Assembly (NCBI GenBank): GCA_017405595.1
Contig: JAFRAC010000015.1
Coordinates: 124,001-188,000, forward strand
DNA: 64,000 nt
Source of the DNA: Thermoguttaceae bacterium
GTDB taxonomy: Bacteria > Planctomycetota > Planctomycetia > Pirellulales > Thermoguttaceae
Direction: 5' to 3'
In this document: in pieces, positions 1 to 64,000 of the stretch
Layout of the letters: the number at the start of each line of letters is the position of its first letter
How positions within the stretch are numbered: position 1 is the stretch's first letter
The notes under the pieces: generated by a model
Seen by the model: only the letters and a program-made list of their open reading frames with translations
The model's database searches: none
Told to the model about the DNA's origin: nothing
Translations under genes and position numbers: made by a program

Positions 1-1220
1 AGCTGGCCTTTCCCGCCGTCGATCAGGAGGATGTCGGGGGGCGGGTTTCCCCGCTCCGACTCGGCGAAACGGCGCGAGACGACTTCGGCAATCGAGGCGA
101 AGTCGTCGACCCCGTCGACCGTTCTGATCTTATAGCGGCGGTACCCCGGCTTAAAGGGATACCCGTCGATGAACCGCACGACCGAGGCGACGGTCTCTTT
201 CCCGCTCAGGTGCGCGATATCGATTCCCTCGATCACACGCGGCTCCTTTTCGAGCCTGAAGACTTTCCGAAGCCCGCGCAGGCCCCGGCGCGGATCGGCC
301 TGAAAGACTTCCGGCTGAACGTGGCGGTCGACCGACCCCCGCTTTTTGAGCGATTCGAGCGCCAGAAGCTGGTCGCGCAGCGAAGCCGCCTTTTCGTATT
401 GGCGCGCTTCGGCGGCGGCCTGCATCTCGCGGCGGATCTCGCCGGTCACCTTTTGGCGCTTTCCGGAAAGGAACCCGCACAGGCGGCGGATATTCCGGCG
501 GTACTCCTTTCGTGTGATACGTCCGCTGCACGGCGCGCCGCATTCGCCGATCGACGCCAGAACGCAGGGGCGGTACGCCTCGCGGCGCGGGTCGCCGTCT
601 TTGATCACGAGCCCGCAGGTGCGGAACTGAAAGACCTTCTGGAGCGCGACGAGCGCCCCGCGCAGAAGGGACGCGTTCGGGAACGGGCCGAAAAGGCGCG
701 TGCCGTGGGAACGGGGGGAACGGGTGATTTCGACCCGCGGATACTCTTCGCGCACCCGCACCTGCAGATAGGGGAACGTCTTGTCGTCTTTGAGGTCGCG
801 GTTGTATTTCGGCTGGATGTCCTTGATCAGACGCGCTTCGGTCAGGATCGCGTCGACTTCGGTTTCGGTCTCCAAAAAGTCGATGTCGCGGATTTCCCGC
901 ACCAAGGCGGCGGTGCGGAAATCGGTCATTGCCGGTTTCAGAAAATAGCTCCGCGTCCGCTTGCGGAGGCTTTTCGCCTTGCCGATGTAGATGACCCGGT
1001 CGCGGGCGTCTTTCATGAGATATACGCCCGGCGCGTCGGGAAACCCGCGCGCCTTGCGCGAGGCGGCGCGGTACCCGCGGGCGATCTTCTTCGCTTCCGG
1101 TTCCGAAAGGAACTCGTAGCGGGCCGCCTCGCCGTCGGACTGCGGCTCCGGTCCGCCGCCGACATGTTCGCCGTCGGGCCGGTCGAATCCGGAATCCTGC
1201 TGCTGATCTTGTTCGGACAT
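1..1220 (-). CDS. uvrC: UvrC, excinuclease ABC subunit C (3' part cut by window edge)
   Basis: The minus strand is open from an ATG at 1220 to the window edge, about 406 codons, so the C-terminal part is missing. UvrC makes the 3' and 5' incisions around bulky lesions in nucleotide excision repair with UvrA and UvrB. Visible parts are a GIY-YIG nuclease domain at about residues 65-150 (GVYLMKDARDRVIYIGKAKSL), the Cys-containing linker ending PCSG, a UVR-like helical motif (AAAEARQYEKAASLRDQL) and the start of the RNase H-like endonuclease domain (DILLIDGGKGQL). The first 45 residues form an acidic, Gln/Gly-rich tail not typical of the family, so a start further inside is possible. Very sure of family. 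Confidence 0.93.
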   Translation of the reverse strand, partial: MSEQDQQQDSGFDRPDGEHVGGGPEPQSDGEAARYEFLSEPEAKKIARGYRAASRKARGFPDAPGVYLMKDARDRVIYIGKAKSLRKRTRSYFLKPAMTDFRTAALVREIRDIDFLETETEVDAILTEARLIKDIQPKYNRDLKDDKTFPYLQVRVREEYPRVEITRSPRSHGTRLFGPFPNASLLRGALVALQKVFQFRTCGLVIKDGDPRREAYRPCVLASIGECGAPCSGRITRKEYRRNIRRLCGFLSGKRQKVTGEIRREMQAAAEARQYEKAASLRDQLLALESLKKRGSVDRHVQPEVFQADPRRGLRGLRKVFRLEKEPRVIEGIDIAHLSGKETVASVVRFIDGYPFKPGYRRYKIRTVDGVDDFASIAEVVSRRFAESERGNPPPDILLIDGGKGQ

Positions 1221-1290
1221 GCTCATTTCCACACGAAAGGCGCGCGGCCGGGCGGCAGAGGCCCCCGAAACCGCGCGGCCGGTTTTGTGT

Positions 1291-1319
1291 ATTTTATTCC
1301 TTCCCCCGCCGGCCGGCAA
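1291..1319 (-). promoter_or_regulatory. Predicted sigma70-type promoter of uvrC
   Basis: On the minus strand TTGCCG (1319-1314) and TAAAAT (1296-1291) are separated by exactly 17 bases, about 70 bases upstream of the uvrC ATG. It lies just downstream of the rpsA terminator, so uvrC is probably transcribed separately. Confidence 0.55.
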
Positions 1320-1373
1320 GTGCGTACCGCCGGAAAGGGGGCGCGGCGCCGGAAAACCGCGCGCCGGACGGGG

Positions 1374-1420
1374 CAAAAAAAATCACTTGGAATTCCCGGA
1401 ACCGGAAACTCCAAGTGATT
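1374..1420 (-). terminator. Rho-independent terminator of rpsA
   Basis: AATCACTTGGA (1381-1391) and TCCAAGTGATT (1410-1420) form a perfect 11-bp stem. Read on the minus strand it is followed directly by a run of eight T (complement of 1375-1382). It lies 25 bases after the rpsA stop codon. Confidence 0.9.
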
Positions 1421-1445
1421 CTGGCTTCAAACGCTCTGAAAGAAA

Positions 1446-3239
1446 TTATTCTTCGGTCGGCAGCTTGAAGAGCGGGCCGGAATCGTCGCCCATCCCGCCC
1501 TTGAGGTTTTCGGGATTGACGGCGGGAGATTCGGCGGACTTTTCGGCGGCCTCGGCGGCCTCGGCTTCAGCGGCTTCCTCTTCGGTCCAGCTGGCGCGTT
1601 TGCGGGAAAGGCCGATCTTGCGGTCCTGACGGTCGACGCGGAGAACCTTGACTTCGATCTCCTGCCCGACGGCGACTTCCTCTTCGGGATTATCGACCTT
1701 GTGGTCGGAGAGTTCCGAAATGTGAAGAAGGCCCTCGAGATCGTCTTCGAGGCTGACAAAGACGCCGAAGTTGGTGATCTTGGTCACAACGCCCTTGACC
1801 ACCTGGCCCGGCTGATAATCGCGGGGGATACGGGTTTCCCACGGATCTTCGGTAAGCTGTTTCAGACCGAGCGCGATACGGCGGTTTTTCTTGTCGATCG
1901 ACAGGAGCCGGCACTTGATCTGCTGGCCCTTCGTGACGACTTCGTTCGGATGGGTGATCTTGCGGACCCAGCTCATATCGCTGACATGGAGCAGGCCGTC
2001 GATCCCCTCTTCGATTTCGACGAAAGCGCCGTAGTTCGTGAGGTTGCGGACGGTACCGGTAATCTCGGAACCTTCGGGATATTTCTGCTCGATCGTTTCC
2101 CACGGATTCGACTGGGTCTGCTTGATGCCGAGCGAAATTTCCTGCTTGTCTTTGTTGATTCCCAGAACGACCACTTCGATCTCATCGCCCACGCTGAGCA
2201 TTTCGTTCGGATGGTTGATCCGCTTGGTCCAGGACATCTCGCTGATGTGGACGAGCCCCTCGATCCCCTCTTCGAGCTTGATGAAGACGCCGTAACCCAT
2301 GACGTTGACGACCGTCCCCTTGACCTTCGAGCCGACCGGGTATTTCTCTTCGACGGAATCCCACGGGCTGGGGGAAAGCTGTTTCAGGCCGAGAGAGATC
2401 TTTTCTTTCTCGTAGTCGATATGGAGAACCTTGACGGTGATCTCCTGATTGATTTTGACCATTTCGCGCGGGTCGGTAATACGGCCCCAGCTCATATCGG
2501 TGATATGCAGAAGACCGTCGATTCCGCCCAGATCGATGAAGGCGCCGAAATCGGCGATATTTTTGACCACCCCGGTGCGGACCTGGCCGACCTCGAGTTC
2601 GCGGAGAAGAGCGCTTTTCTTTTCTTCACGCTCGGCTTCGATGAGCTTGCGGCGGCTGACCACAATGTTGCGGCGGGTTTCGTCGATTTTCAGAATGACG
2701 CATTCGATTTCGGTGTTCAGGTATTCACCGATATCGGCGCTACGCCGGATATCGACCTGACTGGCGGGAAGGAAAACATTGACGCCGCCGATATCGACCA
2801 GAAGACCGCCTTTGATCTTCTTCGAAACGGTACCGGAGACTTTGTCGCCTTCCTTGACCTTTTCCATCATCTTGATCCAGGCCTCGATCTTGGCGGCCTT
2901 CCGTTTGCTGAGGGCGACCATGCCGCTGGGCATTCCCTCGCCGGCGGTATCGTCGAGCTCTTCGACGAGAACTTTGACCGTCTGGCCGACCGCGGGGGCC
3001 TCTTCGCCCTCTTCCCAGTCGGTGATGGGGATCTGACCTTCGCTTTTGTAGCCGATATCGGCGATGACGAATTCTTTTTCGATTCGGACGATACGGCCGG
3101 TGATGATGTTGGTAGTGGAAATCTCGGGCCCGACGACGATTTGGGAATCAATTTCTTGCCCGTCGAGCGCCTTGGTGAGCTGTTCTTCCCAATTACCTTC
3201 GTCAGAGTCCAGATTGTTAATCAGGTTACGATTTACCAC
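1446..3239 (-). CDS. rpsA: 30S ribosomal protein S1
   Basis: S1 binds mRNA on the 30S subunit and helps start translation of mRNAs with structured leaders. The product of 597 residues has six S1 (OB-fold) repeats. Repeats 3 to 6 carry the strong consensus (DFGAFIDLGGIDGLLHITDM and relatives), repeats 1 and 2 are divergent as usual, and the tail is acidic and Ala/Glu-rich. The frame stays open upstream to 3353, but I chose the GTG at 3239: it is preceded by AGGA eight bases upstream and gives an N-terminus MVNRNLIN, which I recall as planctomycete-like. The gene has its own promoter, a leader of about 200 bases and a terminator. Family certain, start likely. Confidence 0.95.
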   Translation of the reverse strand: MVNRNLINNLDSDEGNWEEQLTKALDGQEIDSQIVVGPEISTTNIITGRIVRIEKEFVIADIGYKSEGQIPITDWEEGEEAPAVGQTVKVLVEELDDTAGEGMPSGMVALSKRKAAKIEAWIKMMEKVKEGDKVSGTVSKKIKGGLLVDIGGVNVFLPASQVDIRRSADIGEYLNTEIECVILKIDETRRNIVVSRRKLIEAEREEKKSALLRELEVGQVRTGVVKNIADFGAFIDLGGIDGLLHITDMSWGRITDPREMVKINQEITVKVLHIDYEKEKISLGLKQLSPSPWDSVEEKYPVGSKVKGTVVNVMGYGVFIKLEEGIEGLVHISEMSWTKRINHPNEMLSVGDEIEVVVLGINKDKQEISLGIKQTQSNPWETIEQKYPEGSEITGTVRNLTNYGAFVEIEEGIDGLLHVSDMSWVRKITHPNEVVTKGQQIKCRLLSIDKKNRRIALGLKQLTEDPWETRIPRDYQPGQVVKGVVTKITNFGVFVSLEDDLEGLLHISELSDHKVDNPEEEVAVGQEIEVKVLRVDRQDRKIGLSRKRASWTEEEAAEAEAAEAAEKSAESPAVNPENLKGGMGDDSGPLFKLPTEE

Positions 3240-3449
3240 AACAAAATTCCTGGGGGGTTGCTGCTTTCTGCCCCTTCCGGCCGAAAACCGGGCGAAAGCC
3301 GGGGCAAAAAACAATGTGAACGGCGAAAAGTTCCCTACCGAACCGCTCGGCAAGAGAGGAGAACTTCACGCTCTTTCGGCAAAACGGGATTCCCGAGGTG
3401 CGCCTATGAAAGCCATAAAGCGTCCAATCGGGCATTTTACCAAAAGGCA

Positions 3450-3477
3450 ATTATACCCGAATAAGGCAATGGGACAA
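3450..3477 (-). promoter_or_regulatory. Predicted promoter of rpsA with a leader of about 200 bases
   Basis: Minus strand TTGTCC (3477-3472), 16-base spacer, TATAAT (3455-3450). Transcription would begin near 3443, leaving about 200 untranslated bases before the GTG start at 3239. S1 is autoregulated in other bacteria, so the leader could serve that role; no specific fold was confirmed by eye. Confidence 0.65.
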
Positions 3478-3512
3478 GGGGAGAGCGGCGGGGCTTTTAC
3501 CGGATTTTCCGG

Positions 3513-4556
3513 TCAGAAAGGGGGATCGTCGGCCCCCGGTCCGGCCAGGGTTTCGGGGGGTTCCGGGCCCTGTTCCGGCGCCTGTTCCGCCTCCGGAGCC
3601 GGCCCGGCGGCGGGCTCCTGTTCCGGTGCGGGTTCGGCTGGTTCGGCGGGTTCGGCAGGCCCGGCGGGTTCGGCAGGCCCGGCGGGTTCGGCCGGCGGCT
3701 GCGCCGCGGCCCGGGCGAGCTGCAGCTTTCGGGCGAACCGTTCGTCGACGGTGAGCGCCGCCTCGGCTTTCTCCCAGGCGTCGATGTACAGCCGGTGAAC
3801 CGGGCTCTTATCGGCGCGGCCGGTAATGTAGCTGCGGACTTTCTGAATCAGTTCGGCTTCCCGCTGCGGGGTAATCTCGCCGGTAAGCACCTTGCACCGC
3901 AGAAAAACGAAGTAGGTGTCGAGAACGTCGCAGAAGCAGTAGGCGTGGATATCATTGGACCCGCCCTGTTCGAACATGTCCTGAACCATATCGCCGTGGG
4001 TCTCGATCTTCCCCGGCTTGCGGAGAACTTTCGCCGAAAGGTTCAGGCCGCCGTTGATCATCGCCGAACCGAAATTGCTCAGATACTCGAAAAGGTCGAA
4101 GTGGGCCGCCTGGTTGTATCGGCTCCGGGGGGAATAGCTGCCGGTCGGCCCGAACCATTCCGGAACCGGAATGCCGTAGCGGAACGCCATCATCTCCATC
4201 ATCGGAATGTCGAATCCGCGGCCGTTAAAGGTGACAAAGGTCGGTTTGCCGCACTGCCGCCAGTATTCCCAGAAATCTTCGGCGATCCGTTTCGGCCCGC
4301 CGTTTTCCCACCTCAGACACTTGATGCCGGTAAACTCGAAATCGCCGTTGATCCGCGCGATCACCAGCGAGATCGGCACCTGGAACGTGAACGGGATGAA
4401 TCCGGTCCCCTTTTTTTCCATCTGTTCCTGCTGAAAGAGGCGGAGCGCCTCTTCGGGGGTGACATCCCCCTGGGGATGGCGGACTTTCGCGATCAGGTCG
4501 ATATCGGCGACACTTTCGATGTCGAAAACCAGATAACCGTTTGGGGAACCGGCCAT
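3513..4556 (-). CDS. Predicted 3'-5' exonuclease of the DNA polymerase B exonuclease-like family
   Basis: 347 residues. The first ~260 resemble the stand-alone PolB-like DEDD exonucleases (DNA_pol_B_exo2). Visible are Exo I DIES near residue 12, Exo II TFNGRGFDIP near 118-127, and an Exo III region with Asp residues around CFCDVLDTYFV. Two metal ions held by the acidic residues would drive 3'-5' removal of nucleotides; the in vivo substrate is unknown. The last ~65 residues are low-complexity Pro/Ala/Glu with repeats of PAEPAGPAEP, encoded by a GC-rich near-repeat at about 3630-3700, probably a disordered tail. It is last gene of the htrA-ROK-exonuclease run, 27 bases after the ROK gene. Confidence 0.8.
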   Translation of the reverse strand: MAGSPNGYLVFDIESVADIDLIAKVRHPQGDVTPEEALRLFQQEQMEKKGTGFIPFTFQVPISLVIARINGDFEFTGIKCLRWENGGPKRIAEDFWEYWRQCGKPTFVTFNGRGFDIPMMEMMAFRYGIPVPEWFGPTGSYSPRSRYNQAAHFDLFEYLSNFGSAMINGGLNLSAKVLRKPGKIETHGDMVQDMFEQGGSNDIHAYCFCDVLDTYFVFLRCKVLTGEITPQREAELIQKVRSYITGRADKSPVHRLYIDAWEKAEAALTVDERFARKLQLARAAAQPPAEPAGPAEPAGPAEPAEPAEPAPEQEPAAGPAPEAEQAPEQGPEPPETLAGPGADDPPF

Positions 4557-4583
4557 GGAAAACCTCTTCTAGCGGAACGGAAT

Positions 4584-5501
4584 TCAGCGGTACAGGAGAG
4601 ACGCGGCGGCAAAAAGACCCGCTTCGTATCCGAGCTGAGTTTTCAAGAGACGAACTTCTTTGTTTGCGAACGACATTATATCCGACCGAAACCGATTTTC
4701 CAAGCTTTCCCGGAAAAGGTCAAATGATTCGGAGACGCCTCCGCCGAACACAATCGCGGCGGGATTGAGAAGATTGGCGGCCAGCGCCGCCGCTTTGCCG
4801 AGAAGGTTCCCCGTCTGCCGGTAGACTTCGATGGCCGCCGCCTCGCCCTGCCGGGCGGCGCCGGCGATCTCGAGCGCCGAAACCCCCGCCCTGCCGGTCA
4901 TTTCGGCGTACCGGCGCGAAATCGCCGGTCCGGCGGCTTCGGCTTCGAGGCATCCGCGCCCGCCGCATCCGCAGGGCGCGCCGTTTTCGGCCACCTTGAA
5001 ATGCCCGACTTCGGCGGCGCTGCCGAACGCGCCGCGAAAGATCTTCCCGCCGAGAACCAGCCCGCCGCCGACCCCGTTGCTCACGGTGATCCAGAGAAAA
5101 TCGTCGATTTCGCGGCACGCGCCGAAGATGTGTTCCGCCCAGGCGCAGGCGTTCACGTCGTTTTCGGCGGCGACCGGTTTGGCATAGCGGCGCCGGAACT
5201 CTTCGGCGACCGGGAAATCGCGGATCCCCGAAAAGGGGGCATAGAGCCAGGTGCCGGTTTCGGGATCGGCCAATCCGGGAATCGTGATTCCGACCGCGTC
5301 GAAACCGCCGTCCGCCGCCCGGAGCGTTTCGTCGCACGCGCGGAACGCGGCGTCGAGAATCTCGGCTTTGCCGAACCGGCGATCGAGTTCGCGCCGCACC
5401 CTGCCGGAAAAGCTGACATGCCCGCCGGCCGCGACGCTTGCCAGCGCGGTCAGGAGTTTGGACCCGCCGATATCGACGGCTAAGATTCGTTTCGGGTGCA
5501 T
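4584..5501 (-). CDS. ROK-family sugar kinase
   Basis: 305 residues. ROK kinases phosphorylate hexoses such as glucose, N-acetylglucosamine or mannose using ATP. The N-terminus has the phosphate loop AVDIGGSKLL. The catalytic Asp lies in ENDVNACAWAE near residue 115. The ROK zinc site appears as GHFK followed by CGCGGRGCLE near 165-185. There is no N-terminal helix-turn-helix, so this is a kinase and not a NagC/XylR repressor. It sits seven bases downstream of the htrA-like gene. Substrate cannot be read from the sequence. Confidence 0.88.
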   Translation of the reverse strand: MHPKRILAVDIGGSKLLTALASVAAGGHVSFSGRVRRELDRRFGKAEILDAAFRACDETLRAADGGFDAVGITIPGLADPETGTWLYAPFSGIRDFPVAEEFRRRYAKPVAAENDVNACAWAEHIFGACREIDDFLWITVSNGVGGGLVLGGKIFRGAFGSAAEVGHFKVAENGAPCGCGGRGCLEAEAAGPAISRRYAEMTGRAGVSALEIAGAARQGEAAAIEVYRQTGNLLGKAAALAANLLNPAAIVFGGGVSESFDLFRESLENRFRSDIMSFANKEVRLLKTQLGYEAGLFAAASLLYR

Positions 5502-5508
5502 CGGCGCC

Positions 5509-6780
5509 TTACAGCCTCATTCTCGGCCGGGGGGGTTCTTCCTCTTCCTTTTCGCGCGGCCCGTCGAGGGTCACCGCCAGTTCCCGCTGTTTGTGATCGC
5601 GGATAATGTTCAGGATCACCTTTTCACCCGGCTTGTGCTCTTCGACCAGCGAGATGAAATCTTCACCGGAATGGATCGGCTGGCCGTCGACCCCGACGAT
5701 CGCGTCGACCCCGCCCCGGGGCGGGATCCGCTGGAAAACCGGAACCCGATGCCCGTACTGCTCGGCAACAGAGATCTGGATCTTCCATCCGTGAAGGCCG
5801 GCGCGGTCGGCCGCCCCGCCGGCGAGGATCTGCGTGGGAACCACACCTCCGTCGATTTCCGTCACCTGGAGAATCCCGATATCGCCGCGGACAACCTTTC
5901 CGTGCCTGAGAAGGATGTTGGCGATCCGCTCGATGGTGTTCACCGGCGTGGCAAACCCGACGCCGCTGTTCTGCCCGACCTGGCTGGCGATCGCGGTATT
6001 CATGCCGATCATCCGTCCGCGGCTGTCGAAAAGGGCGCCGCCGGAATTGCCGGGATTGATCGCCGCGTCGACCTGAATGACCCCCTTGATCTGGCGGGCC
6101 TGTTTCGGGCTGTCGATGGTGCGGTTCAGATTCGAGACAATGCCGCGCGTCAGGGTCCGGTCGATTCCGAACGGATTGCCGATGGCGTAGACGACCTGTC
6201 CGATCAGGATTTGGCTTGAATCGCCGAATTCCACCGGGTCGAGATCGTCGGCGGGCGCGTTGATCTTCAGCAGGGCGATATCGGTGTTCGGATCTTCGCC
6301 GATGAGCGCCGCCTCGTAGTCTTCGCCGTTAAAGAGTGTGACGGTCACGGTGTTCGCCCCTTCGATCACGTGGTAGTTCGTCAGGATGACCCCGTCTTTG
6401 GAAAGGACAATCCCGCTCCCCCGCCCTTCGCCGATCGCATCCGAAAAGGGGAACGCCCCCTGGCGGACCATCACCGTATCGACGTTAACGATACTCCGGT
6501 TCCGTTTCTGGTAGATGAGAATGCCGATCTTCTCTTCGGGAAGGATTTCGTCGGCGCGCTGGCGCACAATCGGATCGGGATTGTCGGCGAGGGAAACCTT
6601 ATTGAGCGCTTCGCCCGGACTCCCCTTTTTGGGCAGGACGGTATTGCGCAAATCGATAACATACGTTCCGTCCGGATTGACCGGCACCGGCTGAGCCGCC
6701 GGACGGGAGAGGAAGCCGAACAGCCCTGCCAGCAGTGCCGCGCCCGCCGCGGCGCGGCGGAAAAACCGTTTCATGATCAT
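5509..6780 (-). CDS. HtrA/DegP-type periplasmic serine protease with PDZ domain
   Basis: About 423 residues. An Arg-rich start and hydrophobic stretch ending near PAAQ form a signal peptide, so the protein is exported. The trypsin-like domain has His in NYHVIEGA, Asp in TDIALLKI and Ser in GNSGGALFD. It is followed by a PDZ domain (GDIGILQV ... GVDAIVGVDGQPIHSGEDF). HtrA proteases degrade or refold misfolded envelope proteins. I chose the ATG at 6780 because AAGGAG ends six bases before it; a further ATG at 6774 is possible and the frame also opens with TTG at 6783. It is first gene of an operon with the ROK kinase and exonuclease. Confidence 0.9.
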   Translation of the reverse strand: MIMKRFFRRAAAGAALLAGLFGFLSRPAAQPVPVNPDGTYVIDLRNTVLPKKGSPGEALNKVSLADNPDPIVRQRADEILPEEKIGILIYQKRNRSIVNVDTVMVRQGAFPFSDAIGEGRGSGIVLSKDGVILTNYHVIEGANTVTVTLFNGEDYEAALIGEDPNTDIALLKINAPADDLDPVEFGDSSQILIGQVVYAIGNPFGIDRTLTRGIVSNLNRTIDSPKQARQIKGVIQVDAAINPGNSGGALFDSRGRMIGMNTAIASQVGQNSGVGFATPVNTIERIANILLRHGKVVRGDIGILQVTEIDGGVVPTQILAGGAADRAGLHGWKIQISVAEQYGHRVPVFQRIPPRGGVDAIVGVDGQPIHSGEDFISLVEEHKPGEKVILNIIRDHKQRELAVTLDGPREKEEEEPPRPRMRL

Positions 6781-6847
6781 CAATAACTCCTTTGCCAGAC
6801 TTGCCGCCGCCGCGGCGAACGCGGCGGGACTGTAATTTCCGACCGCG

Positions 6848-6876
6848 ATTATAATGTCCGAAACCGAAAACGTAAA
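6848..6876 (-). promoter_or_regulatory. Predicted promoter of the htrA-ROK-exonuclease operon
   Basis: Minus strand TTTACG (6876-6871), 17-base spacer, TATAAT (6853-6848), about 65 bases before the ATG at 6780. It lies in the 404-base divergent region between htrA and pduS. Bases between about 6880 and 7020 show nothing I can name. Confidence 0.6.
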
Positions 6877-7020
6877 GAAAAAAACTCTGCCGGAAAACGG
6901 GTTCTCCCCCTGATTTCCGCCGCTCTTCCCCCCGCGGAACAGGGAACCGCCGGGAGCGAACCGACCGGTACAGAACGAAAAAACTGCTCCGTAATTTCGG
7001 AAAATGGGGTAAATAGAGGG

Positions 7021-7053
7021 GTGATAAAAGAAAAATTTCCATTTATAATGGAA
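7021..7053 (+). promoter_or_regulatory. Candidate pduS-pduT promoter with a palindrome over the -10
   Basis: A perfect TATAAT at 7044-7049 lies inside the inverted repeat TTCCATT-TAT-AATGGAA (7037-7053). A weak -35 (GTGATA, 7021-7026) is 17 bases upstream. A palindrome centred on the -10 is a common place for a repressor. The start codon of pduS is about 130 bases further on. Confidence 0.45.
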
Positions 7054-7184
7054 TCTAGCCGATTTGGCGAATTGGGGAAGTTTTGTCCGCGTTCCGTCCG
7101 GGCCGCGGCACGGGGTCCGATTTTACCTTTCCTTCCGGCCCGTCCGAAAGGAAACGCTCACTCTCGACGAAAGCCCGATTTAGT

Positions 7185-8510
7185 ATGCCGATTACTACCG
7201 CTGACTTGGCCGCCGCCGGCGTTGTCGGAGCCGGGGGCGCCGGATTTCCGACCCACGTAAAGCTTTCCGGTAAAGCTGATACCGTTGTGATCAACGCCGC
7301 CGAGTGCGAGCCGCTCCTGCACAAAGACAAAGAGATCATTCTCCATTACGGCGAATCGGTCGTCGAAGGGCTGGCGCGGGGAATGGAGCTGACCGGCGCG
7401 GCGCGCGGCGTGGTCGGCATTAAACGGAAATACACCCGTGTGATCGAGTCGCTCCGTCCGAAACTCCGCAAAGGGATGGAAATCGTTCCGCTCGACGACG
7501 CGTATCCGGCGGGAGACGAATTCATTCTCGTCTACAAGACGCTCGGCCGCGTGATCCCTCCCGGCGCAATTCCCCTGGCGGTCGGCGCGGTGGTCATGAA
7601 CGTCGAAACCGCGTATAACGTCGCCCGGGCCGGAGAATTTCCGGTAGTCGAAAAGTTCGTTTCGGTCGCCGGCGCGGTCCGCAGCCCGGTTTCGGTACGG
7701 GTGCCGATCGGCGCGCCCCTTTCCCTCTGCCTGGAAGCCGCGGGGGGAACCGATCTTGCCGACCCGGCGTTCGTTCTGGGCGGCGTCATGATGGGCACGC
7801 TCGCCGAATCGCTGAACGGCCCCGTAACCAAAACGACCGGCGGCATCATCGTTCTGCCGCGGGACCATTTCATCGTCCGGCGGAAAAGCTGGGACTGGAA
7901 CCAGACGATGCGCACCGGCCGCGCGGCGTGCGACCAGTGTTCGCACTGCACCGAACTCTGCCCGCGCTACCTGCTGGGGCACCCGATCGAGCCGCACAAG
8001 TCGATGCGGAGTCTCGGGTTCAGCCTGAACCGCGAAGCCGACGTTCCCGGTTCCGCCTACTGCTCGGAATGCAACCTCTGCAGTTACTGTTCCTGCCCCG
8101 AAGGGCTCGATCCGCGCGGGGTCAACCACCAGAACAAGATGCGTCTGATCGCCGAGAAGAAAAAGTGGGAAAATCCCCCGTTCGACCCCGGCCGGGCGGA
8201 CCGGCTGATGGCGTTCCGGCAGACCCCGACCAAGCGCCTGATGCGCCGGGTCGATCTGCTCGGGTTCGACAACCGCGGCCCGCTTCGGGAAGAGCTCGTC
8301 GACGCACGGGAAGTCACACTTCTCCTGAGACAGCATATCGGCGCTCCGCTGGCCCCGACGGTTCAGGCGGGTCAGGCGGTCCGCAAAGGGGACGTGATCG
8401 CCGTTCGTCCGGTGACCGACGGCAAACCGGCGCTCGGCGCCGACCTGCACGCCTCGATCGACGGCGTGGTCCGTTCGGTCGGCGAACAGTCGATTGTGAT
8501 CAGCAAATAA
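7185..8510 (+). CDS. pduS: PduS-like RnfC-family flavo/iron-sulfur electron-transfer protein
   Basis: 441 residues from the ATG at 7185; the frame opens earlier (TTG 7083) but the family begins near this Met. In propanediol microcompartments PduS is an FMN and [4Fe-4S] protein that passes electrons for cobalamin reduction or cofactor recycling. Seen here are the 51K/RnfC nucleotide-binding motif GVVGAGGAGFP at residues 13-23, an SLBB-like region near 165-210, cluster ligands C249, C252, C255, C259 (CDQCSHCTELC) and a second Cys group from C293, then a barrel-sandwich C-terminus. It lies 34 bases before the BMC shell gene. The shell partner makes PduS a better call than the Rnf complex subunit RnfC. 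Confidence 0.88.
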   Translation: MPITTADLAAAGVVGAGGAGFPTHVKLSGKADTVVINAAECEPLLHKDKEIILHYGESVVEGLARGMELTGAARGVVGIKRKYTRVIESLRPKLRKGMEIVPLDDAYPAGDEFILVYKTLGRVIPPGAIPLAVGAVVMNVETAYNVARAGEFPVVEKFVSVAGAVRSPVSVRVPIGAPLSLCLEAAGGTDLADPAFVLGGVMMGTLAESLNGPVTKTTGGIIVLPRDHFIVRRKSWDWNQTMRTGRAACDQCSHCTELCPRYLLGHPIEPHKSMRSLGFSLNREADVPGSAYCSECNLCSYCSCPEGLDPRGVNHQNKMRLIAEKKKWENPPFDPGRADRLMAFRQTPTKRLMRRVDLLGFDNRGPLREELVDAREVTLLLRQHIGAPLAPTVQAGQAVRKGDVIAVRPVTDGKPALGADLHASIDGVVRSVGEQSIVISK

Positions 8511-8544
8511 CAGAGAAACACACATACACACAGGAACAGAAGAG

Positions 8545-9108
8545 ATGTCGAGTAAAGCCGCAGTCGGAGCGATCGAACTTTCAAGTATCGGAATCGGGTT
8601 TCGGGTTCAGGACGCCCTCTTAAAGGCGGCGTCGGTCGACCTGCTGATCGCCAGAACCATCTGTGCCGGCAAATACCTGATCGTCTTCGCCGGAACCGTC
8701 AGCGACGTCGAGGCGGCCATGCAGACCGCCCAGTCCGAGGGGAAAGACGCGGTGATCGATTCGCTCGTGGTACCGAACATTCACCCGGCGGTCTTTCCGG
8801 CAATGACCCAGTCGGTCGTCCTTTCCCCCGAAGAGGTGGGCGCGCTGGGAATCGTCGAAACGTTCAGCGCGGTCAGCGCCATGGTCGCCGCCGACGTGGC
8901 CGCCAAAGCGGCGAACGTTACGCTGTTCCGGCTCAACCTGGCGATGGCGATGGGGGGAAAAGGGTTCCTGGCCATGACAGGCTCGGTCGCCAACGTCGAA
9001 GCCGCGGTACAGGCCGCCGCCGACGCGGTGGTGCAGGATCATGGTCTTCTGGTCAGCACAACCGTGATTCCGCGTCCTTCCAGGGAACTCTATACCGAAT
9101 ACATCTGA
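8545..9108 (+). CDS. pduT: PduT-like tandem-BMC shell protein (BMC-T)
   Basis: 187 residues made of two BMC domains (about 5-90 and 96-180). Such proteins form pseudohexameric trimers that tile microcompartment shells. Alignment from memory with Salmonella PduT is strong along the whole length (DLLIARTICAGKYLI, VVPNIHPAV, GIVETFSA, TVIPRPS). PduT holds a [4Fe-4S] cluster on the trimer axis through Cys38; the matching residue, Cys40 in TICAGK, is present, so electrons could cross the shell. It is second in a two-gene operon with pduS and is followed by a terminator. No other shell or enzyme gene of a microcompartment is in the window. Confidence 0.93.
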   Translation: MSSKAAVGAIELSSIGIGFRVQDALLKAASVDLLIARTICAGKYLIVFAGTVSDVEAAMQTAQSEGKDAVIDSLVVPNIHPAVFPAMTQSVVLSPEEVGALGIVETFSAVSAMVAADVAAKAANVTLFRLNLAMAMGGKGFLAMTGSVANVEAAVQAAADAVVQDHGLLVSTTVIPRPSRELYTEYI

Positions 9109-9151
9109 TCTGACAAGCTGAACATCTTCGGCGGCGCCGGCCGCCCAAAAC

Positions 9152-9199
9152 GGCGGGAAGCAGGACCGGCCCGGTTCCGCTTCCCGCCATCTTTTTTTC
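9152..9199 (+). terminator. Rho-independent terminator of the pduS-pduT operon
   Basis: GGCGGGAAGC (9152-9161) pairs perfectly with GCTTCCCGCC (9179-9188) and is followed by seven T at 9192-9198. It confines the operon to two genes. Confidence 0.88.
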
Positions 9200-9425
9200 A
9201 CCGCGGAACTTTTGCGGCCAGGGCCGCCGGCCCGTTCCGGACTATACCGGCAGAATCTTATTCAGTAACACAGCGGGTAATCTTGAAAGAATGAGGCAGA
9301 CCGGAAAAACGGGCAGAAAAAAGTCTGTATCACCCGACCGCGCAATCGTTATCATGGGATCATGGGTAGAGTCAAGTATCTTTCGTGCTGGTTATATCTC
9401 TATAATAATCTCAAGAAAAAAATCT
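9200..9425. other. Gene-free junction between native sequence and AT-rich island
   Basis: No convincing gene. GC content falls from the BMC side to the island side near 9360. A 63-codon plus-strand frame at 9362-9553 overlaps the antitoxin gene in antisense and has no recognisable content. I saw no integrase, tRNA end or direct repeat marking an attachment site. Confidence 0.4.
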
Positions 9426-10085
9426 CTATCGTGATGCAAATACATCATCTAACCCCAACTGATGATAAAAGCGGAAAGTCGAATCGGGAAATTTGGAGAT
9501 ATATTGGTCAATGTCTTGCTGACATATCTTTGTCTGAAAAATATAGGATTTAATCCGTTCCCTCGCCTCATCATAACCGCAGCCAAGGTACCTATCGAAG
9601 TGTTTTAATAAGTCCAGTAACCGCAAAACATTAACATTTGTCTCGGAAATAACAACTTTAGAACTACGGACAATAAACCGGCGTCCGCCAATAGGAATCT
9701 CCCGAACAACGGCCCTGATGTTGTTCGTAACGATCTCCATTATTTGCGGGACCTGGGTTGAAATCCTGATCATATTGGCAAAAGTAAAGCCTGAATAGAA
9801 TCCCTGTACCCTGCCCCGGCGGGCAACATACTTGTACGTTGCGATCGTTTCCGCACTCGGAACGGCCGTAAAGCCGTACCGGGTAACTTTGGGAAAATAA
9901 TAAATCCCCTGTTGATAACGGCAAATCTTACCGTTATCAGTTAAGGTTTTGATTTGCTGATAAAGGTTTGGACGATTCATCCCCTTGATATGAATATCGC
10001 TGAGAAAAATCGGTTCTCCGCACTTATAAGATTCCTGCAAATACTGAAGAAGCACTCTTGCCTCCTTAGAATCATTTTTTATCAT
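9426..10085 (-). CDS. AbiEi-like antitoxin / winged-helix regulator (orphan)
   Basis: 219 residues. The N-terminal third looks like the winged-helix domain of AbiEi/DUF6088 antitoxins (VLLQYLQESY ... GKICRYQQGIYYFPK). The following part carries the family pattern PSAETIA, STQVP, TNNIRAVVREI and LRLLDLLKHFD. AbiEi represses its own promoter and opposes the nucleotidyltransferase toxin AbiEii in type IV toxin-antitoxin systems. No AbiEii gene follows, because the downstream region is short and empty. GC is lower than the chromosome. Start is uncertain: ATG 10085 lacks a ribosome site, while GTG 10055 has AAGGAGG five bases upstream. Confidence 0.72.
   Translation of the reverse strand: MIKNDSKEARVLLQYLQESYKCGEPIFLSDIHIKGMNRPNLYQQIKTLTDNGKICRYQQGIYYFPKVTRYGFTAVPSAETIATYKYVARRGRVQGFYSGFTFANMIRISTQVPQIMEIVTNNIRAVVREIPIGGRRFIVRSSKVVISETNVNVLRLLDLLKHFDRYLGCGYDEARERIKSYIFQTKICQQDIDQYISKFPDSTFRFYHQLGLDDVFASR
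10061..10067 (-). promoter_or_regulatory. Strong Shine-Dalgarno pointing to a GTG start at 10055
   Basis: Minus strand AAGGAGG sits five bases before GTG (10055-10053), inside the AbiEi-like reading frame. It is the best ribosome site in the area and suggests the protein may begin at VLLQYLQES, ten residues shorter than from the ATG. Confidence 0.5.
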
Positions 10086-10105
10086 ATTTCAAGTTACTAA
10101 ATCTG

Positions 10106-10133
10106 ATTATAAACATCATAGGTTTGGCGTTAA
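10106..10133 (-). promoter_or_regulatory. Predicted promoter of the AbiEi-like gene
   Basis: Minus strand TTAACG (10133-10128), 16-base spacer, TATAAT (10111-10106). The start point would be about 10100, 14 bases before the ATG and 44 before the GTG. Confidence 0.5.
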
Positions 10134-10219
10134 TAGGGACTTAAACATAATTCTCAACCAAAAAAGAAACGATCGCTGATGTTTGGTAAATCCTGTTTAT
10201 CTTGTCTAAATCAACATAA

Positions 10220-10309
10220 ATGAGCCGGATAGAAGACGACGGGCGTTTTATCGAAATCCCGGATGACGGCGAAGAGGTTTACCACGGAGATGTCCTTGTG
10301 GGAATTTGA
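10220..10309 (+). pseudogene. Possible 29-codon gene remnant
   Basis: A short plus-strand frame (ATG 10220 to TGA 10309) reads MSRIEDDGRFIEIPDDGEEV and nine more residues. It is GC-richer than the AT-rich DNA on both sides and has a protein-like composition, but no clear ribosome site and no recognised family. It may be a leftover of a native gene broken by arrival of the island, or a true small protein. Confidence 0.25.
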
Positions 10310-10356
10310 TTCTTATATAGATATCTTGTGATAGACAACGTTTTAGAAAAATCATA

Positions 10357-13089
10357 TCATTTGAAACTATCGGTTGCCATACGGACTAAGTAATTTTCAT
10401 CTGCCTTCCCCTTGTTCTTGATTTGTCTCACAAAGGAATTGTTTGTCGACTTCAAACGATCAATACTATTAAGAATTGCAATTTTTTCGACATGGGTTCC
10501 GAAGTCCATGAGTTTTGATAAATACGAAAGAATTGGTTTTTGAATTGGTTTGTATTTTGTTAACTCAATGAGATTTAAAACAGCATTGTATCTAATTTTA
10601 TATTCTCGATGTTGTGATGTTTCAATGCAGAAGTACATAAATGTAGAAAGAATATCTTTGTTATAAATATTATCCGGGATTTCAGATAGGTAACGATAAA
10701 TTGTTATCAAGAGACACTCCGTCAGATAGGCATCTTTTCTATCTAACGATAATAATTTTTGGACACATAGGTCAGATTGTGCCTTGTCGAAAAGACTAAG
10801 AAACAAGGAATATTGAAAATCCAGTGATTTAGCGTTTTCAAGTTTTTCCAGCATAAAATGGTTGCTCGTATGATAAGAGATTGGAATACTATCAAGTAGT
10901 CGATTTTTTATTCTCGGCCACTCGCTAAAATCAGGATATTTGAAGTAGAGTTCTTGAATAACCTTGATGGCAGAGCTTTTAATACTAATAGTAACCTGAT
11001 TTGATGTTAGTGTCGTGATAGTTGTGTCCAACAAACAACGAAGAATAGAATTGGTTAATCTCTGACTGCACGAAGAAAGAATAAAGTAAATGTTGTCATA
11101 ATTATTTCCTTTAAATGGATTCGTGTTAAAGTCGTTATTTGTATTAATTAACGATTGAATTTCTTGAATTTGTGATTTGACGTATCCTGTGATATCACAT
11201 TTGTTACGGATGATGGTTGATAAACGATAGTCTGTTTTGTAGAATTCGGGTGCAGAACGCGAAAGGGCTTTTTCTAGCTGTTTAACTGATCCTTTTGTTG
11301 AACTAACGAAATTGATAATGGTGCGATAGAATTCTGAATAGAAATCGCAAGCAATTTTTCCGGAGGCAATATCAAGTAAAAGTCTGCCAACCCGAGCCTG
11401 GTCAGTTCTGTTCATTTTTGTAAAATCGGACTTGCTCAATATTTTGAAGCAAAAATAATCGCAATAGGATAATTTCCGCTCAAACACCTCGCAGACAAAG
11501 CTTACGGCGTCTGTTAAGCTGTTCCGATATGTGTTTGTAATAAAGAAGTCTGATATATATGAGCAGAGATTTATTGTTCTCTTATCGTCTGCAACCCAAT
11601 TTTTTATGAATTGTAGTAATTCTGCATAGAGCTCATGATATGTTGCATCATCCATATAATAACCAAAACGTGTTATTAAAATTAATTTTGAACGGACCTG
11701 CATGTATTGAGCAGAGTTTTCGATACTTTTTAATATCTCCTGTATTTCATATGAATTAAGGATACTGGTAGGTTCATTATACGTCCTGATGAAATTGTCG
11801 ATCTTCTTTTCATTTCCATTCAAAATTGCCAACCTAATGTAGTTAAAATACAATCGATGTTCATTGGATTGGAAGCAGAATAGTTCATATAATTCAAGGA
11901 GTCTATTCTTGATCATGATTGCCTGAAGAATTGAACCATTTGTCTCAGCAAAACAGTATGCATTTGCAAGGTGGACAATTAAGCTGTTATAATCACTGAC
12001 TCTTGTCGTTTCAGGCGAATCGGATATCGCTGTGTAGTGATGATTGATTATCTCTTCATTAAAAATTTGAATTTGTCTGTCTAGGTACGGATAGTAAACA
12101 GGTTCAGGATTATTATCGATATATTCTTGACCAGAAATCTTTGAACCAATACCGTTTTTTAATTCTTGTATTATAAGTGCAACATGCCTAATATCGATCG
12201 CTATGTCATTTTTGACCCAGTTTGGCACTGAGCGTGTCGCAAATGCCTTGTTAATTGCTTCTCGAAGGTATTTAAGGCATTTGTTGTAATGTCCTAAAAA
12301 ATAGGCTTTCTGTGCATCAAATCGTTTAGAGAGGATTGATTTTATGTTTTCCTGACACGTACTACATATTTCAGAACATATGACATCTATATTTGATTCT
12401 TTGAATTTGCTATGTGAAAGTATATAACACAAATGGTCTGCAAGAGCAGAGTCAAGCTTCGAACCATCAGGGTCCTCTTGTGAACTAGCTTTTGGAAAAA
12501 TGTTTGACGTGAGAGTTCTTAACACCGATGGAAATGCAGCCAACTGGCCTATACGTTGAATATTTGATCCGATTTTAAATACTTTGTTTACGGTCAGTTC
12601 GGGGACTTCACTCCGTTTGTTTTGAAGAGGGGATTCTTTTTTGCAGTATATTTTGATAATGTCCTGGATTACACTGTCGTAGACCTCTAATGCAATGTCT
12701 GCAAATTCCGAGACAACAGTATACTTTTGAGCACCAACAGTTTCAACTTCTTTTTGCATTGCGGTTGGAGTCTTTTTTCTTTCATTGCAAAAAATGTACA
12801 GAATTCTTAAATTGTTTTTTTGAGCGCGTCGGACCTCCTTTTGAACCGCAGTTGAAATGTCATCTTTGTTGTCTACGATAACAACGCAAAGATCTGAACG
12901 GTCTATTTCGCTTAGGAATGCGCTTTCGTTATTATCGCTACTCGCGGGGGTTTCCTCGTATACGTAAACTTCGGCAAGACCAGTAGCTTCTAATAGCTTT
13001 TTGATAGCTCTTCTTGCAATTTTATATTTTCCATTACAGAGCGAACTGATAAAAACTCGCAATTTAGACCCTACACCTGAATTGTTCAT
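10357..13089 (-). CDS. DUF4062-like N-terminal domain with long helical C-terminus, in defence island
   Basis: 910 residues, about 36% GC, much lower than the chromosome. Residues ~8-150 resemble DUF4062, a domain related to the TIR fold: KLRVFISSL at the start, then SDLCVVIVDN, AVQKEVRRAQKNN and ILYIFCNE. The remaining ~750 residues are helix-rich, with HEAT/TPR-like character towards the end (VLNLIELTKYKPIQKPILSY), but no named family was recognised. No NTPase P-loop and no membrane segment are seen. GAGG five bases before the ATG at 13089 supports the start. It follows hsdS on the same strand after 129 bases. By context I infer a defence sensor or effector; this is not shown by sequence. 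Confidence 0.6.
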   Translation of the reverse strand: MNNSGVGSKLRVFISSLCNGKYKIARRAIKKLLEATGLAEVYVYEETPASSDNNESAFLSEIDRSDLCVVIVDNKDDISTAVQKEVRRAQKNNLRILYIFCNERKKTPTAMQKEVETVGAQKYTVVSEFADIALEVYDSVIQDIIKIYCKKESPLQNKRSEVPELTVNKVFKIGSNIQRIGQLAAFPSVLRTLTSNIFPKASSQEDPDGSKLDSALADHLCYILSHSKFKESNIDVICSEICSTCQENIKSILSKRFDAQKAYFLGHYNKCLKYLREAINKAFATRSVPNWVKNDIAIDIRHVALIIQELKNGIGSKISGQEYIDNNPEPVYYPYLDRQIQIFNEEIINHHYTAISDSPETTRVSDYNSLIVHLANAYCFAETNGSILQAIMIKNRLLELYELFCFQSNEHRLYFNYIRLAILNGNEKKIDNFIRTYNEPTSILNSYEIQEILKSIENSAQYMQVRSKLILITRFGYYMDDATYHELYAELLQFIKNWVADDKRTINLCSYISDFFITNTYRNSLTDAVSFVCEVFERKLSYCDYFCFKILSKSDFTKMNRTDQARVGRLLLDIASGKIACDFYSEFYRTIINFVSSTKGSVKQLEKALSRSAPEFYKTDYRLSTIIRNKCDITGYVKSQIQEIQSLINTNNDFNTNPFKGNNYDNIYFILSSCSQRLTNSILRCLLDTTITTLTSNQVTISIKSSAIKVIQELYFKYPDFSEWPRIKNRLLDSIPISYHTSNHFMLEKLENAKSLDFQYSLFLSLFDKAQSDLCVQKLLSLDRKDAYLTECLLITIYRYLSEIPDNIYNKDILSTFMYFCIETSQHREYKIRYNAVLNLIELTKYKPIQKPILSYLSKLMDFGTHVEKIAILNSIDRLKSTNNSFVRQIKNKGKADENYLVRMATDSFK

Positions 13090-13218
13090 TACAACCTCAT
13101 TTCGCGATATTGTTTTAACGGTTAATGTCCTACAGTTATATCCTACATAAATCTGTAATATGACATTATTAATATTTGAAACTGAAAATCAGGTGTTAAT
13201 GTAAACATAAAAACGTTG

Positions 13219-14595
13219 TCAGTTGTTTGCTTGTTTTTGCCCATACCGCAGCTTACTGCAGTATGGGAATATCTCGTTAATTTTTGCAACAATGCGTTTT
13301 TGTTCGGCTAGGGGTGGAAGGGGGAGAACCATCTTTGATAAAGTCTTTCCATTGCAGTTAGGTTGCGCTGTTGCTATTGTTCCACTTCTGATTTGTCTCC
13401 AATAGAGAAAACTATCCATAAAGAGTTTGAAATATTCAGCATAAAGAAGTCTGCTATACCGTGTCCGAATCAAATATCCCGCATATACGGCTTCTTCCGG
13501 AACACTCTTAACCAGATAGGATTTTCCAACTGTCCCTCCTGTTCTGGCAAAAAGAATATCATTTTTTTGTAGAATGTACAGAGGAATTTCATCTTCTTTA
13601 ATATTACAGTAAGGAACGGTCTCCCATAAGACTTCACCATCTTGAATGTCACTTATCCGAACAATCTTAATACGGCCAATTTCTTGCGCGGGTGCGTTGT
13701 AGCCGTATTGAATAGATTCGGATAAATCTCCCCAACGAACCCATTTCCAGCTTTCCGGAATCTCAAACGGAATTTCATCCTCGCTGATTTCCGGGAGGGG
13801 TTTTTCCTTCTTGATCTTTCCCGCCTTGATCAGCTTCTGCTTTTCCGCCTGGATCTTTTTATACAGCTCTTCGGCGGTCCCTTCTTCTGGCCGTTGTTCG
13901 ACCAGTTTTCCCTGGATCGCGAGCTGAAGAACCGATTTCCGCATATCGTCGGGGAACCGCTTATTAAGCTCTTCAAGCCGGTCCCAGGCTTCCCCGTATC
14001 GGTCGGCCAGCGGAAGAAGTTCCTCGATTTTCGCGACAATCCGTTTTTGTTCGGCTAGAGGTGGGAGGGGAATAGGTTTATTTTTGATAAACTTATAATG
14101 CCGTGAATAACCGCCAATTCGATTCAAATTTCTAGTGTAATACTTCAATACATAAAAGAAAAATCTCGGTAATAATGTATTCTCTATGGGGTGAAATATT
14201 TTGACTCCATCTGCTCCTACAATGAAATTAAAATCGATGTATTTGACCTCGGTAGTATGATCCCCAAAGACGATAACCGGGGTTTTATGTTGAAACAGTT
14301 TTTCTTTTTTATCAGAGAAACCAATTATGTATTCTTTTGACTGGCTAATTACGGCATATTTTCCTTTTTTAAGAACCTCTGATTCTAGAATTTGAAATGA
14401 CTTTGTAGGTACTTGTTCAGTAACTGTTTCAATATGGGCAAGGCACCAGTTTTCAGGGACGTCAAATTCAAACTCTTCTGTTCCTTTCTGTTTGATACCG
14501 GAAAGGTTAATCTTTCCTTCTTCCGGCCGCTGTTCGACCAGTTTTCCCTGAATCGCGAGCTGAAGAATGCTGTTTTTCAGTTCCTGGGGGGTCAT
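13219..14595 (-). CDS. hsdS: Type I restriction-modification specificity subunit HsdS
   Basis: 458 residues. HsdS carries two target recognition domains, each reading half of a bipartite site, joined by conserved helices that bind HsdM. TRD1 is about residues 35-165 and TRD2 about 270-430. Each is followed by the same conserved block, PLPPLAEQKRIVAKI. The N-terminus and the central spacer share LQLAIQGKLVEQRPEEG. Both TRD coding segments are AT-rich while the conserved parts are GC-richer, which suggests exchange of TRDs. The ATG at 14595 shares one base with the hsdM TGA (TGATG), so translation is coupled; the frame also opens with GTG at 14598. Confidence 0.93.
   Translation of the reverse strand: MTPQELKNSILQLAIQGKLVEQRPEEGKINLSGIKQKGTEEFEFDVPENWCLAHIETVTEQVPTKSFQILESEVLKKGKYAVISQSKEYIIGFSDKKEKLFQHKTPVIVFGDHTTEVKYIDFNFIVGADGVKIFHPIENTLLPRFFFYVLKYYTRNLNRIGGYSRHYKFIKNKPIPLPPLAEQKRIVAKIEELLPLADRYGEAWDRLEELNKRFPDDMRKSVLQLAIQGKLVEQRPEEGTAEELYKKIQAEKQKLIKAGKIKKEKPLPEISEDEIPFEIPESWKWVRWGDLSESIQYGYNAPAQEIGRIKIVRISDIQDGEVLWETVPYCNIKEDEIPLYILQKNDILFARTGGTVGKSYLVKSVPEEAVYAGYLIRTRYSRLLYAEYFKLFMDSFLYWRQIRSGTIATAQPNCNGKTLSKMVLPLPPLAEQKRIVAKINEIFPYCSKLRYGQKQANN
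13280..13325. repeat. hsdS conserved-block repeat, copy 1 (distal)
   Basis: Near-identical to 14027-14072. It encodes the second PLPPLAEQKRIVAKI block. Direct repeats of this kind around TRDs are known sites of recombination in hsdS genes. Confidence 0.7.
13881..13931. repeat. hsdS spacer repeat, copy 1
   Basis: 51 bases with three differences from 14517-14567. It encodes LQLAIQGKLVEQRPEE in the central spacer. Confidence 0.75.
14027..14072. repeat. hsdS conserved-block repeat, copy 2 (central)
   Basis: Partner of 13280-13325. It encodes the first PLPPLAEQKRIVAKI block after TRD1. Confidence 0.7.
14517..14567. repeat. hsdS N-terminal repeat, copy 2
   Basis: Partner of 13881-13931. Together the four repeats bracket both TRDs, so a TRD could be swapped or lost by homologous exchange. 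Confidence 0.75.
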
Positions 14596-16070
14596 CACTC
14601 CGCCCCTCCCAGTTTTTCGGTGATCTCCGCAAGTACCCGGTCAATTTCGGCGTTCAGCGAAGCCCGCTCTTCCTGATAGCGCTGAATCAGGTCGAGCGGA
14701 GCGAGTATCTCCTCTTCCTCGTGCGGGAACCCGCACAGGTCGAGATTGTAGCCGTGCTCTTCGGCAAGTTCCAGCGCGGTGTATTTTCTCGCCTTGTCGA
14801 ATCCGTCTTCGGTAATCGCCTTCCTTTTGTTCCACCATTTGACGACCGGATCGAAATGTTCCGGTTTCATCGGTTTCGTCTTGCTGAAATGCTTGTACCC
14901 TTCCGGCATATCGAGCCGGTAGAACCAGGTGCTTTTCGTCGGCCCGGTCCGGTCGAAGAAGAGAATGTTCGTCGTGATGCTTGTGTAGGGGGAGAAAACG
15001 CTTCCCGGCATACGGACAACCGTGTGCAGATTGAATTCCGAAAGGAGCTTCCTCTTAATGTTGATCTTCGCGTTGTCGGTGCCGAACAGGAACCCGTCGG
15101 GCAGAATGACCGCCGCGTGTCCGTTCTTCTTGAGCCGGTACATGATGACCGACATGAACAGGTCGGCGGTCTCGCTGCTTGCCAGGTCGGCGGGAAAATG
15201 ATTCTTGACTTCCGCCTTTTCGCTGCCGCCGTACGGGGGATTCATCAGAACCACGTCGAACTGGTCTTTGGCGGTATAGTCGAGCAGGTCGCGGAGCAGG
15301 CTGTTGTCGAGATAGATCTGCGGAACGTCCAGGTCGTGCAGAAGCATGTTCGTGACGCAAAGGATGTACGGCAGCTGTTTCTTCTCGATCCCGTAGATCG
15401 ACCGTTCGAATGCTTTCCGGTCTTTGGTGGTCTTGACTTCCTTTTCAAGTTCCTTGAGCCAGCTTGTGAGAAATCCGCCGGTACCGCAGGCGAAGTCGGC
15501 GCACGTTTCCCCGATCTGCGGCTTGATCATTTTCGCCATGAACTCGGTCACGGCGCGCGGCGTATAAAACTCGCCGGCGGAACCGGCACTCTGCAGTTCG
15601 CGCAGGAACGTTTCGTAGATTTCGCCGAACGCGTGGATCTCCCCGTAATCGCCCAGGTCAAGCTCGTCGATTGCGTTGATCACCTGACGCAGAAGAACAC
15701 CGTCTTTCATGTAGTTGTTGGCGTCGGCGAACGTCGTCTGCACAACCGCCTTTTTGACCGGCGTTGCGGCGTCGACGGGGAGTGTTTTCAGGGTCGGGAA
15801 AAGTTTGTTGTTCACGAAATTGAGAAGTTTCTCACCCGTGAGCGCTTTCCCCGATTTATCGTCCGCCGCCCAGTTCGACCAGCGGCACTCTTCCGGAATG
15901 ATCGAACTGAAACTGCTATCGTCGAATTCCCATTCCTGCTCTTTGGCGTCGTAGACTTTCAGGAAAAGCATCCAGGCGATCTGTTCGATCCGCTGGGCGT
16001 CGCCGTTAATGCCGGCGTCGTTCCGCATAATGTCCCGAAGCCGTTTGATAAATCCGGAAAGGTTTGCCAT
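14595..16070 (-). CDS. hsdM: Type I restriction-modification methyltransferase HsdM
   Basis: 491 residues, the usual size for the type IB (EcoAI/EcoEI-like) family. HsdM uses S-adenosylmethionine to make N6-methyladenine in the recognition site, protecting host DNA. Visible are the N-terminal helical HsdM_N domain (FIKRLRDIMRNDAGINGDAQ), motif I DFACGTGGFLTSW near residue 200 and the catalytic NPPYGG near 270. AAGGA precedes the ATG by seven bases. It begins ten bases after the hsdR stop and overlaps hsdS by one base, so R-M-S form one transcription unit. Confidence 0.96.
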   Translation of the reverse strand: MANLSGFIKRLRDIMRNDAGINGDAQRIEQIAWMLFLKVYDAKEQEWEFDDSSFSSIIPEECRWSNWAADDKSGKALTGEKLLNFVNNKLFPTLKTLPVDAATPVKKAVVQTTFADANNYMKDGVLLRQVINAIDELDLGDYGEIHAFGEIYETFLRELQSAGSAGEFYTPRAVTEFMAKMIKPQIGETCADFACGTGGFLTSWLKELEKEVKTTKDRKAFERSIYGIEKKQLPYILCVTNMLLHDLDVPQIYLDNSLLRDLLDYTAKDQFDVVLMNPPYGGSEKAEVKNHFPADLASSETADLFMSVIMYRLKKNGHAAVILPDGFLFGTDNAKINIKRKLLSEFNLHTVVRMPGSVFSPYTSITTNILFFDRTGPTKSTWFYRLDMPEGYKHFSKTKPMKPEHFDPVVKWWNKRKAITEDGFDKARKYTALELAEEHGYNLDLCGFPHEEEEILAPLDLIQRYQEERASLNAEIDRVLAEITEKLGGAE

Positions 16071-16080
16071 GGTTTAATCC

Positions 16081-18426
16081 TTATCCTACCAGGTCCATGT
16101 AGATCGCGTCTTCCAATTCGCGGACCGCTTTGATGTATTCGTCTTTCCCGCCGAACAGGGAAGCGATTTTCGCGGGTTTGCCGAACCGCTTGAACGTGTC
16201 GAGTTTGAGAATGTCGAGTTTGTCGATCTCGTAAACGCCGAGATCCTTGTACCGGTCGAGAAGCTCTTCCAGAACTTCCCGCGCCGTTCCCTGATATTTG
16301 TCGAGGAAATCGCTTTTTCTGACGCTGTTCGCGCGGTCGCGGCGCGTGCGGGGAGCTTTGTCGTACGCCACATGGCAGATGAAATCGAAATCGTCGACGT
16401 CGGTCATGTTCTGATCGGCTTTCAGCTGTTCGAGGTCGATTCCATGTTCAAGGAGCATGTCGCGGATCGTCTCCTTTTTCGGGTCTTCCCGCCATTTCCT
16501 GATAAACGATTCGAGGGAAGCGTATTCGCCGAGAATGTTCTCTTTTGTGTAATCGACGATATCGACGGTACGAAGAAGTTTTCCCTCGGGATCGTAGATC
16601 GAGCAGCGTTTGTTGATAACGTTAACTTGACAGCCGTTCCTGTCGACAATCGGCTTGTCCGTCTTCGCCTGGCCGTTATCTGGCTGTTTCCGTTTCAGCC
16701 GCTGGGCGTCGGGGTCGAACCCTTCGTCCACTTCCACCGGACCGTCCCAGTCGGGGTCAAGGAAAAGGGAAGAAACGTCGCGGAAATCCATCACCGTAAA
16801 ATGAGTTTTCCCCTCTTCTTCGCGCAGACGTGTTCCCCGCCCGATGATCTGTTTGAAGCGGGTCATCGAACCGATCTTCTGATCGAGTACGATCAGTTTC
16901 GTCATTTTGCAGTCCGCGCCGGTTGAAAGGAGTTCCGACGTTGTTGCAATAACGGGATAGGGAGAACCGACCGAAATGAAATAATCGAGTTTCCCCTTTC
17001 CGTACTCGTCGCTGGCGGTCATTCGCACGACATAGTCGGGATTCTCCTTGACCATGTCGGCGTTCTGGTTTGCCAGTGCAAAACGCATCCGGTCGGCAGC
17101 CTCTTCCGAAGCGCAGAAGACGATCGTTTTCGCCATCCGGTCGGTCGCTTTCAGGTATTTGGTGATTTCCGCCGCGACCTGTTCGGTTCGGTGTTCGATC
17201 ACGATTTTGTAATCGTAATCGTCGTTATAGTAAATCTTGTCGGGAATCTCGTTGCCGTTCTTGTCGAGCTGTCCCTTGACCGGCCGCCATCCGTCCCCGA
17301 TATTCGTGGTAACCTTGATCACCTTAAAGGGCGCCAGAAACCCGTCTTCGATTCCCTGGTTCAGGCTGTAGGTATAGAGCGGTTCGCCGAAATAGCTGAT
17401 ATTCGAAACGTATTTCGTTTCTTTCGGCGTGGCGGTCATTCCGATCTGAGTTGCCGAACTGAAATATTCGAGAATCTTGCGCCAGCTGCTGTCTTCGGCG
17501 GCGGAACCGCGGTGACATTCATCGACGATAATCAGGTCGAAGAAATCGGGCTTGAACAGTTCCTTGTACCGTTCCCGGTAATCGCCGGTTCCGGGATTGT
17601 CTTCCGTAAAGAGCTGCTGATAGAGGGCGAAGTAGACGGTATAGGCGGTAATGCCGCTCAGGTTCTTTTTGTCTTCCCAGTATTGGATCTTGTGTACCTC
17701 TTTTTCCAGAGGCCGGAAATCCTGCTGAATCGACTGGTCGACTAAAATGTTGCGGTCGGCAAGATAAAGGATTTTCCGTTTCGTGCCGCTTTTCAGAAGC
17801 CGGTAGATGATCTGAAATGCGGTGTACGTTTTTCCGCACCCCGTTGCCATCACAAGGAGGATGCGGTTTTGCCCCCTGGCGATCGCGTCGAGGGTCCGGT
17901 TAATGGCGATCCGCTGATAGTAGCGCGGCGGGTACGTGTTCTGCCCGTAATAATACGGCTGCGCGATAATCCTTTCCTGTTCCGGAGTGATCCCTTTCCC
18001 GCCGTTCAATTCCCTCTTATACCGGTCAATCAGTTCCTGTTCGGTCGGGAACTTGCTGAGCCCGAACTCGCGTTCTTTACCGGTCAGAAAATCATGTTCG
18101 GCGAATCCGTCCCCGTTCGAGGCATAGGCGAACGGCAGATCGAGCTTTTGGGCGTAGTCCATCGCCTGCTGAAGTCCGAACGTGACCGGATGAGTGTTGT
18201 CTTTCGCCTCGATAACGGCGATCGGGTTGTTCGGCGCCAGGTAGAGAAGATAATCCGCCCGTTTCGGTTTTTCCCGTTTAGGGACATTCCCCTTGATGTT
18301 CACTTTGCCGTCGGTAATCTTCGCTTCCATGCGAATCTTGTTCTTATCCCACTTCGAGATGATCGCCGGAGTGATATATTGCAGCTTGATATCCTCTTCG
18401 GTCAGATCTTTTTTGCTGGTGAACAT
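16081..18426 (-). CDS. hsdR: Type I restriction enzyme helicase/nuclease subunit HsdR
   Basis: 781 residues, fitting the shorter EcoEI-type R subunits. HsdR translocates DNA using ATP and cuts unmethylated DNA at a distance. The N-terminal nuclease domain carries the D...EAK-type motif (AVIEAKDN near residue 75). Next come the DEAD-like helicase with Walker A MATGCGKT and box DECHRGS, the RecA-like second domain (IIGRGTRLREEEG) and an EcoEI-type C-terminal domain. The frame also starts at ATG 18447, but the ATG at 18426 has AAGGTGAG seven bases upstream and gives the more usual MFTSKKDLTEEDIK start. GC is near chromosomal. Confidence 0.95.
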   Translation of the reverse strand: MFTSKKDLTEEDIKLQYITPAIISKWDKNKIRMEAKITDGKVNIKGNVPKREKPKRADYLLYLAPNNPIAVIEAKDNTHPVTFGLQQAMDYAQKLDLPFAYASNGDGFAEHDFLTGKEREFGLSKFPTEQELIDRYKRELNGGKGITPEQERIIAQPYYYGQNTYPPRYYQRIAINRTLDAIARGQNRILLVMATGCGKTYTAFQIIYRLLKSGTKRKILYLADRNILVDQSIQQDFRPLEKEVHKIQYWEDKKNLSGITAYTVYFALYQQLFTEDNPGTGDYRERYKELFKPDFFDLIIVDECHRGSAAEDSSWRKILEYFSSATQIGMTATPKETKYVSNISYFGEPLYTYSLNQGIEDGFLAPFKVIKVTTNIGDGWRPVKGQLDKNGNEIPDKIYYNDDYDYKIVIEHRTEQVAAEITKYLKATDRMAKTIVFCASEEAADRMRFALANQNADMVKENPDYVVRMTASDEYGKGKLDYFISVGSPYPVIATTSELLSTGADCKMTKLIVLDQKIGSMTRFKQIIGRGTRLREEEGKTHFTVMDFRDVSSLFLDPDWDGPVEVDEGFDPDAQRLKRKQPDNGQAKTDKPIVDRNGCQVNVINKRCSIYDPEGKLLRTVDIVDYTKENILGEYASLESFIRKWREDPKKETIRDMLLEHGIDLEQLKADQNMTDVDDFDFICHVAYDKAPRTRRDRANSVRKSDFLDKYQGTAREVLEELLDRYKDLGVYEIDKLDILKLDTFKRFGKPAKIASLFGGKDEYIKAVRELEDAIYMDLVG

Positions 18427-18584
18427 GGCGGCTCTCACCTTGGTCATGATCGGGGGGAAAATATTTTCGGGACTTGGACAATCGATCGTCCCGGGCCGGA
18501 CGGGACATGAAACAGCTCCGGTTTCCCCGCCTGACGGACAATCGGAACGCTTTCACGAAGAACCGTGAGCGCGGGTCTTACCAA

Positions 18585-18613
18585 ATTTTATAAAACACCC
18601 CCCGCCGTATCAA
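18585..18613 (-). promoter_or_regulatory. Predicted promoter of the hsdRMS operon
   Basis: Minus strand TTGATA (18613-18608), 17-base spacer, TAAAAT (18590-18585). It lies about 160 bases before hsdR in the 339-base gap after the Sel1 gene. The rest of that gap shows no gene I would support. Confidence 0.6.
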
Positions 18614-18765
18614 GGACACCTCGCCGAAATCAGGGAATTTACCCCTTACTATATGCCATCGGACATAACCGACGCAGGAGAATCCCCCCTCGATCTTCTG
18701 CCGCCCCTTTACGGTTCCCGTTCTGCTCATCTTTCTGCGGCTGAAGGGGTCCGAAATGCGCGGAT

Positions 18766-20928
18766 TCAATGGCCGCCGTTATCTCCATGCATGATGGAAT
18801 AAAGGAAGCGCCGCGCATCGGGATCTCCCATTGCCGCGGCCTCCATCATACAATCGGACGCAATGGCGTTGTTTGGTTCGACTCCCTCTCCCCTCAGATA
18901 GCATTGGGCAAGTAAAAACTTAGCTTTCGCCATCCCCTGTTTGGCGGCTTTTTGGTAAAACTTTACCGCTTCTTCAGGATTCCGTTCGACTCCCACACCG
19001 TTCTGTAAGAGACTTCCCAAAGTAATCTGGGCTGCCGGATTGCCCTGCTCGGCGGACATGCGAAACCACTTTGCCGCCTCCCGCATATCCTGTTCGACAC
19101 CTTCCCCGGCCGCGTAACAGTGACCCAGATTGCATTGCGCGCCGGGATGTCCCTGTTCGGCGGCTTTTCGGTACCATTTTAACGCTCCGCGAAAATCCTG
19201 TTCGACTCCAACCCCGTTATAACAGCTGTCTCCCAGGCTAAACTGTGCGTCGGCTAACCCGCGCTCGGCGGCCGCTATCCACCAATTTACCGCTTCCCGC
19301 GGATCCTGTTCGACACCTTTCCCGTAGAAATAGCAGTTTCCTACACAGTACTGCGCGTGCGGATCACCCTGCTTGGCAACCATCATCCACCATTTTACCG
19401 CTTCCGCATAGTCCTGTTCGACCCCCTCTCCCTTTGCATAGCATTCGGCGAGCGAATACTGAGACTGAGGATTTCCCTGTTCGGCGGCTTTGCGGTACCA
19501 CTCGGCCGCCTGCCGAAGATCCTTTTCGACTCCATACCCGTTTTCATAGCTGTAACCCATGTTGTGCTGTGCGCCGGAATTGCCCTGGCGGGCGGCTTTT
19601 TCCCACCACTTTACCGCCTCCCGGAAATCCTGTTCAACCCCTCGCCCGCGGTAATAGCAGTTTCCGAGATTATGCTGAGCGTATTGGTTTCCCCGTTCGG
19701 CAGCTTTTCGGTACCACTCGGCCGCCTGACGAAAGTCCTTTTCAACCCCGCGCCCGTTTTCATAGAGAACACCCATCTCGTACTGCGCGTCAGCATTCCC
19801 CTCTTCGGCGGCCTTGCGGCACAGTTTGAGCGATTCCGCAAAATCATCCTTGGCTTTCTTCTCTTCGGCGTAAGCTGCCAGGTTCTGCTGCGCCGGGGCG
19901 AAACCCTGGTCAGCGGCTAAGGTCCACAACTTCACCGCTTTCTGTTCGTCCTTTTCGACGCCGTTTCCGAAATGATAAAGATTTGCGAGGAAATACTGCG
20001 CGGCCGGATTGCCCTGTTTCGCGGCGGCAAAATAACACTTTGCCGCTTCATGATAATTCTGGTCGACTCCCTCTCCGTTTTCATAACAGCGGCCCAGATT
20101 GCATTGCGCGTCCGGAATGCCCTGCTCGGCCGCCATGCAAAACCACTTTGCCGCCTCCTGCATATTCTGCTCGACGCCTTCCCCAGACGCGAAACTGGAA
20201 CCCAGATTGCACTGTGCGCCGGGATGCCCCTGTTTGGCGGCCATGCGAAACCACTTCAGTGCCTCTTGAATATTCTGCTCGACACCATTACCTTCGTAAT
20301 AGCAGTTTCCCAGACTGAACTGCGCGTTTGCTTCCCCCTGTTCGGCGGCCATGCGGTACCACTTCACCCCCTCTTCGTAATTCTGCCTGATGCCTTTTCC
20401 GTAGCAGCAGCAATTCCCCATGGTAAACTGCGCGCCGGGATGGCCCTGTTTGGCGGCCGCATAATACCACTTTGCCGCTTCCCGAAAATCCTGTTCGACC
20501 CCTTTCCCGTTTCCATAACATTGGCCCAGATTGCATTGCGCACGCATATGCCCCTGTTCCGCGGCTTTCCGGAACCACTTCGCCGCTTCTGCGTCGTTTT
20601 GTTCCACACCCTGCCCATGGGAATAGCAGGTCCCCAGATTGAACTGTGCACGCGCCAACCCCTGCTCGGCGGCTTTGCGGTACCACAGAACCGCTTTCTT
20701 TTCATCCTGTTCGATTCCCTGCCCTTTTTCGTAGCAATAGCCCAGATTGGACTGCGCTTCGACGTCCCCCTGTTCGGCCGCCTTATGAAACCACTTTACC
20801 GCCTCTGTACGGTTCCGTTCGACTCCTTTCCCGGTAAAATAGCAGACACCAAGGCAGAATTGCGCTTCGGCATCCCCCTGTTCAGCGTTCTTGATCAGTA
20901 GGTCAAGCGAAATTCCCTCATCCGACAT
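18766..20928 (-). CDS. Sel1-like repeat protein with 19 tandem repeats
   Basis: 720 residues, almost entirely Sel1-like (SLR) helical hairpins of 36 residues. I count 19 repeats plus a partial last one, consensus A-Q-x-L-G-x-C-Y-x-x-G-x-G-V-E-Q-D. Repeat 10 (about residues 340-374) is degenerate and lacks the GxGVxxD core. There is no signal peptide or membrane segment, so a cytoplasmic scaffold or adaptor is likely. SLR arrays bind protein partners; the partner here is unknown. The repeat is visible in DNA with a 108-base period, so copy number may change by slippage or recombination. It stands alone between its own promoter and the hsd operon. Confidence 0.9.
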   Translation of the reverse strand: MSDEGISLDLLIKNAEQGDAEAQFCLGVCYFTGKGVERNRTEAVKWFHKAAEQGDVEAQSNLGYCYEKGQGIEQDEKKAVLWYRKAAEQGLARAQFNLGTCYSHGQGVEQNDAEAAKWFRKAAEQGHMRAQCNLGQCYGNGKGVEQDFREAAKWYYAAAKQGHPGAQFTMGNCCCYGKGIRQNYEEGVKWYRMAAEQGEANAQFSLGNCYYEGNGVEQNIQEALKWFRMAAKQGHPGAQCNLGSSFASGEGVEQNMQEAAKWFCMAAEQGIPDAQCNLGRCYENGEGVDQNYHEAAKCYFAAAKQGNPAAQYFLANLYHFGNGVEKDEQKAVKLWTLAADQGFAPAQQNLAAYAEEKKAKDDFAESLKLCRKAAEEGNADAQYEMGVLYENGRGVEKDFRQAAEWYRKAAERGNQYAQHNLGNCYYRGRGVEQDFREAVKWWEKAARQGNSGAQHNMGYSYENGYGVEKDLRQAAEWYRKAAEQGNPQSQYSLAECYAKGEGVEQDYAEAVKWWMMVAKQGDPHAQYCVGNCYFYGKGVEQDPREAVNWWIAAAERGLADAQFSLGDSCYNGVGVEQDFRGALKWYRKAAEQGHPGAQCNLGHCYAAGEGVEQDMREAAKWFRMSAEQGNPAAQITLGSLLQNGVGVERNPEEAVKFYQKAAKQGMAKAKFLLAQCYLRGEGVEPNNAIASDCMMEAAAMGDPDARRFLYSIMHGDNGGH

Positions 20929-21009
20929 GATTCTCTTCCCGATTCAAAAGTTTTACTGAATTGTTTCGGAATGACAGAGGATTTTCAGCCTCTTTGCACT
21001 TATTATGCC

Positions 21010-21038
21010 ATATTAAGTTAAAATATCAATTAGTTCAA
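21010..21038 (-). promoter_or_regulatory. Predicted promoter of the Sel1-repeat gene
   Basis: Minus strand TTGAAC (21038-21033), 17-base spacer, TAATAT (21015-21010) in a locally AT-rich stretch about 80 bases before the ATG at 20928. The 304-base gap to the next gene also holds the tolC-type gene's terminator. Confidence 0.6.
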
Positions 21039-21158
21039 AGGCCGATTTTCTCATTCAGTTAATATTTTTTAATAAAATTTACTCATTTCCCCATTCTGTC
21101 TGAGATCATTGAGGAGGTTCAGAAAAGAACAACGTGTCCGAGCAAACCGGCGCACCGT

Positions 21159-21191
21159 AAAAAACGGGGGAACCCCTTTCGGGATTCCCCC
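21159..21191 (-). terminator. Rho-independent terminator of the TolC-type gene
   Basis: GGGGGAA (21166-21172) pairs with TTCCCCC (21185-21191). On the minus strand a run of T (complement of 21159-21164) follows the stem. It is about 40 bases after the stop codon. Confidence 0.8.
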
Positions 21192-21232
21192 TGAGCTCAC
21201 GGACAGGAGAGCCTTAAACTTCACATGGTGTT

Positions 21233-23269
21233 TCAGTTTTTCTCGAGTTCCGGAATCTGGGTATCGAGGTAGGCTTCCGGGTTTTCGGGAACAATCGTCG
21301 GATCGGTTCCCTGGATTTGCGGGTAGGCGCCGCGGCTGATCACGCGAGGTTCGGTAATCTTGTAGTTCACGTAGTGGCCGGCGTCGCGTTCCTGAGCGCG
21401 GGTGTTGGCGTCGAAGTAAGCCTTGGTGGGCCACGGGCCTTCGGCAAGGGTGATGCCGTTGTATTCGAGCAGCGAACCTTTCTTGTAGTTCACGTTCATG
21501 ATGGCAATGTTGTAGTTGATGACCATGTTGTAGTAGCTCGTTTCGGCATCGGCCAGCTTCTGCTGCGCGTCAAGAACCTGGAAGAGGGTCGTTTTCCCCG
21601 AATCGAACGAGGCCTGGACCGCGCTGAGTTCCTGGCGGGCGAACCGCAGAAGGGCGAGGTATTCGCTGACCAGATGATAGGTCCGGTCGAGGTCGGCGTA
21701 AAGATCCGACAGGTTGTGAACGGCTTCGAATTCCTGTTCCTGAAGGAGGGTGCGTTCGCGGGCGAGCATCAGTTCGGCGTTGCGGACGGCCGCCAGCTGA
21801 CGGCGGAACCCGATCGGAACCTGCATCGACAGGCCCATGGTCCAGTCCTGATACCCGTCGTGGGTCAGGCTGCGCATCGCGCTGCCCGAAGAGGTGTAGT
21901 AGCCGTAGGTGCTCGGATCGTAATCGGTACGGTCTTTGTAGGAGAACAGGTCGTGTCCCATCCCGTGGAACCGGTACTGGCCTTCGAGGTCCAGTTCGGG
22001 AAGGAGGAAGTTGCGCGCGGCGATCAGTTCGAGTTCGCGGCGTTTCACGTTCCACTTCTGACGGCGGAGTTCCGGAGTGCGGGCGAGCGTTTCGGCTTCG
22101 ATTTCGCACCAGTTGTACTTCACGCGGGCAATCGTCGGTTCGTCGACCGGCTTGATCAGGCGGCCGTCGGTCGGGGCGAGCCCGAGGAGGTAGCGGAGAA
22201 GGCGCTCGTTCTTATAGAGGTTGTTCTGAGCCTCTTTGACCGAGACGCGGAACCGCTGATAGTTCTGGGCAGCCTGGGCGATGTTCTGGGCGGTACCCTG
22301 AACATAACCTTCGTCCAGCTGCGCCTTGACCGTCCGCCACGACTGGAGCGCCGATTCGAGACCGACACCCGAGGCGTGCAGATTGCGGTAGGCGTAGTAG
22401 AGGTTCCAGTAGGTCTCTTCGAGGTCTTTCAGGAAATCGCGCACGCCGATTTCGAAATCGGCCAGGGCGATATCTTCGTTGATACGGGCGAGAACCACGC
22501 CGTTGTAGTTGCCGACCGTCGCGCCGGGTCCGGCGATCCGGTTGAATTCAACCCCGGCTCCCTGAAGGAGAGGATGGCTGAATCCGGCAACCAGTTCGCT
22601 CGTCCAGTCGCTCCCCCAGAGGCGGGAATTCGCATCCGAGTAGTCGTAACCGGCCGCGGCCTGCGCGTAGAACGTGCCGCCTGTCGCCGTCACTTTCGAA
22701 AGGGTCGACTGGAAGGTGCCCGTTTCGGTGTGGGTGGCGTAGGTGCGGCTTTCGCGGTAAGCGCCCGACTCGTTGTTCGCCGGGTTGGCGCTGTTCCAGT
22801 TCACGCTCGAATTCCAGATCGCGTCGTAGGCCGAAAGGGTCGCGGCAACGCCCGAGTTGGGATCGGATTCGGTGATGGCCGGATCCCAGACCGTCAGAAC
22901 GCTCGACGGGTAGTTGAGCAGAAGGCCCGGCATCCCGTTGACCCCGGATTGGGAGAAACTGATCCCCTGAAGCTGGCGCAAGACCTTGCTGTTGTCGAGT
23001 GCGATCTGACGGCACTCGTCGAGGGTCAGCTGCCACTCGCTTTCGGGGTCGGGATTGCTGAGCGTGAGAGGCGCGGCACTGTTGACCACATCGTCGAGGG
23101 ATTCGACGTTCGAGTCCGGATACTCGATCCGGGTCTGCTCGGCGATGTATTGGCCCGCCACATTCCCGCGCGGGAAGAGGAACTTCGGCTGCTGGGGCTG
23201 GCATCCTGCCAGGAGCCCCAGCAGGGCGAGTCCTGTAACCAATGCATTGAGTTCAAGTTTCCATTTCAT
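21233..23269 (-). CDS. TolC-family outer-membrane efflux lipoprotein
   Basis: 678 residues, longer than the usual 450-500. The ATG at 23269, with AGGA nine bases upstream, gives a lipoprotein signal (hydrophobic run then LLAGC at about residues 22-26), so the N-terminus should be lipidated. The body has the two OEP-type halves with long helices (AALRNAELMLARERTLLQEQE-like and AVQASFDSGKTTLFQVLDAQ). TolC proteins form trimeric channels for type I secretion or RND/ABC efflux. No inner-membrane pump or adaptor gene is adjacent. It has a palindromic site upstream and a terminator downstream, so it is likely monocistronic. Confidence 0.85.
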   Translation of the reverse strand: MKWKLELNALVTGLALLGLLAGCQPQQPKFLFPRGNVAGQYIAEQTRIEYPDSNVESLDDVVNSAAPLTLSNPDPESEWQLTLDECRQIALDNSKVLRQLQGISFSQSGVNGMPGLLLNYPSSVLTVWDPAITESDPNSGVAATLSAYDAIWNSSVNWNSANPANNESGAYRESRTYATHTETGTFQSTLSKVTATGGTFYAQAAAGYDYSDANSRLWGSDWTSELVAGFSHPLLQGAGVEFNRIAGPGATVGNYNGVVLARINEDIALADFEIGVRDFLKDLEETYWNLYYAYRNLHASGVGLESALQSWRTVKAQLDEGYVQGTAQNIAQAAQNYQRFRVSVKEAQNNLYKNERLLRYLLGLAPTDGRLIKPVDEPTIARVKYNWCEIEAETLARTPELRRQKWNVKRRELELIAARNFLLPELDLEGQYRFHGMGHDLFSYKDRTDYDPSTYGYYTSSGSAMRSLTHDGYQDWTMGLSMQVPIGFRRQLAAVRNAELMLARERTLLQEQEFEAVHNLSDLYADLDRTYHLVSEYLALLRFARQELSAVQASFDSGKTTLFQVLDAQQKLADAETSYYNMVINYNIAIMNVNYKKGSLLEYNGITLAEGPWPTKAYFDANTRAQERDAGHYVNYKITEPRVISRGAYPQIQGTDPTIVPENPEAYLDTQIPELEKN

Positions 23270-23368
23270 GGCTTTAATTCCTGTCCGTGAAGTAAACCAT
23301 AACGACAACGTCATAATGGGTACATCCATTACAACCCTTACAATCAGTATCGTCACCATAATCGTTAG

Positions 23369-23388
23369 AGTTTAACAGATGTTAAACT
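23369..23388. promoter_or_regulatory. Palindromic operator candidate upstream of the TolC-type gene
   Basis: AGTTTAAC-AGAT-GTTAAACT is a perfect 8-bp-arm inverted repeat, about 100 bases before the start at 23269. It is too short and AT-rich to be a terminator, so a binding site for a dimeric regulator is more likely. I found no convincing -35/-10 pair beside it. The rest of 23270-23628 shows no gene. Confidence 0.4.
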
Positions 23389-23623
23389 TTTTTTCGTTTT
23401 TTCCCGGAAGAATCGTTAAAGTTTGCGCGGGCCGTTTTAAAAGTTGTCTATTTTAACATTTGGGAATCTGGGACAGAAAAAACGGCGTCCGATTCCGCCG
23501 GCGGGCCCCAGTTGTTTTTGATGAGACGGCCCGGTTTTCGTGGCCCCGGCGCAGCGGCGCGCCTGCGGGAAAAGCGGCCGAAGGGTAGAGAAAATGCCCT
23601 GAACGGATAAGGATAAATAAGAA

Positions 23624-23671
23624 TGGGAAAACGCAAGAAGGCCGCGGACGAACCGCGGCCTTCTTGCGTTT
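23624..23671 (-). terminator. Strong terminator after the BON-domain gene
   Basis: A perfect 19-bp stem (23629-23647 with 23653-23671) and 5-base loop, flanked by A-rich and T-rich ends so it can act on both strands. It separates the BON gene from the TolC-type gene. Confidence 0.9.
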
Positions 23672-23714
23672 TTTCAGGATCTTTCACCCCCGCAAGGGGG
23701 CGGGAAACCGGCGA

Positions 23715-24656
23715 TTAACGGTATTTGGTCGGCTGGCGGAAGAGGGGCGAGAAGGGACCGTTCACCGAACCGTCGTTGAAGTCGAGCCACCAGTAGCCGT
23801 CGTGCCATTCCATCGTGACCTTACGCCATCCGAGCGGAACCTGCGGGTAAGGATAGAAGGGGCCGATGTAGGGGAACGCGCTGGCGGCATACTGTTTCGG
23901 GTAACCGACCTGAGCGTAGTTCGGGTAGTCGGCGGTTGTCGGCCAGGCGTAATTCGGCAGGTTCGGTTCGCCGTTCTGGCCGTAACGGCCGGCGGCGACC
24001 GGAACGCCCTGCGGCGCCGGAGAATAACCGTTCTGAGCGTAGATCGTTTCGTTGGGAGCCGGAGTGTAAGAGGCCCGGTTCATGTTGTTGGTGCTGTAAT
24101 TGCCGCTGGCGACCGGCGCGGCGCTGTAATTGTCGATCCGGAAGTTCTCGGGATTCGAGGCGTTCTGGAACGAAGCGGTGTTCGCCGGCAGGCTCTGCAG
24201 CGGAGCGGTTTCGAGGGAAGAGTTCATATTGAACTCGCCCGAAACCGGCGAGATCGCGTTTCCGCCCATAAGGGGCGCCGCCGCGTAGGTTCCGGGAATC
24301 GCCGGAGTCTCGGCCGTGGGGACAGCCGGAAGCACCTGCGAAGCCGCGGTCTGGAAATCGCCGGTCGAAACGGCGCCGTCGATTTCGGGCGCGATCTGAA
24401 GAGAATCGGCGGAAACGGACTGCACTCCCGGGAACTGGCTGACCAGCTGCGTGATATGCTGCCGTTCGGCGGGCGAGGCGACTTCGCCCCGGAGCCGGAC
24501 GCGTCCGCTCTTATAGGCGACTTCCACGGAATACTGAGGATAAGCCGCGCTGATTGTCTTTGCAATGCGGTTTGCCTCTTCCTGATTTCCACCAAAAGCG
24601 AGCGGTGCGCAGACCGCCGTCATTGCGATTAACGCCGTTGCAAAGAAACGCCGCAT
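23715..24656 (-). CDS. Secreted BON-domain protein with aromatic C-terminal motif
   Basis: 313 residues. The N-terminus MRRFFATALIAMTAVCAPLA is a signal peptide. A BON domain follows at about 30-90 (YSVEVAYKSGRVRLRGEVAS, then SVSADSLQI); BON domains are thought to attach to membranes or lipids in the periplasm. The middle is Asn/Pro/Ala/Tyr-rich and probably disordered. The end has the compact motif WRKVTMEWHDGYWWLDFNDG, which resembles tails of planctomycete proteins as far as I recall. GGAGG lies eight bases before the ATG at 24656. The same frame continues open far upstream antisense to the GH127 gene, which is a GC artefact. Confidence 0.8.
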   Translation of the reverse strand: MRRFFATALIAMTAVCAPLAFGGNQEEANRIAKTISAAYPQYSVEVAYKSGRVRLRGEVASPAERQHITQLVSQFPGVQSVSADSLQIAPEIDGAVSTGDFQTAASQVLPAVPTAETPAIPGTYAAAPLMGGNAISPVSGEFNMNSSLETAPLQSLPANTASFQNASNPENFRIDNYSAAPVASGNYSTNNMNRASYTPAPNETIYAQNGYSPAPQGVPVAAGRYGQNGEPNLPNYAWPTTADYPNYAQVGYPKQYAASAFPYIGPFYPYPQVPLGWRKVTMEWHDGYWWLDFNDGSVNGPFSPLFRQPTKYR

Positions 24657-24890
24657 CTTTAAATCCTCCAAATCCGTTTGGTTCGAGTAATTGTCGGTAA
24701 TCAAGACCTCTCCTTTGGGGAGGTGTCTGATAGTTATTCGGCTATTCGGAGTGCCGGACAAAAGTTTTTTTTCGGTTTTAACGATATTTCCGGAAATCCC
24801 GTTTAAAAATGGATAATTTATATAGGACCTTAACGGCGGTTCCCCCGTTTTGCCCCCGGCGGTTCGGTGCAGGCGAACGGGATTCCTTTC

Positions 24891-24918
24891 TTGAATCGGG
24901 GAACAGGATCGGTACAAT
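24891..24918 (+). promoter_or_regulatory. Predicted promoter of the GH127 gene
   Basis: TTGAAT (24891-24896), 16-base spacer, TACAAT (24913-24918), about 95 bases before the ATG. The divergent gap 24657-25013 also holds a 12-bp palindrome ATTTCCGGAAAT (24786-24797) of unknown role. Confidence 0.55.
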
Positions 24919-25013
24919 GGAATGAGCCGGGGTTTCCCCCGGCCGGCCCGGCCGAAAAGGCCGGCCGCAGGCGCTCCGGCGCGGAAAATATCAGTACAGA
25001 TCGAGGTTACCGA

Positions 25014-27023
25014 ATGAAAACAACACCGTTTTTTTGGCTTCTGGCCGGATTTCTTTTCGCCGCCGCCGTTTCGGCACAGGAAAGCGGCCGTCTCTTTGAG
25101 GAGGTCCCCTTTAACCGCGTCCACGCCACAGACAGCTTCTGGGCGCCCCGTATCCGGACGAACGCCGAAGTTTCGGCGGCGCACAATATCGACTGGTGCG
25201 AAAACCAGACGGGCCGGATTCAGAACTTTAAAGTGGCCGCCGGGGCGGAAGGGGATTTTCAGGGAATCTATTTCGACGATTCCGACGTCTATAAGATTAT
25301 CGAGGGGCTTGCCGGCACCCTGGCCGAAGAGCCGAACCCGCAAATCGAAGCGAAAGCGAAAGAGTGGATCGACCTGATCGGCGCGGCGCAGCAGGACGAC
25401 GGCTACCTGATGTGCTGGTACATTATCCGCGAACCGGACCTGAAATGGTCGAATCTGCAGAATATGCACGAGCTCTACTGCGCCGGACATATGGCGGAAG
25501 CCGCCGTGGCGATGGCGCGGGCGACGGGCGACGAAACGTTCCTCAACATAAACCGGAAACTGATCGACCTGATCTGCAAGCGGTACGGGCCGGCGCCGGA
25601 CCAGCTGCGAAGCGTGCCGGGACACCCCGAACTGGAACTGGCGCTGGTCAAGCTGTATCAGTATACCGGCGACAGGAAATATCTGGACGAGGCGAAATTC
25701 TTCGTCGACTGCCGCGGCGTTGAGGCCGGACGCGAAAAAGGCCTTTTCGGCGACTACTGCCAGGACCACATCCCCCTGCGCGAGCAGTCGGAAGTTGTGG
25801 GGCACGCCGTGCGCGCCATGTATCTCTACTGCGGGGCGACCGACGTGGCGGGCTATTTCCGCGACGACGCGCTGATGGCGGCGATGAACCGCCTGTGGGA
25901 CAATGTCACCCTGCACAAAATGTATATCACCGGCGGGATCGGGTCCGACGCTTCGAACGAGGGGTTCCGCAGCGAATTCTACCTGCCGAACGGCAGTGCC
26001 TACTGCGAAACGTGCGCGGCGATCGGGCTGACCTTCTGGGCCCACCGGATGAACCTGGCCACCGGTGACGCCAAATTCGCGGACGTGATGGAACGGGCGC
26101 TGTATAACGGCGTGATTTCGGGCTACTCCCTTTCGGGAGACACCTACTTTTACGTGAATCCGCTCGAATCGAACGGGATGCATCACCGCGAGCCCTTCTT
26201 CGGCTGCGCCTGCTGCCCCTCGAACGTGATCCGGCTTATCGCCTCGATGCCCGGCTATGTGTACGCGACCACGGTTTCCGACGAGGCGAAAAACGCCGGC
26301 CAAACCGAACCGGACACGCTGGTCGTCAACCTGTTCGTCGAGGGGAACGCCTCGGTGCGGCTCAACGGGCAGGAATACACCGTCGAGCAGAAAACCGGTT
26401 ACCCGTACGACGGCGTGGTTGAAATTGCCGTCAAACCCGAAAAGACCGACGCCCCGTCCTGTGTGCATCTTCTGGTGCGCCAGCCCGGAAAAGGGAAATA
26501 CCTGACGCAGGACCTTGCCTTCGATGCGGGCCAGAGCGAAGCGAAAGCGGCGTTCGGGTTCGACATGACGCCGCGCCGCATCATCGCCAACCCGAAAGTC
26601 GAAGCCGACCGCGCGTGTGTCGCCATCCAGCGGGGTCCGCTCGTCTACTGTTTCGAAGAGTGCGACAATCCGGACGTGCCGATCGAGGAAATCGAGCTGC
26701 CCCGCGATCCGGAACTCAAGGTTGTCATGAAAGAGGGATATATCGCCGCGCAGAATCCGGACGACCCGACCGCCGGTTTTGCCGACCGCGACACCGCGGT
26801 CATCGTGACGAAAAGCACCGGCGGCAAAACCCTGACCGCGATCCCCTACGCCCTGTGGGATAACCGCGCCCCCGGCAAGATGCGCGTCTGGGTCGGCCAG
26901 GACGGCATGGTTCCCGAACCGGACCAGACGCAGGAACCGTGGCGCGAAGAGGACTGGACAAGCGCCGACGGGAAACCGATCCTCTACCGGCCGCTGGAAC
27001 ACCGGTTCTTCAGGAAGCTGTAA
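25014..27023 (+). CDS. Secreted GH127-family glycoside hydrolase (beta-L-arabinofuranosidase type, DUF1680)
   Basis: 669 residues from ATG 25014, with GAGG seven bases upstream. A signal peptide ends near AVSAQ. The body is an (alpha/alpha)6 barrel followed by beta domains, as in GH127. In HypBA1 a zinc site of one Glu and three Cys holds the nucleophilic Cys. The matching residues here are E332 and C334 (YCETC) and C400-C401 (CACCPSN), so the site looks complete. The family removes L-arabinofuranose from plant glycans or glycoproteins, though relatives have other specificities. It is followed after 94 bases by a transporter gene on the same strand. Confidence 0.9.
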   Translation: MKTTPFFWLLAGFLFAAAVSAQESGRLFEEVPFNRVHATDSFWAPRIRTNAEVSAAHNIDWCENQTGRIQNFKVAAGAEGDFQGIYFDDSDVYKIIEGLAGTLAEEPNPQIEAKAKEWIDLIGAAQQDDGYLMCWYIIREPDLKWSNLQNMHELYCAGHMAEAAVAMARATGDETFLNINRKLIDLICKRYGPAPDQLRSVPGHPELELALVKLYQYTGDRKYLDEAKFFVDCRGVEAGREKGLFGDYCQDHIPLREQSEVVGHAVRAMYLYCGATDVAGYFRDDALMAAMNRLWDNVTLHKMYITGGIGSDASNEGFRSEFYLPNGSAYCETCAAIGLTFWAHRMNLATGDAKFADVMERALYNGVISGYSLSGDTYFYVNPLESNGMHHREPFFGCACCPSNVIRLIASMPGYVYATTVSDEAKNAGQTEPDTLVVNLFVEGNASVRLNGQEYTVEQKTGYPYDGVVEIAVKPEKTDAPSCVHLLVRQPGKGKYLTQDLAFDAGQSEAKAAFGFDMTPRRIIANPKVEADRACVAIQRGPLVYCFEECDNPDVPIEEIELPRDPELKVVMKEGYIAAQNPDDPTAGFADRDTAVIVTKSTGGKTLTAIPYALWDNRAPGKMRVWVGQDGMVPEPDQTQEPWREEDWTSADGKPILYRPLEHRFFRKL

Positions 27024-27117
27024 GGCGCAGGGCGCGGTTCCCGGTTCACAGGCGGGGTTTCGGCCCGGATTTCACCGGCCGTCCCCGCCGGCGGTAACGC
27101 GGAACGGAAAGAGGAGA

Positions 27118-28056
27118 ATGGGAAAAATCAGCGATTTCATCGGCAATTCGATGGCGCTCATCGTTTTGGCCGTCGCCGCGCTCGCGCTCTTCTGGCCGCA
27201 GAGCTGTCTGTGGGTCCGGACCGGGTGGATTAACGGCCTGCTGATGGTCGTGATGTTCGGGATGGGGCTGACGATGAAAGCGGGAGATTTCGCCGTCCTC
27301 CTTGCCCGGCCCCGGGACGTCGTTATCGGTTGTCTCGCGCAGTTCCTCGTCATGCCCCTGCTCGCGTTCGGACTGGGGAAAGCGTTCGGGCTTTCCGAAG
27401 AGCTTCTGGTCGGCATGGTTCTGGTGGGCGCGTGTCCCGGCGGCACGTCGAGCAACGTGATCACCTATCTGGCGAAAGGGGATACCGCGCTGTCGGTGGG
27501 AATGACCAGCGTGAACACCCTGGCGGCGCCGCTTCTCACGCCGGCGCTGACCTACCTGTATCTGCGCACGTCGGTCGACGTGGACGTTCAGGCGATGTTC
27601 ATCTCGATCCTGCAGGTGGTGATCGTTCCGATCGGGCTCGGCGTGCTGATCAACCGGGTTTGGGGCCGGTTCGCCGAAAGAGCGAAAGGCGCGCTCCCTG
27701 CGGTTTCGGTGGCGGCGATCTGCCTGATTGTCGCCGCGGTGGTCTCGCATAACAGTGAAAAGATCCGCTCGACCGGCGCGGTCATCTTCACCGCCGTCAT
27801 TCTTCACAATCTTCTCGGATACCTTTGCGGGTTCCTCGTTGGCGTTCTCTTCAGAATGAATCCCGCGCGGAAAAAGGCGGTTGCGGTCGAGATCGGCATG
27901 CAGAATTCGGGGCTGGCAACCTCGCTGGCCGCGAGCGCGTTTCCGAACCTGACGATGGCGACGGTTCCCGGCGCGGTCTTCTCGGTATGGCACAACATTT
28001 CCGGCGCCGTTCTGGCCGGAATCCTCAGAAGACTGGGGACAAAGAAAGAGGAATAG
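27118..28056 (+). CDS. Bile acid:sodium symporter (BASS) family transporter
   Basis: 312 residues, nearly all membrane-embedded, with about ten hydrophobic segments. Family hallmarks are MFGMGLTMKAGDF near residue 40, ACPGGTSSNVITYLAKGD near 105-122 and EIGMQNSGLATSLA near 260. BASS proteins carry organic anions (bile acids, pantoate, pyruvate or others) with Na+; the substrate here is not evident. The ATG has GGAG very close (one or two bases), so a later start at Met12 is possible but would trim the first helix. It converges on the sulfotransferase gene. Confidence 0.9.
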   Translation: MGKISDFIGNSMALIVLAVAALALFWPQSCLWVRTGWINGLLMVVMFGMGLTMKAGDFAVLLARPRDVVIGCLAQFLVMPLLAFGLGKAFGLSEELLVGMVLVGACPGGTSSNVITYLAKGDTALSVGMTSVNTLAAPLLTPALTYLYLRTSVDVDVQAMFISILQVVIVPIGLGVLINRVWGRFAERAKGALPAVSVAAICLIVAAVVSHNSEKIRSTGAVIFTAVILHNLLGYLCGFLVGVLFRMNPARKKAVAVEIGMQNSGLATSLAASAFPNLTMATVPGAVFSVWHNISGAVLAGILRRLGTKKEE

Positions 28057-28060
28057 AAGA

Positions 28061-28084
28061 CGCCGGGCGAAAAGTTCCCCGGCG
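28061..28084. terminator. Possible bidirectional hairpin between converging genes
   Basis: CGCCGGG (28061-28067) and CCCGGCG (28078-28084) form a 7-bp stem in the 36-base gap between the stops of two converging genes. No T-run follows, so termination is only suggested by position. Confidence 0.35.
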
Positions 28085-28092
28085 GGCGCGGA

Positions 28093-29244
28093 TTACTCTT
28101 CCGGCTTTGTGTAGCCGTAGCGGTCGAGATAGGGTTTCCAGCGGACGGCGATCTGTTCGGCGATTTCGGGCGCGATCGAAAACCTGTTCTTTTTGTAGCC
28201 CTTCTGCGCGGCGGCGAACTCTTCGAATTTGGCGCGGTGCTCGTCGAAGCCGCCGAGCCCGATTCCGGCGTAGATCTTTTCGAGGGTGCCGACCGGGTCG
28301 GCGACAAGCTCGTCGTACGAAATTTCGGTGATCTGCCCCGGCTTTAAAAGCGCCTTGTCGGCGGTGTAGGCCTCGTCCATTCTGGTGAAGTCGGAAAGGA
28401 CCTTTTCGGCAAGCCCCTTCTCTTTGGGAATCTGCAGCCCGTGGGTCGCGGAAATCTTCAGCCAGAGGTTGAACGTCGAGGGGAACAGCACGTAGGGGTT
28501 CCGGTGGATGTAGACGAATTTCGCGTCGGGGAACCGCTGCAGAATCGTCCGGATCCGGGCGGTGTGCGGCGGCGATTTGAGGATGACCGTCTTCGGGCTG
28601 GCGACCGTAATCGCCTTGATGAGCCGCTCGAAGGTGTCGAGCCAGTGTTTCCGCCTCGATTCGGGCACCTCGCGCATCGTCAGGTAGTCGGCGTAGATCG
28701 GACGGGCGTTCGGGAAGAGGATGTTCATGTAGGGGCTCGGTTCACCCAGAACGCAGAGCGCGAACTCGTCTTCCTGCGGGCGGGACAGACCCGCCGCCAT
28801 GTTGTCCATCGGGCGCTTTTTCGGCATCAGGAGCCCGACGAACGGGCTGAGCCACCGGTGTGTGAAAAGGAAATGGCTCGGCGCGAAACAGGTGTAGGTG
28901 TCGGCGTAGGTGAACCGGTCGTCGAGTATCATGTACTCGTGCAGCAGGGTGGTGCCGCTGCGCCAGTGGCCCAGAATGAAAAGGGGGGGGGACACCTTCT
29001 GCTGCCGGATCCGCCGCCCGTAAAACAGGCGCTGGCCCAGCGCGCAGAGGGAGTTGAACGGCGAAAGGAGCGTGATGACCAGCGCCATCGGAAGGCGGAG
29101 AGGCGAAATGCAGAAACGGCCGAGTACGAGCGACTTGAACCAGGCGCAGACGGTCACACCGTCCCAGAATCGGGGGTTCCACGGCTTGTCTTTGCTTCCG
29201 CCGGTCTCTTTGCGGATGATCGTCTTCGGCGCGTCCTTTTTCAT
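28093..29244 (-). CDS. Sulfotransferase family protein
   Basis: 383 residues. Sulfotransferases move a sulfuryl group from PAPS to sugars, lipids or proteins. The 5'-phosphosulfate loop LGHWRSGTTLLHEY is at about residues 91-104. The 3'-phosphate motif is YIHRNPYVLFPST near 245-257. The N-terminus has a hydrophobic stretch near 50-65 but no clear cleaved signal. It lies 69 bases downstream of the prc-like gene on the same strand and may be co-transcribed. Acceptor unknown. Bacterial homologues of this style are common in planctomycetes. Confidence 0.85.
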   Translation of the reverse strand: MKKDAPKTIIRKETGGSKDKPWNPRFWDGVTVCAWFKSLVLGRFCISPLRLPMALVITLLSPFNSLCALGQRLFYGRRIRQQKVSPPLFILGHWRSGTTLLHEYMILDDRFTYADTYTCFAPSHFLFTHRWLSPFVGLLMPKKRPMDNMAAGLSRPQEDEFALCVLGEPSPYMNILFPNARPIYADYLTMREVPESRRKHWLDTFERLIKAITVASPKTVILKSPPHTARIRTILQRFPDAKFVYIHRNPYVLFPSTFNLWLKISATHGLQIPKEKGLAEKVLSDFTRMDEAYTADKALLKPGQITEISYDELVADPVGTLEKIYAGIGLGGFDEHRAKFEEFAAAQKGYKKNRFSIAPEIAEQIAVRWKPYLDRYGYTKPEE

Positions 29245-29313
29245 CGATCCTGATTTCTAATCGCCTTCCGGCGAATGCGGCTTTCTGGTTCTTCCCGGCG
29301 GCCGGGAAGGCGG

Positions 29314-31476
29314 TTATTCGGTCGGTTCCTGAAACTGGACGTGACCGGCTTTCAGAAGGTTCAGGTAATCGACGGTGATCGCCAGAACCTCGTCGAGGTA
29401 GTAGTCTTTCTGGATTTCCGACGAGTTTTTCATCATCTTCTCGAGCTTCTCCTCCTCTTCCTTGTCGGAATTGAGCTTGTCGAGTTCGGCGAAATACTTC
29501 TCGCGGTTCAGCGGCGTGGTCTTTTTCGCTTTGACCTCCTTATAGAGGGCGATCTTTTCGCGCACCTTGTCGAAGTCGGGCGACGCGTCGCAGCGGATCT
29601 TCGACATTTCGGCCAGGGCGCCGACCATCTCGGGTGTGACATAGTCGAAATGGGGCATGTTCGGCGCCGCCGGAATCTTTTCGAGTTTCAGCGGGTTGTC
29701 GAGATCGGCTTCCGAAATTCCCTCCATGTACTGTGTTACCGACGGGATGACCACGTCGGAGGGGATCCCCTTGAGCTGCGAGGAATCGCCGCCCGGCAGC
29801 CAGAACCCCTGAATGGTGACCTTGATCGCGCCCATGTTCGGCTTGGCGCTGAGCGGGCCGAAGAGGAGGTCGGCAATCGGCTGGACACTCTGAACCGAGC
29901 CTTTTCCGTGCGTGGTGTCGTCGCCGACGATCAGGCCGCGGCGGTAATCCTTGATGGCGCCCGCCAGAATCTCGGACGCGCTGGCGCTCAGCTTGCTGGT
30001 GACCACGACAAGCGGGCCGCCCCATGAAACGCCCGGATCGGGATCGTTGTGCATGTAGGTCGAGTCGCGTCCGGCTTTCCGGTTATACAGGTCGGGTTTC
30101 GCCTGAACGACGTTGCCCGTTTCGATAAAGAGGCCGGTCAGCGCGATCGCTTCGGGAAGAAGGCCGCCGCCGTTGATCCGGAGATCGAGCACGCAGGCAT
30201 CGGCGCCGCCGGCGGCAAAATCTTCGAGAATGCGTTTCACGTCGGTCACGGTGCTCCGCGCGTTCGCCTCGTGCCGGAGCATTGCTTCGGAATCGCCGTA
30301 GAAACTCGGCAGGTCGATCACGCCGACCTTATACGGCACGCCGGGCGCCTTTTCGCCGACTTCAAAGATTTTCCCCTTCGCGGCACTGTCTTCGAGCTCG
30401 ATCTTGGCGCGCTTGATTTTGATGATGCGGTTGCCGGGAATGACCTGAAGACGGACCAGGGTTCCCCCCTTGCCGCGGATCTTATCGACCACCTCGTCGA
30501 GCCGGACATCGACCACGTCTTCGATCGGGCCGGTTTCCCCCTGCCCGACGCCGATGATCCGGTCGCCGACCTGGAGTTCCCCCTCCTTTTCGGCGGGAGA
30601 GCCTTTCACGATCTCCTTGACCTCGGTATAGCCGTCTTCCCACGACAGGGTCGCGCCGATCCCCTCAAAGTTCAGGCTCATCTGAATATTGAAGTTCTCG
30701 CACGTCTTCGGGGACATGTAGGTGGTATGCGGATCGTAAACACCGGCAATCGACGTGAGCGCCGCTTCGAGAACGCCGTCGTTCGTCGTCTGTTCCATCC
30801 GCTTCTGGAGCGAGTGGTAACGCCGTTTCAGGCGTTCGAGCGGCGGCTCGTCGGACCATTTGTCTTCGGCTTCCGAAATCTCGCCGCCCTGCTGCTGGGC
30901 CGACTCGGCTTTCTTGTCGGCGTCCTTCTTATCGGCTTCCAGCGAAAGGTATTCGAACTTGATCCGCTGCCGCCACCGGTCGGCCATTTCCTGCTTCGTT
31001 TTCGGAAACGTGAGCAGGTCCTTGTCGCGGATAATCTCTTCGTCGGCGGTGAAGTCGAGCGGCTGCTGCAGGATCGATTCGGCCAGGGCGCAGCTTTCGA
31101 TCACCCGCTGAATATAGCGGTTGTAGATGGCAAACGCGCCGTCGAGTTTCCCCTTTTTGATCTGCAGAGCGAAATCGTCGCGGTAGGCGGCGGTGAACTC
31201 ATCGATATCGGCCTGGGTAAAATAGATTTTGCGCGGGTCGATCTCCTTGATGTAGAGGTCGAACGCTTCGCGGGAGATGTCGGCATCGATCGTCCGCCGG
31301 GAGAAGTGGCGGGCTTCCAGAATCTTCGAAAAATTGACGGCGATTCCCTTGTCGATCGCTTTGGGAGCGAGGGGTTCCGGTTCGCCGAACGCGGCGGCGC
31401 CGGCGAAAAGGGCGAAGAGAAATGCCGCTGCGGCCGCTGTGCAGCGAAAGAAGATGTTCGACATCCTTGTTTTCAT
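29314..31476 (-). CDS. prc: Carboxy-terminal (tail-specific) processing protease, Prc type
   Basis: 720 residues from ATG 31476. The N-terminus is a signal peptide (FLFALFAGAAAFGE), so it acts in the periplasm. The layout is that of E. coli Prc: a helical N-domain (EARHFSRRTIDADIS ... YNRYIQRVIE), a PDZ domain near 255-330 (GIGATLSWEDGYTEVKEIV), the S41 peptidase core, and a C-terminal DUF3340-like part. The catalytic Ser is in SKLSASASEI and the Lys in THGKGSVQ. Prc removes C-terminal tails and controls envelope hydrolases. The frame is open further upstream but without protein-like content. Confidence 0.93.
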   Translation of the reverse strand: MKTRMSNIFFRCTAAAAAFLFALFAGAAAFGEPEPLAPKAIDKGIAVNFSKILEARHFSRRTIDADISREAFDLYIKEIDPRKIYFTQADIDEFTAAYRDDFALQIKKGKLDGAFAIYNRYIQRVIESCALAESILQQPLDFTADEEIIRDKDLLTFPKTKQEMADRWRQRIKFEYLSLEADKKDADKKAESAQQQGGEISEAEDKWSDEPPLERLKRRYHSLQKRMEQTTNDGVLEAALTSIAGVYDPHTTYMSPKTCENFNIQMSLNFEGIGATLSWEDGYTEVKEIVKGSPAEKEGELQVGDRIIGVGQGETGPIEDVVDVRLDEVVDKIRGKGGTLVRLQVIPGNRIIKIKRAKIELEDSAAKGKIFEVGEKAPGVPYKVGVIDLPSFYGDSEAMLRHEANARSTVTDVKRILEDFAAGGADACVLDLRINGGGLLPEAIALTGLFIETGNVVQAKPDLYNRKAGRDSTYMHNDPDPGVSWGGPLVVVTSKLSASASEILAGAIKDYRRGLIVGDDTTHGKGSVQSVQPIADLLFGPLSAKPNMGAIKVTIQGFWLPGGDSSQLKGIPSDVVIPSVTQYMEGISEADLDNPLKLEKIPAAPNMPHFDYVTPEMVGALAEMSKIRCDASPDFDKVREKIALYKEVKAKKTTPLNREKYFAELDKLNSDKEEEEKLEKMMKNSSEIQKDYYLDEVLAITVDYLNLLKAGHVQFQEPTE

Positions 31477-31654
31477 CGAAACTCTTTCTTCAGAAAAAGG
31501 GACAGACGCCGCCGTTCGGGAACCGTTCCGAAACGGAGTGCGCCGGTCCTTGTTGTTTGAGGAAGACTGCCGGTCTTTCCCGGCTGGGAAACCGGCATTG
31601 GGGTGAACCGGGATTCTCTGTTCTGCGAAAAAAGAAACCGCCGATTCCCCTTTA

Positions 31655-31684
31655 GTTTTATCATTTTTCGCGAAAAAGGGGCAA
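31655..31684 (-). promoter_or_regulatory. Predicted promoter of the prc gene
   Basis: Minus strand TTGCCC (31684-31679), 18-base spacer, TAAAAC (31660-31655). A leader of about 170 bases would precede the ATG at 31476. The gap 31477-31886 otherwise holds only the terminator of the upstream operon. Confidence 0.45.
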
Positions 31685-31819
31685 GAGGGAATTTCCCCGC
31701 CCCCTCGATAACGCGGGGGATTCCGATAAACCTGGAAACTTAAAAGGGGGAGATAAAACCGGCGGCAACCGCCCGCCGAAACGACCTTCGGCGGCCCGTA
31801 TCGGGTTCCCCCGGCAGAG

Positions 31820-31855
31820 AAAAAACTTGGGGTAAAATCCGAAATTTTACCCCAA
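31820..31855 (-). terminator. Terminator of the lysS-to-EEP operon
   Basis: TTGGGGTAAAAT (31827-31838) and ATTTTACCCCAA (31844-31855) form a perfect 12-bp stem with a 5-base loop. On the minus strand it is followed by G and six T. It lies about 30 bases after the stop of the phosphatase gene. Confidence 0.88.
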
Positions 31856-31886
31856 ATGGAAACGCTCAGCCGCTTTGCCCGGCTGA

Positions 31887-32723
31887 TCACCAGGTCAGCA
31901 GGGCGTCGATCGAGTAGTGGTCGGAAGGAAGCGGGTCGTTGTTCGGGGGGTTGATGTGGATGTCGAACGACTCGACGGTGAAATCGTCGGTAAGGAAAAT
32001 GTAGTCGATGACGTTTTCCCCCTTTTTGACCGGCTTTTCGGCGGGCCAGGTGCGGACGCCGCCGCGGGCGGTTTTCGCCGCTTTGCGCGCGTCGCGCAGA
32101 CCGGAAACGATGGTGGTGTAGGCGGCGTCGGTATCGACGGAATTGAAGTCGCCGGTGATGACGAACGGAAGGCCTTTCGCCTTCTCCTCTTTGAATTTCA
32201 GGATCAGCTTCGAGCTTTCGCCGCGCGCCTTTTCACTGATGTGGTCGAAATGGGTGTTGGCGTAGACCAGAATACGGCCGCTCTCCTTTTCGCGGAGTTT
32301 CGCCCACGAGACGACGCGGTTGCATGCCGCGTCCCACCCCTTTTTGCCGGGGATGTCGGGAGTTTCGCTCAGCCAGAAGGTGCCAGAATCGAGGAGGTCG
32401 AATTTTGCAGTCTTGTAAAGGACGGGGCAGTACTCCCCCCCTTCGGCGCCGTCGTCGCGGCCGACCCCGACGAAGGAGTAATCGCCGAGTGCCGCCATGA
32501 TGTAGTCGAGCTGATGCTTGTACGCCTCTTGCAGGCCGAACAGGTCGGGATTGGTCGCCCGGATGTCGGCGACCAGATTGTCGCGCCGTGCGGGCCAGTC
32601 GTTGCTTTCGGGAGTCGGGGCGAGCCAGACGTTGTACGACATCACGCGGAGTTCGCCGGCACCGGCCAGCGCCGAGGCGGCGGCAAGGCAGATCAGGGCG
32701 GCGGTCAGAAAACGGCGTTTCAT
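31887..32723 (-). CDS. Secreted endonuclease/exonuclease/phosphatase (EEP) family protein
   Basis: 278 residues from ATG 32723. It starts with a signal peptide ([18 protein letters not shown]). EEP signatures in order are [41 protein letters not shown] and SDHYSI, which place the metal and catalytic residues. The family includes nucleases, sphingomyelinases and inositol phosphatases; an exported phosphodiesterase or phosphatase is the safest reading. The ATG overlaps the queF TGA by four bases (ATGA), so the two are translationally coupled. It is last in a six-gene operon. Confidence 0.82.
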
Positions 32724-33106
32724 TGTTCGGATTCTCCTTCGCCGCTTTTGTATTCGGCGGTAATGATCGAGTGGATGCCGCCGCGGGGGGTGAACTCGGC
32801 GGTCAGGCGCATAAACTTCGGTTCGAGTACCGCGACCATGTCGTCGAGGATGCGGTTGGTGACCGATTCGTAGAAGATGCCCTGGTTGCGGAACTTCTGC
32901 AGATAGAGCTTGAGGCTCTTGAGTTCGACACACCGGGCGGCGGGAATGTAGCGGAAAGTGAGCGTCCCGTAGTCGGGCTGCCCCGTTTTGGGGCAGACCG
33001 AGGTAAATTCGGGACAGACGTGCTCGATCACGTAATCCCGCGCCGGGCACGGGTTGTCGAAACATTCGAGAATGTCGCGGGTCGGTTCCCCTTCGGTCGG
33101 TTTCAT
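32720..33106 (-). CDS. queF: NADPH-dependent 7-cyano-7-deazaguanine reductase QueF (type I)
   Basis: 128 residues, the short single-domain form. QueF reduces preQ0 to preQ1 in the queuosine tRNA pathway. Seen are the catalytic Cys region [15 protein letters not shown] (Cys forms a thioimide with the nitrile, Asp is the proton donor) and the NADPH-binding motif ELKSLKLYL. The Cys-rich start [11 protein letters not shown] is usual. It begins ten bases after ilvE and overlaps the EEP gene by four bases. No other queuosine gene is in the window. Confidence 0.95.
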
Positions 33107-33116
33107 CGGGACGCCT

Positions 33117-33974
33117 CTATTTCCGGACCAGAGCGCGGTAGGCTTCCAGAATCTTGAGGGTGATCGGGCCGGCTTTGCCGGTGCCGATCGTGCGGCCGTC
33201 GAGTTCCGTGACCGGAATGACTTCGGCGGCGCTGCCGGTCAGGAAGCATTCCGAAGCGGTGTAGATATCGTGGCGGGTGAAGTTCTGCTCTTTCGCCTCG
33301 ATTCCGAGTTCGGCAGCGACTTCGAGAACCGCGTTGCGCGTGATCCCCTCTAAAATGCACGCGTCGAGCGGGGGGGTCAGAAGGATGCCGTGACGGACAA
33401 TGAAGATGTTGTCGCCGGAACATTCGGCAACGTTGCCGCGGTGGTTCAGCAGAAGCACCTCTTCGCAGCCGGCGCGGTAGGCTTCCATCTTCGCGAGAAT
33501 GTTGTTCAGATAGTTGAGCGACTTGACGCGGGTGCTCATCGAGAAGGAAGGCATGCGGATCGTGCTGGCGGTGACGAGCTTCATTCCGTTCTGATAGAGC
33601 TCTTCGGAATAGAGCGAAAGGCCGCGGGCGATGATCACGACCTGCGGGTTCGAGCAAAGGTGGGCGTCGAGCCCGAGCGTGCCGTTGCCGCGCGTGACGA
33701 CCAGACGGATATAGCCGTCGACGATATCGTTCGCCTTGAGGGTTTCGTAGACGGCATCGCACATTTCGTCTTTGGTCATCGGGATTTCGATGCAGAGGGA
33801 ATGCGCCGATTCCCAGAGACGGTCGATATGCTCTTTGAGACGGAAGACCTTTTTCGAGTAGCTCCGCATCCCCTCAAAAACACCGTCGCCGTAAAGGAAA
33901 GCGTGATCGAACACGCTGACTTTTGCGTCTTCTTCGTTGACAAGACCCTTATCGAGCCATATTTTCGATGACAT
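33117..33974 (-). CDS. ilvE: Branched-chain amino acid aminotransferase
   Basis: 285 residues from ATG 33974, with GGAGG nine bases upstream. A fold-type IV PLP enzyme that makes or degrades leucine, isoleucine and valine by transamination with 2-oxoglutarate. Features are [18 protein letters not shown] near 22-39, the PLP lysine in [10 protein letters not shown] near residue 148, and the C-terminal [12 protein letters not shown] and [10 protein letters not shown] phosphate-binding loops. D-amino-acid transaminase and aminodeoxychorismate lyase are relatives, but the length and EGMRSY favour IlvE. It sits 41 bases after the ABC ATPase gene in the same operon. Confidence 0.9.
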
Positions 33975-34015
33975 AAATGTTAACCTCCGCGTACTTTCGG
34001 ACTGCTGATGAAAGA

Positions 34016-35179
34016 TCAAACTCCGGTCAAGAAACTCTCGACAACCCGGCCGTCGACCAAGCGGATCACCCGGTCGGCATCCCGCGCCTGTTCCATATCG
34101 TGGGTTACCATAATTATAGTGAGTTTCTTCTCAGCGTTCAAGGACCGGAGAAGTTTAATTATCTCGACCGTCGTTTTCGAGTCGAGGTTTCCGGTCGGCT
34201 CATCAGCCAGAAGTACGCGGGGGTTCGTGATCAGCGCGCGGGCAATCGAGGTGCGCTGCATTTCGCCGCCCGAAAGTTCGTTCGGACGATGTTTCGTCCG
34301 GTGCGAAAGCCCGACAAGATCGAGGAGTTCGCCGGCGCGGGCGGCATATTCGCGCCGGCGCCGCAGGTAGCCGAAAAGAGAATGGCGCACCATCATCGGG
34401 GCGAGAACATTCTCGATCATGTTCATTTCGGGGATCAGATGATAAAACTGGAAGATCATCCCGATGTACCGGTTCCGCAGAAAGTCGCGGCGGCGGCTCG
34501 GCAGATTGTCGATCCGCTGTCCGTCGAAATGGACGGTTCCGGAATCGGGCACGTCGAGGGTTCCCATCAGGTGCAGAAGGGTGCTTTTGCCCGACCCGCT
34601 CTGGCCGACGATCGCCAGAAATTCCCCGTCCCGGACCCGGATATCGACCCCGTTGAGTACCGGAATATGGTTTTTCCCTTTCACGTACCCTTTATGGAGC
34701 TGGTTCACCTCCATGATGATCCCCCCCGAACCGGGCTCGGAGCGGATCCAGTCCCTTTCGTTCTGCGGAGTCCACTCGTCCGCCGGATCGCCGGGCGCGG
34801 GATCGGAATCCGCTCCGCCGGACGGCAGGGAGGCCCCGTCTTCCGGCGGCGGAAAAGCGCTTTCGGCAAGACGCAAATCGGGAAATGAAAGGGAAGGACA
34901 GGACCGCGCCGGTTTCGCCTCCTCCTTCGGCGAAAGGGACGAAAGTGTATAACGGCGGACCGAAAGCTCCTCGGTCCGGTTCAGGCCGCTGTGAAGGACG
35001 GCGCGCGGTTTCGGCGGTGAGGCGATGCCGGACGCAAGGTCGGCAGAAAGGCCTTCGTCCCCCCCCGGATACGAAAGCCCCATCGAGGAACTCAGCGGGT
35101 GTTTCGCGGCCGAGGTGACCATCCGCCTGTAGATTTCCGCGGTATCCTGGTTTTTTTTCGCTTTCTTCCTGCCAAACAT
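34016..35179 (-). CDS. LolD/MacB-type ABC transporter ATPase with 155-residue N-terminal extension
   Basis: 387 residues from ATG 35179. The ATPase domain begins at Met156 (MEVNQLHKGYVKG). Walker A is GQSGSGKST, the Q-loop FQFYHLIPEMN, the signature LSGGEMQR, Walker B VLLADEPTG and the H-loop THD. LolD with LolC/E extracts lipoproteins from the inner membrane for transfer to the outer membrane. The first 155 residues are Pro/Ser/Glu-rich and not part of the family. Met156 at 34714 could be an alternative start, but codon use in the extension looks protein-like. The LolC/E-like permease gene is 26 bases upstream. Confidence 0.85.
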   Translation of the reverse strand: MFGRKKAKKNQDTAEIYRRMVTSAAKHPLSSSMGLSYPGGDEGLSADLASGIASPPKPRAVLHSGLNRTEELSVRRYTLSSLSPKEEAKPARSCPSLSFPDLRLAESAFPPPEDGASLPSGGADSDPAPGDPADEWTPQNERDWIRSEPGSGGIIMEVNQLHKGYVKGKNHIPVLNGVDIRVRDGEFLAIVGQSGSGKSTLLHLMGTLDVPDSGTVHFDGQRIDNLPSRRRDFLRNRYIGMIFQFYHLIPEMNMIENVLAPMMVRHSLFGYLRRRREYAARAGELLDLVGLSHRTKHRPNELSGGEMQRTSIARALITNPRVLLADEPTGNLDSKTTVEIIKLLRSLNAEKKLTIIMVTHDMEQARDADRVIRLVDGRVVESFLTGV

Positions 35180-35205
35180 CGAAAAAATGCTCTCCCCTTC
35201 CCCGC

Positions 35206-36969
35206 TCAGACCCGAAGCGCGTCGACCGGCCGCAGACGCGCGGCGCGCAGCGCGGGAATCACGCCCGAAACGACCGCGATCAGAACCGAACCGACCACAA
35301 TCCAGACAACGGTCCACGGTTCGATGATTGCGGGTACCTCGTAAAAATTATAGACTTCCGGATTAAAGACGTCGTGCCCCATCACCTGAGAGAGCCAGGA
35401 GGCCAGCGTGTTAATGTGGCGGACAAAAACCATCCCCAGAATCAGCCCGAGTCCGGAACCGAGAAGGCCGAGCGCCAGCCCATAATAGAGAAAAATCTGC
35501 ATGACGCCGAACCCGCTCACGCCGAGCGATTTCAGAATGCCGATGTCTCGCGTCTTTTCGACCACCATCATGAAGAAGATCGCCAGAATGCCGAACCCGG
35601 CGACCGCGACGATCAGGAAGAGGAGGACGTTCAGGACTCCCAGCTCGATCGAAACGGCTTCAAGCATATTCGCCTGGGAATCGCGCCACGTGCGAATCAT
35701 GAACAGGTGCGAGGGGAACAGAGGAGACGACTGAAGCCTGTCCCGAAGCTGGTTGATATCGACGCCCGGTTTCGCCTTGATCAGAATGTTCGTCGCCATC
35801 CGTTTGCCGTCGGGGGCGATCATGTTGCGCATCTCCTGGAGCTTGTCGATCGGCACGAAGACGAAACTCTGGTCGTAGAGGACCATCCGCGACTCGTAAA
35901 GGTCGGTGACCGTAAAGCGGTCGGTCACAATCGACGGCATCGTGCGGTCGCTGCCGAGCGCCAGGCAGGAGATCGTCACATCGTCGCCCGGCACCACGAA
36001 GAGCGGTTCGCAGTAGCGCGTTTTGTTGGTGACCGGGTCGGGAACCTTGTACCGGTTGCCGCTCACCACGCCGATGCCGATAATCACGCCCGTATCCTGC
36101 TGGGCGGCCTTATCGAAATGGGGGGTGAACTCGTCGTATTCGTCGAGGGGGGAAGTTCCGGCCGAGCGGGGCTCGGTGGCGGGTTCCGGAGCCGGTTCGG
36201 GAGTCAGGTCGCTGATCTCGTCGTACTTGGGGGCGGCGGCAAGGCCGGCCAGCGCCGCCGCGTACGGGTTCATCGTTCCCGGCTGCATCATGGCCGCGGG
36301 AGTGGCGCGCTGCTGTTCGGCCAGCGGCGGGGCGTCGGCCACAAGCGGGTCGAAATCGGACTGGGGCGGCGGAAGATGACGGGCGACTTCCTTTTGGCGC
36401 TCTTTTTCCTCCTGGCGGTATTTCTCGTATTCGGCGTCTTTGCGCCGGTGTTTCCACCCCGCTTCCCCCAGAATCGGGCGGAGGACGCCCCGGTCCCCCG
36501 CCATGTGGTTCTGGATGTCGTACCCTTCCTCTTTGAGGGTGAACGACGTGTGCGCCCGGTTCTCGGGATGCTGCAGGTACTCGGCAAGAGCCGTGACCTT
36601 TTCCTGCGTTTCGGGGTCGATTCCGATCAGCTCGACCGGCTTGTTGATGACCTCGCCCGGCGCGATTTCGTAGTTGAGAAGAGCCTGGGTCGAAACGGTC
36701 GGCGTGACCGCCTCGACCATATCGCCCGCCGCCCGCCAGACGTCCTGGATCCGTGCGTCGGCATCTTCGATGCCGCGCAGGCTCGACCACGCGCTGATCG
36801 TCACGTCGGAAAGGGCGCCGTGCATCCGGTTTTCCATTTCGCGGGAAAAGCCGAGCATCACGGCGTTCACGACGATCATCGTCGCCACGCCGAGCGTGAC
36901 GCTGATCACACAGATCAGCGCAATGTAGCGCGTGAGCAGATAACGCCAGGTCAGAAGGAGTTTATACAT
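35206..36969 (-). CDS. LolC/LolE-like ABC transporter permease with large periplasmic insertion
   Basis: 587 residues, while LolC/E are about 400-415. One membrane segment is near residues 12-40 and three lie in the C-terminal 170 residues, the FtsX/MacB arrangement. The C-terminus has FMMVVEKTRDIGILKSLGVSG, the coupling-helix region of LolCDE/FtsX permeases. Residues ~165-295 are an extra, charged and Pro/Ala-rich stretch (RRKDAEYEKYRQEEKERQKE, then PEPAPEPATEP) placed in the periplasmic domain. Only one permease gene is present, so a homodimer with the LolD-like ATPase is likely. It is second in the operon, 50 bases after lysS. Confidence 0.83.
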   Translation of the reverse strand: MYKLLLTWRYLLTRYIALICVISVTLGVATMIVVNAVMLGFSREMENRMHGALSDVTISAWSSLRGIEDADARIQDVWRAAGDMVEAVTPTVSTQALLNYEIAPGEVINKPVELIGIDPETQEKVTALAEYLQHPENRAHTSFTLKEEGYDIQNHMAGDRGVLRPILGEAGWKHRRKDAEYEKYRQEEKERQKEVARHLPPPQSDFDPLVADAPPLAEQQRATPAAMMQPGTMNPYAAALAGLAAAPKYDEISDLTPEPAPEPATEPRSAGTSPLDEYDEFTPHFDKAAQQDTGVIIGIGVVSGNRYKVPDPVTNKTRYCEPLFVVPGDDVTISCLALGSDRTMPSIVTDRFTVTDLYESRMVLYDQSFVFVPIDKLQEMRNMIAPDGKRMATNILIKAKPGVDINQLRDRLQSSPLFPSHLFMIRTWRDSQANMLEAVSIELGVLNVLLFLIVAVAGFGILAIFFMMVVEKTRDIGILKSLGVSGFGVMQIFLYYGLALGLLGSGLGLILGMVFVRHINTLASWLSQVMGHDVFNPEVYNFYEVPAIIEPWTVVWIVVGSVLIAVVSGVIPALRAARLRPVDALRV

Positions 36970-37019
36970 ACTTCCTGTTACGCTTCGTCGGACAAATCCG
37001 TGTCCCGCGATCGGGCGGT

Positions 37020-38570
37020 TTACCCGTTAAACTTTTCCGGCCGCAGCAGCGGGAAGAGGATCACTTCCCGAATGCTGGTTGTGTTTGTCAGGATCATCAC
37101 GAGCCGGTCGATGCCGATCCCCAGCCCGCCCGCCGGCGGCATTCCGTGGCGGAGCGCCCGGATGAAGTCGTGGTCCATCTTCGCCATCGAATCTTCCTCT
37201 TTCTGGCCGGAGAGCTGCTTGCGGAAAAGCTCTTCCTGCAGATCGGGGTCGTTCAGTTCGGTATAGGCGTTCGCCAGTTCCATTCCGTTAATGAACAGCT
37301 CAAACCGTTCGGCGATCGCGGGATTGTTCCGCTTCCGTTTCGTCAGCGGGCAGATGCTCGCCGGGTAGTCGGTCACGAAGACCGGCCCTTCGAGCGCGTC
37401 TTCGACCTTCTCTTCAAAAACTTCGTTGAGAATGACGTCCGGGTCTTTCTGGTCGAGGTCTTCCAGGCCGAGCGTAGCGGCGTACGCCTTGACCGCGGCG
37501 CGGTCGGCGGGATCGACCCCGGTTTTTTCCTGAAAGAGCTCGAAGTAGGTACGGCGCGCGAACGGGGGGGTGAAATCGAACTGCTTTCCGCCCCACTCGA
37601 TTTTGAAGCTCTTGCCGATCGCCTGAATGGCGTCGACGATGATCTTTTCGGTAATGTCCATCATCGAACGGTAATCGCCGTACGCCTGATAGAGTTCCAT
37701 CATCGTGAACTCGGGATTGTGGGTCTGGTCGATTCCCTCGTTCCGGTAGACGCGGCCGATTTCATAAACACGTTCCATCCCGCCGACCAGCAGACGCTTC
37801 AGATGCAGTTCGAGCGCAATACGCATGTAGAGCGGAATGTCGAGCGCGTTATGGTGCGTCATGAACGGGCGGGCGGCGGCGCCCCCCGCCACGGCGTGAA
37901 GGGTCGGCCCTTCGACCTCGACGAACCCTTCCCCGCCGAGCGTCTTGCGGATCGACGAAATGATGCGGGTGCGGTCGAGCATCCGGGCCATCACGCCTTC
38001 AGTGTGGACGAGGTCCATGTAGCGGAGACGGCTGCGGAGTTCCGGATCGGAAAGGCCGCTGTGCTTGTCGGGAGGGGTTTCGATCGACTTGCTGAGGAAC
38101 GTCAGATCCGAGGCGAAGACGGTCAGCTCGCCCTTCTGCGTCTTTTTGAACTCGCCGTCGATTCCGACCAGGTCGCCCAGGTCAAAGCAGAGCGCCAGGT
38201 TCCAGTTCTCTTCGCCGACCTGGTTCTTTCCGATCAGGATTTGGATTTGGCCCGTCCAGTCGCGGATCGTCAGAAAGATGAGTTTCCCCTGGCGGCGCTG
38301 AAGGATGATGCGGCCCGCAACACGGACGGTGGGGCCGGACATCGGGATTTCGGGTTTACGCCACTGCTGCTGGCCTTCGGGCGGCGGAGGCGGTGCGACC
38401 GGTTCGCCGACCACAATTTCGCCCTCGCGCGCGCGAACCGACCCGATCGACATCTGACCGTCGAACCGGCCGCCCCACGGGTCGATTCCCATTTCGATGA
38501 TTTTACGCAGCTTTTCGCGGCGCGAAGCTTCCAGAACCACTCCGGTGCCGCCCGATTCCTCTTTCGCCAT
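37020..38570 (-). CDS. lysS: Lysyl-tRNA synthetase, class II
   Basis: 516 residues from ATG 38570. It charges tRNA-Lys with lysine using ATP. The N-terminal OB-fold anticodon-binding domain (TVRVAGRIILQRRQGKLIFL) is followed by class II motifs: motif 1 near the FVEVEGPTLH segment, motif 2 YEIGRVYRNEGIDQTHNPEF, motif 3 GGLGIGIDRLVMILT. No clear ribosome site precedes the ATG, which follows a promoter leader of about 90 bases. A short Pro-rich insertion (PPPPPEGQQQ) lies near residue 70. It is the first gene of the lysS - lol - ilvE - queF - EEP operon. Confidence 0.95.
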   Translation of the reverse strand: MAKEESGGTGVVLEASRREKLRKIIEMGIDPWGGRFDGQMSIGSVRAREGEIVVGEPVAPPPPPEGQQQWRKPEIPMSGPTVRVAGRIILQRRQGKLIFLTIRDWTGQIQILIGKNQVGEENWNLALCFDLGDLVGIDGEFKKTQKGELTVFASDLTFLSKSIETPPDKHSGLSDPELRSRLRYMDLVHTEGVMARMLDRTRIISSIRKTLGGEGFVEVEGPTLHAVAGGAAARPFMTHHNALDIPLYMRIALELHLKRLLVGGMERVYEIGRVYRNEGIDQTHNPEFTMMELYQAYGDYRSMMDITEKIIVDAIQAIGKSFKIEWGGKQFDFTPPFARRTYFELFQEKTGVDPADRAAVKAYAATLGLEDLDQKDPDVILNEVFEEKVEDALEGPVFVTDYPASICPLTKRKRNNPAIAERFELFINGMELANAYTELNDPDLQEELFRKQLSGQKEEDSMAKMDHDFIRALRHGMPPAGGLGIGIDRLVMILTNTTSIREVILFPLLRPEKFNG

Positions 38571-38665
38571 GACTATTTCGATATTTTTTGCTTGGATTTT
38601 TTGTTTACGGACCACGAAAACGGGCCCCCTCTGCCCATATCCAGAGAGAACCTCCCATCTTGTTT

Positions 38666-38694
38666 ATTTTGACAAAAAAAACGCTTTTCGTCAA
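38666..38694 (-). promoter_or_regulatory. Predicted promoter of the lysS operon
   Basis: Minus strand TTGACG (38694-38689), 17-base spacer, CAAAAT (38671-38666), about 90 bases before lysS. Confidence 0.6.
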
Positions 38695-38752
38695 TCCCGT
38701 TTCGGCGCGGCCGCGCCCGCCGCGAGCGGGAAATCCGCGCCCGTTTTCTCCC

Positions 38753-38781
38753 TTTACAAAACGGGGGCGGAATGTTTAATA
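38753..38781 (+). promoter_or_regulatory. Predicted promoter of the second BON-domain gene
   Basis: TTTACA (38753-38758), 17-base spacer, TTAATA (38776-38781; TAATAT one base on), about 60 bases before the ATG at 38843. Confidence 0.6.
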
Positions 38782-38842
38782 TAGGCGTTATACGAAAGAC
38801 TACGGTGCCGGGCCCTGTGCGGTGCCGGGAAAGGGCAGCTCC

Positions 38843-39541
38843 ATGAAACGATTTCCGCATTTCCGCCTTCGGCGAAGCCGCATAACCGGTATTTTTTTAC
38901 TCGTTTGCGCGTTTTGCCCATTTTCAGCTCTGACGGCTCAGCAGTCCGAAACCGCCGCGTCGCTCGGTCTGGGGACTTCGCGGTTCGATTCGGGTTATTC
39001 CCCGATTGTGATCAGCCACACGACGATCGTTCCCGGAACCCCGTTCAATGTGAAACCGACGATGGACAACCTGATTTCCACGTCGAAAACGTCGATGGGG
39101 GGGATCCTCACCCGGTTCAACACGAGCAACTTCGGCCAGATTTTCAACGGTCCCGCCATACCCGCCGCGCCCGCCGCGACTTCGGCGATCGCCCGAAAAG
39201 CGCCTCCCCCGCCGGCCCCCCCCGCGGTCGTCCCCGGAAACCAGCCTTATCCTCCGCGCCTTGTCCTTGACGAGGATTTTCCCCAAACCCGGGAATCGGT
39301 CGACTTCGATACGCGGGAGAAGATCGAGCAGATCACCAAGGAGATTCTCGCGCGGAACAACGACCTGTACAGCACCTGCCGTGTCGGCTTTGACTATGAG
39401 GGGAGAACGGTCACCCTGCGGGGCAACGTCGATTCGGCCTATGTCGCCGACCTGATCGCGCTGGCGGTCGAAATGGAACCGGGCATCGACCGTGTTGTGA
39501 ACGAACTGGCCGTGCCCGACGAAGAGCTTTCGGAACCGTAA
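38843..39541 (+). CDS. Secreted BON-domain protein, second copy type
   Basis: 232 residues from ATG 38843. A long basic N-terminus (KRFPHFRLRRSR) precedes a hydrophobic stretch ending near ALTAQQ, a signal peptide. Residues 30-140 are low in recognisable content and end in a Pro/Ala-rich linker. The last ~75 residues form a BON domain (EILARNNDLYSTCRVGFDYE, VTLRGNVDSAYVADLIALAV, GIDRVVNELAV). It shares only the domain with the protein at 23715-24656. It stands alone between lysS and the CMD operon. Confidence 0.78.
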   Translation: MKRFPHFRLRRSRITGIFLLVCAFCPFSALTAQQSETAASLGLGTSRFDSGYSPIVISHTTIVPGTPFNVKPTMDNLISTSKTSMGGILTRFNTSNFGQIFNGPAIPAAPAATSAIARKAPPPPAPPAVVPGNQPYPPRLVLDEDFPQTRESVDFDTREKIEQITKEILARNNDLYSTCRVGFDYEGRTVTLRGNVDSAYVADLIALAVEMEPGIDRVVNELAVPDEELSEP

Positions 39542-39645
39542 AAATGCCGGCGGCGCCCGCCCGGGGAGCGCCGGGCGGGGCAAGGGATTCTCCTCGTATA
39601 GTATTGATAATAAACGGGTCTTTTCAGCGGGTCTGAATTAAAAAG

Positions 39646-39752
39646 TGCATATTTGTATGCAGAAAAAGTGCTTTTCTGCATAGAAAACCGAGGATTTTAT
39701 GCATAAACGGGTGGACTTTCTGCATAAAAGGCGGCGCGCTTATATGCAGAAA
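39646..39752. promoter_or_regulatory. Cluster of TTTCTGCATA boxes
   Basis: Within 107 bases there are TGCATA at 39646-39651, TATGCAGAAAA at 39656-39666 facing TTTTCTGCATA at 39672-39682 (a perfect 11-bp inverted repeat with 5-base gap), the palindrome TTTATGCATAAA at 39696-39707, TTTCTGCATAAA at 39717-39728 and TATGCAGAAA at 39743-39752. The array sits just upstream of a good promoter for the CMD - cupin - hydrolase operon. It looks like a multi-site operator for one regulator. No regulator gene lies next to it. Confidence 0.6.
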
Positions 39753-39774
39753 TGAACGGACGCGGCCCGGTTCG

Positions 39775-39803
39775 TTGAAACCGCGCCTCCTTTCTGTTAG
39801 ACT
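39775..39803 (+). promoter_or_regulatory. Predicted promoter of the CMD - cupin - hydrolase operon
   Basis: TTGAAA (39775-39780), 17-base spacer, TAGACT (39798-39803), about 50 bases before the first ATG. Confidence 0.6.
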
Positions 39804-39859
39804 CGGAGTGTGTCGGCATTTATGAAACTGAATTTCCCTTCTGAAAGGAAAAAACAACA

Positions 39860-40204
39860 ATGACCGAGAAAATCGTCCAGACCGCGGGCCGGAAAGCGCT
39901 CGGGGAGTTCGCCCCGGAATTCGCCCATTTCAACGACGACATCCTTTTCGGCGAGAACTGGAACAACCCGGACCTCGACCTGAAGACCCGGAGTCTGATT
40001 ACGGTGGTTGCCCTCGTGGCGCAGGGGATTACCGACACCTCGCTGAAATTCCATATCATTAACGCCAGGACTCACGGCGTTACCCGCAGGGAGATGGCCG
40101 CCGCCATTACCCACACGGCGTTTTACGCCGGCTGGCCGAAAGCGTGGGCAGCGTTCAATATCGCCAAAGACGTTTACGCGCAGAACGAGGAGACCCGGTC
40201 ATGA
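39860..40204 (+). CDS. Carboxymuconolactone decarboxylase (CMD) family protein
   Basis: 114 residues. An all-helical CMD/AhpD-fold protein: SLITVVALVAQGITDTSLKFHI then THGVTRREMAAAITHTAFYAG are the family core. Members include gamma-carboxymuconolactone decarboxylase and peroxidase-like enzymes. The CxxC pair of AhpD peroxidases is absent, so a decarboxylase or unknown role is favoured. It overlaps the next gene by four bases (ATGA), and CMD-cupin pairs are common in bacteria. Confidence 0.87.
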   Translation: MTEKIVQTAGRKALGEFAPEFAHFNDDILFGENWNNPDLDLKTRSLITVVALVAQGITDTSLKFHIINARTHGVTRREMAAAITHTAFYAGWPKAWAAFNIAKDVYAQNEETRS

Positions 40205-40638
40205 AATACCGAAACCGCGAAGATTTTGAAAAGAGGAACATGTTCGGCACCGGACAGCCGAACACCGGTTACGCGAAATATTTCATCGGCGAGAGTTTTC
40301 TCAATCCGCTGACCGATTTCCGGGCCGGCGAACTCCCCCTTTTCAATGTGACGTTCGAGCCCGGATGCCGGAACAACTGGCATACCCACCTTGCCGACAG
40401 CGGCGGCGGTCAGATTCTGATCTGCACCGCCGGCGAGGGCTGGTATCAGGCAGAAGGCGAACCGGCGGCCGGGCTGAAAGAAGGTTCGGTCGTCGTGATT
40501 CCCGCCGGTGTCAGGCACTGGCACGGCGCCAAAAAAGATTCCTGGTTTTCGCATATCGCCCTGGAGGTCCCGGGCGAGAATTGCCGAACCGAGTGGTTCG
40601 AGCCGCTCGACGATGAACTTTACGCGCAGCTTGACTGA
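40201..40638 (+). CDS. Cupin-domain protein
   Basis: 145 residues. A single cupin barrel with motif 1 NNWHTHLADSGGGQILICTAGEG and motif 2 GSVVVIPAGVRHWHGA, giving the His ligands for a metal ion. The acceptor role is unknown; such small cupins travel with CMD proteins and alpha/beta hydrolases. The start is set by the ATGA overlap with the CMD gene; a longer frame from 40144 lies inside the CMD gene and is unlikely. Confidence 0.88.
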   Translation: MKYRNREDFEKRNMFGTGQPNTGYAKYFIGESFLNPLTDFRAGELPLFNVTFEPGCRNNWHTHLADSGGGQILICTAGEGWYQAEGEPAAGLKEGSVVVIPAGVRHWHGAKKDSWFSHIALEVPGENCRTEWFEPLDDELYAQLD

Positions 40639-40670
40639 AACATAACCCCCAGAAGAAAAAGGAACAGAGT

Positions 40671-41651
40671 ATGAAAGACGCGGATTTAATTCTCGGCATG
40701 GAATGGGACAAGACCTTCGACCGGAGCGATAAGGTTCTCCACTGCAAAATCACCTTTCACAACCGCTACGGCATCACCCTGGCGGCGGACATGTACACGC
40801 CGAAAGGGGGAACCGCCCCGTTCCCGGCAATCGCGGTCTGCGGCCCGTTCGGCGCGGTCAAGGAACAGTGCAGCGGCCTCTACGCGCAGGAGATGGCAAA
40901 ACGCGGTTTTCTGACGATCGCGTTCGACCCTTCCTACTGCGGCGAAAGCGGCGGCGAACCCCGCTATGTGGCCTCGCCCGACATCAACACCGAAGACTTC
41001 TGTGCCGCGGTCGATTTCCTCTCGGTTCAGGACATGGTCGATCCCGAAAAGGTCAGCATTCTGGGAATCTGCGGCTGGGGCGGGATGGCGGTCAACGCCG
41101 CGGCAGTCGATCCCCGGATCAAGGCAACCGTCGCCTCGACTTCGTATGACATGAGCCGCGTAACATCCTGCGGGTATTTCGACGCCAACGGCGAAGATGT
41201 CCGCGATACGATGCGGAAAGACCTTGCCGCCCAGCGGACCGCCGATTACCGGAGTGGCGAGTACAAACTGGCGGGTGCGCTTCCGGCACCCGAAGAGCTC
41301 GATAAGGACGCTCCCTTTTTCGTCAAGGATTACGTCAGTTACTACAAGACCGACCGCGGCTATCATCCCCGTTCGCTCAACTCGAACGGCGGCTGGAACG
41401 TGACCTCGGCGATTTCGTTCCTGAACATGCCCCTGGAATCATACGCCGGGGAGATCAAAAACGCAGTCCTTCTGGTTCACGGCGAAAAGGCGCATTCCCG
41501 CTATTTCAGCGAAGATATCTTCAAGAAGCTCAAGGGCGAAAACAAAAAGCTCTTGATCGTGCCCGGCGCGGTTCATACCGACCTGTATGACAAGGTTGAT
41601 GTGATCCCGTTCGATGAAATCGAGGCGTTTATCAGAAAGGCGATATCGTAG
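40671..41651 (+). CDS. Alpha/beta hydrolase, dienelactone-hydrolase-like
   Basis: 326 residues. The nucleophile elbow is ILGICGWGGMAVN near residue 143, with Cys where most hydrolases have Ser, as in dienelactone hydrolase. The acid and His would be in VLLVHGEKAHSRYFSEDI and VPGAVHTDLYDK near the end. No signal peptide. It resembles the YcjY-like hydrolases of gut bacteria, whose substrates are mostly unknown. It is 32 bases after the cupin gene, completing a three-gene operon. Confidence 0.83.
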   Translation: MKDADLILGMEWDKTFDRSDKVLHCKITFHNRYGITLAADMYTPKGGTAPFPAIAVCGPFGAVKEQCSGLYAQEMAKRGFLTIAFDPSYCGESGGEPRYVASPDINTEDFCAAVDFLSVQDMVDPEKVSILGICGWGGMAVNAAAVDPRIKATVASTSYDMSRVTSCGYFDANGEDVRDTMRKDLAAQRTADYRSGEYKLAGALPAPEELDKDAPFFVKDYVSYYKTDRGYHPRSLNSNGGWNVTSAISFLNMPLESYAGEIKNAVLLVHGEKAHSRYFSEDIFKKLKGENKKLLIVPGAVHTDLYDKVDVIPFDEIEAFIRKAIS

Positions 41652-41822
41652 TCAAGCGAACACACAGCACAGAAAGAATGCCCCTCATCCGGCGATAAAT
41701 CTCCGGCGCGAACCGGAACCGTTCCAAAGAGATGAAAGCGCCGGAGTACTCAAGTTTCCGGAATGCTCCTAAACCCTAAAGTTTTCAGAAAGTCCGGATA
41801 AATCATTCAAAAGGTGATCACG

Positions 41823-42545
41823 ATGAAAAAATCAGCCGTAAACACTCTGTTCGGGATCTTGGCGCTTGCCGCGCTGCTGTTATCGTCGTGCGACAGGAAC
41901 GCGCCGAACGAAGAAAGCACACAGCCGCAGGGGAACGAAACAGCCGCAGCGCGGTCTGAAGCTGTTGATCTTCCAGTCGAGTCCGAACAAAACGACGGCG
42001 CCGGAGTTTCGGAACCGGTTTCCGCGGCCGGAACGGAACCCGCAGAATCCGGTACTTCAGAAGAAACTCCGGAGAAGGCCGGCGGCGCGGTTCTCATCGT
42101 TTATTTCTCGCATACGGGAAACACAAAGCCGGTTGCGGAATATATCCAGGGACTTGTCGGCGGCGATCTGGTCCGGCTCGAACCGGCCAGTCCCTATCCG
42201 GAAGGGTATTCGGCCGCGCTCGACCCGGCGAAACAGGAACAGCGGGAAAACGCCCGGCCGAAGCTCAAAACCTCGATCGAGCATTTTGATTCCTATGAAA
42301 CTGTCTATCTCGGCTATCCGATCTGGTGGGGAACGGTCCCCATGCTGATCAATACGTTCCTCGAATCGTATGATTTTTCCGGCAAAACGGTTGTCCCGTT
42401 CGCGACGAGCGGCGGGACGGGTATCTCGCAAAGCATTCAGGATATCCGAAGCGAGGTTCCGGACGCCGAAGTGAAAGACGGACTGCTCGTGAAGAACAAC
42501 AAGGATATTATTCCGTGGCTGCGGAAGCTGGGACTGTATGAATGA
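41823..42545 (+). CDS. Flavodoxin-domain lipoprotein
   Basis: 240 residues from ATG 41823 (AAGG eight bases upstream; the frame opens with GTG at 41814). The N-terminus is a lipoprotein signal with lipobox LLSSC at about 20-24, then a Glu/Ser/Ala-rich linker to residue ~88. The flavodoxin domain has the FMN phosphate loop IVYFSHTGNTK and the loop GYPIWWGTVPM. A lipid-anchored flavodoxin outside the cytoplasm would be a one- or two-electron carrier for an envelope redox chain. It overlaps the DUF4405 gene by four bases. Confidence 0.88.
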   Translation: MKKSAVNTLFGILALAALLLSSCDRNAPNEESTQPQGNETAAARSEAVDLPVESEQNDGAGVSEPVSAAGTEPAESGTSEETPEKAGGAVLIVYFSHTGNTKPVAEYIQGLVGGDLVRLEPASPYPEGYSAALDPAKQEQRENARPKLKTSIEHFDSYETVYLGYPIWWGTVPMLINTFLESYDFSGKTVVPFATSGGTGISQSIQDIRSEVPDAEVKDGLLVKNNKDIIPWLRKLGLYE

Positions 42546-43174
42546 AAAGGGCGGTCCGATACTGTATGACCGCGCTGCTGATATTCCAGTGCGGAAGCGG
42601 CATGGCGTTCAGCCGGGCCGAAAGCGCCGCGCACGAGTGGGCCGGGCTCGTTCTTTTCGCGGCCGTTCTGGTTCACCTGATATTGAACCGAAAATGGTTC
42701 GGGAATCTGTTTCGGGGCGAGTATAATCGGGCCAGAAGCCTTTTTACCGGGGCCGACGCCGCCTTGATCCTTGCCGTGATTCTTATCGCCGTAAGCGGCA
42801 TGGTGATCTCCGGACACGTTTTTTCGGCACTGAATCTGTCCGGTGCGTCGTGGGCCCGAAAGATTCATCTTGCGGCGACCGCCTGGCTGTTTCTTTTATG
42901 CGGCTTTCATTACGGGGCGCATCTCGGCAAAGGAAAGGGGAATATCCCGCTATACGTATCGGGAGCGTTCGGAATTGCGGCGATGGCGGTTCTGAAGTTC
43001 TGCCAGCGGCTCTTTCTGCTGAATGAGTTCGCCTACACGCCGGATGTTCCGCGATGGTACGTTTACCTGATGCACGGATTGATGTTCACGTCGTTTATGG
43101 CGCTGGGGATCGGGATAAAAACGGTTTTGCGAAAAGGCCGGAAACACGAAACCCCGGAAACCGGGCACAATTAA
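42542..43174 (+). CDS. DUF4405-type membrane cytochrome-like protein
   Basis: 210 residues with about five membrane segments. His residues in helices (SAAHEWAGLVLFAAVLVHLI, RKIHLAATAWLFLLCGFHYGAHLG) match the heme-binding pattern of DUF4405 and small cytochrome b-like proteins. It overlaps the flavodoxin lipoprotein gene (ATGA, 42542-42545). The pair probably forms a membrane electron path from a quinol or inside donor to the flavodoxin. Heme binding is inferred from His placement only. Confidence 0.78.
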   Translation: MKRAVRYCMTALLIFQCGSGMAFSRAESAAHEWAGLVLFAAVLVHLILNRKWFGNLFRGEYNRARSLFTGADAALILAVILIAVSGMVISGHVFSALNLSGASWARKIHLAATAWLFLLCGFHYGAHLGKGKGNIPLYVSGAFGIAAMAVLKFCQRLFLLNEFAYTPDVPRWYVYLMHGLMFTSFMALGIGIKTVLRKGRKHETPETGHN

Positions 43175-43277
43175 AGAAGCCCCGAAAGGGCGTTCGCCTG
43201 CCCCGAAACCGAAAAATTTCCGCGAACCTGCGGCCAAACCCTTTTCCCGTTCGAGTTTTTCGGCCGGGGGCGTTTTC

Positions 43278-44210
43278 TTAAAAAGTCTCTATGCCGTTTT
43301 CGGCGGCGAGCTTCTTTAAGTGGTCGCGGCTGCGCAGATACTCTTCTTCGCCCGGCATATGCTCGATCATGAGCGGGACGTCGGCTGGAAGCGCGGCAAG
43401 CCGCCGGAGCATCTCGGCCCAGTCGACGTTCCCTTCCCCGCAGGGACATTCGACGAAATGCATGTTCCGTTCGACTTCCCAGCGCAGGTCCTTTGCGTGA
43501 CAGCTGACGATCATTTCTCCCAGCCGGTCGAAAACGTCGTCGATCAGCGCGGTTGTGTTCCAGAACCTTTCGGGGGAATTGACGATGTTGCAGATGTCCA
43601 AATGAACGCCGAACTGGGGCCGGTCAACCGCCTCGATCAGACGCAGGTAACTGTCGGTATCGCAGGGATAGTTCCACCCGCTCATCTCGTAGGCGAATTT
43701 TGTGCGGGACGGTTTTACCGCATCGATGATTTTCCGCGCGTTTTCGGCCGCGGCGCCGATGTATTCGTCGGTCAGGTTTCTCGGGTCGGGCCCATACCAC
43801 GGGTCGCCGCCGAACGAGCCGGCAATATCGACACAGCAGCGGGCGCCGAGCTCTTCGGCCAGCGCCAGCCCTTCGGTCACATAGTCGAGATTCTTTTTCG
43901 CCTCTTCCGGAGAGGGGTCAAGCAGATTCACCCAGCGGCCGACCTCGGCAATGACAATATCGTGCCGTGCGGCGGCTTCGGTAATCGCGCCGATCCGCGC
44001 GCGGTCGTCGAGACGGCATCCGGGAGCATAGACCGCACCGTAGCCGAGTTCGCGGGCGCGCCGCGCCCAGGCTTCGGGATCTTCATCGGAAAAGAAGAGC
44101 GGGGCGCCAAGACGCACCGGATGAAGAGCTCCGCCCGCCCGCGCGGCCGGTGTGAACGTTCCGGCAAAACAGAGGCCCGCTTTCAAAAAATCGCGACGTG
44201 TGTAACTCAT
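43278..44210 (-). CDS. Tat-exported sugar phosphate isomerase/epimerase-like TIM barrel (paralog A)
   Basis: 310 residues. The N-terminus MSYTRRDFLKAG is a twin-arginine signal. The body is an AP-endonuclease-2 / xylose-isomerase-like TIM barrel, with probable metal ligands in FAYEMSGWNYP, GVHLDICNIVN, VSCHAKDLRWE and IEHMPGEEEY. Proteins of this kind isomerise or epimerise sugars or inositols. It lies 70 bases after a close paralog on the same strand; by eye about 70% of residues agree in the barrel. The Tat signal implies folding with metal or cofactor before export. Confidence 0.82.
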   Translation of the reverse strand: MSYTRRDFLKAGLCFAGTFTPAARAGGALHPVRLGAPLFFSDEDPEAWARRARELGYGAVYAPGCRLDDRARIGAITEAAARHDIVIAEVGRWVNLLDPSPEEAKKNLDYVTEGLALAEELGARCCVDIAGSFGGDPWYGPDPRNLTDEYIGAAAENARKIIDAVKPSRTKFAYEMSGWNYPCDTDSYLRLIEAVDRPQFGVHLDICNIVNSPERFWNTTALIDDVFDRLGEMIVSCHAKDLRWEVERNMHFVECPCGEGNVDWAEMLRRLAALPADVPLMIEHMPGEEEYLRSRDHLKKLAAENGIETF

Positions 44211-44280
44211 TTTTTCTCCAACTCTGTTTTCCGCCGCCGAACGGCGGAAGGTTCCCTCATCCGCGTGTGAAAAGCGGAAT

Positions 44281-45210
44281 CTAAAAGACTTCCACGCTGT
44301 TTTCGCCGGCGATCCGCTTCAGATTCTCCAAACTCTGCCGGTATTCCCCTTCCCCGCGCATGTGCTCGATCATCAGCGGCACGTCGGCCGGCAGCGCGGT
44401 GAGCCGCCTTAACATGGTTCCCCAGTCGACACTCCCCTCGCCGCAGACGCATTCGACGAAATGGATGTTCATTTCCGGTTCCCAGCGGAGATCTTTCGCA
44501 TGACAGCTGACAATCTTTCCGCCCAGCCGGTCGAAGACGTCGTTCGCCAGCGCGGCGGTTCCCCAGAACTTTCGGGGCGAATTGACGAGATTGCAGATAT
44601 CAAGATGGACGCCGAACTGCGGCCGGTCGATCGCCTCGATCAGGCGCAGGTAATCGTCAACGCTGCACGGGCAGTTCCACCCGCTCATTTCGTACGCGAA
44701 TTTCGTGCGGGTCGGCTTCACGGCATCAATAATCTTGCGCGCGTTTTCGACCGCCCGGTCGAAATACTCGGGTGTGTTGTTCCGCGGGTCCGGCCCGTAC
44801 CACGGATCGGCGCGAAACGAGCCGGCGATATCGACACAGCAGCACGCGCCGAGCTCTTCGGCCAGCGCCAGCCCTTCGGTCACGTAATCGAGATTCTTTT
44901 TCGCCTCTTCCGGACGCGGATCGAGCAGATTGACCCAGCGGCCGACCTCGGCAATGACGAGGTTCTGTTCCGCGACGGCTTTGCGAACCGCATCGATCCG
45001 TACCCGGTCGGCAAGAGAGCAGTCGGGCACATAGACCGCGCCGTAGCCGAATTGGCGGGCGCTGCGCGCCCAGAGCTGCGGATCTTCGTCGGAAGCGAAA
45101 ACAAGGCCGCCGATCCGCACAGGATGACCCGCCGCCGCGCCCCGGACGCGGGGGACAAGCGCCGAGGCGGCCGCAGCGGCGCCGAACCGGAGAAAATCCC
45201 GTCTTTTCAT
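44281..45210 (-). CDS. Tat-exported sugar phosphate isomerase/epimerase-like TIM barrel (paralog B)
   Basis: 309 residues from ATG 45210, with GGTGG five bases upstream; the frame opens at 45228. MKRRDFLRFGAAAAASALVPR is a Tat signal. The barrel repeats the motifs of paralog A (AEVGRWVNLLDPRPEEAKKN, KFAYEMSGWNCP, GVHLDICNLVN, IEHMRGEGEY). The two genes are a tandem duplication that kept both Tat signals and all apparent ligands. Substrate unknown. Confidence 0.82.
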   Translation of the reverse strand: MKRRDFLRFGAAAAASALVPRVRGAAAGHPVRIGGLVFASDEDPQLWARSARQFGYGAVYVPDCSLADRVRIDAVRKAVAEQNLVIAEVGRWVNLLDPRPEEAKKNLDYVTEGLALAEELGACCCVDIAGSFRADPWYGPDPRNNTPEYFDRAVENARKIIDAVKPTRTKFAYEMSGWNCPCSVDDYLRLIEAIDRPQFGVHLDICNLVNSPRKFWGTAALANDVFDRLGGKIVSCHAKDLRWEPEMNIHFVECVCGEGSVDWGTMLRRLTALPADVPLMIEHMRGEGEYRQSLENLKRIAGENSVEVF

Positions 45211-45369
45211 TGTTTCCACCTTTCTCATATTCAGTCTGCCGGCGTTTCGCCGGCCGTAAACCTCCGTACCCTCTCCATTTTAAAAGAATTGAACCGAAAA
45301 AAAAGGGTTTGAAAAGAGGATTGTAAACGGTTCAGGCCGCGGCGGCTACGGCGGTGAACCCCTTCAGAA

Positions 45370-45400
45370 AGAAAGAGCCTCTGCGTTTCGGCAGAGGCTC
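45370..45400 (-). terminator. Terminator of the hdr-flx operon
   Basis: GAGCCTCTGC (45375-45384) and GCAGAGGCTC (45391-45400) form a perfect 10-bp stem with a 6-base loop. On the minus strand TTTCTTTC follows. It is about 55 bases after the flxA stop. Confidence 0.83.
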
Positions 45401-45453
45401 CTGTTCGTGTTAAGCCGGAATCGGAATGCCGCGCCCGGGACGGGGGACGGAGT

Positions 45454-46296
45454 TCAGAAGTCGGCGGGCATCTGTTTGATCTGCGCGTTGGTGAAGACCG
45501 GGCCGTCTTTGCAGACGTAAAGGTTTCCGCAGTTGCACCGGCCGCATTTGCCGAGCCCGCATTTCATGCGGTTTTCGAGACTGGTGTAGATCGCCTCGTC
45601 GGGAATCCCCATTTCGGCCAGAACGGGGCAGGAAAACTTGATCATGATCGGAGGGCCGACCACAAGCGCGACCGTGTTTTCGCCGCTTAGGTTCGCCTCT
45701 TTCAGAACCGTCGGAACGAAACCGACCAGGCCGTCCCAGTCGGGGGTTTCCCCGCCCGGATCGACCGTTTTGAGGACCTTGACATCAGGGGCTTTCGCCC
45801 ACTCGTCAAGCTCCGGACGGCAAACCAGGTCGCCCACCGTGCGCGCGCCGTAGACGATGGTGATCTTGCCGAACTTTTCGCGGTGTTCGAGCGCGTAGAG
45901 GATGGCGCACCGGATCGGCGGCATCGCGATGCCGCCCGCCACAAAGATGAGGTTTTTTCCTTCCCATTCGTTCATCGGGTAGTGGTTTCCGTACGGGCCC
46001 CGGAACCCGATGACATCGCCCGGCTCGACCGCCCACATGGCTTCGGTCACACGCCCGGTTTTGCGGAAACAGAACTCCAGATAATCGGCGGAATTGGAAC
46101 AGCAGATGTTGAACGTCGATTCGCCGACGCCAAAAACCGACCAGAGCCCGAACTGGCCGATCTCGAACGAAAACCCTTCGGCGTCGCCCGGATTCTTGAA
46201 TTTCACGCGGATCAGCTTCACGTCGGACGTCTGCTGCTGAACGTCGAGAACTTCCATCAGGTACGGTTCGTAGATGTTGCTTTGTGTAACGCTCAT
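45454..46296 (-). CDS. flxA: FlxA-like FAD/NAD(P)H oxidoreductase subunit
   Basis: 280 residues. It belongs with the ferredoxin-reductase-like subunits of hydrogenase, anaerobic sulfite reductase (AsrB) and FlxA. Order: FAD-binding barrel (about 10-105, with EIGQFGLWSVFGVGES), NAD(P)-binding half (LIFVAGGIAMPPIRCAI near 118-134), and a C-terminal [2Fe-2S] Cys set (MKCGLGKCGRCNCGNLYVC). It would take electrons from NADH or NADPH into the Fe-S chain of the Hdr-Flx complex. Its ATG is ten bases after the preceding gene, and it is last in the operon. Confidence 0.88.
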   Translation of the reverse strand: MSVTQSNIYEPYLMEVLDVQQQTSDVKLIRVKFKNPGDAEGFSFEIGQFGLWSVFGVGESTFNICCSNSADYLEFCFRKTGRVTEAMWAVEPGDVIGFRGPYGNHYPMNEWEGKNLIFVAGGIAMPPIRCAILYALEHREKFGKITIVYGARTVGDLVCRPELDEWAKAPDVKVLKTVDPGGETPDWDGLVGFVPTVLKEANLSGENTVALVVGPPIMIKFSCPVLAEMGIPDEAIYTSLENRMKCGLGKCGRCNCGNLYVCKDGPVFTNAQIKQMPADF

Positions 46297-46306
46297 TGAT
46301 CTGTTC

Positions 46307-47314
46307 TTATCCTTCCTGAAGTCCGATCTCTTCGAGCATCGGCTTGACGCCGAGCACCGTGGGACAGTGGCGGGTGCAGTTGCCGCACCCGGTACAGAGA
46401 ATCTTGCCGAACTTGTCGGGGTAGATCGAGAATTTGTGCATCAGCCGCTGACGCTGGCGCGCGCCCTGGTCGGGACGCGGATTGTGTCCCGAGGCGTGCA
46501 GCGTGAAGAGCGCCGACTGGCAGAAGTCCCAGTTCTTCACACGGCTCCCCTTGGCGAAACTCCCTTCGTCGACGATGTCGAAACAGTGGCATGTCGGGCA
46601 CAGGTAGGTACACGCGCCGCAGCCGACGCAGCGGAGGGCATGCTCGTTCCAGAAGGGGGAATCGAAATGGCCGTCCATCCACTTTTTGCATTTCTCCGGA
46701 TCGAAGCGGACCGGCGGCGGCGGGCACGCCTTGCCGGTTTTGTTCGATTCGCTGGTTTTGTTCTCAAAAAGCTTTTCTCCCTTTTCGGTGATCGGGCGGA
46801 CCTCGAAGGTGCCGTCGGCCAGATTGTAGAGAAGCGCGTCGGAACCTTCGGTGTTTTCGGGGGAACCGCCGACCGAGGAGCAGAAGCAGTCGTCATCGGA
46901 CTGATGGCAGGCGATCGTCACCACGGTGGTCATCCTTCGGCGCGACTGGTAGAAGCGGTCCTGGTAATCCCAGCTGAAGACCTTGTCGAGAATCGGAAGC
47001 GACGCCGCCTCGCACGGGCGGCAGCCGAAAAGGAGCTGCGGCTGATTGAACTCAGGCGCGTCGGCGAGAATCACATCGTTGTGAACCCGCTCGTAGGAGA
47101 AGAGCTTCTCGTGACGCGGGAAGAAAAAATCCTTGATCGTGCTCGCCGCTTTCAGCCAGCCGCTCAAAACGATTTTCGCGGCGCCCTCTTTGTCGATATA
47201 CTGGAAAAAGACCCGGTCGTTGTCGAACGGAACCGGCGCGACGGCAAGTCCGCCCGCCCCGATAAAGTCGGCGGCAATCTGCCGCAGGTCATCGAGAGAA
47301 ATGATTCGGCTCAT
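46307..47314 (-). CDS. flxB: FlxB/AsrA-like 4Fe-4S dicluster subunit
   Basis: 335 residues, related to AsrA and sulfhydrogenase beta subunits. The N-terminal part has the family motif FGCRPCEAASLPILDKVF near 97-114. Two ferredoxin-type Cys groups follow: CVGCGACTYLCPTCHC near 228-243 and CTGCGNCTRHCP near 305-316. It should pass electrons between the flavin subunit FlxA and the other Fe-S subunits. The start overlaps the upstream gene by four bases (ATGA). Assignment of the letters B and C between this and the next gene is by analogy only. Confidence 0.8.
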   Translation of the reverse strand: MSRIISLDDLRQIAADFIGAGGLAVAPVPFDNDRVFFQYIDKEGAAKIVLSGWLKAASTIKDFFFPRHEKLFSYERVHNDVILADAPEFNQPQLLFGCRPCEAASLPILDKVFSWDYQDRFYQSRRRMTTVVTIACHQSDDDCFCSSVGGSPENTEGSDALLYNLADGTFEVRPITEKGEKLFENKTSESNKTGKACPPPPVRFDPEKCKKWMDGHFDSPFWNEHALRCVGCGACTYLCPTCHCFDIVDEGSFAKGSRVKNWDFCQSALFTLHASGHNPRPDQGARQRQRLMHKFSIYPDKFGKILCTGCGNCTRHCPTVLGVKPMLEEIGLQEG

Positions 47315-48189
47315 CGAATGAAATCCTCCTTATCCGACTCTGAGAATGTCCCGATCAGCGGCATGGCGCCGACGGTTGTTCCGGAAAGGTGATCGAAATG
47401 CGTCTCGGCGGCGCTGGCAAGCGTCAGGTTGATCAGGTTCAAGTCAATGCCGGCGGGACAGGCCGCGGAACAGGCGCCGCACGAAACACACCGGCCCGCC
47501 AGGTGAAACGCGCGGAGGATGTTCCACGCGAAGTTGCCCTGAAGCGAAGCCGAGGTCGGAATGCGGGTCGGGCGGTTTTTATCGGCAACACACCGGTTGC
47601 AGTAACAGAGCGGACAGCTCTGCCGGCATGCGTAACAGCGGACGCACCGCGAAAACTCCTTTTTCCAGTAGGCGAGACGCTCTTCCGGAGAAAGCGCCCT
47701 GATCTCTTCGATCCGGCGGTATTTTCCGGTCTGGCGGCGCTCCTCTTTCGTGAGGTCTTTCGGCGCGTCTTCGGCGTCGCCGATCACCTGGTCGACGTTC
47801 TGCGGGTAGTGGCCGTAACAGATCACGCACCGGCTCGAAGGGCGGCCCTGGTCTTCGTTGACCCCTTCGCAGACCATCCCGATCACGTAGATCTCGTGGC
47901 GCATAATCTGCGACTCGTTCCCGAGCACGACAATCGCGCGGGCGTCGCACGGCTTGACGACGATCGCGGGCTTTCCGAGCTTCTTGACTTCGGGCCGTGT
48001 TAAAAAGACGACCAGGTTCTGATGGCACTCGCTGTTCCAGACGAGCTTTTCGGCGTCTTCGGGCCTGGTAATGAAAACGGGAATCACTTTACCGGCAGCC
48101 GAGGTGCCGTAACCGATCACCACGTTCACTTTTTCTTCGCGCAGAAGCCTGGCGGCGGTCTCTCTCAGCTGGTATTCCTGATATTCCAT
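47311..48189 (-). CDS. flxC: FlxC-like Fe-S subunit with FrhB-like N-terminus
   Basis: 292 residues. The N-terminal half resembles FrhB/FdhB-type proteins (AIVVKPCDARAIVVLGNE, VIGMVCEGV). The C-terminal half carries Cys groups CVRCYACRQSCPLCYCNRC near 188-206 and CVSCGACSAACPAG near 235-248, which fit two [4Fe-4S] clusters. It starts six bases after flxD and overlaps flxB by four bases. It is part of the electron path of the predicted Hdr-Flx complex. Confidence 0.8.
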   Translation of the reverse strand: MEYQEYQLRETAARLLREEKVNVVIGYGTSAAGKVIPVFITRPEDAEKLVWNSECHQNLVVFLTRPEVKKLGKPAIVVKPCDARAIVVLGNESQIMRHEIYVIGMVCEGVNEDQGRPSSRCVICYGHYPQNVDQVIGDAEDAPKDLTKEERRQTGKYRRIEEIRALSPEERLAYWKKEFSRCVRCYACRQSCPLCYCNRCVADKNRPTRIPTSASLQGNFAWNILRAFHLAGRCVSCGACSAACPAGIDLNLINLTLASAAETHFDHLSGTTVGAMPLIGTFSESDKEDFIR

Positions 48190-48195
48190 CGGCGC

Positions 48196-48648
48196 TTACC
48201 TTTCTTCGGCATGGGTGATCGACTGATAACCGCGGTACGGGCCGAGTTTGCGGGTCTCCTCGACGATCTCGGTCACGAACTTCTGGAATTTCGCCCCTTC
48301 GGCAGCGGAAATCCAGGAAAAATGGATCCGCTCGGTTTCGATGCCGAGAACATCGAGGAGTTCCCGGAAGAGGATCCACCGGCGGCGCGCGTGGTAGTTG
48401 CCGGCATTGTAGTGGCAGTCCCCGGGATGGCAGCCGGAAACAAGAACCGCGTCGGCACCGACTTCAAACGCCTTGATGATCAGGTTAAAGTCGATTCGGC
48501 CGGTGCAGGGAAGCCGGATAATGCGGATGTTCGCCGGATACTCCAGCCGGTTTGTCCCTGCCAGGTCGGCGCCGAGATAGGTACACCAGTTGCAGACGAA
48601 CGCGATGATCTTCGGTTCGAACGCCTGTTCGGTATTGGTATTCTCCAT
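48196..48648 (-). CDS. flxD: FlxD/MvhD-like [2Fe-2S] subunit
   Basis: 150 residues. MvhD joins hydrogenase, or here Flx, to HdrA through a [2Fe-2S] cluster. The Cys ligands lie in FVCNWCTYLGADLAG, RLPCTGRID and GCHPGDCHYNAGN, all typical of the family. It sits between hdrA and the flx Fe-S genes, the place expected of a connector. It begins 18 bases after the hdrA stop. Confidence 0.92.
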   Translation of the reverse strand: MENTNTEQAFEPKIIAFVCNWCTYLGADLAGTNRLEYPANIRIIRLPCTGRIDFNLIIKAFEVGADAVLVSGCHPGDCHYNAGNYHARRRWILFRELLDVLGIETERIHFSWISAAEGAKFQKFVTEIVEETRKLGPYRGYQSITHAEER

Positions 48649-48666
48649 TGTTATACGCTTTCCTTG

Positions 48667-50679
48667 TTAGAGCAACGACTCGATTTCGGCATAAACTTCT
48701 TCTTCGGTAAACCCTTCGAGGTCGATCGACTTCGAGGGGCAGACCGCCACGCACGTTCCGCAGCCCATGCAGAGGCCGGGGTTGACGCGCGAGGTGTATT
48801 TCACCAGGTTGCCGCGCCGGTCGAGCACCTCTTCGATGGCGATCGCCTCGTACGGGCACGCCTGAACACAGGCGCAGCACGCCGCGCAGAGGGATTCGTC
48901 GACATGAGCGATTTCCGGCTCGCGGGTCAGCTGGTCCTGGCTGAACATGACCAGCACTTTGGCCGCCGCCGCCGAAGCCTGCGCGACCGATTCGGGAATG
49001 TCTTTCGGCCCCTGGCACGCCCCGCAGAGAAACACCCCCGCCGAGTTCGTCTCGACCGGACGGAGTTTCGGGTGGGATTCGCTCAGGAAGCCGTATTCGT
49101 CGTAGCCGACCGAAAGTTTCTGCGCCAGTGCGGTCGCGCCGTCGGTCGGCGTCATCGCGCACGCCAAAACGACCATATCGGCCTCGACGGTCACCGGTTT
49201 GCCGGTGAGGGTGTCGGCGCCCCGGACGATGAGCTTCCTGACGCCGTCGATCTCCTCTTCGGTGATTTTTGAGACGCGGCCCCGGTGGTAAAGGGCTCCG
49301 TCCTGCTCGATGGCGCGGCGGACGAACTCGTCGTACTTCTTGCCGCCGGAACGGATGTCCATGTAAAAGACGTGGGCTTCGCCGTCGTGGACCTTGTGCT
49401 TGTAGAGCATGGTGTGCTTGGCGGTATACATACAGCAGATTTTTGAGCAGTACGAAACGCCTTTGGCATTGTCGCGGGAGCCGACGCACTGGATAAAGAC
49501 GATCTTCTGCGGAATCCGTCCGTCGCTCGGGCGTTTCGGTTCGCCGCCGGTCGGGCCGGAAGCGGAAATGAGCCGCTCGAACTGGAGCGAATCGATCACG
49601 TCCTTGTATTTGCCGTAACCGTATTCGCCGTAGCCGGAAATGTTCGGGTTCGTCTGCTCTTTCCCGATCGAGTAGAGCTGATAGCCGGTCGCCACCACGA
49701 CGGCGCCGACCTCTTCGGTAACGAGCTTATCTTCGTCGTTGAAGTTGATCGCGCCGGCCGCGCAGTTCTTCTCGCAGATTCCGCATTTGCCGTTTTTGAA
49801 GTGAATGCAGCGCGTCGAGTCGATCACCGGACGCGCCGGCACCGCCTGCGGGAACGGAATGTAGATCGCGGTGCGGTTCCCCAGATTGAAGTCGAACGCG
49901 TTCGGGATCCGCTTGTTCGGGCAGCCGTTCCAGCAGGTTCCGCAGCCGGTACACTTGTTGACATCGACATACCGCGCTTTCTGACGGATCGTCACACTGA
50001 AGTTGCCGATGTACCCTTCGACCTTTTCGACTTCGGAATAGGTCATCAGGCGGATTTTCGGGTGCTGGTTCACCTCGACCATACGGGGGGTCAGGATGCA
50101 CTGCGAACAGTCGAGCGTCGGGAAGGTCTCGGAAAGCCCGGCCATCTTGCCGCCGACCGAAGGCTCCTTCTCGACCAGAATGACCTCGTGCCCCGCCGCG
50201 GCGATGTCGAGCGCCGCCTGGATTCCGGCGACTCCGCCCCCGATAACCAGCGCCTTTTTGGTGATCGGCACGCTGATCGGCTGGAGCGGGCGGTTGTGCC
50301 GCAGTTTTTCGACGGCGATGCGGATCAGCTCGATCGCCTTGGCGGTCGCTTCCTCTTTATCGGCGTGTACCCAGGAGCACTGCTCGCGGATGTTCGCCAT
50401 TTCGACCATGTAGGGATTGACCCCGGCCTGAGCCGCCGCCGCGCGGAATGTCTTCAAGTGCATGTGGGGCGAGCAGCTGGCCACCACAACGCCGGTCAGG
50501 CCCAGCGACTTGATCTGGTCGATGATGAGCGACTGCCCCGGCTCGCTGCACATATACTTGTAGTTCATGCTGCAGTGGACGCCGGGCAGGGATTCGATCG
50601 CTTTCGCGACACGCTCGACATCGACGTGCCGGGCAATATTTTCGCCGCACCAGCAGGTAAAAACACCGATTTTAGCCAT
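48667..50679 (-). CDS. hdrA: Heterodisulfide reductase-like subunit HdrA (FAD, multiple Fe-S)
   Basis: 670 residues, a full-length HdrA. HdrA carries the FAD proposed to split electron pairs between ferredoxin and a disulfide. The N-domain has CWCGENIARHVDVE and CSPHMHLKTFR. The thioredoxin-reductase-like FAD domain begins ALVIGGGVAGIQAALDIA near 143 and has the Cys motif LDCSQCILTPRMVEV. Inserted ferredoxin Cys groups are CTGCGTCWNGCPNK and CGICEKNC. The C-terminal ferredoxin has CAACCACVQACP and CMGCGTCVAVCP. It lies 64 bases after hdrB. The full set of clusters suggests a working enzyme. Confidence 0.94.
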   Translation of the reverse strand: MAKIGVFTCWCGENIARHVDVERVAKAIESLPGVHCSMNYKYMCSEPGQSLIIDQIKSLGLTGVVVASCSPHMHLKTFRAAAAQAGVNPYMVEMANIREQCSWVHADKEEATAKAIELIRIAVEKLRHNRPLQPISVPITKKALVIGGGVAGIQAALDIAAAGHEVILVEKEPSVGGKMAGLSETFPTLDCSQCILTPRMVEVNQHPKIRLMTYSEVEKVEGYIGNFSVTIRQKARYVDVNKCTGCGTCWNGCPNKRIPNAFDFNLGNRTAIYIPFPQAVPARPVIDSTRCIHFKNGKCGICEKNCAAGAINFNDEDKLVTEEVGAVVVATGYQLYSIGKEQTNPNISGYGEYGYGKYKDVIDSLQFERLISASGPTGGEPKRPSDGRIPQKIVFIQCVGSRDNAKGVSYCSKICCMYTAKHTMLYKHKVHDGEAHVFYMDIRSGGKKYDEFVRRAIEQDGALYHRGRVSKITEEEIDGVRKLIVRGADTLTGKPVTVEADMVVLACAMTPTDGATALAQKLSVGYDEYGFLSESHPKLRPVETNSAGVFLCGACQGPKDIPESVAQASAAAAKVLVMFSQDQLTREPEIAHVDESLCAACCACVQACPYEAIAIEEVLDRRGNLVKYTSRVNPGLCMGCGTCVAVCPSKSIDLEGFTEEEVYAEIESLL

Positions 50680-50743
50680 AGCCGTTCAGTTCCCGTTATG
50701 ATTGAATGAGAGGACGTTATCCTTTTGTGATTCTGTGCCTGTT

Positions 50744-51589
50744 TTAGACCCGCAGCGCGACGTAATGCCGGTTGATTCCCAGTTCTTCGGGGGTGAGCCC
50801 GAGCGCCAGCCCGACCATGTCGGAAAGATAGCAGATCGGCATATCGAGCGATTCGGCAAACTTTTTGACGACGTCGGCCTGACGCATATCCAGGTTCATC
50901 TGGCACATCGGACAGGCGGTCACAATCACGTTCGCCCCGTGTTTCTTGGCGTTGGCGATGATTTTATGCGCCAAATCGACGACCGTTCCGGGGTCGCAGA
51001 GGGTCATGCCCGCGCCGCAGCATTCGGTTTTGTAGTTCCACTCGACCGGTTCGGCGCCGAGTTCCCGGAGGATCGTTTCCATGCTCGAAGGATGTTCGCA
51101 GTCGTCGAAGCGGAGCGTTTTCGGCGGGCGGGTCAGAAGGCACCCGTAGTAACACGCCGGCTTGAAACGGTCGAGCGAGTCGGTCACCTTCGATTTGATC
51201 GCGTCGAGCCCGATCGCCTGAAAAACCTGAATCAGGTTCACAATCTCGGTCGCGCCCGTTACCGGCAGCTCGACGATTTCGGACATCTCTTCGCGCACGG
51301 CCTCGTCGGCCTGAATCGCCTGTCTGGCCTTGATCAGCTCCATCGAGCACATCGGGCAGGGAGCCAGGAGATTTGCACAGCCGGATTTTTCGGCAATCGC
51401 CAGATTGCGGGCCGGCAGAGCCGTGGCCAGCTTCTGGTTGATCGAATGCGCGGCCGTCGCGCCGCAGCAGATCCAGTCTTCCAATTCCGAGAGCTTCACG
51501 CCCAATTTATCGAAGCATGCGCGTACCGACTGCTCGTAGTCGTTCGAAGAGCCGTGAAGCGCGCAGCCGGGATAATATCCGAATTCCAT
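50744..51589 (-). CDS. hdrB: Heterodisulfide reductase-like subunit HdrB
   Basis: 281 residues with two CCG domains. HdrB binds two noncubane [4Fe-4S] clusters and reduces a heterodisulfide. First set: YYPGCALH, ICCGATAAHS, APCPMCSMEL. Second set: ACYYGCLLTRP, TECCGAGMT, TACPMCQMNL. Both sets have the CCG and CxxC Cys needed for the clusters. In bacteria without coenzyme M/B the natural disulfide is unclear (DsrC in sulfate reducers). It is 12 bases after hdrC. Confidence 0.93.
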   Translation of the reverse strand: MEFGYYPGCALHGSSNDYEQSVRACFDKLGVKLSELEDWICCGATAAHSINQKLATALPARNLAIAEKSGCANLLAPCPMCSMELIKARQAIQADEAVREEMSEIVELPVTGATEIVNLIQVFQAIGLDAIKSKVTDSLDRFKPACYYGCLLTRPPKTLRFDDCEHPSSMETILRELGAEPVEWNYKTECCGAGMTLCDPGTVVDLAHKIIANAKKHGANVIVTACPMCQMNLDMRQADVVKKFAESLDMPICYLSDMVGLALGLTPEELGINRHYVALRV

Positions 51590-51601
51590 GGTACCCGTCC
51601 C

Positions 51602-52195
51602 TTAGTCTTGTTCCTGCTCGGTCTCTGATTTGCGTTTGGCGGCGCAGCGGTCAAAGATGCGCCGTACCACGGCCTTGTCTTTGACCGGCGAGCCCGGCTT
51701 GAAATGGAGTTTATGCCGCGTCAACATCGGGATGCCGAGCCGGGCATCGGCCAGCGCCTTGAAAGGACTCCAGTCGTCGAAGAAAGCGACGAGCTTCCAG
51801 GCGGCGACCAGTTCCAGTTCGTTTGTACGCCCGTTGCGGCGAATGTTCCGGAGAAATTCTTTTTGGAAAAGAACGGTTCTTGAGTATTTCCGGGCGGTGA
51901 TGTTCCGTTCGACCGAAATCTGCCGGAGCGCATCGACCACGCCGGCGATATTGACCGATTTCGGACACCGGGTTGTGCAGGTCAGGCAGGAAACACACTG
52001 CCAGACCGACTCGCACGCCGCGGCCTCTAAAACGTCCCCCGTCTGAACCAGCCGGATCAGACGGGTCGGGCCGGCGTCCATCACCCCGGCACGGGGACAG
52101 CCCGCCGTACACTTCCCGCACTGATAACAGTCGTTGACCTGGGTATGGGCTAATCTTTCGACATCGGCAATCAGCCGCTTAGGGCTTTCGCTCAT
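51602..52195 (-). CDS. hdrC: Heterodisulfide reductase-like subunit HdrC
   Basis: 197 residues from ATG 52195, with AAGGA six bases upstream; the frame is open to an ATG at 52279, giving a less family-like N-terminus. HdrC carries two [4Fe-4S] clusters linking HdrA and HdrB. The Cys groups are CYQCGKCTAGCPRAG and CVSCLTCTTRCPKSV. The C-terminus is helical and charged. It is the first gene of the seven-gene hdrCBA-flxDCBA operon, preceded by a leader of about 245 bases. Confidence 0.92.
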   Translation of the reverse strand: MSESPKRLIADVERLAHTQVNDCYQCGKCTAGCPRAGVMDAGPTRLIRLVQTGDVLEAAACESVWQCVSCLTCTTRCPKSVNIAGVVDALRQISVERNITARKYSRTVLFQKEFLRNIRRNGRTNELELVAAWKLVAFFDDWSPFKALADARLGIPMLTRHKLHFKPGSPVKDKAVVRRIFDRCAAKRKSETEQEQD

Positions 52196-52445
52196 CACCG
52201 TTCCTTTCGGAAGCTGAAGGTAATACAACACCCCGTCCCCTTCCCGAAACCGGAGAGAGGACGCGGGGATCGAAGACAAAACTTTGCCGCGGAACCTGGC
52301 TGACTTTCAGATCCTTCCTGGCACCTCACTATAGAAGACGCGGAGAACAGAGGCCGGACTCCCCGTGCCCCGCAAAAAGACCCGCTGGAAGAAGGGTGTT
52401 TTCACTCATTTTTACAGAGTTTCCCTCCTTCTCGAGATTGCCCCC

Positions 52446-52474
52446 ATTCTAAAGCCGGGGGGAACTGAGGTCAA
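52446..52474 (-). promoter_or_regulatory. Predicted promoter of the hdrCBA-flxDCBA operon
   Basis: Minus strand TTGACC (52474-52469), 17-base spacer, TAGAAT (52451-52446). The leader to hdrC is about 245 bases and holds no named riboswitch that I can see. An 89-codon plus-strand frame at 52365-52634 across this region is not convincing. Confidence 0.65.
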
Positions 52475-52614
52475 CCCGAATTTTCACGGCGCCGGGCCGC
52501 CGCGGCTTAAATTTCCGCTCTTTCCTATATCGTCTAATGATTCCAATGCGACCACGGAGAATGGACCAGGGAGCCTCTATTTTATCTATACTTCCTATGT
52601 TATTACTCGTCCGG

Positions 52615-52642
52615 TTGACAACATCACCGATTGAGGTATAGT
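52615..52642 (+). promoter_or_regulatory. Predicted promoter of mgtE
   Basis: TTGACA (52615-52620, perfect consensus), 16-base spacer, TATAGT (52637-52642). About 55 bases of leader precede the GTG at 52702, too short for an M-box Mg riboswitch. Confidence 0.75.
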
Positions 52643-52701
52643 TCTAAGGATACGTACCTGTTCCCGGGTCAAACCATCAGCTCTAAGGGGAGATAACAAT
52701 C

Positions 52702-54090
52702 GTGAGCATGTCACCGAATAGCCTGCTGCTGCCCGAGCTCCGCGAGATGCTCGCCAAAAACGATGTGGCAGAAATGCAGCAGTTCTGTTCGGCGCTCCAC
52801 CCCGCCAGCACCGCCGACTTCATGGTCGGGCTCACCCCGACGGAAATCTGGTCTATTCTCCGGAATATCGAGCCGAAAACCCGGGCCGATATTTTCAGCT
52901 ACTTCGACGAAGATCTCCAAGTACAAATATTCGAGTCGGCTCCGCGCGACGAGATCGCCGACTTTATCGCTTATCTTCCTTCGGACGACCGTGTCGACAT
53001 TCTTGACGAGGTGGAGCCGGAAATCGTCGATGAGATTCTCCCGATGGTTTCCCAGGAGGACCAGCTCGACATTCAAAACCTGAGCGCCTATCCCGAAGAC
53101 AGCTGCGGCGCCGAAATGTCGACCGACTATGTCCGCCTTCGCGAAGATATGACGTTCCGCGAAGCGCTCGACGAAATCCGCCGACAGTCCGAAACACTCG
53201 AAACGCTCAACTATTTATATGTGCTCGACAGCGAGGGGAAACTGGTCGGCCTGATTTCCGCAAAAGAGCTCCTTCTGCAGATCGGAAAACCGGATTCCCA
53301 GCTCAAAGACCACCTGACCCGCGACATCATTTCGGTCGGCGCCGAAGAGGACCGCGAAGTCGCCGCCAAGCTCGTCCAGAAGTATGACTTTACCGCCATT
53401 CCGGTGGTCGATCACGATAACAAGATGCTCGGGATCATCACCCACGACGACGTTCTCGACGCCGTCGTCGAAGAGATGGCGGAAGACGCCCATCTGAGCG
53501 CGGCGGTCTCGCCGCTGGAAGAGTCGTACATGGAGACCGGCTTGTGGACGCTGGCGCGAAACCGCTTCACCTGGCTGGCGATCCTCCTTTTCGGCGCGAT
53601 TTCGACGGCGTTCATTCTCAATTTGTTCGAGTCGGTCAACGCAAAAATCCTCTGGCTGGCGACCTTCCTGCCGATGATCGTCTCGACCGGCGGAAACAGC
53701 GGCGGTCAGTCGGCGACGCTGGTCATTACCGCGCTGGCCACCGGTCAGATCACCCTGCAGGACTGGTACCGCATTCTGCGCCGCGAGGTCCTGATGGGGA
53801 TTCTGCTCGGTCTGGGGATGGGACTCTGCGGGCTGATCAATGCCGTGATCATCATGTGGCCGAAACTCGTCGCCCACGAGATTACGCTGTCGCGGTTGTC
53901 GGTTGTTCCGGCAACCGTTTTTTTGGTCGTGTTCAGCAGCAATATGACCGGCGCCCTTCTCCCTCTTCTGTTCAAAAAATTCGGCTGGGATCCCGCTCTC
54001 ATGAGCAATCCATTCGTCGCGGGAATCTCCGACACCCTCGGAACCCTGATCTACATGGTTCTGGCACTCGTCTTTTTGATCGGGTTCTGA
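52702..54090 (+). CDS. mgtE: Magnesium transporter MgtE
   Basis: 462 residues. GTG at 52702 is preceded by AAGGGGAG nine bases upstream; the ATG at 52708 is two codons later. Order: N-terminal helical sensor domain (about 10-125), two CBS domains (about 135-255, MSTDYVRLREDMTFREALDE and TRDIISVGAEEDREVAAKLV), then a five-helix channel domain with STGGNSGGQSATLVITALATG. MgtE admits Mg2+ and closes when its cytoplasmic domains bind Mg2+. It stands alone, divergent from the hdr operon. Confidence 0.95.
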   Translation: MSMSPNSLLLPELREMLAKNDVAEMQQFCSALHPASTADFMVGLTPTEIWSILRNIEPKTRADIFSYFDEDLQVQIFESAPRDEIADFIAYLPSDDRVDILDEVEPEIVDEILPMVSQEDQLDIQNLSAYPEDSCGAEMSTDYVRLREDMTFREALDEIRRQSETLETLNYLYVLDSEGKLVGLISAKELLLQIGKPDSQLKDHLTRDIISVGAEEDREVAAKLVQKYDFTAIPVVDHDNKMLGIITHDDVLDAVVEEMAEDAHLSAAVSPLEESYMETGLWTLARNRFTWLAILLFGAISTAFILNLFESVNAKILWLATFLPMIVSTGGNSGGQSATLVITALATGQITLQDWYRILRREVLMGILLGLGMGLCGLINAVIIMWPKLVAHEITLSRLSVVPATVFLVVFSSNMTGALLPLLFKKFGWDPALMSNPFVAGISDTLGTLIYMVLALVFLIGF

Positions 54091-54195
54091 TCGGCGAATC
54101 CCCGGTCTGAAACGGGGACTCTCTCAGGGAGTGTTTCCGGCCTTCCCCGCCCGGCGGGGGAAAGGAAGCGCGGGACAGAGGTTAAGATTTTACCG

Positions 54196-54224
54196 TTGAC
54201 GCGATTTAAGTAAACTGGTAAAAA
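54196..54224 (+). promoter_or_regulatory. Predicted promoter of the etfBA - acyl-CoA dehydrogenase operon
   Basis: TTGACG (54196-54201), 17-base spacer, TAAAAA (54219-54224), leaving about 110 bases of leader before etfB. Confidence 0.65.
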
Positions 54225-54343
54225 TAGACTCCGGAAAAGTTTTCAGGAGAGAAAATTGTCCCGGCGGCGGCTGCACTCTTAAGGGCTTTTGCACACAAGG
54301 GGCGGCGCCCGGCATCATAACCAGGGATTGGAGTTTTATCAGT

Positions 54344-55207
54344 ATGGGCTATCACTGCATTGTCTTAGTCAAACAGGTTCCCGACACCGCCAATATTACC
54401 GGCGATGCGATGAAAGAGGACGGAACCGTCAACCGCGCTGCGCTTCCGGCGATTTTTAATCCCGAAGACATTCACGCGCTCGAAGCCGCCCTTGAAATCA
54501 AAGACCGGTTCGGAGGAACGGTCACGGTCATCACGATGGGGCCTCCCAAGGCCGCCGATGTTCTGCGCGCCTCGCTTTACCGCGGGGCCGACCGCGCCAT
54601 CCTTCTGACCGACCGGCGCGCCGCCGGAAGCGACACGCTTGCAACCAGCTACATTCTTTCCCAGGCCGTGGCCACCGTGGAAAACTATGATTTCGTCTTC
54701 TGCGGCCGCCAGGCGATCGACGGCGATACCGCCCAGGTCGGGCCTCAATGCGCCGAAAAACTCGGGATTCCCCAGGTCACTTATCTCGAAAAGATCATCG
54801 ACGTTCAGGGGAAGAAGGCGACCCTCCGCCGCAATATCGGCGGGGGCTGGGAAGATGTCGAAACCCCGCTGCCGGTTTTGGTCACGGTGATCGAAAGCGC
54901 CAACACGCCCCGCCCCGTTTCGGCAAAGCGGTACATGAAGAACAAATACAAGCGTGTTCCCCTCGAATTCGCTCCCGACGCGCCCGAAGCCGCCGAAGCC
55001 GAAGCGCAGGGCGATATGCTCGAACAGTGGGGACTCGATGAAATCCATGCCGACCTGCAGCGGTGCGGATTCGCCGGTTCCCCGACCAAGGTGTTCCGAA
55101 TCCAGTCGATCGTTCTGAAAAAGGAAGGTTTCGCTTCGGTTGAACCGACCGAAGAGGGGATTCGCGGTCTGGTACACGAGCTGATCGAAGACCGTACGCT
55201 CGGCTAA
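54344..55207 (+). CDS. etfB: Electron transfer flavoprotein beta subunit
   Basis: 287 residues. EtfB pairs with EtfA to take electrons from acyl-CoA dehydrogenases; some Etfs bifurcate electrons to ferredoxin. Seen are IVLVKQVPDTANI at the start, VITMGPPKAADVLRASLYRGADRAILLTD near 65-93, and FCGRQAIDGDTAQVGPQCAEKLG near 122-144, which binds AMP or the extra FAD. GGAG lies ten bases before the ATG. It is first of three genes, with etfA 63 bases on. Confidence 0.95.
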   Translation: MGYHCIVLVKQVPDTANITGDAMKEDGTVNRAALPAIFNPEDIHALEAALEIKDRFGGTVTVITMGPPKAADVLRASLYRGADRAILLTDRRAAGSDTLATSYILSQAVATVENYDFVFCGRQAIDGDTAQVGPQCAEKLGIPQVTYLEKIIDVQGKKATLRRNIGGGWEDVETPLPVLVTVIESANTPRPVSAKRYMKNKYKRVPLEFAPDAPEAAEAEAQGDMLEQWGLDEIHADLQRCGFAGSPTKVFRIQSIVLKKEGFASVEPTEEGIRGLVHELIEDRTLG

Positions 55208-55270
55208 AACCGGTGTCTCTTTTCCAAGCACATTTAACGACCATTGGTTCAAGGAAGAAACAGAGTAGCA

Positions 55271-56302
55271 ATGACAAGCGAAAACAATCAAAACGGCGAG
55301 GTTTGGGTGTTCGCCGAACAGGATAACGGCAAACTCCAAGACGTGGTACTCGAGTTGTGCGGCCGCGCGCGCGAGCTTGCCGATAAACTCGGCGTCAAGG
55401 TGGGCGCGGTTCTGCCCGGCTCGAAAGTCGATCATCTGGCCGCGGCGCTTTACAGCCACGGCGTCGACCGGGTCTACCTTGTTGACGATCCCCGGCTGGA
55501 GTTTTTCACCAGCCTTCCCTATGCCGAGGCGGTCATCCGGCTGATCCGGAAATACGCCCCGCAGATCGTTCTTTACGGAGCAACGCCGCTGGGCCGCGAC
55601 ATGGCGCCGCGTATCGCCTCGGCAACACGTTCCGGACTGACCGCCGACTGCACCGACCTGCAGATCAGCGACGTGACCGACGCCAAAACCAAAGAGGTCG
55701 CGAAGGACCTTCTTCTGCAGATCCGCCCGGCGTTCGGGGGGAACATTATCGCCACGATCATCAATCCCGCCGGCTGGCCGCAGATGGCCACCGTGCGCGA
55801 AGGGGTGATGCCGATGAAAGAGGCGGACCCCAGCCGGAGCGGCGAACTGTTCCGGGAGATCTGCGATCTTGAAGACGCGCTCTTCGGCGTCAAGGTGATC
55901 AGCCGCTGCAAGGAAGAGAAAAAAGTGAACCTCAAAGCCGCGCGGATTATCGTCGCCGGCGGCGGGGGTGTCGGCAGCCGTGAAAACTTCCGTCTTCTGT
56001 TCGACCTGGCCGGCGCGCTGGGGGGCGCGGTCGGCGCGAGCCGTGCGGCGGTCGACGGCGGGTATATCGACCACGATTATCAGGTCGGGCAGACGGGAAC
56101 CACCGTCCGTCCGGCGCTCTATATCGCCTGCGGCATCAGCGGCGCAGTTCAGCATCGCGTGGGAATGCAGGACTCGGCAAAAATCATCGCGATCAACAAT
56201 GATCCGAACGCGCCGATCTTCTCGGTCGCCCACTACGGAATCGTCGGCGATCTGAACGAGGTCATCCCGATGATGATCAAGGCTGTTAAAGAGAGAAACT
56301 AA
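55271..56302 (+). CDS. etfA: Electron transfer flavoprotein alpha subunit
   Basis: 343 residues from ATG 55271. The C-terminal FAD domain is complete: ARIIVAGGGGVGSRENF, GASRAAVDGGYIDHDYQVGQTG, PALYIACGISGAVQHRVGMQ and AINNDPNAPIF. There is no N-terminal ferredoxin domain. It is followed 19 bases later by the acyl-CoA dehydrogenase gene. Whether the pair is bifurcating cannot be settled by eye. Confidence 0.95.
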   Translation: MTSENNQNGEVWVFAEQDNGKLQDVVLELCGRARELADKLGVKVGAVLPGSKVDHLAAALYSHGVDRVYLVDDPRLEFFTSLPYAEAVIRLIRKYAPQIVLYGATPLGRDMAPRIASATRSGLTADCTDLQISDVTDAKTKEVAKDLLLQIRPAFGGNIIATIINPAGWPQMATVREGVMPMKEADPSRSGELFREICDLEDALFGVKVISRCKEEKKVNLKAARIIVAGGGGVGSRENFRLLFDLAGALGGAVGASRAAVDGGYIDHDYQVGQTGTTVRPALYIACGISGAVQHRVGMQDSAKIIAINNDPNAPIFSVAHYGIVGDLNEVIPMMIKAVKERN

Positions 56303-56321
56303 CCAGAAAAAGGAGTCGACG

Positions 56322-58061
56322 GTGGCCAACTTTTTTGAAGACAATAATGATATACGCTTCCTCTTCGATTACTTCGACATGAAGGAGATCGCGCAGCTGC
56401 AGGAAAGAGAAACCCCGAACGGCGATGCCGACTACCTGCCGCGCGGAATCGAAGATGTCATCGACAACTGGCGCGAAGCGCTTCGGATCGCCGGCGAAGT
56501 TGCGGCGGAAACCCTCTTCCCGAGCGCCGAAACGGTCGACGCCGAAGGGAACACTCTCAACCCGAACCAGACGGTCACGCTCCATCCGCTCGTTCAGGCG
56601 AATCTCGACAGGCTGACCCAGGCCGATCTGATGGGCTTTACCCTGCCGCGCAAATACGGGGGGCTGAACTGCCCGATTCTCGTCTACACGATGGCGACCG
56701 AAATCGTCGCGCGCGCCGACTGCTCGTTCATGAACATGTTCGGGCTGCAGGGAATCGCCGATACCATCTACGCGTTCGCCTCCGACGAAATACGGGACGA
56801 ATACCTGCCGAAATTCGCATCGGGCGAGGTGACCGGCGCCATGGTGCTGACCGAACCGGACGCGGGAAGCGATCTGCAGTCGGTGCGCGTGCGCGCCGAG
56901 CAGGACGCCGACGGGAACTGGCGCCTGAACGGCGTTAAGCGGTTCATCACCAACGGCTGCGGCGAAGTCCTTCTGGTACTTGCGCGGAGCGAACCGGAGA
57001 TCAGCGACGGGCGCGGCCTTTCGCTCTTCATCGCCGACCGGGGGCCCACGGTGCGGATCCGCCACCTCGAAAGCAAACTCGGAATCCACGGTTCCCCGAC
57101 CTGCGAAATGGTCTTCGACAACACGCCGTGCCGGATAATCGGCGAACGGCAGCGCGGGCTGATCACCTACGTGCTGGCGCTGATGAACGGCGCCCGCCTC
57201 GGAATCGCGGCCCAGTCGCTCGGCGTTGCCGAGGCGGCGGCCCGCCTGGCGCGGAACTACGCCCACGCGCGGGAACAGTTCGGCGCCCCGATCGAACAGC
57301 TTCCGGCGGTCGCCGACCTGGTGACGGGAATGCGGATCGACATTGAAGCCGGACGCGCGCTGGCGTATGAAACCGCCCGGATCTGCGACATCGAAAACAA
57401 CACGAACCGTCTCCTCGAACGGAACGCCGATGCGCTTTCGGCCGACGAAAAGAAGACGATGAAACAGAAGTCCCGCACCCTCAAAAAGCTCAACGCCATG
57501 CTCACTCCGATGAGCAAGTACTACTGCAGCGAAATGGCGATCCGGACGGCTTCGGACGCGATTCAGGTGATGGGCGGAAGCGGCTACATGAAAGATTATC
57601 CCGCCGAACGCTATCTGCGCGACGCGCGGATCACGAACATCTACGAGGGGACGAGCCAGCTGCAGATCGTTGCGGCGATCCGCGGCCTGACCAGCGGCGT
57701 GTATCAGAGCTATCTCGCCGAATTCGAGGCGAAAACGTATGAAGACGCCGATCTGGAAGCTCTGAAAGCGCGCCTGACGGCCGCCCGGGAAGAGCTTGCC
57801 GAAACGATCGCCTTCGCCAAAGAGCAGGGCGGGCTCTATGTGGATCTCGCCGCCCGCAAACTCGTCGATTGCGGAATCGATATCCTGATCGGGCACTACC
57901 TGCTCGGCCAGGCGACCCGCTGCGGACGGAAAAAGAAGGTTGCCGCCTATTTCGTCGAAACGCGGCTGCCGCGGATGGCCATGAACTGCGCGGCCGTCAA
58001 AGCGGCGAACACGCAGGCCCTCGACGACTATCTCGAATTCGTCGGGCCGGCGGAAGAGTGA
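56322..58061 (+). CDS. Acyl-CoA dehydrogenase
   Basis: 579 residues from GTG 56322, with AAGGAG six bases upstream. It desaturates an acyl-CoA at the alpha-beta bond and hands electrons to Etf. Features are AMVLTEPDAGSDLQSV near 170-185, KRFITNG near 207, the FAD region MGGSGYMKDYPAERYLRDARI and the catalytic Glu in NIYEGTSQLQ near residue 443. The C-terminal ~130 residues extend beyond short-chain enzymes, as in longer ACADs. Chain-length preference is unknown. It closes the etfB-etfA operon and is followed by a terminator. Confidence 0.93.
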   Translation: MANFFEDNNDIRFLFDYFDMKEIAQLQERETPNGDADYLPRGIEDVIDNWREALRIAGEVAAETLFPSAETVDAEGNTLNPNQTVTLHPLVQANLDRLTQADLMGFTLPRKYGGLNCPILVYTMATEIVARADCSFMNMFGLQGIADTIYAFASDEIRDEYLPKFASGEVTGAMVLTEPDAGSDLQSVRVRAEQDADGNWRLNGVKRFITNGCGEVLLVLARSEPEISDGRGLSLFIADRGPTVRIRHLESKLGIHGSPTCEMVFDNTPCRIIGERQRGLITYVLALMNGARLGIAAQSLGVAEAAARLARNYAHAREQFGAPIEQLPAVADLVTGMRIDIEAGRALAYETARICDIENNTNRLLERNADALSADEKKTMKQKSRTLKKLNAMLTPMSKYYCSEMAIRTASDAIQVMGGSGYMKDYPAERYLRDARITNIYEGTSQLQIVAAIRGLTSGVYQSYLAEFEAKTYEDADLEALKARLTAAREELAETIAFAKEQGGLYVDLAARKLVDCGIDILIGHYLLGQATRCGRKKKVAAYFVETRLPRMAMNCAAVKAANTQALDDYLEFVGPAEE

Positions 58062-58105
58062 GAAAACCGGCTTGACGCGGGCGGCGGGGCCCGGCCGCGG
58101 CATTC

Positions 58106-58150
58106 CCCCCTTGAAGTCAGCACAAAAAATGTGCACTTCAAGGGGGTTTC
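58106..58150 (+). terminator. Terminator of the etfBA - ACAD operon
   Basis: CCCCCTTGAAGT (58106-58117) pairs with ACTTCAAGGGGG (58135-58146), with an inner GCACA/TGTGC stem over an A-rich loop. It is followed by TTTCGCTTT. Confidence 0.85.
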
Positions 58151-58231
58151 GCTTTCAGGCAGATTCGGGCCTTCGGCAGCCGCGGCCCGGAAGAAATCCC
58201 GCGGCCGAAGGAAAAGGGAGGAAAACGCGGA

Positions 58232-58702
58232 ATGCGCATTGAAACCGAACGGCTTGTCTGTTCTCCCCTCAGCGATCATGAAATGAAAAAGCTGATTGAA
58301 GGCGAAAAGGACCCCGGACTCAGGCAGGCGTACTCGGAAATGCTTCAGGGGTGCCTCGATGAACCGGAAAACCGTGTGTGGTTCGCCGTGTGGGCAATGA
58401 AACTGAAGCGGCCGCCCGGGACGGTTATCGGCAATTTCTCCTTTAAGGGACTTCAGGAAGACGGGACGGTTGAAATCGGATACGGGCTGCGGGAGGGATA
58501 CCGCGGCAGCGGCTACATGACGGAAATGCTGAAGGCGGCCGTCCGGTGGGCGTTCGACCAAAAGGGTGTAACACGGATCGAGGCCGAAACGGAACCGGAT
58601 AACGCGGCTTCCCAGCGGGTTCTTCTCCGCGCCGGGTTCGTTCCGGCGGGAACGTGCGGCAGGGAGGGGCCCCGGTTTGTGTTTCGGAGGGACGCGGAAT
58701 GA
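58232..58702 (+). CDS. GNAT-family N-acetyltransferase (RimJ/RimL type)
   Basis: 156 residues. The family core is visible: IETERLVCSPLSD at the start, EIGYGLREGYRGSGYMTEML with the acetyl-CoA pyrophosphate loop REGYRGSGY near 86-95, then VTRIEAETEPDNAASQRVLLRAGF. It moves an acetyl group to an amine; the substrate is unknown. It lies alone, converging on the phosphatase gene. Confidence 0.9.
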   Translation: MRIETERLVCSPLSDHEMKKLIEGEKDPGLRQAYSEMLQGCLDEPENRVWFAVWAMKLKRPPGTVIGNFSFKGLQEDGTVEIGYGLREGYRGSGYMTEMLKAAVRWAFDQKGVTRIEAETEPDNAASQRVLLRAGFVPAGTCGREGPRFVFRRDAE

Positions 58703-58723
58703 ATCTGCGGGCGGGGGACCGCG

Positions 58724-60460
58724 CTATTTCGCTTTGTCTTTGCCGGAATCGCGTCCGATCACAATCACACACTGGTCGTCGGCCTGGGGGGCGCCGGCGG
58801 CAAAACGGCGGACTTCGGCAATGAGGCTTTCGCCGATCGCTTTCGGGTCGGAGGTTTTGAGGGATTCCAGAAACTTCGCGGTCCGCACGGTGCCGAAAAC
58901 GCGCTGCCCGTTATCGGACGCGCTCGAAATGCCGTCGGTCATCATGACAAACGCATCGCCCGGCTGAAGATCGACGAGGACCTCCCGGCAGTTCGTTTCG
59001 GGCATCATTGCCACGGCATAGCCGTGTTTGCCGTAACCGACCTTTTCCAAAGCCCCGCTGCGGCGGCGCAGGAAGGGGGTTTCGTGCCCGGCGTTAAAGA
59101 GGTGGAGCTTTCCGTTGTCCGGCTCGAGAACCAGAAGAATCATGGTGATAAACCGGCTTTCCAGCTGGCTTGTGTGAAAAACGCGGTTAATCCTCTCCAG
59201 CGCGGCGGCGGGAGTCTTTTCCATCATCAGCGCGTTCTGCACATCCGACGAGAGCTTGGCCGCCAGGAGCGCGGCGGCAACCCCCTTCCCCGTGACGTCG
59301 GCCAAAACGACGGCCAGGCACCCGTTGGGCATCCGGATAAAGTCGTAAAAATCGCCGCCGATCGACTTGGCGGGCCGGTAGTAGACGTAAAACGCGTATC
59401 CCGGAAAGGCGGGCAGCTCGTCCGGCAGCAGCGCGGTCTGCACCTGATTGGCGAGAGCCATCTCCTTTTCGAGCATCTCTTCTTCGAGGAGAAGGCGCTG
59501 GTAGTTCATGTTCTCGCTGTAAAGGCCGATCTGGTTCGCGATACCGATGAGCAGATCAAGATCGCTCTCGGTGAATTTGCCGTCGCCGGTCCGGGACTCG
59601 ACCAGAATCACCGCAATCGGGGGTTCTTTTTCCCCTTCGAAAACCGGCACCGCCATCGCCGAATAGATATCTTTTTTCAGAACGCTGTCGTCCCCGGAAC
59701 TGAAACGCGGATCACGGGCGGGAGAATCGGAAATGATCGCCTTTTCGTTATCGAAGACATACTGCGGAATCGAGCGGCTGATCCGTACCGGTGCGGTTCC
59801 GAGCCCGCGGCGAAGCCGGAAATCGGTCAGCTTGAGTTTCGAAGTCCTTTCGTCGGGAACCAGGACGGAAATGACATCGGCCTGCGGAAAGAGCTTTAAA
59901 AGATTCACGAAAAACTCGGGAAGGAGCCCCTTCCGGCTCGTGACCTTTCCCCAGTTTTTCATCATCGACATCATCACGTCGAGCTTCGTCTGGAGCGTTT
60001 TCAGGCGCGCGACAAGGTCGCTCGACGGCGGGATCACCGGCTGCTGCGTCAGGTTGCGCAGATCGACCTGCGAAGTGAAGCTGATGGAATCTTTCGAAAG
60101 GGCCTCGTCGAGAATCGCCGAACCGACCGAGTAATTCTGTGTTTCGATCCGTTTTGTTTTCGGGAGATCGGAAACGAAGATAAACTTCCCGCTGCCGATC
60201 TGGATCTGATCGCCGTCGTAAAGGAGCGTCGGTTCGGCGATCCGCCTTCCGTTGACGAAAGTGCCGTTGCTCGAAGTGATGTCGGCCACGGTAAACCGTT
60301 CGCCGTCGAAGCTGATCCGCGCGTGAATCCGGCTGACCGCGGTATCGCTGAGACAGATATCGCTGTTCGGATTGCGTCCGATCACCGTCGTCTCTTTGAC
60401 AATGGGGTACTCCGTCTGGCCCTGCGCTCCGGCCGACATCGGTTTTAGAAAGGATGGCAT
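58724..60460 (-). CDS. FHA-GAF-SpoIIE type PP2C serine phosphatase
   Basis: 578 residues in three parts. The FHA domain (about 18-98: TVIGRNPNSDICLSD, VSRIHARI, SSNGTFVNGRR) binds phosphothreonine peptides. A GAF domain (about 165-330) may sense a small ligand. After a short coiled segment (LLLEEEMLEKEMALANQVQ) comes the SpoIIE/RsbU phosphatase with metal residues in GGDFYDFIR, LADVTGKG and MMTDGIS. Such proteins act in Ser/Thr kinase or partner-switching signalling. It is last in an operon with the IMPase and mnmA, 42 bases after the IMPase gene. No kinase gene is near. Confidence 0.92.
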   Translation of the reverse strand: MPSFLKPMSAGAQGQTEYPIVKETTVIGRNPNSDICLSDTAVSRIHARISFDGERFTVADITSSNGTFVNGRRIAEPTLLYDGDQIQIGSGKFIFVSDLPKTKRIETQNYSVGSAILDEALSKDSISFTSQVDLRNLTQQPVIPPSSDLVARLKTLQTKLDVMMSMMKNWGKVTSRKGLLPEFFVNLLKLFPQADVISVLVPDERTSKLKLTDFRLRRGLGTAPVRISRSIPQYVFDNEKAIISDSPARDPRFSSGDDSVLKKDIYSAMAVPVFEGEKEPPIAVILVESRTGDGKFTESDLDLLIGIANQIGLYSENMNYQRLLLEEEMLEKEMALANQVQTALLPDELPAFPGYAFYVYYRPAKSIGGDFYDFIRMPNGCLAVVLADVTGKGVAAALLAAKLSSDVQNALMMEKTPAAALERINRVFHTSQLESRFITMILLVLEPDNGKLHLFNAGHETPFLRRRSGALEKVGYGKHGYAVAMMPETNCREVLVDLQPGDAFVMMTDGISSASDNGQRVFGTVRTAKFLESLKTSDPKAIGESLIAEVRRFAAGAPQADDQCVIVIGRDSGKDKAK

Positions 60461-60502
60461 TAACGTCTCCTGAGAATGGGGAAAGAATTCCGGCCGCGGT
60501 TT

Positions 60503-61321
60503 TTACGCCCGCTGCGCGAGCGTCCGCCGAAACTCTTCGTAGAGCTGCGGTGTCGACGCGGCAACGACCCCGGCGTGCGCGAGATCAACTTCGCCCCCGT
60601 CGGGCGCGGTAATGATTCCGCCCGCTTCCCGTACAAGAAGGACACCGGCGGCGGAATCCCACGCGTGCGCGGTCTGGCAGGAAAGGAGATCGAAACGGCC
60701 CGCGGCGAGATAGGCGAGGTTCAGCGCCGTTGAACCGCTGCGCCGGATCGCCTGGCAGGAACGAACCATTTCCTGAAAAGCGAGGTAGTCGGGGGAATCG
60801 AACGATGTTTGGGTCGGGAACGAAACCGAGGCCAGGGCGTATTCCATCTTAGTTACGCTGCTGACCGAAACCGCCTCGCCGTTCAAATACGCGCCTTCCC
60901 CCTTGACCGCCGTAAAGAGCTCGTCCGCCGAAGGGTTGAAGAAAACGCCGCAAAGCAGATCGTTCCCCCGGGCAAGCGCGATCGAAGGGCCGAACATCGG
61001 AACGCCGTGAACAAAATTCGTGGTGCCGTCGATCGGGTCGACAATCCACGTGAGCGGCCTGTCGACCGGAGCGAGGCGCCCGCACTGCGTCTCTTTCAGG
61101 CACCGCGCCCCGGGAACCGCCTCTTCGCCGACGAACCACGTTTCGGGAAACCGCTGGAAAAGGATCCGCATGATTTCCCGCTGGCAGGCGACATCGGTCT
61201 CGGTAACAAGGTCGGCCCACCCTTTTTCGCGGAACGGAATTCTTCCGGCTTTCCCTTTCATAATCAGGCCGGCCGCCCGCGCGGCGTCGACGGCGGCGGC
61301 AAGATATTCGCGGAGATTCAT
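60503..61321 (-). CDS. suhB: Inositol monophosphatase family protein
   Basis: 272 residues. Mg2+-dependent sugar phosphatase fold. Metal-binding motifs are WFVGEEAVPG near 62-71, IVDPIDGTTNFVHG near 92-105 and AHAWDSAAGVLLVREAGG near 218-235. The family dephosphorylates inositol-1-phosphate, but also fructose-bisphosphate, PAP or histidinol phosphate, so the symbol is by general resemblance. It is 42 bases after mnmA on the same strand. Confidence 0.9.
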   Translation of the reverse strand: MNLREYLAAAVDAARAAGLIMKGKAGRIPFREKGWADLVTETDVACQREIMRILFQRFPETWFVGEEAVPGARCLKETQCGRLAPVDRPLTWIVDPIDGTTNFVHGVPMFGPSIALARGNDLLCGVFFNPSADELFTAVKGEGAYLNGEAVSVSSVTKMEYALASVSFPTQTSFDSPDYLAFQEMVRSCQAIRRSGSTALNLAYLAAGRFDLLSCQTAHAWDSAAGVLLVREAGGIITAPDGGEVDLAHAGVVAASTPQLYEEFRRTLAQRA

Positions 61322-61363
61322 CGTTCTTCCTTTCCGAAAGGCGGGACTCGCTTGACTGACATC

Positions 61364-62590
61364 TTATTCTTTATTTTCGGCAATAATCGCCCCGCCGATG
61401 AGACGGTCCTTCCAGTAGCAGACAAGCGACTGGCCGGGCGCGATGCCGTAACGGGGCTCGTCGAGACGGGCCGAAACCGATCCGCCGGGCCGCAGCGTGA
61501 CCTCGGCGCCGACCGCGGGAGAACGGTAGCGGATTTTGACCTCGGCGCGGAACGGCGTGCCGACCGGCACCGGCGCGAGCCAGTTCGAATCGACGGCGCT
61601 GACTTCGGTCCGGGCCAGATCGCCGTAACTTCCCAAAACCACCTCGTTGCGGAGAGGAACAATTTTCTGAACAAAGGTCCGCTGGCCGAACCCGATTCCG
61701 AGCCCTTTCCGCTGACCGACGGTGTACTTCTCGTAGCCGCCGTGGCGGCCCATCACCGTGCCGTCGAGCGAGACAAAGTTCCCCCCGGTTTCCAGCGGGC
61801 CGGAGATCCGGCGCAGGAAATCGGACGGAACCTCGCCGGCGGGAACGAAGCAGAGGTCCTGACTTTCCCGCTTTCCGGCGATCGGAAGGCGCGCTTCGCG
61901 CGCGATCCGGCGGACATCGGTTTTCGTCATGCCGGCGAGCGGAAAATGAACCATCGAAAGGTTTTCGCGGCGGACCGCGTAGAGGACATAGGACTGGTCC
62001 TTTTTCGGATCGGACCCCCGCAAAACGGCCGGCGCTTCGGGGGATTCCCCTTCCAGCCATGGCGGGAGGCCGCACGCCGAGGCTTTCCACCCGGCGCTCG
62101 TTGTCCGCTGAATATAATGCCCCGTGGCAAACGAATCGAACCGATACTGCCGGGCCAGGTCGAGAAGGGCGCCGAACTTCAGGATGCGGTTGCATAGAAC
62201 GCACGGGTTCGGGGTCCGGCCGGCAAGGTATTCGCTCTTCCAATTTTCGACCACGCGGCTGAAAATCGGCCCGGCATCGAAAACGCCAAAGGGGATACCG
62301 AGAGCCCGGGCGACACGCAGCGCGTCGAGAGCGTCGAGCGGCATGGGGAAAAGGTCGGGTGTCCAGAAGATCCGCCGCCGGTCCGGTTCGCCGCCGAGCG
62401 TCAGAACCGGAATATTTTTATGTTCGGAAGACTCGCGCCAAAAGCGTTCCGACTCGTCGGAATCGAGAGACCGCTGGAAAGGATGACGCATAAAGAGGGC
62501 GGCCGGCGAAAGTCCCTTCTCTTTGAGAAGAAACGCCGCCGTCGAACTGTCGACGCCCCCTGAAAGGGCCACAAGTGTTTTTAAAGCCAT
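61364..62590 (-). CDS. mnmA: tRNA 2-thiouridine(34) synthase MnmA
   Basis: 408 residues. MnmA adenylates U34 of tRNA-Lys, Glu and Gln and replaces O2 with sulfur. Features are the PP-loop VALSGGVDSSTAAFLL at residues 6-21, the Cys in NPCVLCNRILKFG near 126, FATGHYIQR, KKDQSYVLY, and the second catalytic Cys in SQDLCFVP near 245. Two segments look longer than usual: residues ~40-80, and ~165-185 around the Pro/Glu-rich stretch. The C-terminal beta-barrel tail is present. It is first gene of the mnmA - IMPase - phosphatase operon. Confidence 0.93.
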   Translation of the reverse strand: MALKTLVALSGGVDSSTAAFLLKEKGLSPAALFMRHPFQRSLDSDESERFWRESSEHKNIPVLTLGGEPDRRRIFWTPDLFPMPLDALDALRVARALGIPFGVFDAGPIFSRVVENWKSEYLAGRTPNPCVLCNRILKFGALLDLARQYRFDSFATGHYIQRTTSAGWKASACGLPPWLEGESPEAPAVLRGSDPKKDQSYVLYAVRRENLSMVHFPLAGMTKTDVRRIAREARLPIAGKRESQDLCFVPAGEVPSDFLRRISGPLETGGNFVSLDGTVMGRHGGYEKYTVGQRKGLGIGFGQRTFVQKIVPLRNEVVLGSYGDLARTEVSAVDSNWLAPVPVGTPFRAEVKIRYRSPAVGAEVTLRPGGSVSARLDEPRYGIAPGQSLVCYWKDRLIGGAIIAENKE

Positions 62591-62659
62591 CTTTCTACCG
62601 AATCCCTGACGATGCCGCCGGGAAAGGAGCCTTTCCCGGCGGCGATTTCCATCCCCCCT

Positions 62660-62688
62660 ATTTTACCGCATTCGTCCGGCGCTTTCAA
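62660..62688 (-). promoter_or_regulatory. Predicted promoter of the mnmA operon
   Basis: Minus strand TTGAAA (62688-62683), 17-base spacer, TAAAAT (62665-62660), about 65 bases before mnmA. Confidence 0.7.
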
Positions 62689-62707
62689 TCATCGGGCCGG
62701 CCGATTC

Positions 62708-62736
62708 TTGTTTTTCGGAACCGCCGGGATTAAAAT
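62708..62736 (+). promoter_or_regulatory. Predicted promoter of the DUF1080 gene
   Basis: TTGTTT (62708-62713), 17-base spacer, TAAAAT (62731-62736), divergent from the mnmA promoter only 19 bases away and about 75 bases before the ATG. Confidence 0.65.
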
Positions 62737-62817
62737 AGGTTACTGACAGGCGAAGGATCGGCTTTCTCAATTCGTATCATGCATGGATTATTCGTTTTTA
62801 CAGGCAGAAAGAGAGTT

Positions 62818-63630
62818 ATGATGAAATTCCGACTGTTATCGTTCGCGGCCTTCCTGCTGGCATCGGCCGCTGTTCTGGCCCAGGATTTTGAAGGGGGACA
62901 TTTCCGTTCGGGGATCGACTGGAAAGAACCCCCTGTGATCACCTCCGAAGCCGTTCTGACCCCTCCCCCTTCGGATGCCATCGTCCTTTTTGACGGAACC
63001 AGTCTCGACGCGTGGGAAGGCGCCGCGTGGAACGTGGCCGACGGTACGGTCACGATCGAACCGGGTACCGGAAGCATCCGCACCAAGCAGAAGTTCGGCA
63101 GTGTTCAGCTCCACCTGGAATTCGCGGAACCCCCGCTGAAAACCGACGAAAACGGCAACCCGACCGAATTCGGCCAGTGGCGCGGCAACAGCGGCCTTTT
63201 CTTCATGGACCACTACGAAGTCCAGATTCTCGACAGTTACGAGTGCGAGACCTACTTTGACGGCCAGTGCGGCTCGATCTACAAGCAGCTTCCCCCGCTG
63301 GTGAACGTCTGCAAGGCGCCGGGCCAGTGGCAAAGCTACGATATCATTTTCCATCGCCCGATCTTCCGCGTCGAAAACGACCAGATCGCCGAAGTTGTCC
63401 GTCCCGCCACGATTACGGTCATTCAGAACGGCGTGCTGGTCATCGACAACTGGGCCATCCAGGGCGACACCTACTACCACATTCCTCCACACTACAACCT
63501 GCACGGCGACAAGGAACCGATCTCCATTCAGGATCACGGTACCCCCTGCAAGTTCCGCAACATCTGGGTCCGCGAGATTCCGGACGCGACGGTCGTTCCG
63601 CTCCAGAACAAACTTCAGCACTATGAGTGA
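62818..63630 (+). CDS. Secreted DUF1080 (3-keto-disaccharide hydrolase type) protein
   Basis: 270 residues from ATG 62818 (the next codon is also ATG). A signal peptide ends near AAVLAQ. The rest is a DUF1080 / LamG-like beta-sandwich: VLFDGTSLDAWEG near residue 60, FGSVQLHLEFAEP, RGNSGLFFMDHYEVQILDSY, CKAPGQWQSYDIIFHRP and VIQNGVLVIDNW. Relatives cleave 3-keto-glycosides. This fold is highly expanded in planctomycetes and other PVC bacteria. It ends 18 bases before kdsB. Confidence 0.9.
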   Translation: MMKFRLLSFAAFLLASAAVLAQDFEGGHFRSGIDWKEPPVITSEAVLTPPPSDAIVLFDGTSLDAWEGAAWNVADGTVTIEPGTGSIRTKQKFGSVQLHLEFAEPPLKTDENGNPTEFGQWRGNSGLFFMDHYEVQILDSYECETYFDGQCGSIYKQLPPLVNVCKAPGQWQSYDIIFHRPIFRVENDQIAEVVRPATITVIQNGVLVIDNWAIQGDTYYHIPPHYNLHGDKEPISIQDHGTPCKFRNIWVREIPDATVVPLQNKLQHYE

Positions 63631-63648
63631 TTCGGGGAACCGCTCCGC

Positions 63649-64000
63649 GTGAAAAGCGTGATCATCATTCCGGCGCGTCTCGCCTCGACGCGCCTTCCCG
63701 GCAAACTGCTGCTGGCCGAAACGGGCAAACCGCTCATTCAGCACACCTACGAAGCGGCGCGGCAAAGCCGTTTGGCGAGCCGCGTCCTTGTGGCGTGCGA
63801 CCACCCCTCGATTTACGACGCGGTCCGCGCGTTCGGCGGCGAAGCGGTCATGACAAGTCCGGCGGCGCCGAGCGGAACCGATCGGGTTGCCGAAGCCGCT
63901 TCGGCGATTCCGGACGCCGGGATCATCGTGAATGTTCAGGGGGACGAGCCGACCCTTTCGGGCGAGGCGATCGATAAGCTGATCGGCCTGCTCGCCAGCG
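63649..64000 (+). CDS. kdsB: 3-deoxy-manno-octulosonate cytidylyltransferase (KdsB), 3' end cut by window
   Basis: 117 codons are in view, opening with GTG at 63649. KdsB makes CMP-Kdo for LPS inner core. The nucleotide-binding start VIIIPARLASTRLPGK and the motif NVQGDEPTLSGEAIDKL identify the family. Its presence indicates a Gram-negative envelope with Kdo. The start is 18 bases after the DUF1080 stop; no strong ribosome site is seen. Confidence 0.9.
   Translation, partial: MKSVIIIPARLASTRLPGKLLLAETGKPLIQHTYEAARQSRLASRVLVACDHPSIYDAVRAFGGEAVMTSPAAPSGTDRVAEAASAIPDAGIIVNVQGDEPTLSGEAIDKLIGLLAS

Follow-up and report, generated by a model that had tools for sequence, protein, structure and literature searches.

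The pduS–pduT gene pair described here almost certainly serves a bacterial microcompartment (BMC) of the PVM type that is encoded elsewhere in the same genome. In our view it is probably a redox port for this organelle, encoded as a satellite. PduS would oxidise NADH in the lumen and PduT would export the electrons, replacing an internal dehydrogenase.

The PduS–PduT gene pair

The window, that is, the whole stretch of 64,000 nucleotides that was analysed, comes from a 2.67-Mb Thermoguttaceae MAG (Planctomycetota; 84.7% complete). The features of the locus are as follows.

7021..7049, + strand: sigma-70-like promoter candidate ahead of pduS, GTGATA-17-TATAAT, by consensus match only
7185..8510, + strand: pduS-like gene, 441 aa; FMN/NADH domain, SLBB, two [4Fe-4S] motifs and a C-terminal RnfC_N barrel
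8545..9108, + strand: gene for a pduT-like BMC-T shell protein, 187 aa; two PF00936 domains
8662..8664, + strand: codon of Cys40, the predicted pore [4Fe-4S] ligand, aligned to the PduT cluster cysteine
9152..9198, + strand: intrinsic terminator, a hairpin (9152–9188) followed by a T run, from folding energy
9426–10085: AbiEi-like gene, in the low-GC stretch after pduT
10357–13089: gene for a DUF4062/TIR-like protein, 910 aa, in the same stretch
13219–16070: type I restriction-modification genes HsdS/HsdM, in the same stretch

A domain search on the first reading frame returned Complex1_51K, SLBB, Fer4_17 and RnfC_N, in the order that defines the four-domain architecture of PduS (PMC6325248). 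The signature motifs of PduS are also present: the glycine motif of the FMN/NADH domain (GAGGAGFPTHVK) and two tetracysteine motifs, at residues 249 and 293. The sequence NAAECEP is found as well. The nearest named matches come from rumen or gut planctomycete assemblies, RUG695 (93%) and 'Thermoguttaceae bacterium RGIG9609' from yak duodenum (93%).

The second protein is a tandem PF00936 fusion whose best solved relatives are structures of PduT (3pac, 3n79; E about 1e-40). Cys40 aligns with the cluster cysteine of 3pac, within the motif TIC(P/A)GK. The conserved pore cysteine is thus present, and the [4Fe-4S] cluster on it is predicted from this alignment. The protein scores 124.7 bits against the NCBIfam PduT equivalog model TIGR02526, below the curated cut-off of 250.3, and the accurate name is therefore 'PduT-like'; we shorten it to PduT below. 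An earlier note on this DNA had read the locus as a two-gene PduS–PduT module with a retained Cys40. The domains, the solved relatives and the cysteine alignment all agree with that reading.

The two genes are 34 bp apart. The same note had given them their own promoter and a strong terminator, and both have counterparts in our analysis. The promoter candidate matches the consensus at 10 of 12 positions, in a region that has three such sites against 0.6 expected. The terminator hairpin is 37 nt long, and the 76-nt stretch 9125–9200 folds with an MFE of −44.5 kcal/mol (z −4.9). The flanking genes are unrelated to the pair, as had been claimed. To the left lie a trypsin-like/PDZ (HtrA-type) protease and a ROK protein, and to the right the AbiEi-like and type I restriction-modification genes. 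No conserved neighbours of pduST are evident across genera, so gene context yields no further clue to function. A low-GC stretch starts right after pduT (window 9200–16070; 34–43% over about 5 kb, compared to about 60% around it) and looks like an inserted defence island.

A PVM compartment on another contig

Besides PduT, the only BMC-T, the genome has exactly two PF00936 genes (BMC-H) and three PF03319 genes (BMC-P). All five are in one operon on contig C14, in the order PduL, BMC-H, BMC-H, acetate kinase (AckA), BMC-P, aldehyde dehydrogenase (AldDH), BMC-P, a protein with no Pfam match, BMC-P and class II aldolase. The class II aldolase (PF00596), AldDH, PTAC, AckA, BMC-H pair and BMC-P triplet that mark a PVM locus are all there. 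According to PMC4207490 and PMC8217296, experiments in planctomycetes have tied this compartment type to L-fucose and L-rhamnose. The C14 locus encodes neither a BMC-T nor PduS, nor any alcohol or lactate dehydrogenase. The lactate/malate dehydrogenase expected as the core NAD+ recycler is absent from it. The best match to this dehydrogenase in the genome is 33% identical and lies on a contig other than C14.

The pair's own contig has no other BMC gene. It continues for 131 kb leftward of the pair, so the window edge cuts off no operon. By the definition of Axen et al., the pair is a satellite of the C14 PVM locus; since pduS is a BMC-related gene that does not encode a shell protein, the strict term is satellite-like. 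A search for a motif shared by the regions upstream of pduS and of the PVM operon gave nothing above shuffled sequences.

The earlier note had left two readings: a detachable electron port whose shell and enzymes are elsewhere, or a pair with a role of its own and without a microcompartment. The first is borne out, since a complete PVM locus exists on C14 and the presence/absence and linkage data below tie the pair to it. A role free of any compartment is rejected by the same locus, and 'without a microcompartment' has to be withdrawn. A cut-off operon or a misassembly is rejected as well: no BMC operon stands beside the pair, which is internal to a 242-kb contig, and its arrangement is repeated in a closed genome.

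Association within Thermoguttaceae

We examined a family sample of 101 Thermoguttaceae genomes from about 40 genera. PduS or PduT was found in 88 of them, both in 75, and BMC-P in 94. Where the PVM shell is missing, pduST is nearly always missing too. BMC-P, PduT and PduS are jointly absent from all four g176 genomes and from G313, and pduST without BMC-P is seen in only two assemblies, which are 73 and 80% complete. pduS and pduT are direct neighbours in 44 genomes; in one genome 4 kb separate them on a single contig, and another 30 genomes have them on different contigs. They co-occur even where they are not neighbours. By gene content, the association of pduST with the PVM compartment is well supported.

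In the closed genome of Thermogutta terrifontis (G011), pduST (3.35 Mb) lies 2.0 Mb away from the PVM operon (1.31 Mb). In G355, the PVM operon itself includes pduT, which follows the aldolase gene at a distance of 16 bp. In G347 and G300, pduT or pduST precedes the PVM operon by about 4 kb on the same strand.

These data bear on whether the pair is a relic of a different compartment, such as EUT, PDU or GRM, that was lost or not assembled. The genome holds no other BMC-T or PduS and the MAG is 84.7% complete, which would fit. However, the PVM shell genes are the only shell genes present, the pair is under constraint across the roughly 40 genera, and one relative carries PduT within the PVM operon itself. 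We regard this reading as largely refuted and its probability as slight.

Dehydrogenase and PduS/PduT across Planctomycetia

The PVM dehydrogenase consists of the domains Ldh_1_N and Ldh_1_C. It directly follows the aldolase gene in 17 of 20 sampled PVM loci of other Planctomycetia. According to Axen et al. (PMC4207490), this lactate/malate dehydrogenase was predicted to be the NAD+-regenerating core of the PVM compartment, as the sole other gene capable of that step. What the earlier note did not see is that the pair appears to stand in for it.

The class sample comprised 297 genomes: 223 BMC-positive genomes outside the family, 65 BMC-negative genomes and nine Thermoguttaceae. The dehydrogenase orthologue is present in 210/223, 4/65 and 0/9 of these, respectively. 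PduS and PduT occur in the same ten of the 297 genomes, namely all nine Thermoguttaceae and G115. Judged from these gene counts, the distribution of pduST is near-complementary to that of the dehydrogenase, with the reservation that the genome counts are not independent and that most of the contrast goes back to a single event at the root of the family.

The complementarity has exceptions in both directions. Within the family sample, the orthologue is found in three of the 101 genomes, all of genus g184 (70–71% identity). It adjoins the aldolase gene in G359, and two of the three genomes also carry PduS. As g184 and G115 have both, the dehydrogenase and pduST are not mutually exclusive. Thirteen BMC-positive genomes outside the family have neither, which means that other solutions exist.

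Family f76, which lies outside the class, is represented by two genomes whose PVM operon has no dehydrogenase gene next to it, as seen in the locus neighbourhood. Both also carry a distant pduS–pduT pair with the cysteine present. On this gene content, f76 would be an independent second case of a PVM locus that lacks the dehydrogenase and has a satellite pduST. A Phycisphaerae assembly (L168) has an adjacent pduS–pduT pair, too.

The pduST of G115, a member of another family, nests among the Thermoguttaceae in the PduT tree. Its GC content is 68%, the same as that of the genome's own PVM locus, which has the dehydrogenase (the loci concerned are L069, G115:C242, and L158, G115:C124). Either horizontal transfer or contamination of the assembly would account for its origin.

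The pore cysteine follows PduS

Residue 40 is cysteine in 75 of the 78 readable PduT sequences of the family sample; the loss of Cys40 throughout the relatives, which would have spoken against the earlier note, is thus not seen. In the remaining three (G337, G370 and G374) it is serine. These genomes all lack PduS and form one clade. The genomes G304, G349 and G387 (82–88% complete) have no PduS and keep the cysteine.

Outside the family, 11 PduT-like proteins have the cysteine and each is adjoined by PduS. Another 13 have Ser, Thr, His or Gln instead, with no PduS in the stretch fetched around them (mostly about 20 kb; 2–3.5 kb for three). One copy with the cysteine and no PduS nearby is an exception to this pattern. 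That the pore cysteine tracks the presence of PduS supports a path for electrons from PduS to the cluster as the selected function.

The same sequences weigh on the idea that the pair only tunes the permeability of the shell, with a satellite BMC-T altering pore traffic and PduS merely carried along. Satellite shell genes have been suggested to change permeability (PMC8217296), and the three C40S genomes do retain PduT without PduS. But within the family Cys40 is lost solely where PduS is lost, and both CxxCxxC cluster motifs of PduS are retained in 45 of 45 sequences. We give this idea little credence.

Taken with the distribution of the dehydrogenase, we lean, without strong conviction, towards a wider reading: pduST may be a modular cassette for electron export that can be detached and put in the place of a metabolosome's dehydrogenase core. 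One planctomycete family and a second lineage of the phylum would have made this swap, and the pore cysteine would decay once PduS is lost.

Several other planctomycete families (L201–L205, L207–L210, L191–L194) have a different BMC locus with its own BMC-T, which lacks the pore cysteine. Genomes of family f50 (G661, G722, G639 and G701) carry a separate, cysteine-bearing pduS–pduT pair elsewhere. A third PduT-like copy in G661 (L206, G661:C67) keeps the cysteine, with PduS absent within about 10 kb.

Proposed mechanism and direction of electron flow

The probable redox port outlined above would work in the following manner. PduT would insert into the PVM shell, for which the main locus encodes no BMC-T of its own, as a trimeric tile, and would hold a [4Fe-4S] cluster at the three-fold pore via Cys40. 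PduS would dock on the lumenal face of PduT and oxidise the NADH that the CoA-acylating aldehyde dehydrogenase in the lumen forms as it turns lactaldehyde into lactyl-CoA. Electrons would pass from the FMN of PduS through its two [4Fe-4S] clusters to PduT and on to a cytosolic acceptor. NAD+ would then be regenerated inside the shell, in place of the reaction of the lactate/malate dehydrogenase of other Planctomycetia. If electrons leave by PduS/PduT, lactaldehyde is not needed as an internal electron sink; it could all be oxidised to lactate with ATP, rather than partly reduced. The location in the shell, the outward direction and a cytosolic acceptor are what we infer from the parts and their distribution.

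Biochemical data exist for the Citrobacter proteins. Citrobacter PduS, which contains FMN along with two [4Fe-4S] clusters, accepts electrons from NADH and binds to PduT (PMC2982820). NADH-dependent, PduT-binding reductase activity is known for this PduS only and is predicted here. The measured potential of Citrobacter PduT, +99 mV (PMC2982820), is too high and argues against direct reduction of ferredoxin or protons.

The electrons might run the other way, entering the PVM lumen via PduT and keeping a redox-sensitive core component reduced. The parts and the comparative data fit both directions, and inward flow that serves to activate enzymes has been proposed for GRM compartments (PMC6325248). 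However, the PVM locus has no glycyl radical enzyme or other enzyme in need of reductant. The gene missing in the family is that of an NADH-consuming dehydrogenase, which points to NADH oxidation, and it is NADH that reduces the flavin and FeS centres of PduS in vitro (PMC2982820). We hold inward flow to be unlikely.

PduS could also be a cobalamin (corrin) reductase for B12-dependent metabolism, as in Pdu. The family resemblance suggests this, and Citrobacter PduS does reduce cobalamin (PMC2982820). But there are no B12-dependent enzymes in the PVM locus and none are annotated beside the pair, and PduS occurs together with the PVM shell and PduT, in a distribution complementary to that of the dehydrogenase. 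Moreover, PduS homologues occur in B12-free GRM loci (PMC6325248), which shows that the cobalamin role is not obligatory. We hold a corrin reductase to be very unlikely here.

Comparison with known systems

The locus shares with the Pdu system of Citrobacter and Salmonella both proteins, the domain order, the FMN/FeS motifs and the pore cysteine (PMC2982820). There, pduS and pduT sit within a large pdu operon beside B12 enzymes, whereas the pair here stands apart, as a satellite of two genes that belongs to an aldolase-type compartment, and its PduT is well under the equivalog cut-off. The C14 locus resembles the PVM of Planctomycetes/Verrucomicrobia (Planctopirus limnophila type) in PduL, the two BMC-H, AckA, the three BMC-P, AldDH and the class II aldolase. 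It differs in lacking the lactate/malate dehydrogenase and in having a distant BMC-T and PduS.

GRM1b, GRM3, GRM5 and the isethionate compartment of Bilophila are likewise B12-free and have PduS/PduT (PMC6325248, PMC8667426). The Bilophila cluster also has no alcohol dehydrogenase, and its authors speculated on electron export for the recycling of NAD+ (PMC8667426). In these systems, PduS/PduT are encoded within the main locus and work for glycyl radical enzymes, of which there are none here. Unlike them, the Thermoguttaceae PVM has near relatives that differ in the replaced gene, which is a natural comparison. Satellite BMC loci are known, with a distant shell gene and its partner, from ccmK3/K4 of the beta-carboxysome and from EUT modules of the HO and SPU types (PMC4207490, PMC8217296).

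The proposal of PduS/PduT as an electron conduit is old. Our literature searches, which covered main texts, found no description of a redox satellite (PduS plus an FeS BMC-T) for PVM. Such a satellite, and the comparative evidence that it would replace the core dehydrogenase, thus appear to be new. Electron export from compartments by PduS/PduT 'remains an open question' (PMC6325248). In the present case, some close relatives operate this organelle with the dehydrogenase and others with PduS/PduT, one genus has both and one clade has a broken version, which makes the question directly testable. Thermogutta terrifontis, culturable and fermentative, and its genetically tractable relative Planctopirus limnophila would be suitable test organisms. 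As a component of only two genes, pduST could also serve to connect engineered compartments electrically with the cytosol.

T. terrifontis in culture ferments glucose to hydrogen, lactate and acetate (PMC5673643). No phosphotransacetylase was found in it, and acetate formation was assigned to an acetate kinase, THTE_1319, and a CoA-acylating AldDH, THTE_1321 (PMC5673643). Its PVM operon contains PduL (PF06130), a phosphotransacylase (L070:7755–8429). By locus-tag spacing, THTE_1319 and THTE_1321 look like the acetate kinase and AldDH of that operon.
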